From the NCBI GenBank assembly GCA_019163375.1, contig JAFLKK010000008.1:248001-312000 (forward strand): a stretch of 64,000 bases of DNA, written 5' to 3'. Within the stretch, counting starts at the first letter, position 1, and the number at the start of each line of letters is the position of its first letter. This stretch comes from Paludibacter sp. GTDB taxonomy: Bacteria; Bacteroidota; Bacteroidia; Bacteroidales; Paludibacteraceae. The position numbers and the translations under genes are program-made. Below are positions 1 through 64,000 of this stretch, in pieces. The notes beneath the pieces are model-generated. The model did not search any database. It worked only from the letters and a program-made list of their open reading frames with translations, and had not been told where the DNA came from.

Positions 1-1
1 G

Positions 2-547
2 AATTTCAGAAACGGAAATGAAAAAGCGTTTTCTGATATTTTCAACGGGCATGTTCAAATGTTATTCAGGTACGGTGTAAAATTTATTCAGGATGAAGAA
101 ATGGTGAAGGACTCTATCCAGGAATTATTTATTAAACTTTACAACAACCGCCTGAACCTCGGAACCACGGATAACATCCGCCTATACCTTTTTCGCGCAT
201 TAAAAAATAAATTAATAGATGCGCTCTACTCCCGTAAGGACACAGTTTCACTATCATCCACTATCCTTCCTTTTGAAATTGCCAACCCGGAAGAAGCCGA
301 CAAAGAAGATGACTGGGAGCAAATCGTACAAAAGTCGCGGTTGAAGAAAGGACTACTTGCCCTCACTGCCCGCCAACGCGAAGCCATTTATCTCCGTTAT
401 ACCATGGATATGTCGCTCGAGGAGATTAGTAATTTATTGGAGATGAATTATCAATCGGCCCGAAATTTAATCCATCGCTCGGTAGAAAAACTCCGCAAGG
501 AACTTTTATTAAACCTGGCATTGTTTATTTATTTAGCGTCCAACTAA
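2..547 (+). CDS. ECF-type RNA polymerase sigma factor (5' end outside window)
   Basis: Small sigma-70 family protein of the extracytoplasmic function class. The open frame runs to the left edge of the window. The codons before the first internal ATG (59) read NFRNGNEKAFSDIFNGHVQ, the usual region-2 start of this family, so the true start is outside and at least 181 residues are present. Region 2 (helices around LFIKLYNN and NIRLYLFRALKNKLIDALY) is followed by a region-4 helix-turn-helix (LTARQREAIYLRYTMDMSLEEISNLLEMNYQSARNLI). The next gene is a FecR anti-sigma factor and then a SusC with an STN domain. This is the standard Bacteroidota transmembrane signalling set, in which substrate binding at SusC releases the sigma factor to transcribe the susCD operon. 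The regulatory role is inferred from this context; the family assignment is firm. Confidence 0.92.
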   Translation, partial: NFRNGNEKAFSDIFNGHVQMLFRYGVKFIQDEEMVKDSIQELFIKLYNNRLNLGTTDNIRLYLFRALKNKLIDALYSRKDTVSLSSTILPFEIANPEEADKEDDWEQIVQKSRLKKGLLALTARQREAIYLRYTMDMSLEEISNLLEMNYQSARNLIHRSVEKLRKELLLNLALFIYLASN

Positions 548-642
548 AAAACAAAACATATAAACAATTTAATTCCAATCATTTACCCAAGAGACTAAAC
601 GAATCCAACAATAAAGTGTATTTTTTTGGATAGATTTCTATC

Positions 643-650
643 TAAATTTG
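643..650 (+). promoter_or_regulatory. -7 box TAAATTTG before fecR-like gene
   Basis: Exact match to the Bacteroidota -7 consensus TAnnTTTG, 68 bp before the anti-sigma start. I see no TTG at the ideal 19-bp spacing, so the promoter call is moderate. Confidence 0.45.
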
Positions 651-717
651 AGTACACAATTTTCAAATGACCCGTTACCTCAGTAAACAATAGAACAAAG
701 AAATTTAACCAGACAAG

Positions 718-1926
718 ATGAAGAATTTAGAGACTTACAAAGAATACGAAATTGAACAGTGGCTGGAAGATGCCGACTTTGTTGGTTGGGTAAAAAATCC
801 AACCGGCAATGCAGGAGCATTCTTCACGTCGTTGATGGCTAAAGATACAGCAATAGCGCTGAAAATGGCAGCTGCTATGCAGATTTTGCAGGGAATTGCA
901 AGCAATGAGCCCACATTGAGCAACGAATCCGTTGAACAAATGTGGAGAAATGTAAGCTCAGAAACCGTTGACCGACGCAAAAAACATCGCGGCATAGATG
1001 AATGGATCAGAATCGGGTCGATAGCAGCCAGTATTTTATTGATAATCGGGTTTGGCTCTTATTTTTTGTTCGGACTGAACAATGATATTGACTACAAGAC
1101 AGTTGTTGCCAAAGTATCAGTCGATTCGGTATCTGAAATAAAGTTACTAATGCCTGACAAATCGCAAATAACACTATCGAACAGAGCGGAAGTAATGCTG
1201 AGCAATGAGGGTGAAATAACACTGAAAACGTCGAAAGGCGAGCGCATATCATTGAATATCTCAAAGCTTTCCGAAAAACATTTTGGTCAATTGATAGTAC
1301 CAAAAGGGAAAAGAGCTTCAATGACTTTTGCAGATGGTTCTCGGGTTACGGTTCGTCCGGGCAGCAAAGTAATTTTCCCGACCATGTTTGCCCAAAACGA
1401 GCGCGAAATTTATGTACAGGGCGAAGCTTTTCTAGAAGTATCTAAAAATAAGAAACGCCCGTTTATCGTGAAAACCGAATTGATGGATGTTGAAGTGCTC
1501 GGAACTAGTTTTGATGTTTCGGCCTATCCTGGAGAAAATGAACAATCGGTGGTGTTGGTTAGCGGATCGGTAAAAGTACGATCAGGATCGAGTGACGAAA
1601 CGAAAATCGTTCCAAACCAGCGCTATTCATTTGATAAAACAAGTCAAATGCAATCGGTCAATGAAGTAAATGTGTTCCCATACATCAGTTGGAAAGATGG
1701 CATTCTTTCGTTCAGTAGTGAAAATTTAGGCAATGTATTGAATGAACTAAGCAATTACTATGGCGTTGAGTTCGACTACAAACCTAATGTACTGGATGAA
1801 ATACATATAACCGGAAAACTGGATTTGAACAACAATGTGGATGAAGCTTTAAAAGTGATTGCCACCATCTGCCCGATAGACTATAAACACATGAAAAAAT
1901 CGATAAAAATAGATGTAAAACCTTAA
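718..1926 (+). CDS. FecR-family anti-sigma factor with DUF4974
   Basis: 402-residue inner-membrane anti-sigma factor. The N-terminal cytoplasmic part (about 1-95) would hold the ECF sigma factor. A single membrane segment lies at about 97-120 (IRIGSIAASILLIIGFGSYFLF). The periplasmic FecR domain covers about 190-290 (VPKGKRASMTFADGSRVTVRPGS is cut here to its core, GSRVTVRPGS) and a C-terminal DUF4974 covers about 325-400 (FSSENLGNVLNELSNYYGVEF). DUF4974 contacts the STN domain of the partner TonB-dependent receptor in characterised systems. It sits between the sigma gene and susC in the same direction, so the pair is the local regulator of the glycan locus. Family call is firm; the signal glycan is not known. 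Confidence 0.95.
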   Translation: MKNLETYKEYEIEQWLEDADFVGWVKNPTGNAGAFFTSLMAKDTAIALKMAAAMQILQGIASNEPTLSNESVEQMWRNVSSETVDRRKKHRGIDEWIRIGSIAASILLIIGFGSYFLFGLNNDIDYKTVVAKVSVDSVSEIKLLMPDKSQITLSNRAEVMLSNEGEITLKTSKGERISLNISKLSEKHFGQLIVPKGKRASMTFADGSRVTVRPGSKVIFPTMFAQNEREIYVQGEAFLEVSKNKKRPFIVKTELMDVEVLGTSFDVSAYPGENEQSVVLVSGSVKVRSGSSDETKIVPNQRYSFDKTSQMQSVNEVNVFPYISWKDGILSFSSENLGNVLNELSNYYGVEFDYKPNVLDEIHITGKLDLNNNVDEALKVIATICPIDYKHMKKSIKIDVKP

Positions 1927-2068
1927 ATCCATAAAAATATGCAGAAATGAAAGAATAATACACCGACAAAAAAACCGGGAAATATTGAGACTATTCCCCG
2001 GTAGTGACTTTGAAAAACAAGTCTAAAACAAGTAATCTTATGTTATTTATCAAAATCGATGTAAAAAT

Positions 2069-5000
2069 ATGAAAAATAATGCTTCTCCACACATGGATAC
2101 AGCAAGAATCTATCATTCGTTACGAATTTTTAGTATTCTAATTTCCATTTTTCTTTTTGCCGGAATCATTTCCGCAAAACCGGCTGTACCCTACAGCCAA
2201 CAAACCCGTATTTCTCTCACAATTAAGAACAAAGACATCAAAGACGTTTTTCGTGAAATAGAGAAAAAGAGTCAATTCATTTTCATTTTCAACGACAATG
2301 TAATCGATTCAAAAAAGAAAGTAAGTATCAGTGTCAAAAATGAAACAGTTGATTCTATTCTGAAAAAATTATTGGAAGGAACTGATATTAGTTACAAGTT
2401 CAGCGATCGTCAAATCATCGTATTCAATTCGAAAAGCGAAAAAAAGGAAAATGGCAGGGTCGATAATCCGGCACCGACATCTGTCAATGGAATTGTAACA
2501 GACGAAACAAATCAACCCTTGGCCGGAGTTACAGTCATTGTAAAAGGTACCGGAACAGGTACAGTTTCTGACATAAACGGTCAGTTTTCGCTCAAAATAC
2601 CACAATCGGATGCAACATTGACCTTCTCATTTATTGGTTACAAACCTCAAACAAGTAAAGCCTCGAAAGAAACTCTAAAAATTGTGCTTGCCGAAGATGC
2701 CCGATTAATGGACGAGGTGGTAGTTATCGGGTATGGAGTACAGAAAAAAAGCGACTTAACTGGTGCTATATCCTCATTAAAAGAAAGAGACTTCAACAAA
2801 GGCGTAGTAACCTCTCCTACCGATTTAATACAGGGCAGAATACCCGGTGTGAACATAACTACTAACGGAGGTGAGCCCGGCGCAGGCGTATCTGTTCGTA
2901 TCCGCGGAGCTAACTCTATCCGTTCCGGTCAGGAACCCTTGTATGTAGTTGATGGTATCCCATTAGACATTACCGATGTGCAACCATCAGGAGCTTCAAC
3001 CGCTGGGGTTGGTTCCAGTTCGGCTAAAAATCCGTTGAACTTCCTCAATCCTGATGATATAGAATCTATCGATGCTTTAAAAGATGCTTCCGCAACAGCA
3101 ATTTACGGTTCACGTGGAGCAAACGGTGTGGTGATTGTTACTACTAAAAAAGGAAAAGAAGGAAAAAGCAAAGTTTCGTATTCAGGCTATGCCGGAATCT
3201 CTGAATTACCTTCGAAATATCCTGTTTTAAATGCAAGTCAGTACAATGCTGCACGCGCTACACTTGGATTGGCAGCTGCCGACCTTGGCTCAAACACCGA
3301 CTGGCAAGACCAAATCTTTCGTACGGCATACTCACAAAACCATAGTTTATCGCTGAGCGGTGGAAATAAAAGTTCCAACTATCGTGCTTCGTTGAACTAC
3401 ATGAATCAGGATGGTATCATTTTGAAAACCGGTTTAAAAAAATACTCCGGACGTTTGAATGTATCAACCAAAGCATTGAACGACAGATTGACCATTGATG
3501 CAGGCTTAACTGCTGCGCGCACTAACGACCAACGAGCTCCCCTTGGTGAAAGCGGTGGTATTGAAGGTGATTTATTACTTTCGGCGCTTAAACTAAATCC
3601 AACCTATCCGGTTTACAATGCCAACGGAACCTACTATCAGGTTTCTGATCAAGTTCGTAATCCGGTTGCTATGATTAATCTCACAAATGACAATACCCAA
3701 ACTGATCGTATATTAGGTAACCTGACGGCTACATTGAACATCACGAAAGGGTTAAACTACAAAGTAAATATGTCGGTAGATCAAACAAAAGCAACCCGTA
3801 AAGTAACTCAGGATGCTCAGTTATCGTACGTTACCGATAAAGGAACTGCAACAATCAATAACGTTGAACTCGGAAATGCATTAATAGAAAACTATCTGAC
3901 GTACGATTTTAAACTTAGTGATGCACATAAATTCAGTGTACTTGCAGGACAATCCTACCAAAAATTCAGAATATATTCATACGGTATGACCGAAACCGGT
4001 TTTGCAAAAAGTGAGATTGATAATTTGAACGAATTGGCATTGGGTAAAAGCACGCAAGTGGTTGTTTCATCGGATATAACAATTAACGAATTACAATCTT
4101 TCTTTGGTCGTTTAAATTATAATTTGCTGGATAGATACCTGTTCACCGCAAATTTCCGTGCGGATGGCTCTACCAAGTTCGGAAAAAACAACAAGTATGG
4201 ATATTTTCCTTCAGCGGCAGTAGCATGGCGCATGTCGGAGGAGAATTTTATCAAACAGATGAATGTGTTCAGCAATTTGAAAATGCGATTAGGTGCCGGT
4301 ATTACCGGTAATCAGGAAATCATGTCAAAAATATCACAAGAATCACTCGGTACAGTTACCGGTGCGGTACTGAATGGTGGATCGACTATAACTCCCGGAT
4401 ATACTCTCGTAAGAACTCCAAATCCGGACATTAAATGGGAAAAAACCACCCAATACAACTGGGGAGTTGACTTTGGTGTGTTGAAAGGCAGACTCAGCGG
4501 AACTGTAGATTTATTTTATAAAAATACTACTGATGTACAAATGTATACAGCTGCAGCTATGCCTACCCCATCGGCTATGGTATGGACAAACAAGGACTTG
4601 AATATTATAAACAAAGGGATTGAAATTGCATTGAATACAGTTATCATTGACACCAAAGACATTAACTGGTCGGCAAATATCAACTTCTCTAAAATTGACA
4701 ACAAAGTAAAAAACATGGATATTTCTAAAATACCAACCGGTTACCCAAGTGGCCCGGGTATTACCGGAACGCCATCACAATACATTGTAAACAACGAATC
4801 GCTCGGTACTTTTTGGGGTAAAACTTTCCTGGGTTTTGACTCAGCCGGTAAAAGCATTTTTGCTAAAGATGCCAATGGAGTCGATATAGAAGGTGTAATT
4901 GGAAATGCATTACCAAATTTCACATATAACTTTGGTACCAACATAACCTGGAAACAATTTGATTTAGGTCTGAACTTTAATGGTGTGCAAGGCAATGATG

Positions 5001-5380
5001 TTTACAACAACTTGGCGAATATCATTGATCAAATGACCATGTTTGGGAGCGGTTGGAACACAACAGCCACCGCAGTAGCTTCGGGTGAAGCAACAAGTAA
5101 TGTGCTGAACTATTCGAGCCGCTTTATCGAAGATGGCTCCTACCTACGGTTGTCAAACGCAACACTGGGATACACCGTTAAACTGGCAAGTCAAAAGTAT
5201 ATCAATCGTTTAAGATTATACGTTTCTGGAACGAACTTACTTACATTCACCAACTACACAGGATACGATCCTGAGGTAAATGCCACTCGTTACACGAATG
5301 GAGTACCTGCAATGGGTATTGGTTGGACAAGTTATCCGAAAGCAAGAACTTTCACAGTTGGGGTTAACTTAGAGTTATAA
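2069..5380 (+). CDS. SusC/RagA-family TonB-linked outer-membrane receptor with STN domain
   Basis: 1103-residue TonB-dependent transporter of the SusC class. An N-terminal signal segment lies around 18-36. An STN domain follows at about 45-100 (ISLTIKNKDIKDVFREIEKK), the part that signals to FecR anti-sigma factors. Next are a carboxypeptidase-D-regulatory-like domain at about 138-215 (VNGIVTDETNQPLAGVTVIV), the signature DEVVVIGYGVQKKSDLTGAI, a plug domain, and a long beta-barrel ending in a typical aromatic/Leu strand (FTVGVNLEL). It imports oligosaccharides together with the SusD lipoprotein encoded 20 bp downstream. The neighbouring GH13 and GH65 enzymes point to alpha-glucans or alpha-glucosides as cargo (inference). 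Presence of an STN domain and an upstream sigma/FecR pair is internally consistent. Confidence 0.96.
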   Translation: MKNNASPHMDTARIYHSLRIFSILISIFLFAGIISAKPAVPYSQQTRISLTIKNKDIKDVFREIEKKSQFIFIFNDNVIDSKKKVSISVKNETVDSILKKLLEGTDISYKFSDRQIIVFNSKSEKKENGRVDNPAPTSVNGIVTDETNQPLAGVTVIVKGTGTGTVSDINGQFSLKIPQSDATLTFSFIGYKPQTSKASKETLKIVLAEDARLMDEVVVIGYGVQKKSDLTGAISSLKERDFNKGVVTSPTDLIQGRIPGVNITTNGGEPGAGVSVRIRGANSIRSGQEPLYVVDGIPLDITDVQPSGASTAGVGSSSAKNPLNFLNPDDIESIDALKDASATAIYGSRGANGVVIVTTKKGKEGKSKVSYSGYAGISELPSKYPVLNASQYNAARATLGLAAADLGSNTDWQDQIFRTAYSQNHSLSLSGGNKSSNYRASLNYMNQDGIILKTGLKKYSGRLNVSTKALNDRLTIDAGLTAARTNDQRAPLGESGGIEGDLLLSALKLNPTYPVYNANGTYYQVSDQVRNPVAMINLTNDNTQTDRILGNLTATLNITKGLNYKVNMSVDQTKATRKVTQDAQLSYVTDKGTATINNVELGNALIENYLTYDFKLSDAHKFSVLAGQSYQKFRIYSYGMTETGFAKSEIDNLNELALGKSTQVVVSSDITINELQSFFGRLNYNLLDRYLFTANFRADGSTKFGKNNKYGYFPSAAVAWRMSEENFIKQMNVFSNLKMRLGAGITGNQEIMSKISQESLGTVTGAVLNGGSTITPGYTLVRTPNPDIKWEKTTQYNWGVDFGVLKGRLSGTVDLFYKNTTDVQMYTAAAMPTPSAMVWTNKDLNIINKGIEIALNTVIIDTKDINWSANINFSKIDNKVKNMDISKIPTGYPSGPGITGTPSQYIVNNESLGTFWGKTFLGFDSAGKSIFAKDANGVDIEGVIGNALPNFTYNFGTNITWKQFDLGLNFNGVQGNDVYNNLANIIDQMTMFGSGWNTTATAVASGEATSNVLNYSSRFIEDGSYLRLSNATLGYTVKLASQKYINRLRLYVSGTNLLTFTNYTGYDPEVNATRYTNGVPAMGIGWTSYPKARTFTVGVNLEL

Positions 5381-5400
5381 ACTATTAATGAGATAATTGT

Positions 5401-6981
5401 ATGAAAAAAATTAATATATTTCTAGCCTTTCTTTTATTGGGGACTACAGCCTGTACGGATTTGAAAGAAGAAGTTTTAGACGAAGTGAATGGTTCGGCCA
5501 TAGTTGCCGACTCAACGAATGTAGAAATGCTGGTAGCTCCAACCTATGCCTTTCTTCGCGACTTACAAAGTCGGGGTGCCGGTTGGTTAGCACAGGAAAC
5601 ATGTACCGACGAGGTGGTATTCCCAACACGTGGTGCCAACTGGAACAGTGCAGATTACCGCACCATTTTCACGCATGATTATACTGCTTCCAACTCATAT
5701 ATCAAAAACACATGGAATAGCTACCTGATTGGATTTGCGCGTTGCAACGTGGCTTTGTTCTATATGCAAAAACTTCCGCAAACGGATAAAGTGAAACAAT
5801 ATATCACTGAAGTTCGCTTTATCCGGACTCTGACAATGTACCAACTGAACGATTGTTTTGGTCAGATGCCTTTCCGCGAATCGAGTGACTACGATTATGC
5901 TAAAAAGCCACAGTACATGAACCGTGCGCAAATAGTAGAACGAATGGTTTCTGAGTTGAATGAAATTATTCCAACAATGAAGGTGAAGGGGGCAGTTCCC
6001 TACGGTCGCGTTACCAAAGCGGCTGCTCAACTTCTTCTAGCCAAAATTTATCTGAATTATCAGGTTTATACGGGTACAGCACCGGCTTTCACCGACGGAA
6101 CCGGCAAATGGGCCGAAACCATTGGTTTGTGCGACGATATCATCGCCGGCAAATCGGGTAGTTATGCATTGGCGGATGATTTCTGGAAACTTTATTTATC
6201 AGATAATGCAACTTATTCTGATCAGACCGAAACAATTTTACCGATTATCTACGATTCAAAAATTGGAATAGGTGGAATTCCATGGGTAAATATGACGTTG
6301 GATTATAATCAGGCCTTTGGAACGTATCTTACTTCTAACTTATGGGCGGGTTGTTGTACCACTCCAACCTTCTTCAATACATGGACCCAAACCGATCCAC
6401 GTTTCAGTGACAACAGGCTTAAAAGTTCAACGGGGTTCAACTTAGGCTTTCTCATTGGGCAACAATACAGTCCGGCCGGGATTGCATTAAAAACGAAAGA
6501 TGGTGGTCGTCCGTTAATTTTCACAGCCGATTTCAGCAACAGCAATTCGCTGGAAGAACAAGGAATACGTGTAGTTAAATATGCTCCTAACCCGACAACA
6601 GCTTATCCGGGTGCAAGTGAGAATGACTTTCAATACTACCGTCTGACTGATGCGTACCTGATGCGTGCTGAAGCTAAGTTCCGAAACAATGATGTGAATG
6701 GTGCATTGACAGATATCAACACTATTCGTGTAAAACGTGGGGTTGCAGCTTACGCATTGAGCGAATTGACTCTGGATAAAATTCTGAACGAACGTGGTTA
6801 CGAGTTCTATTGGGACAATTGCCGTCGAAATGACTTAATTCGTTTCAACAAATATTGCGATGCCCGTTACGAAAAAACAACCGTAACTCCTGCTTATAAA
6901 ATTTTGTTCCCTATTCCACTGACAGCTTATGATGCTGACAGAAATATGGTTCAAAACCCTGGCTACCCGGTTTTCCATTAA
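5401..6981 (+). CDS. SusD/RagB-family glycan-binding lipoprotein
   Basis: 526-residue outer-membrane lipoprotein that caps the SusC barrel and binds the oligosaccharide. The N-terminus MKKINIFLAFLLLGTTAC is a lipoprotein signal with the lipobox Cys at residue 18. The SusD helical repeats and the C-terminal motif typical of the family are visible (YYRLTDAYLMRAEAKFRNND, ILNERGYEFYWDNCRRNDLI). It begins 20 bp after susC and is clearly in the same operon. The family is certain; ligand identity is inferred from the neighbouring alpha-glucosidases. Confidence 0.96.
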   Translation: MKKINIFLAFLLLGTTACTDLKEEVLDEVNGSAIVADSTNVEMLVAPTYAFLRDLQSRGAGWLAQETCTDEVVFPTRGANWNSADYRTIFTHDYTASNSYIKNTWNSYLIGFARCNVALFYMQKLPQTDKVKQYITEVRFIRTLTMYQLNDCFGQMPFRESSDYDYAKKPQYMNRAQIVERMVSELNEIIPTMKVKGAVPYGRVTKAAAQLLLAKIYLNYQVYTGTAPAFTDGTGKWAETIGLCDDIIAGKSGSYALADDFWKLYLSDNATYSDQTETILPIIYDSKIGIGGIPWVNMTLDYNQAFGTYLTSNLWAGCCTTPTFFNTWTQTDPRFSDNRLKSSTGFNLGFLIGQQYSPAGIALKTKDGGRPLIFTADFSNSNSLEEQGIRVVKYAPNPTTAYPGASENDFQYYRLTDAYLMRAEAKFRNNDVNGALTDINTIRVKRGVAAYALSELTLDKILNERGYEFYWDNCRRNDLIRFNKYCDARYEKTTVTPAYKILFPIPLTAYDADRNMVQNPGYPVFH

Positions 6982-7006
6982 TTTTTAGTCGCACTTAATT
7001 CTATAG

Positions 7007-7032
7007 GTAAGGGAGATTGGTTTCTCCCTTAC
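7007..7032 (+). promoter_or_regulatory. Intercistronic hairpin between susD and GH13 gene
   Basis: A perfect 10-bp stem, GTAAGGGAGA (7007-7016) with TCTCCCTTAC (7023-7032), and a 6-nt loop. No U-tract follows, so it is not a classical terminator. It could protect the susCD message 3' end or reduce read-through into the hydrolase genes. A possible ATG at 7017 lies in the loop, which argues against it being the GH13 start. Confidence 0.55.
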
Positions 7033-7085
7033 TAGCTAAACTATTGCCTTTATTTACCTACAATCCACAATTTATATTCTCCACA

Positions 7086-8756
7086 ATGAGACTAAAACAC
7101 ACAGTACTATTATTCCTTTTGTTGCCACTAAGCATTTGGGCAAGTTCCTTCAAACCGACTCCAGCCTGGCTAAAAACAGCGGCGTTTTACCAGATATACC
7201 CACAAAGTTTCAAGGATACGGATGGGGATGGTATTGGCGACATTAACGGTATTATTTCAAAACTCGATTATCTGAAATGGCTGGGAATTGATGCCATCTG
7301 GTTGAATCCTTGTTTTGAATCTTCGTATCAGGATGCCGGTTATGATGTTACCGATTTCTATCGTGTAGCAAAACGATACGGAACCAACGCAGATTTGAAG
7401 CGATTATTCGGAGAAGCACATAAACGTAAAATGAGAGTTTGCCTTGACTTGGTAGCCGGACATACTTCTATCGATCATCCCTGGTTTAAGGCTTCTCAAT
7501 CGGAAACACGCAATGAATTATCCGACCGGTACATTTGGACCAACGATTCTACAATAAAGCCCGAAAGACATATATCTGGAAAGTTTGAACGAAACGGGAC
7601 GTACCGAAAAAACTTTTTTGACTGTCAACCGGCATTGAATTATGGTTTCGGTGTTTCTGACCCAACGCAACCCTGGCAATTACCCGTAAGTGCCGAAGGA
7701 CCGCAAAAAACCAGAAAAGAATTGATAAACATCATGGATTTCTGGATGACCATGGGTTGTGATGGTTTCAGGGTGGATATGGCTCCTTCTTTAATAAAAA
7801 ATGATCCGGAACGAGTGGAAACCAATAAATTGTGGGCCGAAATCCGAAATCATTTTCAGGCTAAATTTCCCGAAGGAATTCTTATTGCAGAATGGGGAAA
7901 TCCTGCAAGGGCTATCAAGGCCGGTTTTATGATGGATTTCATTATTCATTTAGGTAATAACGGTTATAGCTCTTTGTTTTTCAATAAAGTAGGCACCTAC
8001 CGCCACGACACATGCTATTTTAGTTTCGAAGGAAATGGAACTCCAACCAAATTTGTTGACTATTACCTGGAGCAGCTAAAAAATGTGGGTGATAGTGGTT
8101 ACCTGTGCGTACCAACAGCCAATCACGATTTTCAACGCCCCAATTGCGGGACACGAAATGATGATGCACAATTGAGAACTGTTTCGGCCTTTTTGATGAC
8201 CATTCCCGGTGTGCCACTGTTTTATTACGGTGATGAAATAGGAATGAAATTCATAGATGGATTACCTAATAAAGAAGGTAGTTTATTGAGCAAAGGTAAC
8301 CGGGCCGGATCGCGAACCCCGATGCAATGGGATGCCTCTGAAGGTGCCGGATTTTCAACAGCCGGTCAGGACAAATTCTATTTACCAATCGACGATTCGG
8401 CATATCGTCCCAATGTTGAAACACAAATGGAAAATCCAACATCGTTACTACATTTTAACCGTCGTTTATTGCATTTAAGAAAACAGTATCCGGCATTAGG
8501 AACACGCGGTGGCATCCGTTTTTTGTATGCCGAAGCCAACAAATATCCGCTTGTTTACGAACGTACGGCTAATGGACAACGATTTATAATCGTCATTAAT
8601 CCTTCGGGGAAAGCAGTGAAAGCAGAATGCTCCTTTTCAGGAATGGCTAATGGGCTTAAACCTGTTTTGGCTGACAGAACTTCACTAAAATTGGGAAAAG
8701 ACAAACTGCATATAAATGCAGATGGAGTTTCATATGGAATATTTATGGTTAATTAA
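7086..8756 (+). CDS. GH13 alpha-amylase-family glycoside hydrolase, exported
   Basis: 556-residue glycoside hydrolase of the alpha-amylase family. The start at 7086 gives a clean signal peptide (MRLKHTVLLFLLLPLSIWASS); an earlier ATG at 7017 lies inside a hairpin. The TIM-barrel opens with FYQIYPQSFKDTDGDGIGDI. Catalytic residues are in place: region I D121-H126, nucleophile D231 in GFRVDMA, acid/base E269 in IAEWGNP, and transition-state D348 in ANHDF. The QIYPQSF opening and IGDINGI segment resemble oligo-1,6-glucosidase/trehalose-synthase-type GH13 subfamilies rather than classical endo-amylase. It acts on alpha-glucosides in the periplasm or at the surface, beside SusCD. Exact bond specificity cannot be read from sequence. 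Confidence 0.9.
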   Translation: MRLKHTVLLFLLLPLSIWASSFKPTPAWLKTAAFYQIYPQSFKDTDGDGIGDINGIISKLDYLKWLGIDAIWLNPCFESSYQDAGYDVTDFYRVAKRYGTNADLKRLFGEAHKRKMRVCLDLVAGHTSIDHPWFKASQSETRNELSDRYIWTNDSTIKPERHISGKFERNGTYRKNFFDCQPALNYGFGVSDPTQPWQLPVSAEGPQKTRKELINIMDFWMTMGCDGFRVDMAPSLIKNDPERVETNKLWAEIRNHFQAKFPEGILIAEWGNPARAIKAGFMMDFIIHLGNNGYSSLFFNKVGTYRHDTCYFSFEGNGTPTKFVDYYLEQLKNVGDSGYLCVPTANHDFQRPNCGTRNDDAQLRTVSAFLMTIPGVPLFYYGDEIGMKFIDGLPNKEGSLLSKGNRAGSRTPMQWDASEGAGFSTAGQDKFYLPIDDSAYRPNVETQMENPTSLLHFNRRLLHLRKQYPALGTRGGIRFLYAEANKYPLVYERTANGQRFIIVINPSGKAVKAECSFSGMANGLKPVLADRTSLKLGKDKLHINADGVSYGIFMVN

Positions 8757-9016
8757 TAATTGTTTTGAGGTTGTAATTTTGAGGTTTTTTTAGATTGTGT
8801 TGTTTGTTTATAATTTTTATTGAGAAAATAACTCTGTTGAATAAAGTGGTTAATAATTATACGATTAATTAATTAGATTTAGCCGTTGAACTAAGATAGT
8901 TGTAAATGATTTTGATAATCATTTTATTCGATAGAGTTATTTTAAATTTTCCGTTTTCTTTTACAATAAAACTAAGGTATTATATTTCCGGCAGACGAAG
9001 CTGCCAACATGTCAAA

Positions 9017-11053
9017 ATGAAGAAAATTATATTCATATTCATTATCGGATCGTTTATATGGATCCAGAAACTGTCTGCACAAGATCCATGGAAAGTTAGT
9101 GCAGATAGTATTATTTCACAAAACTATTACGGGGTTTCTGTTGGCAACGGAATGATAGGCATCGTTTCGTCACCCGAACCACTTAAAGTAAGAAATGTCA
9201 TCCTTGCGGGGCTATACGACCAATATGGCAGAGGGCGCGTGAGCAATTTCATACAGGGATTCAACTTACTGAATCTGAAACTCAACATCAACGGACGTTC
9301 GGTGAATGCCGAATCAGTTAGCAATTTTCATCAGGAACTGGATATGAAAAAAGCCGTGTTCACAACCTGTATTGATCTTGGTGATCAGGCAACGATAAAG
9401 TACAGTTACAGTGCTTTGCGCCACCTACCCTACTGTGTATTAGCAACTGTAGAAGTTACTGCAAAAAAAAATCTTACGCTTACCGCTGTCAATGTAATGG
9501 AAACACCCGATGCATTGCGCGAAGCTAAATTTACTTTCAACGAAATAAATCGGAAGCATATTGGCATTCAGCTAATGAGTTCGCAAGCCAAAAGTCCTAC
9601 AGGAAAGCTGTCTATCTGCGCTACTACTTCTTTTGCATTTTCCGAAAAACGAGGCGAAGAGCCCAATGTAATTCACGAAATGCCCGACAACAATCTCCAC
9701 CAAATGAAGTTTACAAAATCGGTGAAAGCCGGTGAAATATACCGTTTCTCACTGGTTGGTACTACGCTTTCGTCGGCACATTCATCCGATCCGTATAACG
9801 AAGCGGAACGATTGACTATTTTTGCACGACTCGAGGGTGTAGACCGATTGATGAAAATGCATCAATCGGCTTGGGATAAACTTTGGGCAAGTGATATCCA
9901 GATTGAAGGAGATCAGCAATCACAACAAGATATTCACAGCATGTTATACCATCTCTATTCATTCACCAGTTCGGGTTCAGGGCTATCTGTTTCGCCAATG
10001 GGTCTCTCGGGTCTGGGCTACAACGGACATGTGTTTTGGGATGCCGACACGTGGATGTTCCCTGTTCTTGCCGTGTTGCATCCCGAGCTAGCCCGTTCCA
10101 TGGTGGAATATCGTTTTAATCGTTTGCAGGCAGCACGCGATAATGCATTTGCACATGGATACAAAGGAGCCATGTTTCCGTGGGAAAGTGCCGACAGCGG
10201 CGTGGAAGAAACACCCGTTTGGGCATTGGCAGGTCCGTTCGAACATCATATATCTGCTTGCGTGGCTCTGGCGGCATGGCAATACTACTGCGTAACGCAG
10301 GATACAAATTGGTTGCGTGAAAAAGGTTGGCCTATTATTTCCGAAACAGCTGATTTTTGGGTGAGCCGCGCCGAACGAAATGAAAAAGGTGATTACGAAA
10401 TTAAAAACGTAGTGGCATCAGACGAGTGGGCCGAAAACATAGATAATGATGCGTTTACCAACGCATCGGCTCAGGTGAACTTGCGCAATGCAATTGTGGC
10501 AGCAACTGTATTGAAGCAAGCTCCGAAATCCGAATGGAAAATGGTAGCTGATAAACTTGTTTTCAATAAACTCCCAAATGGGGTGACACGCGAACATGCT
10601 ACTTACAATGGAGAGAATATTAAGCAAGCGGATGTCAATCTGCTTGCGTATCCTCTTTTGGTCATCAAAGACACGGCACAAATAAGGAAAGACCTGAATT
10701 ATTACGAAGTGCGTGTACCCGAAAAAGGAACGCCTGCTATGACACAGGCTATTTTCTCTCTGCTTTATGCACGCCTCGGAAATGTAGAAAAGGCCTATCA
10801 TTTTTTCGAAGATGCTTATCGCCCCAACTTGCTCCCGCCTTTTCGGGTAATTGCCGAAACAAAAGGGGGCGATAACCCTTATTTCCTAACCGGAGCAGGT
10901 GGTGTATTGCAAACCGTACTCATGGGTTTTGGAGGATTTGATATTACTCCGAAAGGAATTATACAACATAAAACAATTCTCCCAAAACACTGGAAATCGT
11001 TAGTAATAACCGGAGTCGGAAAAGATAAATCAACCGTAACGGTACGAAAATGA
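9017..11053 (+). CDS. GH65-family glycoside hydrolase, exported (kojibiose hydrolase-like)
   Basis: 678-residue GH65 enzyme. The start at 9017 gives a signal peptide ending KLSAQ. An N-terminal beta-sandwich (about 25-290) is followed by an (alpha/alpha)6 barrel with the GH65 signature GHVFWDADTWMFP (337-349) and the general acid E470 in ASDEWAENIDNDAFTN. Most GH65 enzymes are cytoplasmic phosphorylases. Here a signal peptide and a Glu (E614 in VIAETKGGDNPYFLTGAGG), where phosphorylases have a phosphate-binding loop, suggest an inverting hydrolase. From memory, the Flavobacterium johnsoniae kojibiose hydrolase uses a Glu pair at nearly the same numbers. It follows the GH13 gene after about 260 bp and probably cleaves alpha-linked disaccharides in the periplasm. 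Substrate could also be trehalose or nigerose. Confidence 0.85.
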   Translation: MKKIIFIFIIGSFIWIQKLSAQDPWKVSADSIISQNYYGVSVGNGMIGIVSSPEPLKVRNVILAGLYDQYGRGRVSNFIQGFNLLNLKLNINGRSVNAESVSNFHQELDMKKAVFTTCIDLGDQATIKYSYSALRHLPYCVLATVEVTAKKNLTLTAVNVMETPDALREAKFTFNEINRKHIGIQLMSSQAKSPTGKLSICATTSFAFSEKRGEEPNVIHEMPDNNLHQMKFTKSVKAGEIYRFSLVGTTLSSAHSSDPYNEAERLTIFARLEGVDRLMKMHQSAWDKLWASDIQIEGDQQSQQDIHSMLYHLYSFTSSGSGLSVSPMGLSGLGYNGHVFWDADTWMFPVLAVLHPELARSMVEYRFNRLQAARDNAFAHGYKGAMFPWESADSGVEETPVWALAGPFEHHISACVALAAWQYYCVTQDTNWLREKGWPIISETADFWVSRAERNEKGDYEIKNVVASDEWAENIDNDAFTNASAQVNLRNAIVAATVLKQAPKSEWKMVADKLVFNKLPNGVTREHATYNGENIKQADVNLLAYPLLVIKDTAQIRKDLNYYEVRVPEKGTPAMTQAIFSLLYARLGNVEKAYHFFEDAYRPNLLPPFRVIAETKGGDNPYFLTGAGGVLQTVLMGFGGFDITPKGIIQHKTILPKHWKSLVITGVGKDKSTVTVRK

Positions 11054-11228
11054 AACTCACCTGATTAATTTGGCACCGGCAACTATAACTGGCTGAAAAA
11101 CCAAATTAAAAACTCAAAATGATTGACTGCGAAAACTTATTTGTAGCCCGAAATTTCAGGCTATAAGGTTTTTGCATGCCTTTACTGAACAAAAGCATTA
11201 AAAAACTATATAATTATTTATTAAAATC

Positions 11229-13073
11229 ATGGACAAAACGAAGACAACCGAATTGGACAATGTAGTAGTACGTTTCTCTGGCGACTCAGGCGATGGAATG
11301 CAACTCACAGGAACACTTTTTTCAAACCTTTCGGCCATTTTAGGGAACGAAATTTCAACTTTCCCCGATTTCCCCTCGGAGATACGTGCTCCGCAAGGAA
11401 CACTCGGTGGAGTTTCGGGATTTCAGGTGCATTTAGGATCAGGCAAAATCTATACTCCTGGCGATGAAGCCGATGTATTGGTGGCAATGAACCCTGCAGC
11501 GCTGAAGGTAAACGCAAAAGCCATCAAAAATGGCGGCGTGATTATTTACGATGCAGATTCATTCGAAAAATCGGACTTTGAGAAAGCCGCATTTACCTCC
11601 GAAAATCCTTTTGAAGAATTAGGAATCTCGGACAGTATTCAACTCATCCCTACTCCACTATCATCGCTCACGCAAAGTAGTTTGGAAGGTTTCGGGTTTG
11701 ATAATAAAACCGTATTGCGCAGCAAGAATATGTTTGCGTTGGGATTAATTTGCTGGTTATTCAACCGCCCCATCGATCAGGCCATTCATTTTCTTACCAA
11801 TAAGTTCGGCAAAAAGCCAACATTGCTTCAGGCAAATGTAAAAGTACTGACCGACGGTTTCTACTACGGCAATAATTTGCACCTGACTATCTCCACCTTT
11901 GTGATTGACAAATCGCACGAAACACCTAAAGGAAAATATACCAGCATCAGCGGCAATAAAGCTACTGCCTGGGGACTAATTGCCGCTGCGCAAAAAGCCG
12001 GATTGCAACTGTTCCTAGGAAGTTACCCCATCACACCTGCCACCGACATCATGCACGAACTTACTGCCCGCAAAGATATGGGTGTGAAAGTGGTTCAGGC
12101 CGAAGATGAAATTGCAGGTATCACCACTTCTATCGGAGCTGCATTTGCCGGCAGTTTGGCTGTTACCAATACTTCAGGACCCGGATTGGCACTGAAATCG
12201 GAAGCTATTGGGCTGGCAGTGATGGCCGAATTGCCTTTGGTGATTATCGACGTGATGCGGGGTGGTCCATCAACCGGTATGCCAACTAAAACCGAACAAA
12301 CCGACTTATTGCAGGCTCTCTACGGACGCAACGGTGAAAGCCCCGTGGTAGTGCTGGCTGCCGGAACTCCCGACGACTGTTTCCACTACGCTTACATGGC
12401 TAGTAAAATAGCCCTGGAACACATGACTCCGGTGATACTTTTGACCGATGCATTTATCGGTAACGGAACGTCGCTGTGGAAACTACCCAAGTTAGCTGAG
12501 CTTCCTGCAATAACACCAAACTACGTGAAACCGGGTATGGAAGGTTGCAAAGTAACGGCACGCGACGAAGTATCGAAAGCGCGTTACTGGAGTGTGCCGG
12601 GTAGGAAAGGATTCGAACATCGCAACGGTGGGTTGGAAAAAGATTACGAAACCGGTTGTATTGCCACCGAACCATCGAACCACGAAAAAATGGTTAACTC
12701 CCGTCAGGCAAAGGTGGAGTATGTGAGCAATTTCTTGCCCGAACTAAAAATAGAAGGTGATGAAACTGCCGACATGTTAGTCATCGGTTGGGGTGGAACG
12801 CACGGACACCTAATGAGTGCAGTAATGAATATGAACAAGGTTGGAAAGAAAATTGCGTTAGCACATTTCAACTACATCAATCCACTACCTAAAAATACGA
12901 TAGATGTAATCCAACTATACAAAAAAGTGGTGGTGTGCGAGTTGAACAGCGGACAATTTGCCACCTTCCTCCGCTCCAAAGTTCCCGGGGTAGAATTCCT
13001 TCAATACAACAAAGTACAGGGACAACCTTTTACGGTAACTGAATTGGAAGCAGATTTTAGTGAGTTGATGTAA
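11229..13073 (+). CDS. korA: 2-oxoacid:ferredoxin oxidoreductase, alpha (gamma-alpha fused) subunit
   Basis: 614-residue subunit of a 2-oxoacid:acceptor oxidoreductase. The N-terminal gamma domain (about 10-190, VVVRFSGDSGDGMQLTG) is fused to the alpha/pyrimidine-binding domain (from about 240, SGNKATAWGLIAAAQKAG; SYPITPATDIMHEL), the domain order of KorA. With KorB it oxidises 2-oxoglutarate to succinyl-CoA while reducing ferredoxin, or runs in reverse for CO2 fixation into 2-oxoglutarate. The beta subunit follows after 75 bp. In this organism it would supply or use low-potential ferredoxin shared with the hydrogenase at 57645-63293 (inference). Other 2-oxoacids cannot be excluded from sequence alone. 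Confidence 0.93.
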   Translation: MDKTKTTELDNVVVRFSGDSGDGMQLTGTLFSNLSAILGNEISTFPDFPSEIRAPQGTLGGVSGFQVHLGSGKIYTPGDEADVLVAMNPAALKVNAKAIKNGGVIIYDADSFEKSDFEKAAFTSENPFEELGISDSIQLIPTPLSSLTQSSLEGFGFDNKTVLRSKNMFALGLICWLFNRPIDQAIHFLTNKFGKKPTLLQANVKVLTDGFYYGNNLHLTISTFVIDKSHETPKGKYTSISGNKATAWGLIAAAQKAGLQLFLGSYPITPATDIMHELTARKDMGVKVVQAEDEIAGITTSIGAAFAGSLAVTNTSGPGLALKSEAIGLAVMAELPLVIIDVMRGGPSTGMPTKTEQTDLLQALYGRNGESPVVVLAAGTPDDCFHYAYMASKIALEHMTPVILLTDAFIGNGTSLWKLPKLAELPAITPNYVKPGMEGCKVTARDEVSKARYWSVPGRKGFEHRNGGLEKDYETGCIATEPSNHEKMVNSRQAKVEYVSNFLPELKIEGDETADMLVIGWGGTHGHLMSAVMNMNKVGKKIALAHFNYINPLPKNTIDVIQLYKKVVVCELNSGQFATFLRSKVPGVEFLQYNKVQGQPFTVTELEADFSELM

Positions 13074-13148
13074 AATTTACGTACTAAATTTCAATATAAT
13101 CGTTTCTCCGAAGGGGTTGCACCGGAATACTAAAACTATTTTCAAATT

Positions 13149-14168
13149 ATGGAAACAACAAAAACATTACAATATACAGCTAAAGATTTTAAAAGTGACC
13201 AGTATGTGCGCTGGTGCCCCGGCTGTGGCGACCACGCAGTGCTAAACTCATTACAGAAAGTAATGGCCGAGTTGGGAGTTGCCCCTCATAACACAGCCGT
13301 CATTTCGGGTATCGGTTGTTCGTCGCGCCTGCCGTATTACATCAGCAGTTATGGCTTTCACACCATTCACGGTCGTGGAGCAGCGGTGGCAACGGGTGTA
13401 AAAGTGGCTAATCCTCAACTCTCCGTTTGGCAAATAACCGGCGATGGCGACTGTCTGGCTATTGGTGGAAATCATTTTATCCATAGTGTGCGTCGCAACG
13501 TGGATCTGAATGTGCTATTGTTCAATAACCAGATTTACGGACTCACTAAAGGACAGTATTCACCTACTACCAAAAAAGGTTTTGTGACTAAATCATCGCC
13601 TTTCGGAACTGTGGAGCGTCCTTTTCGCGCCGCCGAACTAACATTCGGTGCACGCGGTACTTTCTTTGCCCGCTTACTGGATGTGGATCTGAAAACAGCT
13701 CAGCAGTGCATGATAGCTGCCGCCAAACACGAAGGCACTTCGGTCGTTGAATGCCTTGTCAACTGTGTAATTTTCAACGATGGTGCCCACGGCTGGTTGG
13801 CTCAAAAAGAAAACCGTGCCGATCGCACTATCGTTCTGGAGCATGGCAAACCAATGATATTCGGGAAAGATAGAGATAAAGGATTGGTGCTCGACGGTTT
13901 CAACTTAAAAGTAGTGACTATTGGCGAAAACGGCGTGAATGAAGGCGGTATTCTGGTTCACGATGCTAGCTGCGAAGACAGCACCTTGCATATGAAACTA
14001 GCTCTAATGGAAGGGCCCAATATGCCAATAGCCATGGGTGTGATCCGCAACGTGGAAGAAGAAACCTACGATGCAGCCGTAGAAGCCCAGATAGCTGAAG
14101 TACAGGCCAAATCGAAAGTAAAAACCTTTGACGATCTGATAGATACCTGTGAGCAGTGGGATATGTAA
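13149..14168 (+). CDS. korB: 2-oxoacid:ferredoxin oxidoreductase, beta subunit
   Basis: 339-residue thiamine-diphosphate-binding subunit. The N-terminus carries RWCPGCGDHAVL, and the TPP/Mg motif is GDGDCLAIGGNHFIHSVRRN followed by LFNNQIYGLTKGQYSPT. It lacks a separate ferredoxin-like delta subunit gene nearby, as usual for two-subunit Kor enzymes in Bacteroidota. It lies 75 bp after korA in the same direction and ends at a strong bidirectional terminator. Acts in the cytoplasm. The kor assignment, rather than pyruvate- or indolepyruvate-specific enzymes, rests on the two-gene gamma-alpha plus beta arrangement. Confidence 0.93.
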   Translation: METTKTLQYTAKDFKSDQYVRWCPGCGDHAVLNSLQKVMAELGVAPHNTAVISGIGCSSRLPYYISSYGFHTIHGRGAAVATGVKVANPQLSVWQITGDGDCLAIGGNHFIHSVRRNVDLNVLLFNNQIYGLTKGQYSPTTKKGFVTKSSPFGTVERPFRAAELTFGARGTFFARLLDVDLKTAQQCMIAAAKHEGTSVVECLVNCVIFNDGAHGWLAQKENRADRTIVLEHGKPMIFGKDRDKGLVLDGFNLKVVTIGENGVNEGGILVHDASCEDSTLHMKLALMEGPNMPIAMGVIRNVEEETYDAAVEAQIAEVQAKSKVKTFDDLIDTCEQWDM

Positions 14169-14187
14169 ATAATGTATTATAAAAATC

Positions 14188-14224
14188 AAAAGGCCGAATA
14201 CAATCAAATTGCATTCGGCCTTTT
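14188..14224. terminator. Bidirectional terminator between korB and PBP1A gene
   Basis: Stem AAAAGGCCGAAT with ATTCGGCCTTTT around a 13-nt loop. The T-tracts on both sides serve the convergent genes korB (+) and PBP1A (-). Confidence 0.85.
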
Positions 14225-14246
14225 CTATATTTATAAAATAAATTTC

Positions 14247-16658
14247 TTATTCATTCGTAGTTTCAACCTCATCCACCGGAATTTCATCTGTTGTCAACTC
14301 TTCCGTAGAAATAGCAGTGGAATCCAAAGCTGTAGAATCTTTAGGAATATAAGGCGTATGACAGGAGTAATTGCGTGAGATAGGTTCTTTTGGTTTGGTT
14401 GGAAATTTCCCACGATATTGTTTCAGACTCTCGTCTTTCAATACTTTTTCCATAAACGATCCAAAAATAGGCAATGCCGTACGACTGCCCTGTCCAAGTT
14501 GACCGGTACGGAAATGAACGCTTCTGTGTTCGCCACCTACCCAGGCCCCACCAACCAGTTTAGGCGAAACCCCAACAAACCAAGCATCCGAGTGGTTGGA
14601 AGAAGTACCTGTCTTTCCGCCAAAATCGGTATGTTTGAACAAATCCCAACTCCACAAGGCTTGAGTAGTCCCTCCAGGCTCAGTCATACCACCTTTAAGT
14701 AAAGCGGTCATTAACCAGGCTGCTTCGTAAGGGATAACTCTCTTTTGCACTTTATTGGGTTGATAAATAACGTTACCCTCCTTGTCTTCAATCCGTGTAA
14801 CGAGAATTGGCTCATGATAAACACCTTCGTTAATCACTGTTCCAAATGAGTTTACCAGTTCCAACAAAGACACATCCGACGAACCAAGACAAGTGGATGG
14901 TTTATCTTCAAGTGGAGTTTGAATACCTAATAAGTGAGCGTATTTAATAATTTCGGGAATTCCAACCTTTTGCGCTAACTGTACTGCAACCGTATTTATC
15001 GATTGCGCAAATGCATTTTTCAACGATACCGGGTAGCCCAAACAGTATCCATTTGCATTTCGCGGATTCCACGATTTCTCAGTGTCACCTTCCTTGTAAG
15101 TCCAGGTAACGGGTTTATCCGTCATCATATCACACGGCGACATGCCATTCATAATAGCTGCTGTGTATACAAAAAGCTTAAAAGTTGAACCCGGCTGACG
15201 TTTCGATTGCGCTACTTTATCGTATTGCCAAAATTTAAAATCTATGTCGCCCACCCATGCTTTCACGTTTCCTGTTTCGGGTTCCATAGCCACAAAACTG
15301 CTGTGCATAAAATGGTTCATATACCGAATTGAGTCCATCACACTAAGCGTGGTATCTTTCGAACCGAGCTTGTAATCAAACACTTTTGTTTTATGAGGTT
15401 TGTTTAGATAATAGTTTATGGAGTCTGTGGTTTCGCCATATTTTGCAACTAAAAGCGCATATGCTTTTGTCTTTTTTGCAATATCTTCTACGAAATTTAC
15501 AATATCCTTGTGATTCTCATCCTGCCATGGGTTTTGACCACGCCAATGATCGAAAAAGCGTTGTTGCAACTGACGCATTTGTTTGTTCACCGACTCCTCG
15601 GCGTACTTTTGCATACGGGAGTCTATCGTGACGTAAATTTTTAAACCATCTCCATAAATGTCATAACCCGTTTCATTTTCCCAGTCTTGCAAGTATTTAT
15701 CAAGATAAGCACGAAAATGAAGAGCATCTCCATCAATAGTTTGTTCAATACTAAAGTTCAGACGAATCGGAATTTTCTTTAATGAATCGCACTCATTACG
15801 TGTGATTACATTGTGTTGAAACAGATTCTCAAGCACCACATTTCTACGCTCTTTAGATCGTTTAGGGTGCGCTATCGGACTGTACGAACTTGTAGCTTTC
15901 AATAAGCCAACCAGTGTGGCCGATTGTTCGTAATTGAGTTTATCGGGAGTGGTATTAAAAAATGTTTTAGCGGCGGTGTGAATACCAAATGCATTGCTAC
16001 CAAAATCCACCGTATTAAAGTACATGGTAAGAATCTCATTCTTATTATAAAACATCTCGATTTTTACAGCAGTAGTCCATTCTTTAGTTTTCATCACCAC
16101 TAATTTCAAACCGGGGATATAACCAAAAAAACCGGTTGAATAAAGATTACGCGTTTTATACATATTCTTTACCAACTGTTGAGTAATGGTACTTGCACCA
16201 CGACTCCTGCCTTTGGTCATATCCTTTATAGCGGCAAAAACACCTTGAATATCTATTCCAAAATGACGATAAAAGCGCTCGTCTTCAGTACTTACAAGGG
16301 TCTTTATAAGTTTGGGTGAGATGTCCTCGAATTTTACGGGTGTACGATTCTCACGAAAATATTTACCCAATACCTTTCCATCGGCAGTATAAATAATAGA
16401 AGCTTCGCTCTGAGTGGGATTACTAATGCTACTCAAGCCCGGCGACTTACCAAATAGCCATAAAAAGTTAATGTCTACCAAAAATAAGTATAACATGAAC
16501 AACACTACGGATGTAATAAAGACATTGGCCATTTTTTTATACCATACCAAACCTCTGTAACGGTTTAATCGCGCTTTACGCCAGGTAATGAATTTCTTCA
16601 ACCAAATCTTAATAAACGTCCCTGCCTTAGGTAGTTGATCAATGAACTTTTTCCACAT
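14247..16658 (-). CDS. mrcA: Bifunctional penicillin-binding protein 1A
   Basis: 803-residue class A penicillin-binding protein that polymerises and crosslinks peptidoglycan. A membrane anchor lies near residues 45-68. The GT51 glycosyltransferase domain has the motifs STEDERFYRHFGID and RGASTITQQLVKNMY. The transpeptidase domain has the SxxK nucleophile in PGSTFKLF, SxN as SIN in FAQSINTVAV, and KTG in GGKTGTSS. The C-terminal tail is rich in Ser, Thr, Glu and Asp. The gene is convergent with korB and 62 bp downstream of the DCC-family gene. Confidence 0.95.
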   Translation of the reverse strand: MWKKFIDQLPKAGTFIKIWLKKFITWRKARLNRYRGLVWYKKMANVFITSVVLFMLYLFLVDINFLWLFGKSPGLSSISNPTQSEASIIYTADGKVLGKYFRENRTPVKFEDISPKLIKTLVSTEDERFYRHFGIDIQGVFAAIKDMTKGRSRGASTITQQLVKNMYKTRNLYSTGFFGYIPGLKLVVMKTKEWTTAVKIEMFYNKNEILTMYFNTVDFGSNAFGIHTAAKTFFNTTPDKLNYEQSATLVGLLKATSSYSPIAHPKRSKERRNVVLENLFQHNVITRNECDSLKKIPIRLNFSIEQTIDGDALHFRAYLDKYLQDWENETGYDIYGDGLKIYVTIDSRMQKYAEESVNKQMRQLQQRFFDHWRGQNPWQDENHKDIVNFVEDIAKKTKAYALLVAKYGETTDSINYYLNKPHKTKVFDYKLGSKDTTLSVMDSIRYMNHFMHSSFVAMEPETGNVKAWVGDIDFKFWQYDKVAQSKRQPGSTFKLFVYTAAIMNGMSPCDMMTDKPVTWTYKEGDTEKSWNPRNANGYCLGYPVSLKNAFAQSINTVAVQLAQKVGIPEIIKYAHLLGIQTPLEDKPSTCLGSSDVSLLELVNSFGTVINEGVYHEPILVTRIEDKEGNVIYQPNKVQKRVIPYEAAWLMTALLKGGMTEPGGTTQALWSWDLFKHTDFGGKTGTSSNHSDAWFVGVSPKLVGGAWVGGEHRSVHFRTGQLGQGSRTALPIFGSFMEKVLKDESLKQYRGKFPTKPKEPISRNYSCHTPYIPKDSTALDSTAISTEELTTDEIPVDEVETTNE

Positions 16659-16679
16659 AATGTATTCCTAATTTTGATG

Positions 16680-16687
16680 CAAAGTTA
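16680..16687 (-). promoter_or_regulatory. -7 box TAACTTTG before PBP1A gene
   Basis: Reads TAACTTTG on the minus strand, 22 bp before the PBP1A start. No good -33 TTG is seen, so this is tentative. Confidence 0.4.
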
Positions 16688-16720
16688 AAGCAAAAGCTGG
16701 AATTTTGTATCGTTTTTATG

Positions 16721-17122
16721 CTATAATAAAAATCTTTTTTCGTTTTCGGGAGTTGATAACATACACGATGTTTTTTTTCCGAACAGTTTATACCTTCGCG
16801 AAGCAAAAAAACGATAACCGGCATCGCGTATAAATCTGGGAATCAACTTAAAAATAAGAACAATTTTCCAAACACCTCCAATATCGTGCAAAATTTCCAG
16901 CACGGCTGTCGATGCATAAAAATAACGATTTCCCCGCAGATAAATCACCGTTTCGGGGCTTTCGGACACCAATCCATGTGCAGTTAGCGTGCGCTTGGCA
17001 GCGTCCGATTGTAATGCTGCAAATTTGAAGCGTTCTTTTTTGTCAACTCTGATCAGAAATTGAACCCAACCGCAACAAAAATTACAGACGCCATCGAAAA
17101 GTATGAGTGATGTTGAGCTCAT
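16721..17122 (-). CDS. DCC-family (DUF393) thiol-disulfide oxidoreductase-like protein
   Basis: 133-residue protein of the DCC family, named for its N-terminal DxxCxxC motif, here FDGVCNFCCGW (residues 9-19). Family members are thioredoxin-like and suspected of redox roles; no specific substrate is established. The middle contains VIYLRGNRYFYASTAVLEIL and the C-terminal half has IPRFIRDAGYRFFASRRYKLFGK, both typical. It is transcribed toward PBP1A with 62 bp between them. I see no partner gene that defines its function. Confidence 0.85.
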   Translation of the reverse strand: MSSTSLILFDGVCNFCCGWVQFLIRVDKKERFKFAALQSDAAKRTLTAHGLVSESPETVIYLRGNRYFYASTAVLEILHDIGGVWKIVLIFKLIPRFIRDAGYRFFASRRYKLFGKKTSCMLSTPENEKRFLL

Positions 17123-17191
17123 CGAAGTTGGATATTTTCTAACTAAAACGGTTCATTTGCCTAAAAGTTGTTTGACATAGAAATTGACCGC

Positions 17192-17226
17192 AAAAAAAAG
17201 CCCGATCTACATTGTAAATCGGACTT
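17192..17226 (-). terminator. Rho-independent terminator of metK
   Basis: On the minus strand the stem AAGTCCGAT/ATCGGGCTT (one G-U pair) is followed by a run of eight T. It lies 23 bp after the metK stop. Confidence 0.8.
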
Positions 17227-17248
17227 CCTAGTTATAAACAGTTTCTTT

Positions 17249-18532
17249 TTACAAACCAAATTCAGCTTTAATATCGGATACTTTATCCGTTTTTTCCCAA
17301 GTGAACAGTTCTACCGTTTGTGTAAATTCTTTGCAGTTACCATCTTTAAAGGTTTTGGTAACCGTTTGTGGTTCACGCCCCATGTGACCATAAGAAGCTG
17401 ATTCTTTGTAAATAGGGTTACGCAATTTCAAACGCTCTTCAATAGCTTTCGGGCGCATATCAAACAGTTTTTCAATCTTTGTGGCGATTTCACCATCACT
17501 AAGTTGAACCTGTGCAGTGCCGTAGGTATTCACATACAAGTTCATTGGTTTTGCAACACCGATGGCATACGCCACCTGCACCAATACTTCGTTAGCCAAA
17601 CCGGCTGCCACCATGTTTTTAGCAATATGACGGGCTGCATAAGCTGCCGAGCGATCCACTTTCGAAGGATCTTTGCCCGAAAATGCACCACCACCGTGAG
17701 CACCTTTTCCACCATAAGTATCAACTATAATTTTACGTCCGGTTAATCCTGTATCGCCGTGAGGTCCGCCAATCACAAATTTACCGGTTGGATTTACGTG
17801 CAATACATATTCACCATCCACAATCAGTTGTGCAAATTGAGGATCCAATGCTTTTACACGTGGAATCAAAATATCCTGTACATCCTGACGAATAATGTTC
17901 AACATTTCTTCATCGTTAGATGCTGTTGGCTCTCCATTTACAGGGTTCACCATGTCATCGTGTTGAGTAGAAACAACAATTGTGTGCACTTTAACCGGCT
18001 GATTATTATCATCGTACTCAATCGTAACCTGTGATTTTGAATCAGGACGAAGATACTTCATCACCTTGCCTTCCTTACGGATGGCAGCCAGCTCCTGCAC
18101 CAAAGCATGCGACAAATCAAGTGCAATCGGCATCAGATTTTTTGTTTCGTTACAAGCATATCCAAACATCATTCCCTGGTCGCCGGCACCTTGTTCCATT
18201 GGTTCAGCGCGTTCCACACCTTGATTAATGTCAGCCGACTGCTCGTGAATAGACGAGAAAATACCACAGGCATTACCGCTAAACATATATTCGCCTTTGG
18301 TATAACCAATTTCATTAATTACTTCGCGCGCCACTGTTTGAACATCAACATAAGCCGATGTTTTTACTTCGCCGGCCAATACTACCTGACCGGTGGTTAC
18401 CAATGTTTCACACGCTACTTTTGAATCTTTGTCCTGAGCCAAGAAATTGTCAAGCAAAGCATCAGAAATTTGATCGGCTACTTTGTCTGGATGACCTTCC
18501 GACACCGATTCAGATGAAAATAAATATCCCAT
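17249..18532 (-). CDS. metK: S-adenosylmethionine synthetase
   Basis: 427-residue methionine adenosyltransferase, which makes SAM from methionine and ATP. The start at 18532 gives the canonical N-terminus [20 protein letters not shown]; a longer frame from 18571 adds only low-complexity residues. Signatures include [26 protein letters not shown], the glycine-rich [19 protein letters not shown], and [13 protein letters not shown] near the end. A probable SAM-II riboswitch lies in the roughly 190-nt leader, so expression should fall when SAM is abundant. Monocistronic, with its own promoter and terminator. Confidence 0.97.
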
Positions 18533-18667
18533 AATGATTATAATTAATAATTTACGCTTTATAATGAACAATTAAAAACAACGACACTATAGCCGGTTGT
18601 TTGTAACCGAGTAAACGTAAAAACGGGAAGAATGTTTGGAGGACTTTATGAGATGCAGAAAATGCAG

Positions 18668-18722
18668 GTTGCGATTTAGCATTTTTTTCTGTGGTTGCAA
18701 GCAGTCCAAATCTCTCCACATT
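18668..18722 (-). promoter_or_regulatory. Probable SAM-II riboswitch in the metK leader
   Basis: On the minus strand the leader contains P1 TGTGG (complement of 18716-18720) pairing with CCACA (complement of 18690-18694). The loop reads GAGATTTGGACTGCTTGCAA, and the segment AAAAAAATGCTAAATCGC follows. The order P1, GATTT...TTGCAA, P1', A-rich stretch, GCTAAA matches the SAM-II aptamer as I remember it. Location at the very 5' end of the metK transcript fits. I could not assign the pseudoknot pairs with certainty. Confidence 0.7.
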
Positions 18723-18732
18723 TTTTACGCCA

Positions 18733-18762
18733 CAAAAGTACTTAAAGTATTTTAAACGACAA
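18733..18762 (-). promoter_or_regulatory. metK promoter, TTG-N19-TACTTTTG
   Basis: On the minus strand a -33 TTG (complement of 18760-18762), a 19-bp spacer and the -7 box TACTTTTG (complement of 18733-18740) match the Bacteroidota housekeeping promoter exactly. Transcription would begin just before the riboswitch. Confidence 0.8.
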
Positions 18763-18784
18763 AACCTGATGTGTGTAGTTTTAA

Positions 18785-18828
18785 ATCAAAAAAATAAGCC
18801 TTGCAAAAATATCTCTGCAAAGCTTATT
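18785..18828 (-). terminator. Terminator of the first nitroreductase gene
   Basis: Minus-strand stem AATAAGC/GCTTATT with an inner TTGCA/TGCAA extension, then a T-run. It lies 28 bp after the gene's stop. Confidence 0.75.
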
Positions 18829-18855
18829 ATATATTAATTAGATTACCATACTTTA

Positions 18856-19491
18856 CTATGCAATCTCAGTCACAAATTTTTCTTTCGGGTGACGTACTTT
18901 TTTAAGGTTCACCAACCAATCATTCTCTTCATCGCGATAGCCAATCGGCAATAATGTTACACTTTTCAGGCCTCTTTCGGTCAGGTTAAGTAGCTTATCA
19001 ACTTCTTCACTCACAAATCCTTCCATCGGAGTAGCATCTACTTTCAAACTGGCGGCTTCGGCCATTGCAAATCCAAAAGCAATGTAAGCCTGACGGGCTG
19101 TATGAGCAAAATTCTCCTCTGCCGGACGATGGAGGTACATAGCCTTCAACCGATCGGTGTATGCCTGATAACGATCAGCCGGCTGTTCTCTTCCGGTAGT
19201 GGTGTGGGCATATATTTGGTCAATACGCTCAGCTGTATAATTATCCCAAGCAGCAAAAACCAACAAGTGCGAGCAATCGCCCACTATTTGCTGATCAAAA
19301 GCGATAGGAACAATTTTATCTTTCAACTCCTGATTGGTAATTACCAATACCTCGAATGGTTGCAGTCCCGAAGAAGTAGGCGCAATCCATGCTGCTTCTA
19401 CAATTTTATCTACTAATACCTGATCAAGCTTTTTACTTGGATCAAACTTTTTGGTGGCGTAACGCCATTTCAATACATCTAATAATTCCAT
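18856..19491 (-). CDS. Nitroreductase-family flavoprotein (NfsB-like)
   Basis: 211-residue FMN-dependent NAD(P)H oxidoreductase. Typical features are the N-terminal LKWRYATKKFDPSKKL, the FMN/active-site segment IVEAAWIAPTSSGLQPFEVLVI, HTARQAYIAFGFAMAEAASL, and VDATPMEGF. Such enzymes reduce nitroaromatics, quinones or related compounds; the natural substrate is usually unknown. A paralogue of similar length lies 164 bp upstream in the same direction, but a terminator separates them. The two share the pattern WRYATK, APTS-GLQPF, ATPMEGF, so they arose by duplication, though they are now well diverged. Confidence 0.88.
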   Translation of the reverse strand: MELLDVLKWRYATKKFDPSKKLDQVLVDKIVEAAWIAPTSSGLQPFEVLVITNQELKDKIVPIAFDQQIVGDCSHLLVFAAWDNYTAERIDQIYAHTTTGREQPADRYQAYTDRLKAMYLHRPAEENFAHTARQAYIAFGFAMAEAASLKVDATPMEGFVSEEVDKLLNLTERGLKSVTLLPIGYRDEENDWLVNLKKVRHPKEKFVTEIA

Positions 19492-19565
19492 TTTAATATA
19501 ATAGTTTTTTGTTTATGACAATCAACTTGCCATGCTTTCTATATTTTTGTCTTTGACAACAAACA

Positions 19566-19607
19566 AATTAAAAAACGGTTGAATTTCAGTTACGACTTTC
19601 AACCGTT
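19566..19607 (-). terminator. Terminator of the second nitroreductase gene
   Basis: Minus-strand stem AACGGTTGAA/TTCAACCGTT (10 bp, complement of 19574-19583 and 19598-19607) followed by TTTTTT. Confidence 0.8.
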
Positions 19608-19655
19608 AGTGTATTTAATATCATTTTTCTAACAGGAATAGTATCATTCCGTATA

Positions 19656-20282
19656 TCACTTAAAGTCAAACAGCTTATCTGTACTTTTTCTTACTTTTGC
19701 TACATCAGCCAAATGATCGTGTTCCACATCGCGGTAGCCCAAGGTCAAAATCGTTGTTGATCCTAAATTTTGTGCTTCCAATCCGAGAATTGTATCCAAT
19801 GCCTGAGGATTAAACCCTTCCATTGGAGTAGCATCGACCTGTTCCAAAGCGGCTGCCACAATTCCAACTCCAAAAGCCAAATAAGCCTGACGAGCTGTCC
19901 ACACGAAGTTCTGTTCTGCGCTTCCGGCAACAGTACTATCAAACATTGCTTTGAATGCATTCAAACTTTCTACAGGAATATTTCTGGTGGTGGCAATCAA
20001 CTCCATGTATTCCTGAACCTGCTCGGCACTTACATTTCTATTGGCTGCAAAAACAAGCACATGCGATGCTTCTTTTATCTGGGGTTGCTGACAAGCAGTA
20101 TTGAAAATTTCTTCACGAAGTTTCTCGTCTTCAATAACGATTACTTTAAAGGGCTGTAACCCAAATGAAGTTGGCGCCAACCGAATAGCTTCTAAAATTT
20201 TGTCTACTTTTTCCTGAGGAACCTTGGCTCCAGTCATTCTCTTGGTGGCATAACGCCAGCTCAAACTATCTTTTAAACTCAT
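19656..20282 (-). CDS. Nitroreductase-family flavoprotein (paralogue)
   Basis: 208-residue nitroreductase-fold protein with SWRYATKRMTGAKVP, ILEAIRLAPTSFGLQPFKVIVI, ARQAYLAFGVGIVAAALEQVDATPMEGF (quoted here in parts as the family hallmarks) and a C-terminal LGYRD. Likely FMN-binding dimer using NAD(P)H in the cytoplasm. It is the tandem relative of the gene at 18856-19491. The separate terminator suggests independent control. Substrate not predictable. Confidence 0.87.
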   Translation of the reverse strand: MSLKDSLSWRYATKRMTGAKVPQEKVDKILEAIRLAPTSFGLQPFKVIVIEDEKLREEIFNTACQQPQIKEASHVLVFAANRNVSAEQVQEYMELIATTRNIPVESLNAFKAMFDSTVAGSAEQNFVWTARQAYLAFGVGIVAAALEQVDATPMEGFNPQALDTILGLEAQNLGSTTILTLGYRDVEHDHLADVAKVRKSTDKLFDFK

Positions 20283-20427
20283 AACCGCATTTGTTTAGAT
20301 ATGTGTATATTGATTATATGACACCTACAACATTAACAAGACGCTATTTGTTTTCGACCAATGTTAGTATTTCAGTTTAATTAGATAATATTTTAATTGC
20401 ATTTGAAACCATTCTCAATGGGATTAT

Positions 20428-21147
20428 TTATTTTATTGCCCTACACACAACAACGGTAATGTGAAAGCACGACTGTTTTCGCTCACGAACAGCCAGGAAT
20501 TTACATTCTTCCCGCATTTTAATCAACACATTAGTGAGTGCTTGTACCGTTTCATAGCGGCTTTCAATACTGTCATTATCAACCCTACAGAAGTCTTTGT
20601 ACGAAATATCAAATGTTGTTCCGTACAAATGCGCCGAATGCCCGGTAGCATTCGAGTTTCGGTGTGTCAGTTTATTTTGGTCTTCATCGGTTCTTAACAG
20701 GGATGTTATTCTAAACCGGTAATTTTTGTATTTCTTTTCCTTCAATTGCTCCTGAAACCGATACCCGATTTCATTCAACAAATCAATTGCCTCAGGAATT
20801 AAATAGGGTCGTGAACTGGTTAGATTCTTAAGTTGATAGAACGGATTATCAACCACTTCTACCAAAATAGATCTGCGTACGTAATCATCTATTTCGGCAT
20901 CAAAATCGGCATTCGTAACAAAAGGTTTCTTCAGTCCGTTCTTTTGCGCATTAAGGAGATGAATATCATTTTTATCATTCAGTTTATTACTGGGAGTGAT
21001 TGGAATATTGGCATAATGTACCGGATCGCAGTTTGAAATGATTGCTTTACTTGCCTTATTTTTGAAAAAGTATACCGTCAACGAAATTCCCAAAAGTAAA
21101 ATAAAAGTGAATCCAAACAGTATGTATATTTTTTTATTAGAGATCAT
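20428..21147 (-). CDS. Membrane-anchored M15-like peptidase-fold protein (DUF5715-like)
   Basis: 239-residue protein with one N-terminal membrane segment (NKKIYILFGFTFILLLGISL), so most of it is periplasmic. The C-terminal half looks like an M15/D-Ala-D-Ala carboxypeptidase fold. SLLRTDEDQNKL is followed by the zinc-type motif SAHLYGTTFDISY (S-x-H-x(6)-D) and a late CFHITV. I chose 21147 because the -7 box at 21169-21176 lies inside the longer open frame that starts at 21222. Function is probably peptidoglycan-related, but this is inference. No operon partner is evident. Confidence 0.65.
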   Translation of the reverse strand: MISNKKIYILFGFTFILLLGISLTVYFFKNKASKAIISNCDPVHYANIPITPSNKLNDKNDIHLLNAQKNGLKKPFVTNADFDAEIDDYVRRSILVEVVDNPFYQLKNLTSSRPYLIPEAIDLLNEIGYRFQEQLKEKKYKNYRFRITSLLRTDEDQNKLTHRNSNATGHSAHLYGTTFDISYKDFCRVDNDSIESRYETVQALTNVLIKMREECKFLAVRERKQSCFHITVVVCRAIK

Positions 21148-21168
21148 ATTTTTTCGTGCTTTAGCGCA

Positions 21169-21176
21169 CAAAAGTA
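21169..21176 (-). promoter_or_regulatory. -7 box TACTTTTG before the M15-like gene
   Basis: Minus-strand TACTTTTG, 22 bp before the chosen start at 21147; it supports that start. Confidence 0.5.
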
Positions 21177-21323
21177 CAACTAATGTGCATAGGATATATG
21201 ATAAAAATAGAGAAATTGTCAAGCTATTTTATAGCAATAGTTATTAATTAACGGAAGCAGGTTAAAGTTCAAATTATTGCCAAAATGAGGGCAAAATTAT
21301 TCTTCAATACAAAAACTATTAAT

Positions 21324-21331
21324 TAACTTTG
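21324..21331 (+). promoter_or_regulatory. -7 box TAACTTTG before the nucleotidyltransferase gene
   Basis: Exact TAnnTTTG match, 25 bp before the ATG at 21356. The -33 position reads CTT rather than TTG. Confidence 0.55.
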
Positions 21332-21355
21332 CACCTCAAAATCAATCAATCATAT

Positions 21356-22261
21356 ATGAAACCAACTTTATTTGTATTAGCAGCGGGAATGGGCAGTCGT
21401 TATGGCGGCTTAAAACAACTAGATGGATTAGGGCCAAACGGCGAAACCATCATGGATTATTCTATTTACGATGCCATCAAAGCTGGATTTGGGAAAATAG
21501 TTTTCGTTATTCGTCCAAGTTTTGAAAAAGATTTCAAAGACGTAGTAGTCAATAAATTTAAAAATTTAATTGACACTGACATTGTTTTTCAAGAAATCTC
21601 AAATGTTCCTGAAGGTTGTACCTACAACCCCGAACGCGAAAAACCATGGGGTACAAACCATGCCGTATTGATGGGCAAAGATGCTATCAAAGAACCATTT
21701 GCAGTTATTAATGCTGATGATTTTTATGGTCAGGAATCATTTGCTATTTTGGCCGATTTTCTTCGTAGCGTTGAAGGTAAAAAGAATGAATATTGTATGA
21801 TTGGCTATCGTGTAGGTAACACATTATCAGAAAGTGGCTCGGTAAGCCGTGGAGTATGTGTTGTAGACGAGAACAATTTATTACAAAACGTTGTAGAACG
21901 TACCAGTATCGAAGAAAAAGGCGGAAAAATTAATTTCGTTGATGAAAACGGTGAAGAAGTTTCTATCCACCACGACACGCCTGTATCGATGAACATGTGG
22001 GGATTCACTCCTGATTACTTCGATTATTCTGAAAAATTCTTCAGAGAATTCTTAGTTGAAAATGGACAAAAATTGAAATCTGAATTCTACATTCCATTAG
22101 CTGTAAACAACTTAATTGTTCAACAAAAAGTAACTTGTAAAGTATTGGATACACCATCGAAATGGTTTGGCGTAACCTATGCAGAAGATCGTTCGCAAGT
22201 TGTTCTAAAAATCAACGAATTAGTTCGCAAAGGAGTTTATCCTGAAAAACTATTCAAATAA
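21356..22261 (+). CDS. Sugar-phosphate nucleotidyltransferase
   Basis: 301-residue nucleotidyltransferase. The nucleotide-binding N-terminus is TLFVLAAGMGSRYGGLKQLDGL, and VINADDFYG marks the metal-binding Asp. It should transfer a nucleotide to a sugar phosphate, but the sugar is not readable from sequence. It lies 13 bp before galE, so the two probably supply UDP-hexoses for envelope glycans or glycogen. A promoter box 25 bp upstream supports the start at 21356 over an in-frame ATG at 21329 that falls within the promoter. Confidence 0.85.
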   Translation: MKPTLFVLAAGMGSRYGGLKQLDGLGPNGETIMDYSIYDAIKAGFGKIVFVIRPSFEKDFKDVVVNKFKNLIDTDIVFQEISNVPEGCTYNPEREKPWGTNHAVLMGKDAIKEPFAVINADDFYGQESFAILADFLRSVEGKKNEYCMIGYRVGNTLSESGSVSRGVCVVDENNLLQNVVERTSIEEKGGKINFVDENGEEVSIHHDTPVSMNMWGFTPDYFDYSEKFFREFLVENGQKLKSEFYIPLAVNNLIVQQKVTCKVLDTPSKWFGVTYAEDRSQVVLKINELVRKGVYPEKLFK

Positions 22262-22274
22262 TATTTTAAAAATT

Positions 22275-23309
22275 ATGGCAAAAATTTTAGTAACTGGCGG
22301 AACCGGATACATTGGTTCGCATACAGTTGTAGAATTGCAGAAAGTAGGGTTTGATGTGGTGATTGTGGATAATTTATCCAATTCAAACATTGATGTATTG
22401 GCGGGTATTGAGAAAATTTCAGGCATTCGTCCGGCATTCGAAAACATTGATTGTGTTGACTATGTGAGCATGGATCGCATGTTTGAAAAACACAAAGATA
22501 TTGAAGCAATTATACACTTTGCTGCAAGTAAAGCGGTGGGCGAATCGGTTGAGAAACCACTGTTATATTACCGCAACAATTTAGTTTCGCTAATCAACTT
22601 ATTGCAATTAATGCCAATTCACAAGGTAAAGAACTTTGTGTTCTCTTCTTCGTGTACTGTTTACGGTCAACCTGATATTTTACCGGTTACCGAAAGCGCT
22701 CCTATCAAAGCTGCTTTGTCGCCATATGGCAACACAAAGCAAGTTGGTGAAGAAATAATTCGCGATACTATTTATGCAAACTCTTGCTATCAAAGTATTA
22801 TCCTGCGCTATTTCAACCCGATTGGAGCACACGCTTCGGCTGAAATAGGTGAATTGCCTAACGGTGTTCCAAACAACCTGCTACCATTTGTTACTCAAAC
22901 GGCTATCGGCCTACGTAAACAATTGCAAGTGTATGGCGACGACTATAACACGCCTGACGGATCATGTATCCGCGACTATATCCACGTTGTGGATTTGGCC
23001 AAGGCCCACGTTATTGCCGTTCAACGCATGCTGAACAAACAAACTAAATCATCGGTTGAAACGTTCAATTTGGGAACAGGACGAGGATTATCGGTATTGG
23101 AGATTATTCAGACATTCGAAAAAGTGAACGGAGTGAAAATTCCTTATAAAATTGTTGCTCGTCGCGAAGGTGATATCGAAAAAGTTTGGGCCGACCCAAG
23201 TTATGCAAATAACGAACTAGGCTGGACAGCTACCGAAACACTTGAAGAAACACTTCGTAGCTCATGGGTTTGGGAACAAAATCTGGCTCAAAGAGCGAAA
23301 GCGGAATAA
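22275..23309 (+). CDS. galE: UDP-glucose 4-epimerase
   Basis: 344-residue short-chain dehydrogenase/reductase that interconverts UDP-glucose and UDP-galactose. The NAD-binding motif GGTGYIGSH is at residues 7-15. The catalytic set comprises SSSCTVYG and SPYGNTK (Tyr-x3-Lys), and a GalE-type DDYNTPDGSCIRDYIHV segment binds the nucleotide sugar. It is in an operon with the nucleotidyltransferase 13 bp upstream and ends at a strong terminator. Confidence 0.95.
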   Translation: MAKILVTGGTGYIGSHTVVELQKVGFDVVIVDNLSNSNIDVLAGIEKISGIRPAFENIDCVDYVSMDRMFEKHKDIEAIIHFAASKAVGESVEKPLLYYRNNLVSLINLLQLMPIHKVKNFVFSSSCTVYGQPDILPVTESAPIKAALSPYGNTKQVGEEIIRDTIYANSCYQSIILRYFNPIGAHASAEIGELPNGVPNNLLPFVTQTAIGLRKQLQVYGDDYNTPDGSCIRDYIHVVDLAKAHVIAVQRMLNKQTKSSVETFNLGTGRGLSVLEIIQTFEKVNGVKIPYKIVARREGDIEKVWADPSYANNELGWTATETLEETLRSSWVWEQNLAQRAKAE

Positions 23310-23336
23310 CTGCGAACAAATAAAAAACAAATCATT

Positions 23337-23391
23337 AAAAACGAACAATTAATACATCTGATTTTCAGGGCTGTTAATTGTTCGTTTTTTT
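23337..23391 (+). terminator. Terminator after galE
   Basis: 13-bp stem AACGAACAATTAA (23340-23352) with TTAATTGTTCGTT (23374-23386), then a T-run. The loop is 21 nt. Confidence 0.8.
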
Positions 23392-23431
23392 ATTCATAGT
23401 GACAAACTAAGTACATAAACTATCTACTAAC

Positions 23432-24409
23432 ATGTTATATCCATTAAAATTTGAGCCCATTCTAAAAGATAAAATCTGGGGTGGAACGAAATTGAAAAGC
23501 TTATTCAACAAGGCTGCAGAAACCGACAAACTTGGCGAAAGCTGGGAACTATCGGGATATGAAAACGATGAGTCGGTGGTAACAAACGGTTTTCTTGCGG
23601 GAAATACCTTACCCGAATTGATTGAAATTTATATGGGGGAATTGATTGGCGACTCTATTTTCGATGAGTATGGACTATCCTTTCCATTGTTATTTAAACT
23701 GATAGATGCTAACGAAAACTTGTCTATCCAGGTACATCCGGGCGACGAAGTGGCTGCAGAGCGTCACAATTCGTACGGAAAAACAGAGATGTGGTACGTG
23801 GTAGATGCAGAACCGGGTGCTGTGCTCATTATCGGCTTCTCGGAAGATTGCTCACGCGACGCCTATCTCGATGCTCTTGACGAAGGACTTGTTGAGGATT
23901 TGCTGCAAAAAGTACCGGTAAAAAAAGGAGATGTATTCTTTATTCCTGCCGGATTGGTTCACGCCATAGGCAAAGGAGTAGTGGTTGCCGAAATTCAACA
24001 AAGCAGCGACATTACTTATCGTATTTACGACTACAAACGCGTAGACGACCAGGGTAACGAGCGGGAACTGCATACCGAACAAGCATTGGACGTGATTAAC
24101 TTTGAAGCTTCCAAAGAGCCTAAAACAGTTTATACTCCACTTATGAACGAGGTGACTCCATTGGTTAGCTGCAATTATTTTACCACCAACATGCTTCGTT
24201 TCAACAAAAGCATTGCCCGTCAATATGCAAAAATAGATTCCTTTGTTTCGTACATGTGCCTCGACGGGAATTTCGTGATTGACTTCGGTGGTGAAAAAAC
24301 AATCGTCAATAAAGGGGATACCATTCTTATTCCGGCTTCGATAGATGAATTAAGTTTAATACCGGACGCAGAAGTTACACTATTGGAAGTCTACGTAGAT
24401 AATGCATAA
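23432..24409 (+). CDS. manA: Mannose-6-phosphate isomerase (type I, short form)
   Basis: 325-residue zinc-dependent isomerase linking fructose-6-phosphate and mannose-6-phosphate. Visible hallmarks are the N-terminal FEPILKDKIWGGTKL, the metal-site segment LSIQVHPGDEVAAERHNSYGKTEMWYV (Q, H, E), and FIPAGLVHAIGKGVVVAEIQQSSDITYRIYDY (quoted as the family signature in parts). Length matches the short Bacteroidota/Firmicutes form. Its last codons and stop lie inside a 7-bp-periodic array that begins at 24401, so the C-terminal NA is encoded by repeat sequence. Confidence 0.92.
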   Translation: MLYPLKFEPILKDKIWGGTKLKSLFNKAAETDKLGESWELSGYENDESVVTNGFLAGNTLPELIEIYMGELIGDSIFDEYGLSFPLLFKLIDANENLSIQVHPGDEVAAERHNSYGKTEMWYVVDAEPGAVLIIGFSEDCSRDAYLDALDEGLVEDLLQKVPVKKGDVFFIPAGLVHAIGKGVVVAEIQQSSDITYRIYDYKRVDDQGNERELHTEQALDVINFEASKEPKTVYTPLMNEVTPLVSCNYFTTNMLRFNKSIARQYAKIDSFVSYMCLDGNFVIDFGGEKTIVNKGDTILIPASIDELSLIPDAEVTLLEVYVDNA

Positions 24410-24435
24410 TTTATAATGAATAATTCATAATTATA
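24401..24435 (+). repeat. Heptad array H1 (AATnnAT-type), over the manA stop codon
   Basis: Five 7-bp units: AATGCAT, AATTTAT, AATGAAT, AATTCAT, AATTATA. It contains the manA stop codon. Confidence 0.75.
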
Positions 24436-24436
24436 T

Positions 24437-24472
24437 AAAAAGAGCAAATCAACTTAATGATTTGCTCTTTTT
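24437..24472. terminator. Bidirectional terminator between manA and pgi
   Basis: Stem AAAAAGAGCAAATC/GATTTGCTCTTTTT with an 8-nt loop between convergent genes. Confidence 0.85.
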
Positions 24473-24495
24473 ATTAGAAGTCAACACATAATCCA

Positions 24496-24530
24496 ATTAT
24501 GAATTATGCATTATAAATTATGAATTAATT
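24496..24530 (+). repeat. Heptad array H2 (ATTATGA-type), abutting the pgi stop
   Basis: Five 7-bp units: ATTATGA, ATTATGC, ATTATAA, ATTATGA, ATTAATT. Roughly the reverse complement of array H1, on the other side of the terminator. Confidence 0.75.
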
Positions 24531-25873
24531 TAAATTCTCGCTTTAATTGCTTTTGTTTCGGCTTCGAAGCCTGGTTTTTCAAGCAAAGCAAACATATTTT
24601 TCTTGTAAGCTTCTACACCCGGTTGATCGAATGCATTTACGCCTAACAGGTAACCACTGATTCCACATGCTTTTTCAAAGAAGTAAATCAATTGTCCCAG
24701 GTAGTACTCATTCAATTTAGGCAATTCCACTTTCAGGTTGGGTACACCACCGTCGATATGCGCAATCATGGTACCCAGTTCGGCCATTTTATTTACTTCG
24801 TCAACGCGTTTTCCGGCTAAGAAATTCAAACCATCAAGATTTGCTTCTGATGTTGGGAAAATCTTAGTATAGTTACTTTCTTTGATAGAAATAACAGTTT
24901 CGAAAATAGTACGTTCACCTTCCTGAATCCATTGACCCATAGAGTGAAGGTCGGTAGTAAAGTCAACAGCAGCAGGGAAAATACCTTTACCATCCTTGCC
25001 TTCGCTTTCGCCGTAAAGTTGTTTCCACCATTCGCCAAAGAAGTGCAATTTAGGATGGAAGTTTACTAAAATCTCAGTTTTCTTTCCATTTTTGTACAAT
25101 TCGTTACGAACAGCAGCATATTGAGCTGAAATATTATCCTCAAAAGGAATTTCAAGAGCCGTAGCAGCTTCCATAGTGGCAGCGCCGGCAACCAATTGAC
25201 GAATATCAAATCCGGCAACAGCAATAGGCAACAAACCCACCGGAGTAAGCACAGAAAAACGACCACCAATGCTATCTTCAATTACAAATGTTTTGTAACC
25301 TTCCTGAGTAGCAGCTGTGCGCAATGCACCGCGCGATTTGTCAGTAATGGCAACAATCAGTTTTTGGGCAGCATCTTTTCCTTGTTGTTCTTCCAATTGA
25401 GTTTTCAACAAGCGGAAAGCCAAAGCAGGTTCAGTTGTTGTTCCTGATTTTGAAATAGAGATAATTCCGAATTTCTTTGTTTTCAATAACTCTTGTAATT
25501 CATACAAATAGTCTTCACCAATATTTTGACCTGCATAAACCACAATCGGCGATTTACGTTCGGTTTGCAACCAGTCGAAACTGTTCGAAAGACCATCGAT
25601 AACTGCTTTTGCACCCAAATAGCTTCCACCGATACCAATGACAACCACTACTTCACAATTATCGCGAAGAATCTTAGCTGTAGCCTCAAGGTCAGCAAAC
25701 TGAGCTTCGTCAATGGAAGTTGGTAAGTTCAACCAACCTAAAAAATCACTTCCTTTACATGTACCGTTGTGCAAAGCTGCACTTGCAGCAGCTACTTCTG
25801 CTTTGTACCCGGCTACACTTTGTTCGGAAATAAATCCAAACGCTTTGTCGATAGATAATTTAATGTTTTGCAT
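24530..25873 (-). CDS. pgi: Glucose-6-phosphate isomerase
   Basis: 447-residue phosphoglucose isomerase of the shorter bacterial type, converting glucose-6-phosphate and fructose-6-phosphate in glycolysis. Hallmarks are [57 protein letters not shown] and the C-terminal [16 protein letters not shown]. Convergent with manA, which acts on the same fructose-6-phosphate pool. No promoter box could be confidently assigned upstream. Confidence 0.96.
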
Positions 25874-25930
25874 TATTATAATAGTTTGATGTTTACTTGT
25901 TTATTTATTTCGCTAGTGATATCTTCTACC

Positions 25931-25965
25931 TACTGATTACTGTTCACTGATGACTGTAAACTATT
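25931..25965 (+). repeat. Heptad array H3 (nACTGnT-type), over the gpsA stop codon
   Basis: Five 7-bp units: TACTGAT, TACTGTT, CACTGAT, GACTGTA, AACTATT. The last unit holds the gpsA stop codon (minus strand). Confidence 0.7.
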
Positions 25966-26956
25966 TTAGGTGTTCCGACAGTTTACGAATTTCCATAGTG
26001 GGCGACGAACGGTTGTAAAGTATTTCGTAGATAGCGTCCACAATAGGCATGCTGATATGATATTTCTCGTTTATTTCGTGAATACACTTGGTGGCATAAT
26101 ACCCTTCGGCGATCATTTCCATTTCAATCTGAGCTGTTTTTACAGAATAGCCCTTGCCGATCATTGTTCCGAAAAGGCGGTTACGACTGAACTTCGAATA
26201 AGCGGTTACCAATAAATCGCCCAAATAGGCCGATTCGTTGATGTCTCGATGCAACGGATTGGTAGCATTACAAAAACGATTCATTTCCTGAATGGCATTA
26301 GAAATAAGCACCGCCTGAAAATTATCGCCATACTTCAACCCGTGACAAATACCTGCCGCTATAGAATAGATATTTTTCATTACCGACGAATATTCAATAC
26401 CCATGATATCATCACTTATCGAAGTGCGGATAAAACTGGTATTAAACCGTTGCGCCAACATACGGGCATTTTCGCGCGAAGCGCACCCGAATGTAAGGTA
26501 CGAGAGTCGCTCCAGTGCTACCTCTTCGGCATGACATGGTCCCGCCAGTACGGCTATATTTTCTTTCGAAACGTTGTAAAATTGCTCAAAATAGTCGGTA
26601 ACAATCATGTTCTCATCCGGAACAATCCCCTTGATAGCCGTTACTAAAAACTTATTGTCCAGCTTGCGTTTCAACTTTTTGAGATGTTGTTTCAAAAAAG
26701 GTGAAGGTGTTGCAAAAATCAAGATATCGGAGGTGCGCACCAACTTGTTGATGTCACTGGTAAAATTGATACGGTCGGTATCAAATTTTACACCGGTAAG
26801 GTACGATGGATTTTTACTCAAACGAATAAATTCATCGATTTGTTCCTGTCGGCGCATGTACCAGTTGATACTATCCGCATTGGTAAGTGCTATTTTAGCA
26901 ATTGCCGTGGCCCAGCTCCCGCCGCCTATTACCGCAATTTTACTTTTTTCGTTCAT
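25961..26956 (-). CDS. gpsA: Glycerol-3-phosphate dehydrogenase [NAD(P)+]
   Basis: 331-residue cytoplasmic enzyme making sn-glycerol-3-phosphate for phospholipid synthesis. The Rossmann motif IAVIGGGSWATAIAKIAL is at residues 7-24. LVTAIKGIVPDENMIVTDYF and VLAGPCHAEEVALERLSYL carry the GpsA Lys and substrate-binding segments. The gene follows lysS with about 55 bp between, an interval filled with a degenerate heptad array. The last coding triplets also overlap such an array. Confidence 0.94.
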   Translation of the reverse strand: MNEKSKIAVIGGGSWATAIAKIALTNADSINWYMRRQEQIDEFIRLSKNPSYLTGVKFDTDRINFTSDINKLVRTSDILIFATPSPFLKQHLKKLKRKLDNKFLVTAIKGIVPDENMIVTDYFEQFYNVSKENIAVLAGPCHAEEVALERLSYLTFGCASRENARMLAQRFNTSFIRTSISDDIMGIEYSSVMKNIYSIAAGICHGLKYGDNFQAVLISNAIQEMNRFCNATNPLHRDINESAYLGDLLVTAYSKFSRNRLFGTMIGKGYSVKTAQIEMEMIAEGYYATKCIHEINEKYHISMPIVDAIYEILYNRSSPTMEIRKLSEHLK

Positions 26957-26963
26957 TTTTATA

Positions 26964-27005
26964 TGTCTATTGTCAACAGTCTCCTGTCTTTTCTGCTTAC
27001 CGCTT
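26964..27005 (+). repeat. Heptad array H4 (TGTCTnn-type), between lysS and gpsA
   Basis: Six degenerate 7-bp units: TGTCTAT, TGTCAAC, AGTCTCC, TGTCTTT, TCTGCTT, ACCGCTT. It fills nearly all of the short intergenic space. Confidence 0.6.
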
Positions 27006-27011
27006 ACTTTT

Positions 27012-28733
27012 CTACGCCTTCGCTATCCACTCAGCCACTTCTTCTTTCGACGGATTGGTGAGCTCAAGTTTGTTCTTTTTATTCAATCCGCATATATCCT
27101 GATGGAATTTGTTTGGATTCAAGCCTTTCATATCGGCAACCATGGTGATTCCTGCTTTTTGAACCACAGCCACCCATGCTTCGGGAATACCTAATTCCAT
27201 AAACTTTTCAGGTCCATCTTTCTTAGCTGCCTTTTCGGGCTTCATTTGGGGGAAGAAAAGTACTTCCTGAATGGTTTGCTGACCGGTCATCAACATTACC
27301 AAACGGTCCATACCAATACCCATTCCTGAGGTTGGAGGCATACCGTATTCCAACGAACGTACAAAATCCATATCGATAAACATGGCTTCGTCGTCGCCCT
27401 TTTCGCTTAGCTTCAACTGCTCCTGGAAACGACCTAACTGATCGATAGGATCGTTTAGCTCAGAATACGCATTGGCCAACTCTTTTCCGTTTACCATCAA
27501 CTCGAAACGTTCGGTTAGTTCAGGATTGTCGCGGTGGCGTTTACAAAGCGGACTCATTTCGCGGGGATAATCGGTAACAAAAGTGGGTTGGATATAATTT
27601 CCTTCGCATTTTTCGCCAAAGATTTCGTCGATCATTTTGCCTTTACCCATGGTTTCGTCGGCTTCGATATGCAATTGTTTACACACGTCGCGCAGTTGCA
27701 CTTCGTCCATGCCGTTGATGTCGATACCGGTGTATTCTTTAATCGCATCAATCATAGTGATACGTTTGAAAGGCGTTTTAAAGCTAATCAACTTATCGCC
27801 CACCATAATTTCGTTGGTACCATTTACCTCCATACAGATTTTTTCAATCATGTTTTCGGTAAACGTCATCATCCAGTTGTAGTCTTTGTAGGCTACATAT
27901 ATTTCCATGGCGGTAAATTCCGGATTGTGCGTACGATCCATTCCTTCGTTACGGAAGTTTTTAGAAAACTCGTACACACCTTCGAAACCACCTACAATAA
28001 GACGTTTCAGATACAATTCATCGGCCACACGAAGGTAAAGCGGCATATCCAACGCATTGTGATGCGTGATAAACGGACGCGCCGAAGCACCACCGGGAAT
28101 GGATTGAAGAATTGGAGTTTCGACCTCCACATAGTCCTGCGCGTTGAAATAGTCACGCATGGTTTGATATACTTTGGTACGTTTAAGGAAAATATCTTTT
28201 ATTCCTTCGTTCACCACCAAATCCACATAGCGTTGACGGTAACGTTGTTCAGGGTCTTCGAATGCATCGAAAGCCACACCATCTTTATATTTTACAATCG
28301 GTAGCGGACGCAGCGATTTGCTCAGCACCGTAATTTCTTGCGTGTGAATGCTAATTTCGCCTGTTTGTGTGCGAAACACAAAACCTTTAATTCCAATAAA
28401 GTCACCAATATCCAATAGTTTCTTGAACACGGTGTTATACATTTCGGGTTGCGCTTCGGTGTTAATGTCGTCGCGACTAATATATATCTGGATACGACCT
28501 TTTGAGTCCTGAAGTTCCACAAATGCAGCTTTACCCATGATGCGACGGGTCATAATACGACCGGCTACGCATACTTGTTTTTTGCTATCATCGTCTTTAA
28601 ATTCATCCTTAATAGTAGTAGAAAATGCATTGGTAGGATACTCTGCTGCAGGATATGGGTCGATGCCCAATTTGCGCATTTCGTCCAGACTCTGGCGTCT
28701 GAACTGTTCTTGTTCACTTAGTTCTGTGCTCAT
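27012..28733 (-). CDS. lysS: Lysyl-tRNA synthetase (class II)
   Basis: 573-residue class II aminoacyl-tRNA synthetase. The N-terminal OB-fold anticodon-binding domain (VCVAGRIMTRRIMGKAAFVE) precedes the class II core with motif 2 (FRNEGMDRTHNPEFTAMEIY) and motif 3 (GMGIGMDRLVMLMTG). Start taken at 28733 (MSTELSEQEQF), the usual start of the family; a promoter box at 28759-28766 lies inside the longer frame. A C-terminal extension of about 65 residues (KAAKKDGPEKFMELGIPEAW onward) goes beyond the compact bacterial core and is seen in Bacteroidota LysRS, as I recall. Confidence 0.95.
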   Translation of the reverse strand: MSTELSEQEQFRRQSLDEMRKLGIDPYPAAEYPTNAFSTTIKDEFKDDDSKKQVCVAGRIMTRRIMGKAAFVELQDSKGRIQIYISRDDINTEAQPEMYNTVFKKLLDIGDFIGIKGFVFRTQTGEISIHTQEITVLSKSLRPLPIVKYKDGVAFDAFEDPEQRYRQRYVDLVVNEGIKDIFLKRTKVYQTMRDYFNAQDYVEVETPILQSIPGGASARPFITHHNALDMPLYLRVADELYLKRLIVGGFEGVYEFSKNFRNEGMDRTHNPEFTAMEIYVAYKDYNWMMTFTENMIEKICMEVNGTNEIMVGDKLISFKTPFKRITMIDAIKEYTGIDINGMDEVQLRDVCKQLHIEADETMGKGKMIDEIFGEKCEGNYIQPTFVTDYPREMSPLCKRHRDNPELTERFELMVNGKELANAYSELNDPIDQLGRFQEQLKLSEKGDDEAMFIDMDFVRSLEYGMPPTSGMGIGMDRLVMLMTGQQTIQEVLFFPQMKPEKAAKKDGPEKFMELGIPEAWVAVVQKAGITMVADMKGLNPNKFHQDICGLNKKNKLELTNPSKEEVAEWIAKA

Positions 28734-28758
28734 AATGTTTTTGATATACAAATTGCTG

Positions 28759-28766
28759 CAAAAGTA
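28759..28766 (-). promoter_or_regulatory. -7 box TACTTTTG before lysS
   Basis: Minus-strand TACTTTTG, 26 bp before the lysS start. The -33 region falls in a heptad array and lacks a TTG. Confidence 0.5.
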
Positions 28767-28775
28767 CAAAAACTA

Positions 28776-28824
28776 ATGCATAATTCATAATAGATAATTC
28801 ATAATTCACAATTCATAATTCATA
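28776..28824 (+). repeat. Heptad array H5 (ATTCATA-type), upstream of lysS
   Basis: Seven 7-bp units: ATGCATA, ATTCATA, ATAGATA, ATTCATA, ATTCACA, ATTCATA, ATTCATA. It overlaps the lysS -33 region. Confidence 0.8.
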
Positions 28825-28931
28825 ATTGGGAACTTGAATGCCAAAATGAACTAATCAAAATGAGATTCAAGGCTATCGATTTCTATTTTTCACACTTAAT
28901 CAATTCAATATAAAAGCATTTCCCACTTTAA

Positions 28932-29079
28932 TAATTTCAATTATAACAGACACAATTGTTTATTTTACAATATATTTCAATTATAACAGAAACAACTTAC
29001 ATTTTTATTATTTATTTCAATTATAATAGAAATAATTACTATATTTGCAGTGTATTTCAATCATAACAGACACAAAATG
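28932..29079 (+). repeat. Four dyad repeats at exact 40-bp period, operator-like
   Basis: The core ATTTCAATTATAACAGA recurs with its first base at 28934, 28974, 29014 and 29054, exactly 40 bp apart. Copy 3 reads TTTCAATTATAATAGAAA, a palindrome at 16 of 18 positions; the others are less symmetric. Intervening sequence is A/T-rich and not conserved. The last copy ends a few bases before the ATPase start codon, and a -7 box lies between copies 3 and 4. Best read as binding sites for a dimeric regulator. Confidence 0.8.
29040..29047 (+). promoter_or_regulatory. -7 box TATATTTG before the ATPase gene
   Basis: Exact TAnnTTTG match 30 bp before the ATG at 29077, between dyad copies 3 and 4. Bound regulator would block it. 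Confidence 0.55.
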
Positions 29080-30282
29080 AAAACTGATAACATAAGTCGT
29101 CCTGTATATATCGATAAAATTAAACCATTTATCGGAAAACAGATTATCAAAGTACTTACAGGTCAGCGTCGTGTAGGTAAAAGTTATATTCTATTACAAT
29201 TGATTGACGAAATCAAACAAATGTATGCCGATGCGAATATTATCTATATAAATATTGAGCATCACGAATTTGACACTATCCGTACACATACCGCATTATA
29301 CGAATATGTTATACGAAACATTGTATCAACGAAGCAAAATTTCTTGTTAGTTGATGAAATTCAGGAAGTAAAATCATTTGAACTATGCTTACGATCTTTA
29401 CTGGCAGAATCTAAATGCGACATTATTTGTACCGGTAGTAATGCAAAAATGCTATCGGGTGAACTAGCTACAACATTATCAGGACGATATATACAATTTC
29501 CTATCTATTCTTTGAGCTATAAAGAATTTCTTCAATTTCACAAATTGGAAAACATAAACGAAAGTTTGACCCTTTACCTAAAACTTGGTGGAATGCCTTA
29601 TTTAATTCACACGGGTTTAGATGAATCGGTTGTTACAGAATACCTTAAAAACGTAAATTCGACAATTCTTCTCAAAGATGTTGTAGCTCGAGAAAACATC
29701 CGCAACGTTTCCTTTCTCGAAAACTTAACAGCATTTTTAGCTGATAATACGGGCAGTTTACTCTCTGCATTAAACATCAGCAAATACCTAAAATCGCAAT
29801 TGCAACAAATACCCACTCAGTCCGTTCTCAATTATCTTCGAGCCTTGACAAATGCATACTATGTACATAAAGTTCAACGCGCCGAAGTGAAGGGATTAAA
29901 AATTTTCGAAGTGGGTGAAAAATATTATTTTGAGGATTTAGGTCTACGAAACGCTATCCGACATTTCGATTACCGAAGCGACGTAAATAAATTAATGGAA
30001 AATGTAGTTTATTTACATCTCAGACGAAATGGCTATACTGTTTTTATTGGTCAATTGGGACAAAAAGAAGTCGATTTCATGGCTGAAAAAAACGGAGAAA
30101 GACTATATATACAAGTAACTTACATGCTTATTGATCAACAAACAATCGACCGCGAATTTGGGAATTTAATGCTTATCGACGATCACTATCCTAAATATGT
30201 AGTTACAATGGATGAAATTTCTGCCGGTTCTGATTTTAAAGGTATAAAACAAGTTCATTTACGGGAATTTCTTTCTATGTAG
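29077..30282 (+). CDS. AAA-family ATPase with DUF4143
   Basis: 401-residue P-loop ATPase of the AAA_14/DUF4143 type. Walker A is TGQRRVGKSYILLQL, Walker B is FLLVDEIQEV, and a sensor-like IICTGSNAKMLSGEL follows. The C-terminal DUF4143 ends in EVDFMAEKNGERLYIQVTYM, which resembles a PD-(D/E)xK nuclease-like core (E-D...QV). These ATPases are multicopy in many Bacteroidota genomes, and their role is unknown. The start at 29077 is the first ATG after the repeat array; an earlier in-frame ATG at 29050 lies within the last repeat. The gene stands alone and its leader holds four phased dyads, so it is probably tightly regulated. Confidence 0.88.
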   Translation: MKTDNISRPVYIDKIKPFIGKQIIKVLTGQRRVGKSYILLQLIDEIKQMYADANIIYINIEHHEFDTIRTHTALYEYVIRNIVSTKQNFLLVDEIQEVKSFELCLRSLLAESKCDIICTGSNAKMLSGELATTLSGRYIQFPIYSLSYKEFLQFHKLENINESLTLYLKLGGMPYLIHTGLDESVVTEYLKNVNSTILLKDVVARENIRNVSFLENLTAFLADNTGSLLSALNISKYLKSQLQQIPTQSVLNYLRALTNAYYVHKVQRAEVKGLKIFEVGEKYYFEDLGLRNAIRHFDYRSDVNKLMENVVYLHLRRNGYTVFIGQLGQKEVDFMAEKNGERLYIQVTYMLIDQQTIDREFGNLMLIDDHYPKYVVTMDEISAGSDFKGIKQVHLREFLSM

Positions 30283-30316
30283 TTTTTTTACAACAAATAC
30301 AATTTATACAAATATT

Positions 30317-31741
30317 ATGACCGAATTAACGAACCTTTTTCAAAACTTTACCCACGAAAATATAATTAGTGATACCGAACTTTCAGCTTCGGGTTCCAAC
30401 CGCCGGTATGTGCGACTGCAAGGTGAGAAAACCACTCTGATAGGTGTGGAAGGCACTTCGCTGGAAGAAAATAAGGCTTTTATCGGAATGGCTCATCATT
30501 TTACCAGTCAGGGATTGCCTGTACCCGCGGTATTGGCACAATCGGAAGACGGCATGTTTTACCTGCAGGAAGATCTGGGCGACACTTTGCTTTTCGACGC
30601 TATTGCCGAGGGACGCAAAACGGGTGTTTTTTGCGAAGCCGAAAAAGAATTGCTCCGCAAAACCATGCAGAAACTTCCCGCCATACAGGTATTAGGCGCG
30701 CAGGGTTTCGACTTTTCGGTGTGTTATCCGCAACCGGAATTCAACGAACGGTCTATTCTTTGGGATTTGAATTACTTTAAATACTGTTTTCTGAAATCAA
30801 CAGGGCTGGAGTTTCAGGAAAACCTGTTGGAAGACGATTTTGTACGCCTCTCGGAAGTGCTGCTCCGCTCCCACTCCAACACCTTTATGTACCGCGATTT
30901 TCAGAGCCGGAATGTAATGATAAAGGATGATGAACCCTATTTTATCGACTTCCAGGGCGGACGAAAAGGCCCATTGTATTACGATGTAGCTTCGTTTCTG
31001 TGGCAAGCCAAGGCACAATACAGTGCCGAACTAAAAGAAGAATTACTACAAATATACCTGGACGCATTGCAAAAACTAATGCCTGTTGACGAAGCGGATT
31101 TCCGCCTGCAGTTGAAGCATTTTGTTCTTTTCCGCACTTTGCAAGTGTTGGGTGCTTACGGATATCGCGGCTACTTTGAGAAAAAACCACATTTCCTGCA
31201 AAGCATTCCTTTCGCTCTCGAAAATCTACGCGTCATCCTACGCAACGAATTTACCGAATATCCCTACTTGCTGGAGGTGCTGAACCAGATGACCGAATTG
31301 AAACAATTTACCGAAGTGGAAGTGCGAAAACCTTTGATAGTGCGGGTGTATAGTTTTTCGTACAAAAAAGGAATTCCGCAGGACAACTCAGGCAATGGAG
31401 GTGGATTTGTGTTCGACTGCCGCGCGGTAAACAATCCCGGCAAATATGAACGCTACCAAAGCCTCACCGGACTGGACGAATCGGTAAAGAAATTCCTAGA
31501 AGACGATGGCGAAATACTTAGCTTTATCGATCATGCTTTTGCGTTGGTGGATGCATCGGTAAAACGCTACAAAGACAGAGGATTTACCCATTTAATGATT
31601 AGTTTTGGCTGTACGGGAGGGCGCCATCGCTCGGTATATTCAGCCCAAAAAATGGCCGAGCATATCCACGAAAAATTTGGCGTGGAAGTACAGTTGATAC
31701 ACAGGGAACAGAATATTGAATCGAAGTTTCCAAGCAAATAA
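30317..31741 (+). CDS. amgK: AmgK-like sugar kinase fused to a RapZ C-terminal domain
   Basis: 474-residue two-domain protein. Residues about 10-330 are an aminoglycoside-phosphotransferase-like kinase with catalytic YRDFQSRN (D194, N199) and metal-binding IDFQGG (D211), the pattern of AmgK, the anomeric MurNAc/GlcNAc kinase. Residues about 340-466 match the C-terminal domain of RapZ, including GCTGGRHRSV (431-440); in enterobacteria that domain senses glucosamine-6-phosphate and binds small RNAs. The next gene is a MurU-type uridylyltransferase, so the pair would recycle cell-wall MurNAc to UDP-MurNAc. The fusion suggests that recycling is gated by amino-sugar level (inference). Kinase specificity is inferred from motifs and neighbour. 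Confidence 0.82.
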   Translation: MTELTNLFQNFTHENIISDTELSASGSNRRYVRLQGEKTTLIGVEGTSLEENKAFIGMAHHFTSQGLPVPAVLAQSEDGMFYLQEDLGDTLLFDAIAEGRKTGVFCEAEKELLRKTMQKLPAIQVLGAQGFDFSVCYPQPEFNERSILWDLNYFKYCFLKSTGLEFQENLLEDDFVRLSEVLLRSHSNTFMYRDFQSRNVMIKDDEPYFIDFQGGRKGPLYYDVASFLWQAKAQYSAELKEELLQIYLDALQKLMPVDEADFRLQLKHFVLFRTLQVLGAYGYRGYFEKKPHFLQSIPFALENLRVILRNEFTEYPYLLEVLNQMTELKQFTEVEVRKPLIVRVYSFSYKKGIPQDNSGNGGGFVFDCRAVNNPGKYERYQSLTGLDESVKKFLEDDGEILSFIDHAFALVDASVKRYKDRGFTHLMISFGCTGGRHRSVYSAQKMAEHIHEKFGVEVQLIHREQNIESKFPSK

Positions 31742-31748
31742 TATCTTT

Positions 31749-31826
31749 GCCACGAAGTGGCTAAATTTGAATAACCGTGGGTGAAGCCCACGGACACTGG
31801 AAAAATAGATACAGCCACGAAGTGGT
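31749..31826. repeat. REP-like palindromic element between amgK and murU
   Basis: Three hairpins in a row: GCCACGAAGTGGC (31749-31761), CCGTGGG-tgaag-CCCACGG (31775-31793) and GCCACGAAGTGGT (31814-31826). The outer two are nearly identical, giving a symmetric 78-bp unit. It resembles REP/RAYT-associated palindromic elements; no transposase is nearby. Confidence 0.7.
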
Positions 31827-31863
31827 TGAACAATTATATTCGCATAAAAAAAGTATTAGTGTA

Positions 31864-32610
31864 ATGAAAGCTATGATTTTTGCCGCAGGGCTCGGTACTC
31901 GTCTGAAACCAATAACAGATCATCTACCTAAAGCATTGGTACCTATTGCAGGAAAACCACTATTGGAACATGTAATACTGAAACTAAAATCGGCAGGATT
32001 TGATGAGTTGATTGTTAATGTACATCATTTTCCGGAACTGATAATCGATTTTCTTAAACAGAATTCAAACTTCGGCATTCGTATTGAAATATCGGACGAG
32101 CGCAATGTTTTGCTCGACACCGGTGGTGCCATCCGCAAGGCTGCATGGTTTTTCGACGATGGCAAACCATTCCTGGTGCACAATGTAGATATCCTTTCCA
32201 ATCTGAATCTGGGCGATTTATACCATCAACACCTGACTACAAACCCACTGGCGACTTTGGTGGTGAGTGAGCGGGACACCTTCCGGTATCTATTGTTCAA
32301 CGAAGACAATCGACTTTGCGGCTGGATAAATGAGAAAACAGGAGAAACAAAACCGGTGAAATTTGAAACCATTTCGGGGTTCAACAAATTGGCATTTGCA
32401 GGCATTCAGGTACTTTCGCCAGACGTTTTTGATAGAATGGAAGCCCTGCAACCGAAATTCCCTATTATGGATTTCTACCTTTCAAATGCACAACAACATA
32501 TTATCAATGGCTACATTCCAACAGATTTCAGAATGATGGATGTAGGAAAACTCAACGTACTGGACGAAGCAGAAAAATTTGTGACAATGACCCCTAACCT
32601 CCGTCAGTAG
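31864..32610 (+). CDS. murU: N-acetylmuramate-1-phosphate uridylyltransferase (MurU-like)
   Basis: 248-residue nucleotidyltransferase. The N-terminus MKAMIFAAGLGTRLKPITDHLPKALVPIAGKPLLE (quoted in two parts, MKAMIFAAGLGTRL and PKALVPIAGKP) carries the G-x-G-T-R-x(n)-PK signature. LVHNVDIL supplies the metal-binding Asp. Length and sequence fit MurU, which forms UDP-MurNAc from MurNAc-1-phosphate, the next step after AmgK. I chose the ATG at 31864; an in-frame ATG at 31777 lies within the palindromic element and would add 29 residues without similarity. A glucose-1-phosphate enzyme is an alternative, but the kinase neighbour favours MurU. Confidence 0.8.
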   Translation: MKAMIFAAGLGTRLKPITDHLPKALVPIAGKPLLEHVILKLKSAGFDELIVNVHHFPELIIDFLKQNSNFGIRIEISDERNVLLDTGGAIRKAAWFFDDGKPFLVHNVDILSNLNLGDLYHQHLTTNPLATLVVSERDTFRYLLFNEDNRLCGWINEKTGETKPVKFETISGFNKLAFAGIQVLSPDVFDRMEALQPKFPIMDFYLSNAQQHIINGYIPTDFRMMDVGKLNVLDEAEKFVTMTPNLRQ

Positions 32611-32683
32611 ACGGATAAACTCTGAAGGGGAATCAAAAAAAATAGTATCTTCTCCTAAAACTCCATTAAGAATAAAGCAAAGA

Positions 32684-32719
32684 CCCCCAATTCGTCAACT
32701 AACGAATTGGGGGCCTTTT
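32684..32719. terminator. Bidirectional terminator between murU and aroC
   Basis: 12-bp stem CCCCCAATTCGT/ACGAATTGGGGG (32684-32695, 32702-32713) followed by CCTTTT, between convergent genes. Confidence 0.8.
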
Positions 32720-32757
32720 ATCTTTTGTCTTTCTTCTTTTGTCTTTTGTCTTTTGTC
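32716..32757 (+). repeat. Heptad array H6 (TTTTGTC-type), next to the aroC stop
   Basis: Six 7-bp units: TTTTATC, TTTTGTC, TTTCTTC, TTTTGTC, TTTTGTC, TTTTGTC. It ends 7 bp from the aroC stop. Confidence 0.8.
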
Positions 32758-32763
32758 TAAACA

Positions 32764-33828
32764 TCAACTCTTCGTCAAATACAAATCTAACAGCGTCAGG
32801 GCAGCCATTGCTTCCACGATAGGTACTGCACGCGGCAGAACACAAGGATCATGACGTCCGCGGGCTTCAAGTTCGACTTCTTTGGAATGAATATCCACAG
32901 TATCCTGTTTTTTCGAAATAGTAGCAACGGGTTTAAACAATACACGGAAATAAATATCCTGTCCGTTGCTGATACCACCTTGCACACCACCCGAATTATT
33001 CGTTTTAGTCGTGATTTGGTCGCCCTCTTTTACAAACGAATCATTCATCTCCGAACCTTTCAGACTCACGCCTTCAAAGCCCCTACCATAATCAAAACCA
33101 TGAGTAGCATTAATGCTGAGCATCGACTGCGCCAGTCGGGCTTGCAGTTTATCGAAGATAGGTTCTCCCCAACCGATAGGTACGCCTTTCACCACACACG
33201 AAATAATACCGCCTATCGAATCGCCTTCTGCTTTCAACTGTTTGATATATTCAATCATTTTATCGGCAGTAGCAGTTTCAGGGCAACGAACCACATTACT
33301 TTCAATCAACGACAAGTCAGCAGTTTCGAATGTCTGAGTCATTGCAATGTGCCCAACCTGTGAGGTAAAAGCAGTAATCTCCACACCAAGCTGTTTCAAT
33401 GCCAGCTTGGCTATAGCACCCGCCACTACCCGCGAAGCTGTCTCACGCGCAGAGCTACGGCCGCCACCACGATGATCGCGAATTCCATATTTTTGTTGAT
33501 AGGTATAATCGGCGTGCGATGGACGATACACCTCTTTCAGATGATCGTAATCGGTACTGTGTTGGTTTTCGTTCCAAATTACAAAAGCAATAGGCGTCCC
33601 GGTAGTTTTACCTTCAAAAGTGCCCGAAAGTATATCTACTTTATCGCCTTCCTTTCGTGGTGTAGAAATATCGGATTGACCAGGACGACGACGATCCAGT
33701 TCACTCTGAATAAATTCTATGTCCACGTCAATCCCAGCCGGACAGCCGTCGACGATTCCGCCAATTCCCCGACCATGCGACTCACCAAAAGAAGTAAAAG
33801 TAAATAATTTCCCAATTGTATTCGACAT
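32764..33828 (-). CDS. aroC: Chorismate synthase
   Basis: 354-residue flavin-dependent enzyme converting EPSP to chorismate, the last shikimate-pathway step. All three AroC signatures are present: [40 protein letters not shown], and [18 protein letters not shown] perfect promoter lies about 100 bp upstream. No other aromatic-pathway gene is adjacent. Confidence 0.97.
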
Positions 33829-33928
33829 ATTATTTTAGTTATGCGTTACCGGTTGATACCTACAAAATAGTTGTAGTGAAATAACGGGTAACCAATTATA
33901 AACTGCTTTTTTAATTCACCTTAAAGTG

Positions 33929-33958
33929 CAAAGTTAGTAGAAAATATCTGTTTTTCAA
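33929..33958 (-). promoter_or_regulatory. aroC promoter, TTG-N19-TAACTTTG
   Basis: Minus-strand -33 TTG (complement of 33956-33958), 19-bp spacer and -7 TAACTTTG (complement of 33929-33936): an exact consensus match. Confidence 0.8.
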
Positions 33959-34014
33959 GCCAGATGTGAAGTCCAACCTACATTTTAAGATTTAAACCCG
34001 ATGGTATATTTACA

Positions 34015-34057
34015 ACAATGGATATTAAATGGCACATTACCACTTAATATCCATTGT
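34015..34057. terminator. Long hairpin after slyD, possible terminator
   Basis: 14-bp stem ACAATGGATATTAA/TTAATATCCATTGT (34015-34028, 34044-34057), with a further TGG/CCA inside. The T-tract is weak, so it may act as a 3'-end stabiliser instead. Confidence 0.5.
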
Positions 34058-34084
34058 ATTATATCAAAAGTATATTACAGTTGA

Positions 34085-34717
34085 TTAGTTGCAACCGCAA
34101 CCGCTTCCACAACCACCAACTTTCACTTCTTCTTCAGGGCCACAACCACATCCACCGTCGCCGCATCCGCCATCGCCACAGCTGCTACCTTCGCCAGATC
34201 CGCAACCACAACCGCTTCCGCATCCACCACCGGTTAAAGCAGCTAATTCTTTTTCAGAAGGCTCACGTACTTCAAGTACAGTTCCTTTGAAATGAAGGTT
34301 TTCACCTGCTAAAGGGTGATTTAAGTCCACTTTTACGTGTGCATCAGTTACCTCTACAACTTGTGCATTCACACGGTTGCCTTCGTTATCCATCAATGGA
34401 ACAACATTGCCTTCGAAAATCATTTCTTCGTCAAGTTTGCCATCAATTTCGAAAATAGCACGGTCTAAATCCAATACGCTATCTTCATCATATTCTCCGT
34501 AAGCATCTTCTTTTTCAATAGTAAAATCAAATTTATCTCCAGCTTGTAAACCGAACAAATTTGATTCAAATTTAGGAAGCATCATGTTCACACCAAAGAT
34601 GAAACTCAATGGTTGTTCAGCTGTCGCTTTTTCCATCAATTCCAATTCACCTTCTACTTCACCGTCCACGTACAATTCGTATTCGGCAGATACCGCTTTG
34701 TCTGCTGTAATTTTCAT
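34085..34717 (-). CDS. slyD: SlyD-like FKBP peptidyl-prolyl isomerase with Cys-rich tail
   Basis: 210-residue cytoplasmic FKBP-type prolyl isomerase and chaperone. The FKBP part (about 1-70 and 130-155) is interrupted by the IF chaperone domain (about 72-128), as in SlyD; recognisable parts are LPKFESNLFGLQAGDKFDF and NHPLAGENLHFKGTVLEV. The tail from about 165 has 10 Cys in a Gly/Ser-rich background (CGSGCGCGSGEGSSC and so on), which should bind metal ions. E. coli SlyD uses a Cys/His tail to hand nickel to hydrogenase; here the hydrogenase is the iron-only type, so the metal is uncertain. It lies 80 bp after lptD on the same strand. Confidence 0.9.
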   Translation of the reverse strand: MKITADKAVSAEYELYVDGEVEGELELMEKATAEQPLSFIFGVNMMLPKFESNLFGLQAGDKFDFTIEKEDAYGEYDEDSVLDLDRAIFEIDGKLDEEMIFEGNVVPLMDNEGNRVNAQVVEVTDAHVKVDLNHPLAGENLHFKGTVLEVREPSEKELAALTGGGCGSGCGCGSGEGSSCGDGGCGDGGCGCGPEEEVKVGGCGSGCGCN

Positions 34718-34797
34718 TTTTTCTTATTATTTATTGTTAAATTAATTTCGTTTCTTTAATAAATTAATCGGTTTAGAATAAGTATTCCCATAATAAC

Positions 34798-37551
34798 TCA
34801 ATACCAGGTAATATTGTTCGCTTGATAACCGCTTCGTTTTTCATATTTCAGGTCGCTAAGCATACTTGCATTTACTCCAATACGCACATTGTAAGTCTTA
34901 TAAGGGCCAAAAGGCACCATACTTCCGGTCATAGTCCAACAGTGCAGATTTCGGGTAATATTTATACTTGCATACGTCATTTTATGTGCTTCAAAATCAT
35001 AACTCGCACTGGAATTAAATTTCCAGTTTGTGGTCAAAGACAGATTGCCTGACAAACTTAAGCTATGAGTTATTTTATAATTATAGAACATCTTCCGATC
35101 ATTGAAGTCGGTAAAATCAGGAGCATACCGAACCGAATAACTGGCACTTATACTCCATGGGATAGTCACTTTTTCATACCCATCTTCTCCCTTCTCAATC
35201 TTCTTTTTATGCTCATCCTTCTTTTTCGATGTGTCATTTCTTACATCATTGTTGGCATCTGCACTTTGCTGATCTGGGATCTCGGGATTAGTAGTCTTTG
35301 ATTTATCCTTTTTCTTGAAAGTTTCATTACTTAAAGTGTAACTGTATGATGTACTCGTTCCTAAAAAATGTGGAAGTTTGCCATGATTCCAAACCAATTG
35401 GTTAATACGCACCGGACGACCCGATTTATCATAGCCATACATGTAAGGATCAAAATCACCATTTAAACTAATACTGTAACTTTTACCAAATTTTAACCGT
35501 AAAGAGGTGCTGATGTTCGACCACTTCATCGAATCTACAGCCATATTATAACCACTATTAATGGTAAAATTATCAATTAAACTTACAATCTTGTAAGGAT
35601 TGGTTCCAGTAGTATCGTTATCATTTCTTACTTTCATCTCCACACTATTGGCCAACGAAAAGTTTACACTTCCCGACTTCCCTTTTCCCGGTGTACCATA
35701 CAAACTGCCATCATAATGCGAATATTGAACATTTTCATCCGTATAAATCTGAGTTGTTGGATTAAGCACCTGCTTAGTGTAATCGCTATAATAACCCCAT
35801 TTCGACTCTCCAAAATCCGGACGATAACTTAGCCCGACACTTGGCGTTAAAACGTGGCGAATTCGATCAATCTTGTCACCAAAAATGGATCGAATGGGCG
35901 TATAAAAACCATATAATTTGGTAGATGCTGACACTCCTACATTAAAGTCGTACACTCTGTTAAAACCATCTTTAACCGTTACAATTTCCTTTTGATTTGT
36001 CTTATCCCACGATTTGTCAACCGATTGCAGATACCAACGTTCTGTATAATTAGCCGTGGGTGAAACATTTACATATTTGAGCAAATTAAATGTTGCACCT
36101 ACCGGAACAGCATGTTGCATGCCATTTTTCCAATCGCGCGTAAGCGAAGATGTGAAAAGCTTATTTTCTTTTGTGCTGATTCTATTGTCCAATGTACCAT
36201 TGTACGACATGTACACTTTTTCATACCATCGCTCCTTTCCCACTGCATTTTTTCGTTTCAAAGGATAAATACGACTCATAGAAATACTTATATTGGGCAA
36301 AGTCATATCAATTGTCGAATCACTCGTTCTTTGGGCGATATTCATGTTTCCCGAAATGCTGAATGGACTTTCAGGAAAACGTTGCGTAAAGCTAACACTC
36401 GAAGCTTTCGTATTTTGCGAAGAAATCTCAGGTCGCGAATAGGTATTTAAGTTGTTCCGGTTATATCCGCTGGTTGAAAAATCGACACTGGCTGATATAG
36501 TTCTGTAGGGATTAGCCTTAGCATCCTGAGAGTGCGACAGTTTTACACTAAAACTTTTTTGCTTACTGTAATCAGTCATATCCTTTTCGCCCGTCACCGT
36601 TTCTCTATAGTTGATGCTGAGGTTTCCGCTGTATTTATATTTCTTTCTATACGTTGTGTTGCCACTAACCGACCAGGTACCTTTTGTATAAAAGTCGGCG
36701 CGCATGGTTACATCCATATAGTCATTTATGGCAAAGTAATATCCACCATTTACCAATCCAAAACCGGCATTTAGATCATCAGCATAAGTAGGCATCAAAA
36801 CACCAGACGAGTATTTATCGGTAAATGGAAAAAATCCAAATGGTAATGCTATTGGTAAAGGTACATCCGAAAAATACAGTTGAGAAGCTCCGGCAACAAC
36901 CCAATTCCCTGTTTTTACTTTTCCCTTAAACAGTTTCAGGTAAAAGTCAGGATGTTCATGGTTATCACAAGTTGTATATTTTGCGTCGGCTATACAGAGT
37001 ATGTCATTATCCGTTTTTTTTGTCTTATCACTAATTATATACCCCTCACCTTGCTGAGTAACGGCATGACGAATATAGCCTTTTTTTGTTTTTAAATTAT
37101 AGGTTAATTCTTTCGATGCATATTCAGTTGTTCCTTCTTTAAAAACCGGTTCACCAATTTTTGCCCCGGTACTGTCCACAGTGCCATGAGCATAAACAGT
37201 GCTACTATCCATTTTTACACGAACATAATCGGCTTTTAAATTTATATTTTTGTAGGTAATATCACTTTTACCATGAAGGAAACCGGTACCATTTCCCAAA
37301 AACACAATCGAATCTTGCGCACTATAATCAATTTGTGCGTCAATCTGGTTTGATTTTTGTTTAACCTGAATAGCCTTTTGGGTACTATCAAGCACACCTT
37401 TGGCTAAAGAATCGGCTCCAAGCACTTTCTTTTCCACACTTTTAGGTGCAACTTTCACCTGGCTATATCCTGCAAAAGATAAAGCCAAGCACAACAAAAA
37501 GAGCAAATACAACCGTGATTTGCTGAAATATAAGGATTTACAGATATGCAT
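34798..37551 (-). CDS. lptD: LptD/OstA-like outer-membrane LPS assembly protein
   Basis: 917-residue beta-barrel protein. A signal peptide (MHICKSLYFSKSRLYLLFLL...AGYSQ) is followed by an OstA/LptA-like jellyroll at about 80-260 (YSAQDSIVFLGNGTGFLHG, YVRVKMDSSTVYAHGTVDS) and a long barrel of alternating hydrophobic strands. It should insert LPS into the outer leaflet. I start it at 37551, because the -7 box at 37584-37591 falls inside the longer frame beginning at 37596. It diverges from the amidase gene with a 188-bp shared promoter region. The barrel holds an Asp/Lys/Glu-rich low-complexity insert (KKDKSKTTNPEIPDQQ to EHKKKIEKGE). Confidence 0.85.
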   Translation of the reverse strand: MHICKSLYFSKSRLYLLFLLCLALSFAGYSQVKVAPKSVEKKVLGADSLAKGVLDSTQKAIQVKQKSNQIDAQIDYSAQDSIVFLGNGTGFLHGKSDITYKNINLKADYVRVKMDSSTVYAHGTVDSTGAKIGEPVFKEGTTEYASKELTYNLKTKKGYIRHAVTQQGEGYIISDKTKKTDNDILCIADAKYTTCDNHEHPDFYLKLFKGKVKTGNWVVAGASQLYFSDVPLPIALPFGFFPFTDKYSSGVLMPTYADDLNAGFGLVNGGYYFAINDYMDVTMRADFYTKGTWSVSGNTTYRKKYKYSGNLSINYRETVTGEKDMTDYSKQKSFSVKLSHSQDAKANPYRTISASVDFSTSGYNRNNLNTYSRPEISSQNTKASSVSFTQRFPESPFSISGNMNIAQRTSDSTIDMTLPNISISMSRIYPLKRKNAVGKERWYEKVYMSYNGTLDNRISTKENKLFTSSLTRDWKNGMQHAVPVGATFNLLKYVNVSPTANYTERWYLQSVDKSWDKTNQKEIVTVKDGFNRVYDFNVGVSASTKLYGFYTPIRSIFGDKIDRIRHVLTPSVGLSYRPDFGESKWGYYSDYTKQVLNPTTQIYTDENVQYSHYDGSLYGTPGKGKSGSVNFSLANSVEMKVRNDNDTTGTNPYKIVSLIDNFTINSGYNMAVDSMKWSNISTSLRLKFGKSYSISLNGDFDPYMYGYDKSGRPVRINQLVWNHGKLPHFLGTSTSYSYTLSNETFKKKDKSKTTNPEIPDQQSADANNDVRNDTSKKKDEHKKKIEKGEDGYEKVTIPWSISASYSVRYAPDFTDFNDRKMFYNYKITHSLSLSGNLSLTTNWKFNSSASYDFEAHKMTYASINITRNLHCWTMTGSMVPFGPYKTYNVRIGVNASMLSDLKYEKRSGYQANNITWY

Positions 37552-37583
37552 CTGGTTTGATTCAGGTTTTCTTGATTTGGCTG

Positions 37584-37591
37584 CAAAATTA
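37584..37591 (-). promoter_or_regulatory. -7 box TAATTTTG before lptD
   Basis: Minus-strand TAATTTTG, 32 bp before the chosen start 37551; no clear -33 TTG. Confidence 0.45.
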
Positions 37592-37686
37592 GTCAAAAAA
37601 TAGGAGTCTGATTTACATATAACTCTTTTTTATGATTAATTTGAAAATTTACTGCTTCTTTTCGCTTAAGAAAGAGGAATAAAGAG

Positions 37687-37694
37687 TACTTTTG
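37687..37694 (+). promoter_or_regulatory. -7 box TACTTTTG before the amidase gene
   Basis: Exact TAnnTTTG match 46 bp before the start; the -33 position reads CTT. Confidence 0.55.
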
Positions 37695-37739
37695 CACCAA
37701 ATTAAACACTAAATTCCTTTTCAATTAGACGGAATTATT

Positions 37740-39029
37740 ATGAAAACCAACCTGAAATTTATTTTTGTTTGTCTGTTGGGCACTATGCTATTAGGCGTCA
37801 TTACGCCAACTACCCTTTATGCTCAGAACGGAAAATTTACAGTTGTTCTCGATGCCGGACACGGAGGCCATGACCCCGGAGCAATGGGTTCGTTTATGCG
37901 CGAAAAAGATATCAATCTGGCCATTGTTTTAGAACTGGGTGCTATCATTGAACGAAATTTCAAGGATGTAAAAGTAGTATACTCCCGAAAAACGGACAAA
38001 TACCTGACTTTGCAGGAGCGTGCCGACGTTGTAAATGATAATCACGCCGATTTGTTTCTCTGCGTACACACCAATTCCAACCCAAACCCCTCTGCTTCTG
38101 GAGCAGAATCCTACACACTCGGTTTAGCCAAAACAAAAGCCAATCTCGATGTGGCAATGCGTGAAAACTCGGTTATTATGCTCGAAAAAGACTATCAATC
38201 AAAGTATAAAGGCTTTGATCCCAATTCGGTAGACTCATACATAATGTTTGAATTCATGCAAGACAAGTATATTGATAAAAGTCTTGATATGGCATCGAAT
38301 ATTCAAAAACAATTCGTCAGTTTTTGCAACCGCTACGATAGAGGTGTACGTCAAGCCGGTTTTTGGGTATTGCACCGCTCTGCATGTCCAAGCGTATTGA
38401 TAGAAGTTGGATTTATTTCTAATCCTGCCGAAGAAAGATATTTATCGTCTGACATTGGAAGAAATGAAATGGCAAAAGCTATTTACAATGCATTTATATA
38501 CTACAAACACGATCACGATAAAAAATCGGGACTCCAAAATGTATTTGTTCCAAAAAGAGAAGTAGCCGAACCAAAAGATCAGGAAATAAAAAAGACCGAA
38601 ACGCTCAAAAGAGCGCCTATCGAACGTGCAGAAACTACAGAAGTAGCTGTTGAAACGGTCATTCCCTCAACTCCGCTTCCAACAAAAACAGCGCAGTCGG
38701 CTCCAGCTAAGAAAAATTATGAACAAGTACAAAGGCAGAAATCAGCCGACACAAAGGCAGATCCAACTAAAAATCTCACTTTCAAGGTGCAGCTTTTTGC
38801 TACCAGACTTACTCTAAATCCAAATGCATCGGAATTCAAAGGGGTACAAAATGTAGAATTCTTCGTTGAAAACGGATTAAAAAAATACACCTTAGGAGCA
38901 GAAAATGAGTATCCTAAAATCGAAAAAATTCGCGCATCCATTCTTTCCAAATTCCCCGATGCTTTTGTAATTGTTTTCGATGGCGACAGAAAACTGTCTC
39001 CGAAAGAAGTAATGGCATTAACAAAATAA
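37740..39029 (+). CDS. N-acetylmuramoyl-L-alanine amidase (Amidase_3) with SPOR-like C-terminus
   Basis: 429-residue exported zinc amidase that cleaves the bond between MurNAc and L-Ala during cell separation. Signal peptide about 1-29. The catalytic domain shows VVLDAGHGGHDPGAMG (zinc His), LAIVLELG (zinc Glu), LFLCVHTNS (zinc His) and VLIEVGFISNPAEE (catalytic Glu). A linker rich in Lys, Thr and Pro (about 265-335) leads to a SPOR-like repeat domain (FKVQLFATRLTLN to IVFDGDRKL) that would bind denuded glycan at the septum. An MCE protein gene follows 20 bp downstream in the same operon. Confidence 0.92.
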   Translation: MKTNLKFIFVCLLGTMLLGVITPTTLYAQNGKFTVVLDAGHGGHDPGAMGSFMREKDINLAIVLELGAIIERNFKDVKVVYSRKTDKYLTLQERADVVNDNHADLFLCVHTNSNPNPSASGAESYTLGLAKTKANLDVAMRENSVIMLEKDYQSKYKGFDPNSVDSYIMFEFMQDKYIDKSLDMASNIQKQFVSFCNRYDRGVRQAGFWVLHRSACPSVLIEVGFISNPAEERYLSSDIGRNEMAKAIYNAFIYYKHDHDKKSGLQNVFVPKREVAEPKDQEIKKTETLKRAPIERAETTEVAVETVIPSTPLPTKTAQSAPAKKNYEQVQRQKSADTKADPTKNLTFKVQLFATRLTLNPNASEFKGVQNVEFFVENGLKKYTLGAENEYPKIEKIRASILSKFPDAFVIVFDGDRKLSPKEVMALTK

Positions 39030-39049
39030 GTATTTAATATAGAATTAGA

Positions 39050-39961
39050 ATGAAAAAACAGTTTTTTACGCGTGAGGTTAAGGTTGGAATAATGACCCTG
39101 GTAGCCATATTTATACTCTATTTTGGATTGAATTTTCTGAAAGGAATAGATATTTTCTCGTCCGTATCCAATTATTACGCTAGTTATGAAAATATCGGAG
39201 GCTTAGTCCCTTCATCACCCGTATACGTAAAAGGATTTAAGGTTGGACAGGTTGAAGAAATCAAATACGATTTTTCGAAACAAAATTCATTTGTTGTAAA
39301 AATATCGGTAGCTAAAGATATTCAGCTACCCATCGGAACAAAAATTGAATTGTACGACGATGGATTAATGGGCGGGAAGGCCATTCAACTGATTTATGCG
39401 CCCATCACTGCAAGTCAAACCATGCACCAGTCCGGCGATACCATCGAATCGCAAGTGGGTACCGGATTAATGGCTCAGCTCACAGGTAGTTTATTGCCCA
39501 AAATTGAAAGTATCTCTACCCAGACCGACTCTCTGATTCGTTCGGTACGCACCCTGGTCGACAATAAGGATCTGACAAAAAGCATAGCTTCCATCGAACA
39601 TACCACAGCCGATTTGGCAGTAAGTTCTTCGCAATTGAAGAAGATGATGAACAACGATGTTCCGCACATTTTAGGCAATGTCAACGACATTACTTCTGAC
39701 TTCAAACAGATTAGCGGAAAATTGAAAAAAATCGACTACGAAGCCACTTTTGCAAGCATTGATCAAACCATTGCGAACCTGAACTTGCTCACAAAAAAAA
39801 TGAATAGTTCCGAAGGAACAATAGGTCTGTTATTGAACAATAAAGATCTGTACATCAACCTTTCTAACACAGCAGCCAGTGCTGATAAATTGCTTATTGA
39901 TTTACAAAAAAGCCCTAAGCGCTATGTCCATTTTTCGCTCTTCGGACGTAAATCGGAATAG
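39050..39961 (+). CDS. MCE/MlaD-family lipid transport protein
   Basis: 303-residue protein with one N-terminal membrane anchor (about 9-30, VGIMTLVAIFILYFGLNFL) and an MCE domain (about 38-120, SSVSNYYASYENIGGLVPSSPVYVKGFKVG in part) that forms a periplasmic ring for phospholipid movement. A long helical region follows (about 145-290). It sits 20 bp after the amidase gene and ends at a terminator. Mla-type ATPase and permease genes are not in this window. Lipid cargo is inferred from the family. Confidence 0.9.
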   Translation: MKKQFFTREVKVGIMTLVAIFILYFGLNFLKGIDIFSSVSNYYASYENIGGLVPSSPVYVKGFKVGQVEEIKYDFSKQNSFVVKISVAKDIQLPIGTKIELYDDGLMGGKAIQLIYAPITASQTMHQSGDTIESQVGTGLMAQLTGSLLPKIESISTQTDSLIRSVRTLVDNKDLTKSIASIEHTTADLAVSSSQLKKMMNNDVPHILGNVNDITSDFKQISGKLKKIDYEATFASIDQTIANLNLLTKKMNSSEGTIGLLLNNKDLYINLSNTAASADKLLIDLQKSPKRYVHFSLFGRKSE

Positions 39962-40028
39962 ACTCGTTATTTGTCACGATTCTAAATAACAAAATCGCGA
40001 AAAATAATTGTTCTTTCGATCACTTACA

Positions 40029-40064
40029 GCCGAAACTCTTTGTTACAAGAGTTTCGGCTTTTTT
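40029..40064 (+). terminator. Terminator after the amidase-MCE operon
   Basis: 12-bp stem GCCGAAACTCTT/AAGAGTTTCGGC (40029-40040, 40047-40058) then TTTTTT. Confidence 0.88.
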
Positions 40065-40341
40065 ATGGAAACAATTAACCAAAACACTTACAAATAGTCA
40101 ATGACTTTAATATCAGACATATTTCATTTATATTACAAATAAGTTCCTTAAAACCAATCCATTACATTAACATGCTGATAATAAATCAAATGCTAATAAG
40201 TTTTAATTTGGAAAAAGTTTGCTGTTTTTTTATTTGGAAAAAGTTTTCGAATTTTGTAGAACTGAAAATCGCCTCTAATAATTTTCAGTTTACATATATT
40301 ATCAGTCTGTTACGTTATTATTAAAAATTGAACCAAACCAA
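40065..40341 (+). promoter_or_regulatory. A/T-rich dnaA leader with a direct repeat and a hairpin
   Basis: The non-coding stretch before dnaA (about 280 bp after the terminator) contains a 15-bp direct repeat ATTTGGAAAAAGTTT at 40206-40220 and 40232-40246 (26-bp period), and a hairpin ACTGAAAAT/ATTTTCAGT (40261-40269, 40281-40289). No DnaA boxes of the TTATCCACA type and no small gene were seen. The repeats may bind a regulator of dnaA. Confidence 0.5.
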
Positions 40342-41733
40342 ATGTTAAACAATTACGATCAATTATGGAGTCGCTGCCTAAGCGTTATTAAGGACAATAT
40401 TAGCGAAGCATCGTTTAACACATGGTTTGCACCGATCGTTCCCCTAAAATACGAAAACAACATTATCGTATTACAAGTACCCAGCCAGTTCTTCGTTGAG
40501 TATATAGAAGAAAAATACATCGACCTATTAAGAATGACACTTTACCGCGAGGTAGGTGTAGGCACACGTTTAGAATATCGTGTACTTATTGACAAAACAA
40601 GCGGAAGAGGCACGCAAATACCCAGCGCAAGCGAACAACCGAGACCAAAAGCCTCGGCGAATGGTTCGGGGTATGTGAGCCCGTACCACAAACCGCAATT
40701 GCCGGAGATTGATCCGCAATTGAACCCCGCGTACAACTTCAACAATCTAATTGAAGGAAACAGCAATAAATTAGCCCGTACGGCAGGTGTGAGTATTGCC
40801 AATGAACCGGGAAAAACAATTTTCAACCCATTGTTTGTTTATGGACAATCAGGTGTTGGAAAAACTCACCTGGCCAATGCCATTGGTGTAATGACAAAAC
40901 AATTGCATCCTGAAAAACGCGTGCTTTATTTATCGGCAAACACTTTTCAGATTCAGTATACCGACGCAGTGCGTAGCAACACTGTAAACGACTTTTTGAA
41001 TTTCTATCAAACTATCGACGTTTTGATCGTTGATGACATTCAGGAATTTGCAGGAAAAACAGGAACTCAAAATACATTTTTCCATATCTTCAACCATCTG
41101 CATCAAACCGGTAAACAATTGATTCTGACATCAGACCGTTCGCCGATTGTAATGGTAGGACTGGAGCAACGCTTACTTACCCGTTTCAAATGGGGATTAT
41201 CGGCTGAAATTGAAAAACCGAACTTCGAATTGCGTAAATCAATCCTTGAAAGCAAGATTTATCGTGACGGGTTGGAAATACCCGAAGATGTAGTGAACTT
41301 TATTGCTGAAAACGTAATAGATAATGTTCGCGATCTGGAAGGTGTGCTGGTTTCACTTTTAGCGCACTCTACATTGGCCAACATGCCAATAGACGTTACA
41401 CTGGCCGAAAAAATCATAAGCAGAATTGTAAACATTACCCGCAAAGTCAACACTGTAGAGAAAATACGTGATACTGTGTGCGAGTATTTCTCATTGAGTA
41501 TCGATGCCATTTCTACAAAAAGCAGAAAACGCGAAGTGGTACAAGCGCGTCAAATTGCAATGTATTTGTCGAAACAACTTACAAAAAGTTCTTTAGCATC
41601 TATTGGAAGCACCATCGGTCAACGCGACCATGCTACCGTTCTTCATGCCTGCAAAATTGTAACCGATTTAATGGACTCTGACAAAAACTTCCGCTCCAGC
41701 GTGAAAGAAATTGAAGAAAAACTCAAACATTAA
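40342..41733 (+). CDS. dnaA: Chromosomal replication initiator protein DnaA
   Basis: 463-residue replication initiator. Domain I (about 1-90, WSRCLSVIKDNISEASFNTWFAP) is followed by a linker. The AAA+ domain has Walker A GQSGVGKTHLANAIG and Walker B VLIVDDIQEF. The C-terminal HTH contains RQIAMYLSKQLTKSSLASIG and the DnaA-box recognition segment GQRDHATVLHACK. The gene stands alone; dnaN is not adjacent, and no DnaA boxes were seen nearby, so this is not obviously the origin. Confidence 0.97.
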   Translation: MLNNYDQLWSRCLSVIKDNISEASFNTWFAPIVPLKYENNIIVLQVPSQFFVEYIEEKYIDLLRMTLYREVGVGTRLEYRVLIDKTSGRGTQIPSASEQPRPKASANGSGYVSPYHKPQLPEIDPQLNPAYNFNNLIEGNSNKLARTAGVSIANEPGKTIFNPLFVYGQSGVGKTHLANAIGVMTKQLHPEKRVLYLSANTFQIQYTDAVRSNTVNDFLNFYQTIDVLIVDDIQEFAGKTGTQNTFFHIFNHLHQTGKQLILTSDRSPIVMVGLEQRLLTRFKWGLSAEIEKPNFELRKSILESKIYRDGLEIPEDVVNFIAENVIDNVRDLEGVLVSLLAHSTLANMPIDVTLAEKIISRIVNITRKVNTVEKIRDTVCEYFSLSIDAISTKSRKREVVQARQIAMYLSKQLTKSSLASIGSTIGQRDHATVLHACKIVTDLMDSDKNFRSSVKEIEEKLKH

Positions 41734-41755
41734 TAGAATATCGCTATTATATTTA

Positions 41756-41795
41756 CAAATAGAGCCTCCACATAATATGGAGGCTCTATCTATTT
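41756..41795. terminator. Bidirectional terminator between dnaA and rhomboid gene
   Basis: 11-bp stem TAGAGCCTCCA/TGGAGGCTCTA (41760-41770, 41778-41788) flanked by A- and T-rich tracts, between convergent genes. Confidence 0.82.
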
Positions 41796-41815
41796 ATAGT
41801 ATTAAGCACCGATCT

Positions 41816-42523
41816 TTATCGTAATGCAGAATTCGAATTTTCATCACTTTTTTCATCCTCGACAGATGAATTATCGTCTTCAAAGTTCTCATTTTCCTCA
41901 TCCTCCTCATCGTCCTCATCCCAATTAACTACCGGTTTTTGGGGACCTTCATTTCTATATATTATTGACAATATCAATCCAACGACACCACCTGACAAGT
42001 GACCTTCCCACGAAATAGGGTCGTGAACTTCCCATGGAAATATATGCCAAACCATACTACCGTACGAAAATGCCACAATGAAAGAAATAGCAATCAACGG
42101 AACGTGCTTCCTGATAACGCCGCTAAAAAACAGAAAAAAAGCCAACGAGTAAATTAAACCACTTACTCCTATATGCCAACTATCCCTGCCAATCACCCAA
42201 AGTATAAGTCCACTAAAAACATAAGAAATAAACAATATTTTAAGAGCAATTTGTCTGTAAAAAAAAGATAAACAGCTGGACAACAACAAAAATGAGACAA
42301 TATTATTAGCCAAATGACTCCAACCACTATGTACAAATACCAACGTAAAAATGCCGCTCAGATTTTCAATTCTGCGAGGATACACACCTAGCGTATAAAA
42401 ATTCCAGCCCATACCTTTCTCCAACACAAAGCTAAGAATTATAACAACACTTATAATTATTGGAACAAATACAGCATGTAAAAACTGACGTTTGAAGTCT
42501 GATAAACCCGATTTGAAAAGCAT
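41816..42523 (-). CDS. Rhomboid-family intramembrane serine protease
   Basis: 235-residue membrane protease. The catalytic pair is visible: Ser121 in HIGVSGLIYS and His175 in WEGHLSGG. The HxxxN loop FVHSGWSHLANN fits TM2. About six membrane segments span 14-180. The C-terminal 45 residues are cytoplasmic and very acidic (DEDDEEDEENENFEDDNSS). Substrate unknown. The gene has its own promoter box at 42547-42554. Confidence 0.9.
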   Translation of the reverse strand: MLFKSGLSDFKRQFLHAVFVPIIISVVIILSFVLEKGMGWNFYTLGVYPRRIENLSGIFTLVFVHSGWSHLANNIVSFLLLSSCLSFFYRQIALKILFISYVFSGLILWVIGRDSWHIGVSGLIYSLAFFLFFSGVIRKHVPLIAISFIVAFSYGSMVWHIFPWEVHDPISWEGHLSGGVVGLILSIIYRNEGPQKPVVNWDEDDEEDEENENFEDDNSSVEDEKSDENSNSALR

Positions 42524-42849
42524 CCTAAATTGTTTTATTTAGAGAGCAAAGATATTATAACTTTAGAAAGACAACAACATTATATACGATATATACAAAT
42601 AATAAAGATTCTAGAACGATGTATCATTAACAATGTAGTGACAAAACAGGCAAAAAATACTACATAAAAACTATTTCAAAAACACAAAATTTGCCGAAAA
42701 AATCCTTTTTTATTTGAAAAATGTTTTATATATTGCAGTCGATAACATTTACATGTCATTCTTTTGGCGATTACATTTCTTTACCCATTAATTTAATCTT
42801 CACAAGTTGTTTTACATACTGAAAACGCTACCTTTTATTATTTTACAAT
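42524..42849. promoter_or_regulatory. Divergent promoter region, rhomboid and GH133 genes
   Basis: 326-bp non-coding stretch between divergent genes. The rhomboid side has -7 TATCTTTG (complement of 42547-42554) with a TTG 20 bp upstream. For the glycogen operon I see only T-rich tracts such as 42710-42735 and no clear -7 box. No gene, tRNA or repeat was recognised. Confidence 0.5.
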
Positions 42850-44799
42850 ATGAGTTACCTTAATTTTAATAAAACCTTGCTTATCAACCTCGACAAATCG
42901 CTTACTAAAGAGATGATTCGCACCAACAGAGCAGGCGCTTACAACAGTACTACTTTAATTGATTGTAATACCCGAAAATATCACGGACAGTTAGTAATGC
43001 CAATTCCGGAGATAGATGACACCAATCACGTGCTTCTATCATCGCTGGATGAAACGGTCATCCAACATGGAGCGGAATTTAATCTGGGTATTCATAAATA
43101 CGAAGGAAATACCTATAGTCCGAGTGGTCATAAATACATTCGTCAATTCGACTGTGAAGTAGTGTCCCGCACCATTTATCGTGTCGGGGGTGTTATTCTG
43201 TCGAAAGAACGCATGCTGGTGTCTTTCGAACCACGGGTGCTTTTTAAATACACTTTGCTGGAGGCACACTCACCTACCCTACTGCGTTTCAAACCATTTT
43301 TGGCATTCCGGAGTGTAAATGATCTGACGCACCAGAATGACATGGCTGACACTTCGTACGTAGAAGTTCAGGATGGAATACGTATGTGCTTGTACGAAAG
43401 CTATCCTTGTTTACATATGCAATTTTCAAAGAAAATAACGTATGTACACCAACCCGATTGGCATAAAAACATAGAGTATTTTAAAGAACAAGAACGTGGA
43501 TACGCCTACAAAGAAGACCTACTTGTTCCGGGCTATTTTGAAATGCCTATGAAAAAAGGTGAATCTATCATTTTCTCGGCCGGGATTACCGAGCTTTCTC
43601 CCCGCAAGTTAAAGGCTCTGTGGGAAGAAGAATTGACCCGAAGAAATGAGCGTGTAGACATGTTCAGCTGTTTAAAAAATTCGGCTCAACAACTGTATAA
43701 ACGTGAAGGAGATAAAACCTATCTGCTGGCCGGTTATCCATGGTTTGGAGCCAGAGCAAGAGATCAATTCGTTGCTTTGCCGGGCTGTACGCTCACCATC
43801 GAACGAATGGACTATTTCAACGCTATTATAGAAACGTCTATTGCAGAATTGAAAAGATTTATGGACGGCGAGCGAACAGGTTTTAAACTTCTGGGCATTG
43901 AGGATCCGGATGTTTTACTTTGGTTTTTGTGGACCATTCAACAATATGCAATAAGTACATCGATTGAAGAAGCTGCTAATCGTTTTTGCGAAATAGCATC
44001 TGATATAATTTCTTATATTCGGAAACAAAACCACCCGAATTTATTCCTCCACAACAATGGACTTTTGTACACAAATGGAACCGAGCATCCGGCAACATGG
44101 ATGAACGCTGTTGAAAATGGGCGTCCTATCACCCCTCGCACCGGTTATGTAGTTGAGATTAATGCACTATGGTATAATGCATTAAAATTCACTTCGTTAT
44201 TATCACGTACAAATGGAAACGAACACTCAGCTGATTTGTTTGATTATCAGGCTGAAATTGCTCGTGAAACATTTATTAAGACATTCTGGAACGGAACATA
44301 TTTATATGATTACGTGGATGGTAATTATAACGACATTGAAGTGAGACCTAATATGATTCTTGCTGTTGCACTCGCATTCTCACCACTTGACAGACATCAA
44401 CAAAAATCGGTTTTAGACATCACAACAAAAGAGTTATTAACCCCAAAAGGATTGAGAACATTGAGCCCGAAAAGTGGCTTTTACAGACCGACCTACATTG
44501 GCGGACAGCTTGAACGCGACAGGAATTACCACAATGGTCCGGCATGGCCATTCACATTTGGTGGGTTTGCTCAGGCCTATTTAAAAGTATACAAAGAAAG
44601 CGGTAGATCGTTTATTGAACGAATGCTTATTGGATTTGAAGGTGAAATGACTGAACTTTGTGTAGGTTCATTACCCGAATTGTTCGATGGTAATCCGCCA
44701 TTTAAAGGACATGGTGGGATGTCGTTTGCCATGAGTGTGGCAGAAATATTGAGAGTTTTAGATTTATTAAAGAAATACGATAACGCGAATATACAATGA
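42850..44799 (+). CDS. Glycogen debranching enzyme, amylo-alpha-1,6-glucosidase (GH133)
   Basis: 649-residue debranching enzyme. The N-terminal beta-sandwich domain (about 1-270) begins LINLDKSLTKEMIRTNRAGAY, and LIDCNTRKYHGQLV is characteristic of bacterial GDE. The C-terminal (alpha/alpha)6 GDE_C domain (about 290-640) ends with RDRNYHNGPAWPFTFGGFAQ and LFDGNPPFKGHGGMSFAMSVAE, the family's catalytic-site segments. It hydrolyses alpha-1,6 branches of glycogen in the cytoplasm. Its stop overlaps the next gene's start by 4 bp (ATGA), so the two are translationally coupled. Confidence 0.93.
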   Translation: MSYLNFNKTLLINLDKSLTKEMIRTNRAGAYNSTTLIDCNTRKYHGQLVMPIPEIDDTNHVLLSSLDETVIQHGAEFNLGIHKYEGNTYSPSGHKYIRQFDCEVVSRTIYRVGGVILSKERMLVSFEPRVLFKYTLLEAHSPTLLRFKPFLAFRSVNDLTHQNDMADTSYVEVQDGIRMCLYESYPCLHMQFSKKITYVHQPDWHKNIEYFKEQERGYAYKEDLLVPGYFEMPMKKGESIIFSAGITELSPRKLKALWEEELTRRNERVDMFSCLKNSAQQLYKREGDKTYLLAGYPWFGARARDQFVALPGCTLTIERMDYFNAIIETSIAELKRFMDGERTGFKLLGIEDPDVLLWFLWTIQQYAISTSIEEAANRFCEIASDIISYIRKQNHPNLFLHNNGLLYTNGTEHPATWMNAVENGRPITPRTGYVVEINALWYNALKFTSLLSRTNGNEHSADLFDYQAEIARETFIKTFWNGTYLYDYVDGNYNDIEVRPNMILAVALAFSPLDRHQQKSVLDITTKELLTPKGLRTLSPKSGFYRPTYIGGQLERDRNYHNGPAWPFTFGGFAQAYLKVYKESGRSFIERMLIGFEGEMTELCVGSLPELFDGNPPFKGHGGMSFAMSVAEILRVLDLLKKYDNANIQ

Positions 44800-46046
44800 A
44801 AGCACTAATGTTTGGCTGGGAATTTCCACCACATATCTTAGGCGGATTGGGTACAGCAAGCTACGGATTGACAAAAGGGATGGCGATGCAGGATGATTTG
44901 GAAATTACATTTGTGATTCCCAAACCTCATGGCGACGAGGACCAAAGTTTTTTGAAAATCGTTGGAGCTTGTAATGTTCCTATTGTTTGGAAAGAGAATG
45001 AGTGGAATTATGTGAATCAACGAATCGGCTTAACAATGCATCCCGATGAGTATTTTTGGTTGAGAAATGGAATTAAGTACAACTACAACCGAATATACAC
45101 TAACGACTTAGGCTGCGTTGATTTTTCGGGCCGATATCCCGATAATTTAATTGAAGAAATATCGAACTATGAAGCAGTGGCTAGCGTGCTGGCTCATCAA
45201 ATGGATTTCGACATTATTCACTCTCACGACTGGTTAACTTTTCCGGCGGGTGTATTTGCAAAAAAAATCAGCGGGAAGCCACTTGTCATCCACGTTCATG
45301 CAACCGATTTTGATAGAAGTCGCGGACAAGTGAACCCTATCGTTTACGGAATAGAAAAAAGCGGAATGGATGCCGCCGATCATATTATGACCGTTAGTGA
45401 CCTGACCCGCAAAATTGTTATTGAAAAATATCATCAGGATCCAAGAAAAGTTACAACGGTTCACAACGCTGTTGATCCGCTCCCGAATGCCGACTCATTT
45501 ACCAAAACGCCCCGAAAGGATAAAGTGGTAACATTCCTTGGACGTATTACCATGCAAAAAGGACCCGAATATTTTGTGGAAGCTGCCTATCGTGTTTTGC
45601 AGAAAACCAAAGATGTTCGGTTTGTAATGGCCGGAAGCGGTGATATGATGAACGCAATGATTGACCTTGTGGCCAAACGAAATATTGCAGACAGATTTCA
45701 TTTTACCGGCTTTTTGAAAGGACGACAAGTTCACGAAATGCTTGCAGAAAGCGATGTTTATATAATGCCTTCTGTTTCGGAGCCATTTGGTATTTCGCCA
45801 CTTGAAGCTATGCAAGTGGGAACGCCATCTATCATATCAAAACAATCGGGCTGTGCCGAAATTTTAACCCATGCTATCAAAACCGATTATTGGGACATTG
45901 ATGCAATGGCCGATGCAATTTACGCTATTGTAAAAAACCCGGCAATGCATAAAAGTCTGCAGGAATTGGGTAGAGACGAAGTAAATAATATCCGTTGGCA
46001 AGACGCCGGATTAAAAGTACGTGGTATTTACGAGAGCGTAATGTAA
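44796..46046 (+). CDS. GT4 glycosyltransferase (glycogen synthase-like)
   Basis: 416-residue GT-B-fold glycosyltransferase of family GT4. It opens MKALMFGWEFPPHILGGLGTASYGLTKGM (quoted to 20 here as MKALMFGWEFPPHILGGLGT), like bacterial alpha-glucan synthases. Later it has FLGRITMQKGPEYFVEA and the donor-binding EPFGISPLEAMQVGTP with the GT4 E-x7-E. Overlap with the debranching gene and the GH57 gene downstream point to glycogen-type alpha-glucan synthesis, using UDP- or ADP-glucose. Other alpha-glucosyl products cannot be excluded. Confidence 0.88.
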   Translation: MKALMFGWEFPPHILGGLGTASYGLTKGMAMQDDLEITFVIPKPHGDEDQSFLKIVGACNVPIVWKENEWNYVNQRIGLTMHPDEYFWLRNGIKYNYNRIYTNDLGCVDFSGRYPDNLIEEISNYEAVASVLAHQMDFDIIHSHDWLTFPAGVFAKKISGKPLVIHVHATDFDRSRGQVNPIVYGIEKSGMDAADHIMTVSDLTRKIVIEKYHQDPRKVTTVHNAVDPLPNADSFTKTPRKDKVVTFLGRITMQKGPEYFVEAAYRVLQKTKDVRFVMAGSGDMMNAMIDLVAKRNIADRFHFTGFLKGRQVHEMLAESDVYIMPSVSEPFGISPLEAMQVGTPSIISKQSGCAEILTHAIKTDYWDIDAMADAIYAIVKNPAMHKSLQELGRDEVNNIRWQDAGLKVRGIYESVM

Positions 46047-46146
46047 TTTACAACTTATTGACTTGCAACTACAAACGGTGATCCTATTCTAAAACAAATT
46101 TTTAACAATCCCGATTTGTAACTGTAACTTTAAAACTAATATTTAT

Positions 46147-47430
46147 ATGAGAAACATTTGTTTTTATTTTCAAATCCATCTTCCATATCGTTTGAAACGC
46201 TATAGATTCATCGAAATAGGTCAAGATCATTATTACTACGATGATTTTCAAATCGAAGAACGCATTAGAGCATACGTTGAGCAATCACTGTTGCCGGCTA
46301 ATCGTACTGTTGCAGAGATGATTCGAAGTTCGAACGGTAAATTCCGTTGCGCTTTCACCATATCAGGGGTAACGCTGGATCAACTGGAACACTATGCTCC
46401 GGAGGTAATTGACAGTTTCAAAGATCTGGCTAAAACCGGCTGCGTGGAATTTATGGCTGAGCCTTATGCTCACTCACTTTCATCGGTTTTTGACGCTACT
46501 GAATTTGAACGTCAGCTGAAGTTACATGCCGATAAAATTGAGACTTTATTTGGTAAACGTCCAAGCTCACTTTTTAATGCCGAATTGATTTATTCGGATG
46601 AAATTGGCGAAATCGTTTCAAAAATGGGCTTTAAAACCATGTTGATTGACGAAGCTAAACATATTTTGGGTTGGAAAAGTCCTAATTATGTATACTCTCA
46701 TTCTTATCTTCCAAAGCTCAAATTATTGGTTAGAAACCATAAATTAAGCGATGATATTGCTTTCCGGTTCTCAAGTTTATCCTTAACTGCTGAAAACTTT
46801 ATACACTGGATAGCCAGTTTACCGGAAGGTGATAACGTTATCAACCTGGGAATGGGTTACGAAGCACTTGGTATTACTCAACCGGCATACACCGGTATTT
46901 TTGAGTTCCTGAAAGCCATTCCTTACCATGCAATGGAACATCAAATGAGTTTTATGCTTCCATCAGAATTATCAAAGAAAAATGAATCGGCCGGTCCGCT
47001 ATCAGTGCCATTTCCAATCAGTTGGGTGGGCAACGACAAAGACCTTACGCCATGGACAGGAAACGATTTGCAAAACGAAGCTATTGCAAAATTATATGCT
47101 GTTGGCGAAAGGGTTAGAATGTGTACCGACAAACCATTGTTGCGCGACTGGTTAATCCTGCAATCGACTGATCATTTCAGATATATGAGCCATAAGGATG
47201 CCTGGGGTACTAACTACGAATCGGCTTATGACGCTTTTATGAATTACATGAATGTACTGGCAGATTTCTTAGAAAGAGTTGATGCTCAATATCCAACAAC
47301 AATTGACAACGAAGAATTGAACGAATTACTTAAAACAATAAATCATCAAGAAGAAGAAATAGAATCGCTCGAAAACGAATTAAAAAAACTGAGAGCACGG
47401 AAAGCGAAAGTGGAAGAATCAAAAAAATAA
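46147..47430 (+). CDS. GH57 alpha-amylase-like protein, catalytic Asp replaced
   Basis: 427-residue GH57 protein. The (beta/alpha)7 barrel opens FQIHLPYRL (usual form has HQP, here HLP). CSR-2 is EFMAEPYAH. The nucleophile region FNAELIYSD keeps Glu146. The acid/base region, normally with Asp in a D-Y-E-T-F-G pattern, reads MGYEALG (236-242), so Gly237 sits where Asp should be. A helical C-terminus ends in a coiled coil (about 395-425, [22 protein letters not shown] in part). Amylase-like GH57 homologues lacking a catalytic residue are known from Bacteroidota. It is 100 bp after the GT4 gene in one operon and may bind or scaffold glycogen rather than cleave it. Confidence 0.85.
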
Positions 47431-47445
47431 AGACTACTTTTTCGC

Positions 47446-47481
47446 AAAAAGAACTTACTGAACTTTCAGTAAGTTCTTTTT
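47446..47481 (+). terminator. Terminator after the glycogen operon
   Basis: Near-perfect stem AAAAAGAACTTACTGAA/TTCAGTAAGTTCTTTTT with a minimal loop and T-run; it lies 15 bp after the GH57 stop. Confidence 0.85.
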
Positions 47482-47519
47482 GTATAAACCCGCATGAAGG
47501 ACTTGCACAAGCTGTTTCT

Positions 47520-47549
47520 TTGCTAATCCGAACTAATGACTTACCTTTG
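47520..47549 (+). promoter_or_regulatory. Promoter of tRNA nucleotidyltransferase gene, TTG-N19-TACCTTTG
   Basis: -33 TTG at 47520-47522, 19-bp spacer and -7 TACCTTTG at 47542-47549. It overlaps an upstream ATG at 47520, so translation must begin at 47577. Confidence 0.82.
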
Positions 47550-47576
47550 TGCTCCCAAAATTACGACAATGAATTT

Positions 47577-48983
47577 ATGAAAGAATTTCTTCAAGATAAG
47601 ATATTTAGCATTATTTCCGAAGCAGCCGACGAACAACAACAGGAATGTTATGTGATTGGTGGATACGTTCGGGATATTTTTTTGAAACGACCATCGAAAG
47701 ATATTGATGTGGTGATCGTTGGAAGTGGAATTGAACTGGCTAAGCGTGTAGCAGCAAAATTAGGAAAAAAAGCGAGTCTCTCGATATTTAAAAATTTCGG
47801 AACAGCACAGGTAAAGCTTAACGACCTGGAGGTTGAATTTGTAGGTGCACGAAAGGAATCGTACCTACGCGATTCGCGCAACCCAATAGTAGAAGACGGA
47901 ACATTGGAAGATGACCAAAACCGACGTGACTTTACCATTAATGCAATGGCCATTTGCCTCAACAAAGACCGGTTTGGTGAGTTAGTTGATCCATTTGGAG
48001 GCGTAGAGGATCTCAAAAATTTTGTTATCCGCACTCCGCTAAACCCGGACATCACTTTTTCGGACGATCCGTTGCGTATGATGCGTGGCATCCGGTTCTC
48101 AGCTCAACTTGGCTTCTTTTTGGAGTCGAATACCTTCGATGCCATTGCCCGCAACAAAGAACGTATTGAAATTATTACCAAAGAAAGAATTGCAGATGAA
48201 TTGAATAAGATCATGATGTCGCGCAAACCATCGGTAGGTTTTATTTTGCTCGAAAAAACGGGCTTGTTGGAACTTATTTTTCCTGAGGTATTGGCATTGA
48301 AAGGTGCTGAAACAAAAGATGGTGTGGGTCACAAAGACAATTTTTATCATACATTGGCAGTATTGGATGGATTGTGCGAACACACTGATAATCTTTGGTT
48401 ACGGTGGGCAGCACTGCTCCACGACATTGGTAAACCACGCACCAAACGCTTTGATTCGCGCCTGGGGTGGACTTTCCACAACCACAACTTCGTTGGAGAG
48501 AAAATGATTCCTGATATTTTCCGAAAAATGAAATTGCCGACTAACGAAAAAATGAAGTACGTCCAAAAAATGGTTACCCTCCACATGCGTCCCATTGTTT
48601 TGACCGAAGATGAAGTGACTGATTCGGCCATCCGACGATTATTATTTGATGCGGGTGACGATATTGATGATTTAATGATGCTTTGCGAAGCGGATATTAC
48701 CTCCAAAAATCAAGAAAAAGTAAAGCGATACAAATCCAATTTTCTACTCGTCCGACAGAAATTGAAAGAGATTGAGGAAAAAGATAAAGTTCGCAATTTT
48801 CAGCCACCCATCAGTGGACAAGAAATTATGGAGACATTTAATTTACCTGCATGCGCTACGGTTGGCGACATAAAAATGCGCATCAAAGATGCCATCCTCG
48901 ACGGGATTATTCCGAACGAATATGCTGCTGCTCAGGCTTACATGGTACAGGTGGCAAAAGAATTAGGAGTTGCCAATGATTAA
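47577..48983 (+). CDS. cca: tRNA nucleotidyltransferase (CCA-adding type) with HD domain
   Basis: 468-residue class II CCA-adding/poly(A)-polymerase-like enzyme. The head domain shows [26 protein letters not shown] (in part GGYVRD and DIDVV), with [15 protein letters not shown] completing the catalytic site. The tRNA-binding helical region is followed by an HD domain (about 260-360, [13 protein letters not shown]). It adds or repairs the CCA tail. The tRNA-Met in this window does not encode CCA, which agrees with a need for this enzyme. Start at 47577 is fixed by the promoter. Confidence 0.92.
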
Positions 48984-49030
48984 GAAATAGCATCAAAATT
49001 CAGATACATATCGATTTAAATACATAAAGA

Positions 49031-51145
49031 ATGAAACATATTACATTTACATCACTACTATTGCTGCTTATGTCAACAGCTTTTTCAGCTTCAAAAATTA
49101 CGTATCCAACAACTGCAAAAGGAAATGTTGTTGACAGTTATTTTGGCGTTCAGGTTCAGGATCCGTATCGCTGGTTAGAAAATGACACCTCTGCAACCAC
49201 AGCTGCCTGGGTAAAAGTCCAAAATGTAGTTACAAAGAGTTATTTAGAGCAAATCCCTTTTCGTTCTGCATTAAAAAAACGGTTGACTGATCTGACCAAC
49301 TATCCAAAATATGGTTCACCATTCAAGAAAAATGGAAAGTATTATTTTTATAAAAACAATGGTTTACAGAACCAAAGCGTTTTGTGCGAACAAGAAACCT
49401 TGACGTCCGAACCTACGGTTTTACTTGACCCAAACACACTTTCGACAGATGGAACGGTTGCGTTGACCAATATTTCATTTTCAAAAGACGGGAAATATCT
49501 CCAATACTCCATTGCACGTAGTGGTTCCGATTGGAATGAGATTTTCGTGATGGATGTAAAAACACGTCAGCTCCTACCCGATCATATAAAATGGTCGAAG
49601 TTCAACGGCATTTCATGGCAAGGTAATGGATTTTATTACAGCGCTTTTGATGCTCCGGAAGCAGGAAAAGAATATTCAAACAAAAATGAATTTGAGAAAA
49701 TATTCTATCATATTATTGGTCAGCCACAAAGTCAGGACAGAATTGTATTTGAAAACAAAGAGTTTCCGCTTCGCGAGTGCGGTTCGAGTGTATCGGACGA
49801 CGAAAAGTTTCTGTTTGTAACCGAGACTGAAACAACAACCGGTAATTCACTTAAAATGAAAGACCTATCAAACCCTGATTCTAAATTTGTTGAATTAGCA
49901 TCTGGATTTAGAAACGATTATACTGTGGTTGATAATGTTGATGGACAGATTTATGTGCTGACCAACTGGAAAGCGCCAAAATCGAGACTAATGCAAATTG
50001 ATCCGGCACAACCATCACGCGAGAACTGGAAAGAAATACTTCCAGAAACGGAGAATGTTCTGGAAAGTGTAAATATAATCGGTGGAAAAATTATTGCTGA
50101 ATACATGATAGATGCAAGTAATCATGTGTATGCATTTGATTTGACCGGCAAAAAACAATACGAAGTCAAACTGCCAACTTTAGGGTCGGTAACCTCAATT
50201 TCGGGTGATAAAAATGACAAGGAAGCTTTTTATGTATTTACATCCTACACCTTTGCTCCTACTATCTATATTTTGGATGTAGAGAAAAACTTATCTGCAA
50301 CGTTCCATACATCTGAAGTAAAAATCAACGCACAAGATTTTATCACCGAGCAGGTTTTTTACACCAGCAAGGACGGTACCAAAGTGCCTATGTCCATTAC
50401 GTACAAAAAAGGATTGAAGAAAAATGGCAAAAATCCACTTATGCTGTACGGTTATGGTGGTTTCAATATCAGTTTAAACCCAACCTTTAACGTATCAAGA
50501 ATTCCATTTTTGGAGAATGGCGGTGTGTATGTTGTTGCCAACCTTCGTGGAGGTGGTGAATACGGCGAAGCATGGCACTTGGCCGGAACGAAAATGAAAA
50601 AACAAAATGTATTCGACGATTTTATTGCAGCTGCTGAGTACCTGATTGCAACCGGATATACTTCTTCTAGAAAATTGGCCATTGATGGCGGTTCTAACGG
50701 AGGTTTATTGGTTGGGACATGTCTGACCCAACGTCCCGATTTGTATGCTGTAGCGATTCCAGAAGTGGGCGTTTTAGACATGTTGCGTTACAACTTGTTC
50801 ACAATAGGCTGGTCGTGGGCCAGTGATTACGGCACCAGCCTCGAAAGTAAAGAGATGTTTGAGTACCTGAAAGGGTATTCTCCATTGCACAACGTTAAGT
50901 CAGGTACAAAATATCCTGCCACGATGGTTATGACTGGCGATCACGATGACCGGGTAGTTCCGGCACATTCGTTTAAGTTTGCCGCCACTCTTCAGGCCGG
51001 AAACGGAGGTACAAAACCCACTTTAATTCGTATTGACTCAAAAGCAGGGCATGGAGCAGGCAAGCCAATTGGTAAATTATTAGAGGCACAAGCTGACATG
51101 TGGTCGTTTGTTATGTTCAATTTGGGTATGAAGCCAACTTTTTAA
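49031..51145 (+). CDS. Prolyl oligopeptidase (S9A), exported
   Basis: 704-residue serine peptidase that cleaves short peptides after proline. Signal peptide (KHITFTSLLLLLMSTAFSAS). The beta-propeller domain (about 70-420) is followed by the alpha/beta-hydrolase domain: GGFNISLNP, NLRGGGEYGEAWH, nucleophile in DGGSNGGLLVG, Asp in TGDHDDRVVPAHS, and His in KAGHGAGKP. The active-site triad is complete. Periplasmic or cell-surface. It follows the CCA gene by 48 bp and could share its transcript. Confidence 0.93.
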   Translation: MKHITFTSLLLLLMSTAFSASKITYPTTAKGNVVDSYFGVQVQDPYRWLENDTSATTAAWVKVQNVVTKSYLEQIPFRSALKKRLTDLTNYPKYGSPFKKNGKYYFYKNNGLQNQSVLCEQETLTSEPTVLLDPNTLSTDGTVALTNISFSKDGKYLQYSIARSGSDWNEIFVMDVKTRQLLPDHIKWSKFNGISWQGNGFYYSAFDAPEAGKEYSNKNEFEKIFYHIIGQPQSQDRIVFENKEFPLRECGSSVSDDEKFLFVTETETTTGNSLKMKDLSNPDSKFVELASGFRNDYTVVDNVDGQIYVLTNWKAPKSRLMQIDPAQPSRENWKEILPETENVLESVNIIGGKIIAEYMIDASNHVYAFDLTGKKQYEVKLPTLGSVTSISGDKNDKEAFYVFTSYTFAPTIYILDVEKNLSATFHTSEVKINAQDFITEQVFYTSKDGTKVPMSITYKKGLKKNGKNPLMLYGYGGFNISLNPTFNVSRIPFLENGGVYVVANLRGGGEYGEAWHLAGTKMKKQNVFDDFIAAAEYLIATGYTSSRKLAIDGGSNGGLLVGTCLTQRPDLYAVAIPEVGVLDMLRYNLFTIGWSWASDYGTSLESKEMFEYLKGYSPLHNVKSGTKYPATMVMTGDHDDRVVPAHSFKFAATLQAGNGGTKPTLIRIDSKAGHGAGKPIGKLLEAQADMWSFVMFNLGMKPTF

Positions 51146-51178
51146 TTGAAAGTTGATCGTCGACAATTGACAATTACT
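51144..51178 (+). repeat. Heptad array H7 (AATTGAC-type), at the peptidase stop
   Basis: Five degenerate 7-bp units: AATTGAA, AGTTGAT, CGTCGAC, AATTGAC, AATTACT. It begins within the stop codon. Confidence 0.55.
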
Positions 51179-51252
51179 CTTTAAATATCAAACATTTAGA
51201 TTTAGTAAACAATTACTCTGACAATAAAATCCTTTTTTTTACCTGAAAAGGT

Positions 51253-51282
51253 TTGTCAAATGCTCAAAAAAGCCTATCTTTG
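51253..51282 (+). promoter_or_regulatory. tRNA-Met promoter, TTG-N19-TATCTTTG
   Basis: -33 TTG at 51253-51255, 19-bp spacer and -7 TATCTTTG at 51275-51282: an exact consensus, 18 bp before the tRNA. Confidence 0.85.
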
Positions 51283-51299
51283 CACCGCTTTAGAAAAAT

Positions 51300-51373
51300 G
51301 GCGGGATAGCTCAGTTGGTTAGAGCGTCGGATTCATAACCCGGAGGTCACGAGTTCAACTCTCGTTCCCGCTA
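51300..51373 (+). tRNA. tRNA-Met (CAT anticodon), elongator type
   Basis: 74-nt cloverleaf. Acceptor GGCGGGA (51300-51306) pairs with TCCCGCT (51366-51372; G1-U72 wobble). The D arm is GCTC/GAGC, anticodon CAT at 51334-51336, T arm ACGAG-TTCAACT-CTCGT. The GCTC D stem argues for elongator over initiator; tRNA-Ile2 with modified CAU cannot be fully excluded. The 3' CCA is not encoded (A-CA follows). The anticodon stem ends in an A-C mismatch. Confidence 0.93.
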
Positions 51374-51381
51374 CAAAAATT

Positions 51382-51414
51382 AAAAGGAAGTTCAGAAATG
51401 AGCTTCCTTTTTTT
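51382..51414 (+). terminator. tRNA-Met terminator
   Basis: Stem AAAAGGAAG/CTTCCTTTT (51382-51390, 51403-51411) followed by TTT. Nearly identical to the terminator at 57437. Confidence 0.82.
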
Positions 51415-51564
51415 ATTTCCCAAAATGACCCAATCTCACCTTACAACGGAACAAACTACATATCAACAATTTAAACCATTAATCACATTGTTATTCATTC
51501 ACGCTTATGCAAATATATATATTCAAATACTAATATACTATAATTATTGACTTCATTTGTACAA

Positions 51565-51580
51565 GTTTAAACGATTAAAC
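51565..51580 (+). promoter_or_regulatory. LacI-type operator 1
   Basis: GTTTAAACGATTAAAC, palindromic at 14 of 16 positions with a central CG as in many LacI-family operators. It lies just before a -7 box (TATATTTG, 51582-51589) of the lacI-like gene, so the regulator probably represses itself. Confidence 0.85.
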
Positions 51581-51581
51581 A

Positions 51582-51589
51582 TATATTTG
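51582..51589 (+). promoter_or_regulatory. -7 box TATATTTG of the LacI-like gene
   Basis: Exact TAnnTTTG match 41 bp before the start, abutting operator 1. Confidence 0.6.
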
Positions 51590-51630
51590 TGCCATTAAAT
51601 CTGTTCAACACGAAAAACACATCTACGTTC

Positions 51631-52632
51631 ATGAAAAAGAATGTATCCTTAAAAGACATAGCGGAACACGTTGGAGTTTCAACGGCTCTGGTGTCGTATG
51701 TGCTGAACAATAAATTAAAAGACAGAATCAATAAGGATGTAGCTGCTAAAATTAAAAAAGCAGCCGAAGACCTGAACTACCGCCCTAATCAGATTGCACG
51801 AAGCCTAAAAGCCCAAAAGACTTTTACCATTGGCTTAATCGTTGCAGATATTGCCAATCCCTTTTCTTCCCAAATTGCACGCATCATAGAGGATGAAGCT
51901 AAAACTTATGGATATTCCGTAATTTTTGGCAGTTCCGACGAAAGTGCAGAAAAAACAAGCGATTTAATCAAATTACTTCTCGATCGTCAGGTTGATGGAC
52001 TAATCATAGCCTTACCCGAACATACCGAAGCACAGGTCCACTATCTACAAAAAATCAATGTCCCTTTTGTGTTGATTGACCGCTATTATCCTACCATTCA
52101 AACAAATTCAGTTTCAATAAATAATTTTAATGCAGCCCAAAAAGCCATTCAACATTTAATGGACAATGGTCATAAACGCATTGGAGTGGTTGCTTATAAA
52201 ACGTCATTGTTTCATCTGAACGAACGTATCAGAGGAGCTGTTGATTTATTGGCAGAAAACGCACTTATCGGAGAAGTTGGAATCAACTCTATCAATCAGG
52301 ATGTTATTGCATCCATTGATCGATTCCTGTCCGATCCCGATCCCGTGGATGCTATATTTTTTACTTCAAATTTACTGACCATTTCCGGACTGAAGCATAT
52401 CAACAGCCTTGGTATCAGAATTCCTGATCAAATTGCTGTTGTGGGCTTTGACGAGACGGACGCCTTTGATCTGTTTTACGCACCGGTAAGCTTTGTGAAG
52501 CAACCGTTGGTTGACTTGGGAAATGCATCATTAAAACTGCTTATCAGCACCATTGAGAATAAAGATAACATTGAGGTAGTAGAACTTGAGGCGGAATTGG
52601 TAATTCGAAGTTCTTCCATAATTCAAAAATAA
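51631..52632 (+). CDS. LacI-family transcriptional regulator
   Basis: 333-residue DNA-binding repressor. The N-terminal LacI helix-turn-helix (VSLKDIAEHVGVSTALVSYVLN, residues 5-25; hinge NYRPNQIARSLKA) leads to a periplasmic-binding-protein-like domain (about 65-330, IGLIVADIANPFSSQIARI). The start at 51631 is the usual start of the family, downstream of the promoter box. The same 16-bp operator precedes this gene, the kinase gene and the porin gene, defining its local regulon. Effector is probably a sugar or sugar phosphate (inference). Confidence 0.93.
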   Translation: MKKNVSLKDIAEHVGVSTALVSYVLNNKLKDRINKDVAAKIKKAAEDLNYRPNQIARSLKAQKTFTIGLIVADIANPFSSQIARIIEDEAKTYGYSVIFGSSDESAEKTSDLIKLLLDRQVDGLIIALPEHTEAQVHYLQKINVPFVLIDRYYPTIQTNSVSINNFNAAQKAIQHLMDNGHKRIGVVAYKTSLFHLNERIRGAVDLLAENALIGEVGINSINQDVIASIDRFLSDPDPVDAIFFTSNLLTISGLKHINSLGIRIPDQIAVVGFDETDAFDLFYAPVSFVKQPLVDLGNASLKLLISTIENKDNIEVVELEAELVIRSSSIIQK

Positions 52633-52647
52633 TTTTTTTATACAGTT

Positions 52648-52663
52648 GTTTAAACGATTAAAC
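52648..52663 (+). promoter_or_regulatory. LacI-type operator 2
   Basis: GTTTAAACGATTAAAC, identical to operator 1, 45 bp before the kinase start. An ATG at 52646 overlaps it, which fixes the kinase start at 52709. Confidence 0.88.
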
Positions 52664-52708
52664 AATATTATAAAGGAAAGACAAAATCAAATCAAAAAAT
52701 CTGAGAAC

Positions 52709-53623
52709 ATGAAAACAACAAATGAAAAAAAGAAAACAGTAGTCTGTTACGGCGAGGTACTTTGGGATATTTTCCCAACAAAAACAAAACCGGGTGGCGC
52801 CCCCATGAATGTGGCCTATCATTTACGTAAATTTGGCATCGACAGCCGAATGATAAGTAAAGTCGGAAATGATGAAGCTGGCAAAAAATTGCTGAATCTA
52901 CTTACTGAGTGGGATATTCCTACAGAGAACTGTCAGATTGATGAAGCTTATGAAACCGGGAAAGTGATTGCCACGGTATTACCCGGAAATGAAATGAGCT
53001 ACTTAATCTATTCACCTGTAGCTTGGGATGAGATTAAGCCCCAAACTGAAAACGACAAATTGGTAAGCGAAGCCGATGCATTTGTGTACGGAAGTTTGGT
53101 AACCCGCAACGAAACTTCACGCGAAACGTTGTACCAATTGATCGAAAAAGCAACATTTAATGTGTTTGACATCAACCTACGCCAACCCCATTATTCACCT
53201 GATATAATCGAATATCTGCTTAGCAAATGTAATTTACTGAAACTAAATGAGTCGGAATTAGAATTAATTATCACCTGGTTTTCCAACGGAAAATTTGACG
53301 AGGAGACTTCAGTTCGCTTCTTACAGAATGAATATAATATCGATGAAGTGATCGTCACAAAAGGCGGTGAGGGTGCAAGCTATTACACAAAATCAACATC
53401 CTACTCCTTCCCTGCGTTTAAAGTAAAAGTAGCTGACACCTGTGGAAGTGGCGATTCATTCCTGGCAGCATTTTTAGCAAAGAAATTTGAGGGCGAATTA
53501 CCGGAAAGCTGCATGATTTACGCCACCGGACTTGGAGCATTTGTGGCTTCGCACGAAGGTGCATGTCCGGCATACGACGTTGCAAAACTTGAATCCTATA
53601 TTTTTCAAAAACAAACTTCATAA
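52709..53623 (+). CDS. PfkB-family carbohydrate kinase (fructokinase-like)
   Basis: 304-residue sugar kinase of the ribokinase/PfkB fold. N-terminal motif CYGEVLWDIFPTKTKPGGAP (the fructokinase/2-keto-3-deoxygluconate kinase start, with GGAPMNVAYHL) and C-terminal catalytic motif DTCGSGDSFLAAF (Asp base). It most likely makes fructose-6-phosphate. The MFS transporter starts 24 bp downstream and the LamB-like porin after that, so an imported sugar is phosphorylated here. Substrate preference for fructose is inferred, not shown. Confidence 0.88.
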   Translation: MKTTNEKKKTVVCYGEVLWDIFPTKTKPGGAPMNVAYHLRKFGIDSRMISKVGNDEAGKKLLNLLTEWDIPTENCQIDEAYETGKVIATVLPGNEMSYLIYSPVAWDEIKPQTENDKLVSEADAFVYGSLVTRNETSRETLYQLIEKATFNVFDINLRQPHYSPDIIEYLLSKCNLLKLNESELELIITWFSNGKFDEETSVRFLQNEYNIDEVIVTKGGEGASYYTKSTSYSFPAFKVKVADTCGSGDSFLAAFLAKKFEGELPESCMIYATGLGAFVASHEGACPAYDVAKLESYIFQKQTS

Positions 53624-53647
53624 CACACCAACAAAATCTAATTCATT

Positions 53648-54973
53648 ATGCAAACAACAAATGTAACATCAGCAAAACCGGTCGATGTAAATTCAACGAC
53701 CTCGCGCAGCGCGCAAAAAACAAACAGTTATGTTCTCCCGCTAATTCTGATTGTCAGTTTATTTTTTATGTGGGGAATGGGCGGTAGTATCAACGACATT
53801 TTGATTCAGCAGTTCAAAAAAACCTTTGTACTAACCGACTTCGAATCAGGACTTGTCCAATCGGCATTTTACTTAGGCTATTTTGCACTGGCAATTCCTG
53901 CATCGCTTATCATGCGCAAGTTCAATTACAAAACAGGTATTGTTATCGGGCTTTTCTTATTTGCCACAGGTGCTTTGCTATTTTATCCCGCTGCCGAAAA
54001 TGCTTCGTACGGTTTCTTTTTAGTAGCACTTTTTGTAATTGCTTCAGGCCTTACATTTCTGGAAACTGCAGGCAATCCATACGTTTCGGCATTAGGCGAT
54101 CCTGAAACTTCTACTTTTCGTTTAAACCTGGCTCAATCATTTAATCCTATCGGCTGTATTACCGGTATTCTTATTGGACAAAATTTCATCCTCTCGGGCA
54201 TTGAGCACAGTAAAGAACAACTAGCTCTTATGTCGCCCGAAGCTGTAAAAGCTTATTATACTGCCGAAGTACATGCAGTTCAAACACCCTATTTAATCAT
54301 TGGATTGGTGATTATTGTAGCTGCGTTGGTTATTTTAGCCACTAAATTTCCGGTGGTGAAAGACGAAGAAACGCATGGAGAATCGACCACCAAGCAAACC
54401 TTGAAGTTCATTTTTGCTAAACGTCATTTCAAACAAGCAGTTATGGCTCAGTTCTTCTACGTTGGTGCACAAGTTTGTATCTGGAGCTTCTTGATTCGAT
54501 ATATTCAGGGAACTATTCCGGGAACACCTGAAAAAACGGCAGCAAATTTCCTTACCATCTCACTAGTGGTATTCACGGTCGGTCGGTTTATTGGTACAGC
54601 TTTGTTGAAAAAAATTAAAGGGCATAATTTACTCTGGATATATGCTACTATCAATTTGATTTTAATCGCCACTGCACTTGTTTTCCCCGGAACCATCGGA
54701 CTTTGGGCATTAGTGGGTACCAGTTTCTTTATGTCAATTATGTATCCTACAATTTTCTCGTTGGGTATCAGAGATTTGGGTGAACACACGAAACTGGCAT
54801 CATCAGTATTGGTTATGGCTATTATCGGCGGAGCATTGATTACACCTGTTATGGGACTTGTTTCAGTTCATTTCGGAATAGGAAACTCAATTGTAGTTCC
54901 ACTTATCTGTTTCGTTGCAGTAGCCTATTATGGCTTGAAAGGATACAAAGAAAAAACGGAAGCTATTGATTAA
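53648..54973 (+). CDS. MFS sugar transporter (FucP/GGP family)
   Basis: 441-residue 12-helix inner-membrane sugar:H+ symporter. Family signature parts are SLFFMWGMGGSINDILI, FKKTFVLTDFESGLVQSAFYLGYF and LETAGNPYVSALGDPETS. The closest described families carry L-fucose or glucose/galactose; Bacteroidota members also sit with fructokinases. Same operon as the kinase upstream (24 bp). The next gene has its own LacI operator. Confidence 0.9.
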   Translation: MQTTNVTSAKPVDVNSTTSRSAQKTNSYVLPLILIVSLFFMWGMGGSINDILIQQFKKTFVLTDFESGLVQSAFYLGYFALAIPASLIMRKFNYKTGIVIGLFLFATGALLFYPAAENASYGFFLVALFVIASGLTFLETAGNPYVSALGDPETSTFRLNLAQSFNPIGCITGILIGQNFILSGIEHSKEQLALMSPEAVKAYYTAEVHAVQTPYLIIGLVIIVAALVILATKFPVVKDEETHGESTTKQTLKFIFAKRHFKQAVMAQFFYVGAQVCIWSFLIRYIQGTIPGTPEKTAANFLTISLVVFTVGRFIGTALLKKIKGHNLLWIYATINLILIATALVFPGTIGLWALVGTSFFMSIMYPTIFSLGIRDLGEHTKLASSVLVMAIIGGALITPVMGLVSVHFGIGNSIVVPLICFVAVAYYGLKGYKEKTEAID

Positions 54974-55066
54974 TCAAAAAATCATCTATCGGAAAAACAA
55001 ATCATTATCTTTATTAGTTGACTACACATTTCTTTAGTTCTAGTTCAATAATTTTTTTAGCTCTTT

Positions 55067-55082
55067 GTTTAAACGATTAAAC
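55067..55082 (+). promoter_or_regulatory. LacI-type operator 3
   Basis: GTTTAAACGATTAAAC, identical to operators 1 and 2, ending 10 bp before the porin ATG. Confidence 0.88.
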
Positions 55083-55092
55083 AAGTATTGCC

Positions 55093-56475
55093 ATGAAAAA
55101 CACACTTATTATTTTATTGATATGCTTATTCCCCACCTGCATTTTTTCGCAGGTGGTAATAACCAACAGCAATTTCTCATTGGGAACTACCGGACGCATT
55201 GGCGTGGGAATGGCGCCAAATGGTGAAGGAACACAATGGAAGCCATTGAATCTTTCGGGTCAGGGGTCATTAGCCGGACGTATGGAACAGGTTGATTATA
55301 TGGACCTACTACCGGCTATACATTTTACGCCGAAACTCAACGGAACTGACAGTACCAATGTCACTTTTCAGGTGCGATTGGGAATGTATTCGGCCAACGG
55401 TCAATTTATGGGTAACACCAGCACACGTACCGATAAAGGCTTGACCATTATTCTACCCGAAACCTATATTGAAGCCCGAAACATTATGGGTAGCCGTTGG
55501 TCGGCATGGGCAGGAGTACGTTTCCGCCGGTACGACGATATTCATATTTGCGATTATTTCTATTTCGACGATCATTCGGCGCAGGGAGCCGGTGTAAGTT
55601 ATAAAACCACGGAACTTACCTTATTGATGCCCGCTTCTACAGATTCAGCGGGAGTATTTCCGTACAATTATGATGTCACCGTTGCAGGAGCTACTAATCC
55701 GGCCATTCGTCAACGAATGGTTTGGATAGGTGAGCACAGCATTAAGTTTAACAACGGAAGTGTAATGAAACTTCTTGGAGAATTTCACTCCGTACCAGCC
55801 TCTTCACAAAATGCATCGAAAGTGTATGCTGCCGATAATGGCTGGGTGGCGGGAGTAAAGTTCAACAATCCACTAAAGACTCCCCTACCCGGCTCGTTTA
55901 ATCAATTTTCGGTACGTTACGGAACCGGAATTGCCAACGGTGGTGACAATGGAAATACGTTCACCTGGGCAACTTACGGAGCACCGGATGAAAATGGAAA
56001 ATACACTCACGCCTATTCGTTTACAACGGTAGAACATTTTCTGTTGAACTTATCGAAAAATGTAAGTGTAAATGGCTATGGTATTTTTACACACAGTCAT
56101 GGTGGATCGTCCAACTCAAATATGGATACCTATTTCAATGGAAAACAGTTGTATAATCAAAAGCGAGATCTTGTTGTGGGAGGAAGAGTATTGTTTTACG
56201 CCACTAATTGGTTGCATTTGATGGGCGAAGCGCATTATGCTACGCGTAAAGATGGTGATAACCCTGAAGCAGGAATGTGGAAATTCTCATTTGCCCCCAC
56301 CATTGCACCCCTTAGCAAACGCGATCCATGGTGTCGCCCACATATTCGACTCGTTTTCTCAGCAGCTCGTTACAACGATTATGCACGCGACAACCATTAT
56401 TCACCCTATTTGCAAATCAACCAAAACCGTTGGGGCACTTATATTGGGATAAAAACGGAATGGTGGCTGTTTTAG
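55093..56475 (+). CDS. LamB-like carbohydrate porin
   Basis: 460-residue outer-membrane barrel. Signal peptide MKNTLIILLICLFPTCIFSQ. The body carries DYFYFDDHSAQGAGVSYKT, similar to maltoporin/ScrY loops, and it ends with the aromatic C-terminal strand TYIGIKTEWWLF (terminal Phe). This would let a mono- or disaccharide diffuse in without TonB. Most Bacteroidota use SusCD instead, so the pairing with an MFS symporter and a kinase is notable. Family call is moderate because LamB sequence similarity is weak by eye. Confidence 0.72.
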   Translation: MKNTLIILLICLFPTCIFSQVVITNSNFSLGTTGRIGVGMAPNGEGTQWKPLNLSGQGSLAGRMEQVDYMDLLPAIHFTPKLNGTDSTNVTFQVRLGMYSANGQFMGNTSTRTDKGLTIILPETYIEARNIMGSRWSAWAGVRFRRYDDIHICDYFYFDDHSAQGAGVSYKTTELTLLMPASTDSAGVFPYNYDVTVAGATNPAIRQRMVWIGEHSIKFNNGSVMKLLGEFHSVPASSQNASKVYAADNGWVAGVKFNNPLKTPLPGSFNQFSVRYGTGIANGGDNGNTFTWATYGAPDENGKYTHAYSFTTVEHFLLNLSKNVSVNGYGIFTHSHGGSSNSNMDTYFNGKQLYNQKRDLVVGGRVLFYATNWLHLMGEAHYATRKDGDNPEAGMWKFSFAPTIAPLSKRDPWCRPHIRLVFSAARYNDYARDNHYSPYLQINQNRWGTYIGIKTEWWLF

Positions 56476-56476
56476 T

Positions 56477-56560
56477 CAGTTATCAGTTAACAGTAACCAG
56501 TTAACAGTAATCAGTTAATAGTTCATCGTTTATAATTAATCATTTACAATTAATAATTAA
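56477..56560 (+). repeat. Heptad array H8 (CAGTTAA-type), twelve units
   Basis: Twelve 7-bp units from CAGTTAT, CAGTTAA, CAGTAAC through TAATTAA, drifting in sequence. The array starts 2 bp after the porin stop and ends 4 bp before the epimerase ATG, filling the whole gap. Confidence 0.85.
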
Positions 56561-56564
56561 TCTC

Positions 56565-57413
56565 ATGCCAATTTTTGGAACAACAATATTATCATTTATC
56601 CCCGGTTGGAGCGCCGAGGGTGGACGTTTTGCCATAGAGAAAACAGCTGAATACGGTTTCGACATGCTGGAAGTATGTTTACCATCATCGTTGGATTTTG
56701 ATGCAAAAACCGTAAAAAAACAACTGGACAATCGCGGCATTACAGGACGACTCACACTAAACATCCCTGTCGATTGTCATGTGCCGGTTTATCCCGAAAA
56801 GGCAACAGCACTTTTAAAAGCTGCGCTTGATAAAGTAGCAGAAATGGACGGTGATTTTCTGGGTGGCGTATTGCATTCTGCCATTGCCCGATTTACCGGA
56901 CAACCTTGCACAGTAGCTGAGCGGTTGATCGTTCAACAGGTATTTACCGAAGTAGCAGCTTATGCCCGCGACCGGAACATCATCATTGCTCCTGAGCCTA
57001 TTAACCGCTACGAAAGCTATGTATTTACGGCTGCTGAAGAAGTGTTGGAAATGATAGATGAAATCGGAGTCGACAATATCGGACTGCATTTGGACACCTT
57101 CCATATGAACATTGAAGAACCCAATTTCTACGATCCGGTTATCATTGCCGGAAAAAGTCTAAAACACCTCCACATAACTGAGAGTGACCGCGGTATGCTG
57201 GGCGAAGGCAATGTGCATTGGGACGATTTATTCCGTGGATTAGCTGAAATTAATTACCAGGGACCATTGGTGCTGGAAAATTTTTCTTCCGAAATAAAAG
57301 AACTGGTTGGTCCAACCTCATTGTGGCGACCATCAAAGTATAACTCAGAAGATTTGGCAAAAGGTAGTTTAGCCTTTATGCAGGAAATGGTAAAGAAATG
57401 GTACAATAAATAG
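56565..57413 (+). CDS. Ketose 3-epimerase-like sugar epimerase/isomerase
   Basis: 282-residue TIM-barrel (AP-endonuclease-2 fold). Metal-site residues E144 (PEPINRYES), D177 (LHLDTFHMN), H203 (HLHITESDRG) and E238 (LVLENFSS) have exactly the spacings (33, 26, 35) of E152, D185, H211, E246 in D-tagatose 3-epimerase. It should interconvert ketohexoses such as fructose and allulose (psicose). It lies downstream of the porin with only a heptad array between and probably belongs to the LacI-controlled sugar cluster. Confidence 0.82.
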   Translation: MPIFGTTILSFIPGWSAEGGRFAIEKTAEYGFDMLEVCLPSSLDFDAKTVKKQLDNRGITGRLTLNIPVDCHVPVYPEKATALLKAALDKVAEMDGDFLGGVLHSAIARFTGQPCTVAERLIVQQVFTEVAAYARDRNIIIAPEPINRYESYVFTAAEEVLEMIDEIGVDNIGLHLDTFHMNIEEPNFYDPVIIAGKSLKHLHITESDRGMLGEGNVHWDDLFRGLAEINYQGPLVLENFSSEIKELVGPTSLWRPSKYNSEDLAKGSLAFMQEMVKKWYNK

Positions 57414-57436
57414 ATTTTCAATTATCTCAGGAAAAG

Positions 57437-57468
57437 AAAGGAAGTTCAGAAGCGAGCTTCCTTTTTTT
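57437..57468 (+). terminator. Terminator after the epimerase gene
   Basis: Stem AAAGGAAG/CTTCCTTT (57437-57444, 57457-57464) then TTTT. The loop TTCAGAAGCGAG differs from the tRNA-Met terminator loop by two bases. Confidence 0.82.
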
Positions 57469-57532
57469 GTACATTTATTGCATTTTTATTGATATATATC
57501 GCAATTAAAGAAATATTTCTATAATAATACAT

Positions 57533-57540
57533 TATATTTG
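57533..57540 (+). promoter_or_regulatory. -7 box TATATTTG of the hydrogenase operon
   Basis: Exact TAnnTTTG match 105 bp before hydC; no clear -33 TTG. Confidence 0.5.
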
Positions 57541-57644
57541 TACTCAGAAATATATCCATTCAATGACATTTAGATAACTTGATTTGGAACTTTCACTCTT
57601 CGGAATTTGTTTGATAACAGATAACTAATTTTTAAAATATAGTT

Positions 57645-58151
57645 ATGGAAGCGCTTACTAATTCTATCGTCCCCGAAATTATTCTCGACGAAATAGTTGA
57701 GAAATATAAAGGTAAACCCGGCATGCTACTTTCCACCCTGGAAGAAGTGCAGGAAAAAAATCCTTTAAAATATCTTCCCTGTGAAACCTTAACCGTTGTA
57801 TCACAAAAGTTGAACATTCCTTACACACAAGTGTACAGCGTAGCCACATTCTATTCGTTTTTCAATCTTAAACCACAAGGCAAACATTCCATCATTGTGT
57901 GCCGCGGAACAGCATGTCATACCAAAGGATCCAAAGCTTTGCTCGATGAAGTTGCACCCATTTTGGGATTTAAGCGAACGGAAGACGAAACAGAATCATC
58001 ATTCACCACCCCCGACAATGAATTTACCATTAAAACAGTTGCCTGTTTTGGCCAGTGTGCACAATCGCCTGTTGTGGCAGTGGACGGAGTCATTTTCAGT
58101 AATGTCAATTCGCAGCGATTGATGAAGATATTGAAGAAGGTGAAAAAGTAA
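57645..58151 (+). CDS. hydC: [FeFe]-hydrogenase NuoE-like subunit
   Basis: 168-residue thioredoxin-fold [2Fe-2S] protein of the NuoE/HydC class. The four cluster ligands are complete: C86 and C91 (VCRGTACHTKGS) and C134 and C138 (CFGQCAQSP). It relays electrons between the flavin subunit and the hydrogenase subunit. First gene of a three-gene operon followed by hydB after 68 bp. Confidence 0.92.
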   Translation: MEALTNSIVPEIILDEIVEKYKGKPGMLLSTLEEVQEKNPLKYLPCETLTVVSQKLNIPYTQVYSVATFYSFFNLKPQGKHSIIVCRGTACHTKGSKALLDEVAPILGFKRTEDETESSFTTPDNEFTIKTVACFGQCAQSPVVAVDGVIFSNVNSQRLMKILKKVKK

Positions 58152-58218
58152 TTCAACCTCTAATCCGTCGGCTGACGGAGGATTTAGTTAGTACATTCGT
58201 ATTTAAACATTTACTAAC

Positions 58219-61200
58219 ATGGCAAATTCAAACAACATACAAGAAAAAAGTAACTTCAGTTTCCCCATTGAAGTTGGTAGTCTTTTTGGTGCTACTCCCA
58301 CCATATTGGTCGGCATGGGAACTTGTGGCATCGGGAATGGAGCTGATTTAGTTTTTGAGCGACTTCGCAACTATAAAGCAAACACAAATGCCGGTTTCGA
58401 ACTAAAACAAACCGGCTGCTTTGGTTTTTGTGCCGAAGAGCCGTTGGTTATGCTTTACCAGCCGGGGAAACCAATGTTAGTCTATAGCAAAGTAGATGAG
58501 AAAGATGCTGCACACATTGCCGAAGGCGTTTTGAAAGGAAAAGTTTATCGGAAAAAACTGCTTTGCAAGATGGATGAATGGGATTTCCAGACTTCAAGAA
58601 TTAATTTTGGCAAAGGCTACGAAGATATACCGCATTGGAACGAGATTCCGTTTTTCAAAGGTCAAAAGAAAATAGTATTGCGCGACGCCGGACTGATTGA
58701 CCCGGAATCAATTTTGGATTATCTTGCTGTGGGTGGCTATAAAGCCCTGGCGAAAGCTCTCAAAATGCAACCTATGGAGGTTGTGAATGAAGTAATAGCT
58801 GCTAAACTTCGCGGTCGTGGGGGTGCTGGTTTTCCTACCGGAGTAAAATGGGACATCATGCGAAAAGCCGAAGCCGACCGGAAATACATTATCTGCAATG
58901 CCGACGAAGGCGATCCCGGAGCATATATGAACCGCAACGAAATAGAAAGTGATCCGCACATGTTGATGGAAGGAATGTTGATAGGGGCTTATGCTATGGG
59001 GGCTACCGAAGGAATTGCCTACGTGCGGGCCGAATATCCATTGGCTGTAAAACGACTTAAAATTGCCATCGAACAAGCCACTAAACAGGGGTTAATGGGT
59101 GAAAATATTATGGGCTCGGGATTTAGCTTTACACTCAGAGTAGTGGAAGGCGCGGGTGCTTTTGTTTGTGGTGAGGAAACGGCGTTGATTGCTTCTATCG
59201 AAGGCAAAGCCGGTCGACCAATGCCACGCCCACCCTACCCTGCCGGCAAAGGTTTGTATGGAAAACCAACCAATATCAACAATGTAGAAACATGGTGCAA
59301 TATTCCCGTCATACTTGATAAAGGAAGCGATTGGTTCAAAGAAACCGGAACGGAGAAAAGCCCGGGAACGAAAGTATTTTCGTTGGTTGGGAAAGTGAAA
59401 AATACAGGTTTGGTAGAGCTGCCGCTTGGGTCGACGCTGGAACAGTTTGTGTACGGTATTGGCGAAGGAACGGGAACTTCGAAAAAAGTAAAAGCAGTAC
59501 AAACCGGGGGACCTTCGGGCGGCTGCATTCCGCTGGAGTATTTCTCCACACCAGTCGACTATGAATCACTCGCCGGCCTGGGTGCCATTATGGGTTCGGG
59601 CGGAATGGTGGTGATGGATCAGGACAATTGCATGGTGGATGTGGCCCGTTATTTTCTGGAATTCAATTCCGCTGAATCGTGCGGAAAATGCACTCCTTGT
59701 CGCGAAGGATTGGCACAAGCTCTTGCCATTCTCACCCGAATTACCAAAGGGCAAGGCACCTACGAGGATCTCACCACGCTCGAATTATTGAGTAAAACAA
59801 TAAAAGACACAGCCATTTGCGGACTGGGGCAGACTGCTCCGAATCCGATTCTTACTACCTTGAGATATTTCCGTCATGAATACGAGGAACATATTCGGGA
59901 AAAACGATGCCATGCCGGTGCTTGCGAGTCGCTGTACATGGCGCTATGCGAAAATAGCTGTCCGCTGCACATGAACATCCCGGGCTATATCGAACTTATC
60001 AAGGAAGACCGCCTGGATGAAGCATTTGAATTGACCTTGCGCGACAATCCAATTCCGGGAACGATTGGACGTATTTGTCACTTCCACTGCCAGATGCGTT
60101 GCCGTCGGGAACAGTTGGACGAACCTGTTTCGCAGGGAGAAATTCACCGCTATCTGGCCGACACCATGTATAAACTCGGCAAAGAAAATGATATTTACAC
60201 GAAACTAATTAAAGAAAAATTGCCCACTACCGGCAAACAAATTGCCATTGTGGGTGCCGGTCCTGCCGGACTTACGGCTGCCTATTACCTTGTGAGATTG
60301 GGACATGCTGTCACCATTTACGATGCGTTGCCCGAAGCCGGTGGGGTCGTTCGGTTTGGCATTCCGCAATACCGTTTACCCAAATCGGTATTACAAAAAG
60401 AAGTTCAGTTTATCAAAAAGCTGGGCGTACAATTCAAATTCAACCAAAAACTGGGCGAGAATCTATCGTTAGAAACGTTGAAAAATGAATGTGACGCTGT
60501 TTATCTGGCCATTGGTGCATGGAAAGATATTGAGTTGAATATTCCCGGCGAAAAGGCAAAAGGCGTTTTTGCAGGCACTGAAATTTTGAAAGAAATGGCT
60601 CTGGGAAAAGCACCAAAACTGGGTCAACAGGTAGTGATTATTGGTGCCGGAAATGTGGCCATCGATGCTGCCCGCAGTATTTGGCGGTTAGGCAAAGAAG
60701 TAACTGTGGTCTATCGCCGCGAAAAAGGCGATATGCCGGCAAATGCATCCGAGATCTTTGAATCGGAAGCCGAAAAAATAAACTATCATTTTCTGGCTGC
60801 ACCGCACGAAATCATTGCCGACGAAAAGGGCAAGGTAAAAGCATTGAAAGTAGAAATAATGAGTGGTGGCAGCATAGATGTTTCGGGAAGAAGACGACCT
60901 GTTTCCACCGGAAAATATCAGGAAATCCCTTGCGACTCCATCATTATGGCGGTGGGCGAACGGGTGGATTCGGAGCAACTCGCTACTGCCGGCTGGGCTA
61001 CCACAAAAGATGGGCGATTGATTGTCGATCCGTTTACGTTCCAAACATCCGACCCCCAACTATATGCAGGAGGTGATGCAGTAACCGGTCCTTCGACAGC
61101 TGCCGAAGCGATGGGCATGGCAAAAAAAGCAGCTGCAGCCATCGACTTAGCATTGATGAAAGAAAAGCGGTTCCATCTCTTGTTCCGCGAATTTCAATAC

Positions 61201-61365
61201 AAGCATCAGATACCATTACATCCGAAAGTGAGTCATAAAAATAAATCCGGCAAGCTATCAGTGAAAGAACGTATCGGTAATTTTCAGGAAGTAGAAGTCG
61301 GCTTCACCGGCGAACAAGCCCGCAATGAAGTAGAAAGGTGTTTGAGGTGTGATGTGAGATGCTAA
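58219..61365 (+). CDS. hydB: [FeFe]-hydrogenase NuoF-like subunit fused to a GltD/NfnB-like flavoprotein
   Basis: 1048-residue fusion. Residues about 25-105 are a thioredoxin-like [2Fe-2S] domain, with C36, C67 and C71 but Val at position 31 where a fourth ligand is expected. Residues about 145-560 are the NuoF/HydB core: FMN/NADH site RGRGGAGFPTGVKW, EGAGAFVCGEET, and [4Fe-4S] ligands C488, C491, C494, C534. Residues about 570-985 match GltD/NfnB: Cys-rich C577, C581, C620, C624, C628, a Rossmann GAGPAGLTAAYY (679-690) and a second GAGNVAID for NADPH. A C-terminal C-x2-C-x3-C (CLRCDVRC) may hold another cluster. The protein could connect NAD(H) and NADP(H) to the hydrogenase. Confidence 0.9.
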   Translation: MANSNNIQEKSNFSFPIEVGSLFGATPTILVGMGTCGIGNGADLVFERLRNYKANTNAGFELKQTGCFGFCAEEPLVMLYQPGKPMLVYSKVDEKDAAHIAEGVLKGKVYRKKLLCKMDEWDFQTSRINFGKGYEDIPHWNEIPFFKGQKKIVLRDAGLIDPESILDYLAVGGYKALAKALKMQPMEVVNEVIAAKLRGRGGAGFPTGVKWDIMRKAEADRKYIICNADEGDPGAYMNRNEIESDPHMLMEGMLIGAYAMGATEGIAYVRAEYPLAVKRLKIAIEQATKQGLMGENIMGSGFSFTLRVVEGAGAFVCGEETALIASIEGKAGRPMPRPPYPAGKGLYGKPTNINNVETWCNIPVILDKGSDWFKETGTEKSPGTKVFSLVGKVKNTGLVELPLGSTLEQFVYGIGEGTGTSKKVKAVQTGGPSGGCIPLEYFSTPVDYESLAGLGAIMGSGGMVVMDQDNCMVDVARYFLEFNSAESCGKCTPCREGLAQALAILTRITKGQGTYEDLTTLELLSKTIKDTAICGLGQTAPNPILTTLRYFRHEYEEHIREKRCHAGACESLYMALCENSCPLHMNIPGYIELIKEDRLDEAFELTLRDNPIPGTIGRICHFHCQMRCRREQLDEPVSQGEIHRYLADTMYKLGKENDIYTKLIKEKLPTTGKQIAIVGAGPAGLTAAYYLVRLGHAVTIYDALPEAGGVVRFGIPQYRLPKSVLQKEVQFIKKLGVQFKFNQKLGENLSLETLKNECDAVYLAIGAWKDIELNIPGEKAKGVFAGTEILKEMALGKAPKLGQQVVIIGAGNVAIDAARSIWRLGKEVTVVYRREKGDMPANASEIFESEAEKINYHFLAAPHEIIADEKGKVKALKVEIMSGGSIDVSGRRRPVSTGKYQEIPCDSIIMAVGERVDSEQLATAGWATTKDGRLIVDPFTFQTSDPQLYAGGDAVTGPSTAAEAMGMAKKAAAAIDLALMKEKRFHLLFREFQYKHQIPLHPKVSHKNKSGKLSVKERIGNFQEVEVGFTGEQARNEVERCLRCDVRC

Positions 61366-61369
61366 AACA

Positions 61370-61404
61370 AGTCTATGGTCAAAGGTCTATGGTCTAAGGT
61401 CAAC
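61370..61404 (+). repeat. Heptad array H9 (GGTCTAT-type), after hydB
   Basis: Five 7-bp units: AGTCTAT, GGTCAAA, GGTCTAT, GGTCTAA, GGTCAAC. It begins 5 bp after the hydB stop. Confidence 0.8.
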
Positions 61405-61457
61405 GATTCTCGATTTTATAGCCATCATAAAAAGCCTGTCTTAATTTATCACTAGAC

Positions 61458-61499
61458 CTTTATCTTTTATCTTTTATCTTTTGTCTTTTATCTTTGCCC
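61458..61499 (+). repeat. Heptad array H10 (TTTTATC-type), upstream of hydA
   Basis: Six 7-bp units: CTTTATC, TTTTATC, TTTTATC, TTTTGTC, TTTTATC, TTTGCCC. The last units create a -7 box TATCTTTG (61489-61496), 25 bp before the hydA ATG. Confidence 0.8.
61489..61496 (+). promoter_or_regulatory. -7 box TATCTTTG of hydA, inside a heptad array
   Basis: Exact TAnnTTTG match; preceding repeats read TATCTTTT, one base off the box. No TTG at -33. Confidence 0.5.
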
Positions 61500-61520
61500 T
61501 TAGACTAAAAAATATTAAGT

Positions 61521-63293
61521 ATGAAAATCACAATAAACAATCAGCCCGTACAGGTACCGGAAGGGATAACCATTATGGAAGCCTGTAATTCTGTTGGCAT
61601 CAATGTACCATCACTGTGCTACCTGAAAGATGTTTCGCACAATGCGTCCTGCGGGGTTTGCGTGGTAGAGGTGAAAGGTGCCAAATCCTTGTTGCGTTCG
61701 TGTATCACGCAGGTAACGGAGAACATGGAAATTACCACCAACAGTCAACGCGTGATGGAAGCCCGGCGGGTCAACGTGGAACTGCTGCTGGCCAATCATC
61801 CACAGGATTGTTTGCAGTGCGATCGGAATCAGAATTGCGAATTGCAACAGATTACGTTCGATCTGGGTGTTACCTGCAAACGCTTTGTGAGAACGCAACG
61901 GGAAATCCGCCCGAAAGATGAAACGTCGCTGTCGCTGGTGCGCGATCCTGAGAAGTGCATCTTGTGCGGCCGCTGCGTGGCTGTGTGCAGCGAGGTGCAG
62001 GGAGTAAAAGCCATTGACTTTTCCGGTCGTGGACTAAAAAGCAAGATATCTACCTTCCTCGATTTAGGCATGGGCATAGTGGCCTGTACCAACTGCGGAC
62101 AGTGCGCACTGGTTTGTCCTACCGGCGCCATTACCGAAAAAAGTGCCGTGAGCGAAGTATGGGACGCCTTGCACCATCCTGATAAAGTAGTATTGGTACA
62201 AACCGCTCCTGCCGTAAGGGTCGCTATTGGCGAAGCCATGGGCATGCCCGATGGCAGTCTCGTAACCGGAAAAATGGTAGCCGGTCTGCGCCGGTTGGGG
62301 TTCTCGAAAGTCTTCGATACCAACTTTGCTGCCGACCTCACCATTATTGAAGAAGGAAACGAACTGATAGATCGGATTAAAACCGGCGGCGTTTTACCCA
62401 TGATCACTTCCTGCTCGCCGGGTTGGATTAAGTATATCGAACATTTTTATCCAAAATCACTCACGCATTTATCCAGTTGCAAATCACCGCAACAAATGTT
62501 TGGCGCCATTGCCAAGACCTATTATGCCGAAAAAGCAGGCATCGATCCCCGCAATATAGTGGTAGTATCGGTGATGCCCTGCACCGCCAAGAAATTTGAA
62601 GCCCGCCGACCCGAGATGGATGGCGCTTTTCAGTATTGGAAAGAAAAAGTGACCATGACCGACGAAGAGCACTTTTTCGATGTAGATGCCGTACTCACTA
62701 CCCGCGAACTGGCGCGTATGTTCAAGGAAACAGGCATTGATTTCACACATTTGCCCGAAGAGCAGTTCGACAATCCGCTGGGAGAATCAACCGGTGCAGC
62801 CGTCATCTTTGGGGCTACCGGAGGCGTTATGGAGGCTGCTTTGCGTACCGCCTACGAAGTATTTACCGGGAAAACCCTGGCGAATATCAACTTTACGGCT
62901 GTACGCGGACTCACCGGCATCAAGGAAGCAGAAGTCGATTTGGAGGGTACAAAAATCAAAATAGCAGTAGCGCATACGCTGAAAAATGCAGCTATCCTAC
63001 TGGAGCAGATCGAAAATGGAACGTCGCCCTACACCTTTATCGAAGTGATGACCTGCCCCGGTGGTTGCCTGGGCGGTGGCGGACAGCCCATACCTACCAA
63101 TTACGAGATACGTAAAAAACGTGCCGAATCTATTTACTACGAAGATGCCCACAAAGGCCTCCGCAAATCGCACGAAAACCCCGAAATACTCACGCTCTAT
63201 AACGATTTTTTGATAGAACCGTTAGGTGAAAAGTCACACCACCTACTCCATACCAACTATATTGAAAGAGGAAAATATAAAAAATATAATTAA
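61521..63293 (+). CDS. hydA: [FeFe] hydrogenase catalytic subunit
   Basis: 590-residue iron hydrogenase. N-terminal [2Fe-2S] (C33, C44, C47, C61), His-Cys3 cluster (H93, C97, C100, C106), two [4Fe-4S] ferredoxin motifs (CILCGRCVAVC at 146-156, CTNCGQCALVC at 189-199). The H-cluster motifs are L1 ITSCSPGW (295-302), L2 VMPCTAKKFE (C354) and L3 TCPGGCLGGGG (C512, C516). L1 has Ser299 where the textbook motif TSCCP has the second Cys. A C-terminal small-subunit-like region is present. Makes or oxidises H2 with electrons from HydB/HydC and ferredoxin. A 155-bp gap with heptad arrays separates it from hydB. Confidence 0.95.
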   Translation: MKITINNQPVQVPEGITIMEACNSVGINVPSLCYLKDVSHNASCGVCVVEVKGAKSLLRSCITQVTENMEITTNSQRVMEARRVNVELLLANHPQDCLQCDRNQNCELQQITFDLGVTCKRFVRTQREIRPKDETSLSLVRDPEKCILCGRCVAVCSEVQGVKAIDFSGRGLKSKISTFLDLGMGIVACTNCGQCALVCPTGAITEKSAVSEVWDALHHPDKVVLVQTAPAVRVAIGEAMGMPDGSLVTGKMVAGLRRLGFSKVFDTNFAADLTIIEEGNELIDRIKTGGVLPMITSCSPGWIKYIEHFYPKSLTHLSSCKSPQQMFGAIAKTYYAEKAGIDPRNIVVVSVMPCTAKKFEARRPEMDGAFQYWKEKVTMTDEEHFFDVDAVLTTRELARMFKETGIDFTHLPEEQFDNPLGESTGAAVIFGATGGVMEAALRTAYEVFTGKTLANINFTAVRGLTGIKEAEVDLEGTKIKIAVAHTLKNAAILLEQIENGTSPYTFIEVMTCPGGCLGGGGQPIPTNYEIRKKRAESIYYEDAHKGLRKSHENPEILTLYNDFLIEPLGEKSHHLLHTNYIERGKYKKYN

Positions 63294-63337
63294 AAAAACA
63301 ACTTAAATTCATCCAACTAAATCGGAGAAAGTTTTGT

Positions 63338-63345
63338 TACATTTG
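63338..63345 (+). promoter_or_regulatory. -7 box TACATTTG before nth
   Basis: Exact TAnnTTTG match 34 bp before the ATG at 63380. Confidence 0.45.
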
Positions 63346-63379
63346 TTGTAAATTTAAATTGAGAATACTCTAAAATATC

Positions 63380-64000
63380 ATGAAACAAAACTGGTTGGAA
63401 CATCTGGAGCCACTTATGGCTCAGTATCATCATCGCAAGCATCCGCTTGATTATAAAAGTCGTTATCAACTGTTGGTAATGGTGATCCTCTCGGCGCAGG
63501 ACTCTGATAAACATATCAACGAACTGGCTCCGGCGGTATTTGCAGCCTACCCGTCGATGAACAGCCTGGCGCAAGCCACGGTTGAAGACCTGCACCAATA
63601 CATTAGCACGGTACGGAATTTTGGCAACAAAGCCAACTGGTTGGTAAAACTGGCACAACAGATTAGTGATGACGATAACATCCCCACCACTATGGCCGAG
63701 CTAACCAAGCTGCCGGGCATTGGGCGCAAATCGGCTAACGTTGTCATTCGTGAGTCGGGCAATACAGCCGAAGGCGTTATCGTCGACCTGCACGTCGTGC
63801 GCGTTGCCCCACGAATTGGGATTGCTTCGGGCACACAACCCGAGAAGATCGAGAAACAGATCATGGCCATCGTACCACAAGAGCGTTGGAACGACATCGG
63901 AATGGCTATTTCCTTTCTCGGTCGCGAGATATGCCGCCCCACCAACCCAAAGTGCGACAGTTGTGTGATGAGTGCGGTGTGCCACTTTCACAATGGAATT
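63380..64000 (+). CDS. nth: Endonuclease III (3' end outside window)
   Basis: DNA glycosylase/AP lyase of base-excision repair, removing oxidised pyrimidines. The frame is open from 63380 to the right edge; 207 residues are present. The HhH motif LPGIGRKSANVV carries the catalytic Lys, and IVDLHVVRVAPRIG carries the catalytic Asp. The [4Fe-4S] loop is complete: C-x6-C-x2-C-x5-C (CRPTNPKCDSCVMSAVC). Only the extreme C-terminus can be missing. Confidence 0.93.
   Translation, partial: MKQNWLEHLEPLMAQYHHRKHPLDYKSRYQLLVMVILSAQDSDKHINELAPAVFAAYPSMNSLAQATVEDLHQYISTVRNFGNKANWLVKLAQQISDDDNIPTTMAELTKLPGIGRKSANVVIRESGNTAEGVIVDLHVVRVAPRIGIASGTQPEKIEKQIMAIVPQERWNDIGMAISFLGREICRPTNPKCDSCVMSAVCHFHNGI

Follow-up and report, generated by a model that had tools for sequence, protein, structure and literature searches.

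We infer that an AAA_14-DUF4143 ATPase of 401 amino acids, encoded on the plus strand at positions 29077–30282 of the window (the whole 64,000-nucleotide stretch of DNA analyzed here), is its own sequence-specific autorepressor and would act as cooperative dimers bound across its promoter, a reading to which we give a probability of roughly 0.84. The gene was recognized by Pfam and PADLOC matches, and its product matches the HMM of the PADLOC phage defence candidate PDC-S01 (PDLC04787) over its full length (E = 6.9e-143, residues 1–400). According to PMC12988326, PDC-S01 ranks fourth in frequency among prokaryotic defences, and most candidates of this kind still await validation. We found no mechanism or regulation described for PDC-S01, and the operators and the residue-base rule presented below are new here. 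From comparative sequence analysis, autorepression appears to be the simplest reading of the dyads, their strict spacing and their placement at the promoter.

The original prediction had proposed four near-palindromic repeats at an exact 40-bp period in the leader of the ATPase gene, and we recovered these as four 24-bp imperfect dyads, without strand, spanning 28932–29075. Operator 1 lies at 28932–28955 (7 of 12 pairs complementary), operator 2 lies 40 bp downstream at 28972–28995 (8 of 12), operator 3 at 29012–29035 (11 of 12), and operator 4 at 29052–29075 (6 of 12), so that copies 1, 2 and 4 are the imperfect palindromes of the set; 20,000 random 24-mers of the window average 3.1 complementary pairs, and 0.4% of them reach 8. 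The core ATTTCAATTATAACAGA starts, as had been reported, at 28934 and 28974 with no mismatch and at 29014 and 29054 with one mismatch each, and a count by hand confirms that 16 positions of the 18-bp core of copy 3 are palindromic. Between copies 3 and 4 lies the predicted -7 box, TATATTTG (29040–29047, plus strand), so named since it fits TAnnTTTG, which we take to be the Bacteroidota -7 consensus; its start lies 12 bp ahead of operator 4, the commonest offset among homologues. Judged from this box, operator 3 would sit at the expected Bacteroidota -33 element, while operator 4 would overlap the expected transcription start and the leader, ending at 29075 just before the ATG at 29077.

Within the window, TRF reports a repeat of period 40 with 3.7 copies at 28930–29075. 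When up to three mismatches are allowed, the 17-base core matches the window five times, copy 3 being matched a second time on the minus strand; 100 dinucleotide shuffles averaged 0.73 matches and never reached 5. The same scan found no match outside the array. A genome-wide search for the dyad, suggested by the original prediction, was informative for the pair and not for the single site: across 4.66 Mb, a 40-bp-spaced pair (at most three mismatches) gave three matches, all overlapping within the array, whereas single 16-mers at the same tolerance gave 180 matches vs 123 for a reversed control pattern, which is uninformative. The best match off the array (one mismatch) sits between listed ORFs, and by eye no second site was noticed near it. 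That the array might be a chance AT-rich tandem repeat like others in the window, a reading encouraged by the 7-bp and 14-bp tandem repeats found nearby, is hardly credible given its conservation in homologues and the gene-specific spelling of its sites, to which we now turn.

Homologues of the ATPase (E ≤ 0.001) were found in 254 of 300 family genomes, 291 of 393 order genomes and 135 of 395 phylum genomes, and, among the best 80 of 575, on contigs labelled Pedobacter, Bacteroides, Treponema, Fibrobacteria, Desulfobacteraceae, Oribacterium, Phascolarctobacterium and others. They also occur on 236 of 72,556 plasmid records and at 51 viral-contig loci. Acinetobacter accounts for 174 of the 236 plasmid records with a homologue. 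For the discovery set, 259 loci were reduced to 256 (L037 has no start; L235 and L267 are truncated), then to 242 that differ in their first 200 residues and have 200 nt or more of upstream sequence, and finally to 191 with less than 80% protein identity.

A 20-base direct repeat with at least 16 matches is present in 155 of the 242 upstreams, compared to a shuffle mean of 13 of 242, and the best repeat lag is 39–41 in 125 upstreams and 80 in eight. This layout persists as redundancy is removed: below 80% identity the repeat is found in 119 of 191 upstreams, and below 60% identity in 48 of 82, of which 39 have a lag of 39–41 or 79–81. Control upstreams, taken from 232 other ORFs of loci L212–L291 and the window, contain the repeat in 23 cases, with lag 40 in two and lag 80 in one; these controls are less AT-rich (63% vs 71%), and shuffles were therefore needed as a second background. 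Absence of the repeat upstream of orthologues had been named as evidence that would count against the array; at these lags the layout is kept in 100 of 191 homologues and is rare in controls (3 of 232). In the validation sets described below, repeats at lag 39–41 are rarer, occurring in 6 of 49 viral-contig, 4 of 28 phylum and 20 of 60 remaining upstreams.

A matrix for the dyad tells a similar story at the level of single sites. Among the 191 non-redundant genes, 166 have at least one site and 123 at least two, the counts per upstream being zero sites in 25, one in 43, two in 79, three in 35, four in 8 and five in 1, which places the window's four sites near the top of the homologue range. 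Adjacent sites are 39–41 bp apart in 151 of 177 gaps. The matrix, which was trained on the same genes, gave 343 real matches after removal of overlaps vs 19 in one mononucleotide shuffle. Occurrence of at least one site rises with identity to the window protein, from 4% of 23 genes at 20–29% identity to 34% of 90 at 30–39%, 76% of 160 at 40–49%, 97% of 101 at 50–59% and 16 of 16 at 60% or above, where these bins keep redundant genes and the last includes the window's own. The expectation of a conserved dyad before orthologues thus stood for the 40-bp architecture and the outer frame, and failed for the exact 18-bp sequence, whose inner bases vary by gene; because the inner block differs between genes, we dropped exact-sequence conservation as a measure. 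Taken as an operator array for a dimeric, oligomerising regulator, the proposed interpretation is well supported by the conservation of the layout and its rarity in controls.

The iterated weight matrix describes a palindromic 24-bp operator with the half-site W W N T w T N4 (T/C)A, in which the information content is about 0.3 bit at each position of the N4 block (-6 to -3) and at -10, compared to 1.7 at the core position -1. In 40-bp gaps between sites, the motif TAnnTTTG was found in 59 cases and starts 11–13 bp before the second site in 53 of them; a narrower search segment yielded the box in 51 of 107 last and 4 of 45 distal gaps. Where the -7 box is found, the dyads overlap the gene's own promoter. 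In arrays of at least three sites, spacing is 39–41 bp in 44 of 54 distal gaps vs 34 of 44 promoter-proximal gaps, and distal spacing as strict as proximal spacing suggests that the binder, not the promoter, sets the 40-bp period. The same grammar is seen by eye around a sigma-70-like promoter in Lachnospira eligens, where the second dyad falls in the 17-bp spacer. A CRISPR array was also considered; the position before a gene and the alignment to a promoter argue against it.

To compare the variable inner bases, we counted matches among the eight N4 bases of two sites. Sites of the same gene share 5.54 of 8 bases (327 site pairs, redundancy kept), while sites of paralogues from one genome share 3.08 of 8 (90 site pairs from 22 same-genome gene pairs, drawn from a hand-typed genome map with redundant genes kept) and random sites share 3.2. 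Across different genomes, proteins at least 70% identical have sites with 4.9 to 6.7 N4 matches. Judged by these counts, the inner N4 spelling is a property of the gene and not of the cell, which argues against one cellular regulator. A separate regulator encoded elsewhere could in principle bind the array and control the ATPase, and separate regulators of defence genes do exist: the available text of PMC12255303 describes RptR, which controls an E. coli defence island and, like the binder proposed here, acts as a dimer on a series of direct repeats in a defence promoter, but is a separate small regulator with a 6-bp TAGCTA palindrome. Control of this kind is nevertheless improbable for the ATPase, since inner blocks of same-genome paralogues are unrelated (3.1 of 8, random 3.2), no neighbour is conserved in 78 loci (the largest shared neighbour family occurs in 4 of the 78 named-genome loci), and base -6 of the operator tracks a residue inside the ATPase itself.

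The AlphaFold2 model of the ATPase (pLDDT 91.4, pTM 0.91) offers a candidate DNA-binding element. The AAA_14 domain matched by Pfam covers residues 24–152 (29146–29532, plus strand, as for all coding features here), and its Walker-type residues G29, G34, K35, D93 and E94 are kept in 217 of 217 homologues. Helices at residues 211–223, 231–240 and 247–259 are followed by strands at 263–270 and 276–285, and we read residues 211–285 (29707–29931) as a predicted winged helix-turn-helix in which residues 247–259 (29815–29853) would be the recognition helix and 248 its second residue. About residues 299–401 (29971–30279) appear, from the model and the alignment, to adopt a PD-(D/E)XK-like fold. In this region D333 is present in 216 of 217 homologues and Q346 in 217 of 217, K373 is invariant, and D333, Q346, R359, E360 and K373 are kept almost without exception in the clade. 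The canonical lysine site of PD-(D/E)XK (position 348), by contrast, is occupied by A, T, S, C or V in all 217, and the complete catalytic motif D...(E/Q)xK is absent from the 217 homologues aligned. These observations offer a reading of DUF4143, in the PDC-S01 clade studied, as a predicted winged helix followed by a nuclease-like fold without the usual lysine.

NCBIfam gave no match for the two proteins tested, and a PDB sequence search with the ATPase gave none at E 0.01. Foldseek placed Cdc6/Orc1 on origin DNA at the top of its list (TM 0.29–0.31) and also listed NLR resistosomes, Card1 and VC1899, with TM-scores to the query of 0.16–0.46; in our view the Card1 and VC1899 matches probably cover the C-terminal part of the ATPase. 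Orc1/Cdc6 proteins combine an AAA+ ATPase with a winged helix, and 2qby is by title such a protein bound to DNA. The window protein may share this layout, with a predicted winged helix and weak fold similarity (TM about 0.3); it differs in lacking a PDB sequence match, in its Pfam assignment (AAA_14/DUF4143), in its extra C-terminal nuclease-like domain and in having its sites over a promoter. Similarity to the STAND/NLR ATPases (7dfv, 9qlv) likewise lies in the fold (TM up to 0.46), but the window protein has no leucine-rich or other sensor domain in Pfam and apparently uses its winged helix on DNA. The top matches to initiators on origin DNA, the position of the repeats next to an AAA+ gene and the occurrence of homologues on plasmids (236 of 72,556 records) might suggest that the array is an iteron- or origin-like assembly site for which autoregulation is secondary. 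We regard this as very unlikely: the Cdc6/Orc1 TM-scores are low, the second site of a pair keeps a fixed offset from any -7 box found, and just two sites are present in 79 of 191 genes and only one in 43.

One residue of the predicted recognition helix, 248 (Q248 in the window protein, codon at 29818–29820 on the plus strand), tracks operator base -6. In 5,704 gene pairs (50–92% identical), after overall identity was regressed out, operator agreement correlates best with agreement at this residue (r = 0.40), and the next-best protein column reaches 0.21. By mutual information in 168 non-redundant genes, residue 248 with bases -6, -5 and -4 forms the top three column-base pairs. K or R is associated with C-4, D with C-6 and G-5, Q, E or T with C-6, and N with T-6; as read from the sequences, these trends would make chemical sense, C-4 being a guanine on the other strand for K or R. 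Outer bases -8 to -12 associate by mutual information with L232, in the second helix of the HTH, and V279, in the wing; other columns outside the winged helix-turn-helix reach similar scores.

Pairs of genes were used to test this link against shared descent. Among 89 disjoint nearest pairs, inner-block similarity is 0.81 when residue 248 agrees (mean identity 0.71) and 0.62 when it does not (mean identity 0.62), and with identity regressed out 25 of 20,000 permutations were as high. For the same pairs, outer bases score 0.89 vs 0.82 and the core 0.96 vs 0.96. In the column ranking from these pairs, 248 takes second place among 352, on a par with M173 and A51, which lie outside the helix, and the top nine include P246, Q248, S249 and N252 together with M173, A51, E129, S112 and V186. 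Discordant pairs followed the trends by 64:2 (3 ties) for Q, E, D or T with C-6, 39:1 (3 ties) for N with T-6, 12:0 (2 ties) for K or R with C-4 and 8:0 (1 tie) for D with G-5, where the pairs, though disjoint, fall short of strict independence and the genes that gave the rules are part of the set.

Relatedness and residue identity can be set against each other directly. For 204 genes, base -6 matches at 0.533 in distant genes (<50% identical) with the same residue 248, compared to 0.349 in the three nearest genes with another residue and 0.333 in all distant genes; the distant genes with the same residue did better in 130 cases and worse in 58 (n = 188). Outer bases instead follow relatedness, with distant same-residue genes scoring 0.442 vs 0.611 for near relatives at -8 and 0.349 vs 0.435 at -10. 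At -5, -4 and -3, distant same-residue genes among the 204 match no better than near relatives, and hence residue 248 explains only part of the N4 block. In 1,029 column-base tests on -6 to -4, the gain for 248 with -6 is 0.200 and the next is 0.067.

The rules were noted after the viral and phylum loci had been fetched and before their upstreams were examined, the remaining loci being fetched later; the range noted was L343–L351 and the range analyzed L343–L370, and some genes come from genomes that also gave discovery genes. From 139 validation loci, 137 and then 102 divergent genes were retained, of which 36 have a detectable site and 66 do not. Residue 248 was shuffled as the control, and column-wise comparisons were made on the whole set. 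For the -6 rule, testable in 33 genes, the predicted base occurs at a frequency of 0.70 vs 0.45 when shuffled, 0 of 2,000 shuffles being as high, and the majority base is correct in 20 of 33. The rule linking D to G-5 (10 genes) gave 0.70 vs 0.42, with 11 of 2,000 shuffles as high and the majority base correct in 6, while the rule linking K or R to C-4 was correct in 0 of 2 testable genes and is kept only as a lead. The sequence link between residue 248 and base -6 is accordingly well supported, and support for links to other bases is partial. From this covariation, the candidate binder of the array would be the winged helix of the ATPase itself.

The setting of the gene bears on whether the dyads might serve mobility. 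In 3 of 19 relatives examined (L434, L435, L437), lysS directly neighbours the APH gene, with no ATPase between them, so that the ATPase and its operators look like a one-gene insert. In another relative (L440), a different, nucleotidyltransferase-type gene pair, HEPN/MNT-like by eye, lies between lysS and APH, and in L441 a similar pair ahead of APH has Pfam matches to NTase_sub_bind and Polbeta; the remaining 15 relatives have no lysS match in the fetched DNA, which reaches at most about 1.5 kb before APH, and mostly carry other genes there. The lysS-APH gap may be an insertion hotspot. Beside lysS, a tandem 7-bp repeat, TAATTCA, occupies 28774–28827, with similar repeats scattered in the window and a similar run in the relative L435. 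The insert-like appearance of the gene would fit dyads that are cleavage or mobility sites for the nuclease-like domain of a homing-like element. This idea is highly improbable, as the canonical PD-(D/E)XK lysine is missing in 217 of 217 homologues, the sites are aligned to the promoter, and no core match (at most three mismatches) lies outside the array in the window, homologues having been scanned in upstream DNA only. Downstream, the ATPase stop is followed after only 34 bp (30283–30316) by the start codon, ATG, of a gene for an APH-RapZ_C fusion (30317–31741). A TATCTTTG box precedes the APH gene in the relatives L433, L434, L435 and L438 and was not seen in the 57 bp before the APH gene in the window, suggesting that insertion may have put the APH gene under the ATPase promoter.

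One observation counts against the wider idea of phased dyads before all paralogous ATPases: the genome has one other DUF4143 gene (L454), and it lacks the 40-bp array. Of 30 loci of its type (L454–L483, the L031 type), two were dropped, and 0 of the 28 usable upstreams have a 16/20 repeat at lag 39–41, so these loci do not share the 40-bp array; 6 of the 28 have a repeat at lag 32–34, and 9 match the dyad matrix. By eye, this canonical DUF4143 clade (L031, L454–L483) often has, in place of the 40-bp array, a single long palindrome (about 33 bp) close to the promoter, and operator architectures may thus differ between DUF4143 groups.

Proteins that repress their own genes through a winged helix are known. 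For the autorepression that we favor, the winged helix within the DUF4143 region (211–285) would bind the 24-bp dyads as a dimer, residue 248 would help read the variable inner bases of the half-site, chiefly -6, and contact between neighbouring dimers would fix the 40-bp spacing; as 40 bp is just under four helical turns, the dimers would lie roughly on one face of the DNA. The promoter-proximal pair would flank the -7 box, its two sites covering the -33 region and the start point, respectively, and bound protein should therefore block RNA polymerase. Each paralogue would have drifted to its own inner-base spelling, and several copies per cell would then not silence each other. Release of repression may be linked to phage sensing, and ATP may also play a role.

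Autorepressed toxin-antitoxin operons with paralogue-specific operators resemble this arrangement in their self-encoded repressor, dyads over their own promoter and private spelling per paralogue; they differ in that the ATPase, winged helix and nuclease-like parts are here in one protein, with no conserved partner gene seen. Self-repression with diversified addresses and a residue-base rule was not found for this ATPase family in the titles and abstract openings listed from the open-access literature searched. More tentatively, and on balance doubtfully, the clade might be viewed as mutually insulated, DNA-addressed ATPase switches that silence themselves by ATP-dependent cooperative assembly and release an effector when grip is lost. 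Residue 248 and its neighbours would then write a private inner-base address, and the grip could give way, for instance, when a phage alters the ATP state of the protein or when incoming copies of the address titrate it away; address diversity would let many copies share a cell and travel between phyla as one-gene modules.

With autorepression as the working model, one large PDC-S01 clade would gain a concrete activity to test, namely sequence-specific DNA binding, for which every gene has its own predicted site and a residue-to-base rule is at hand. The private spelling of these sites would, in turn, explain how several paralogues can coexist without mutual silencing.
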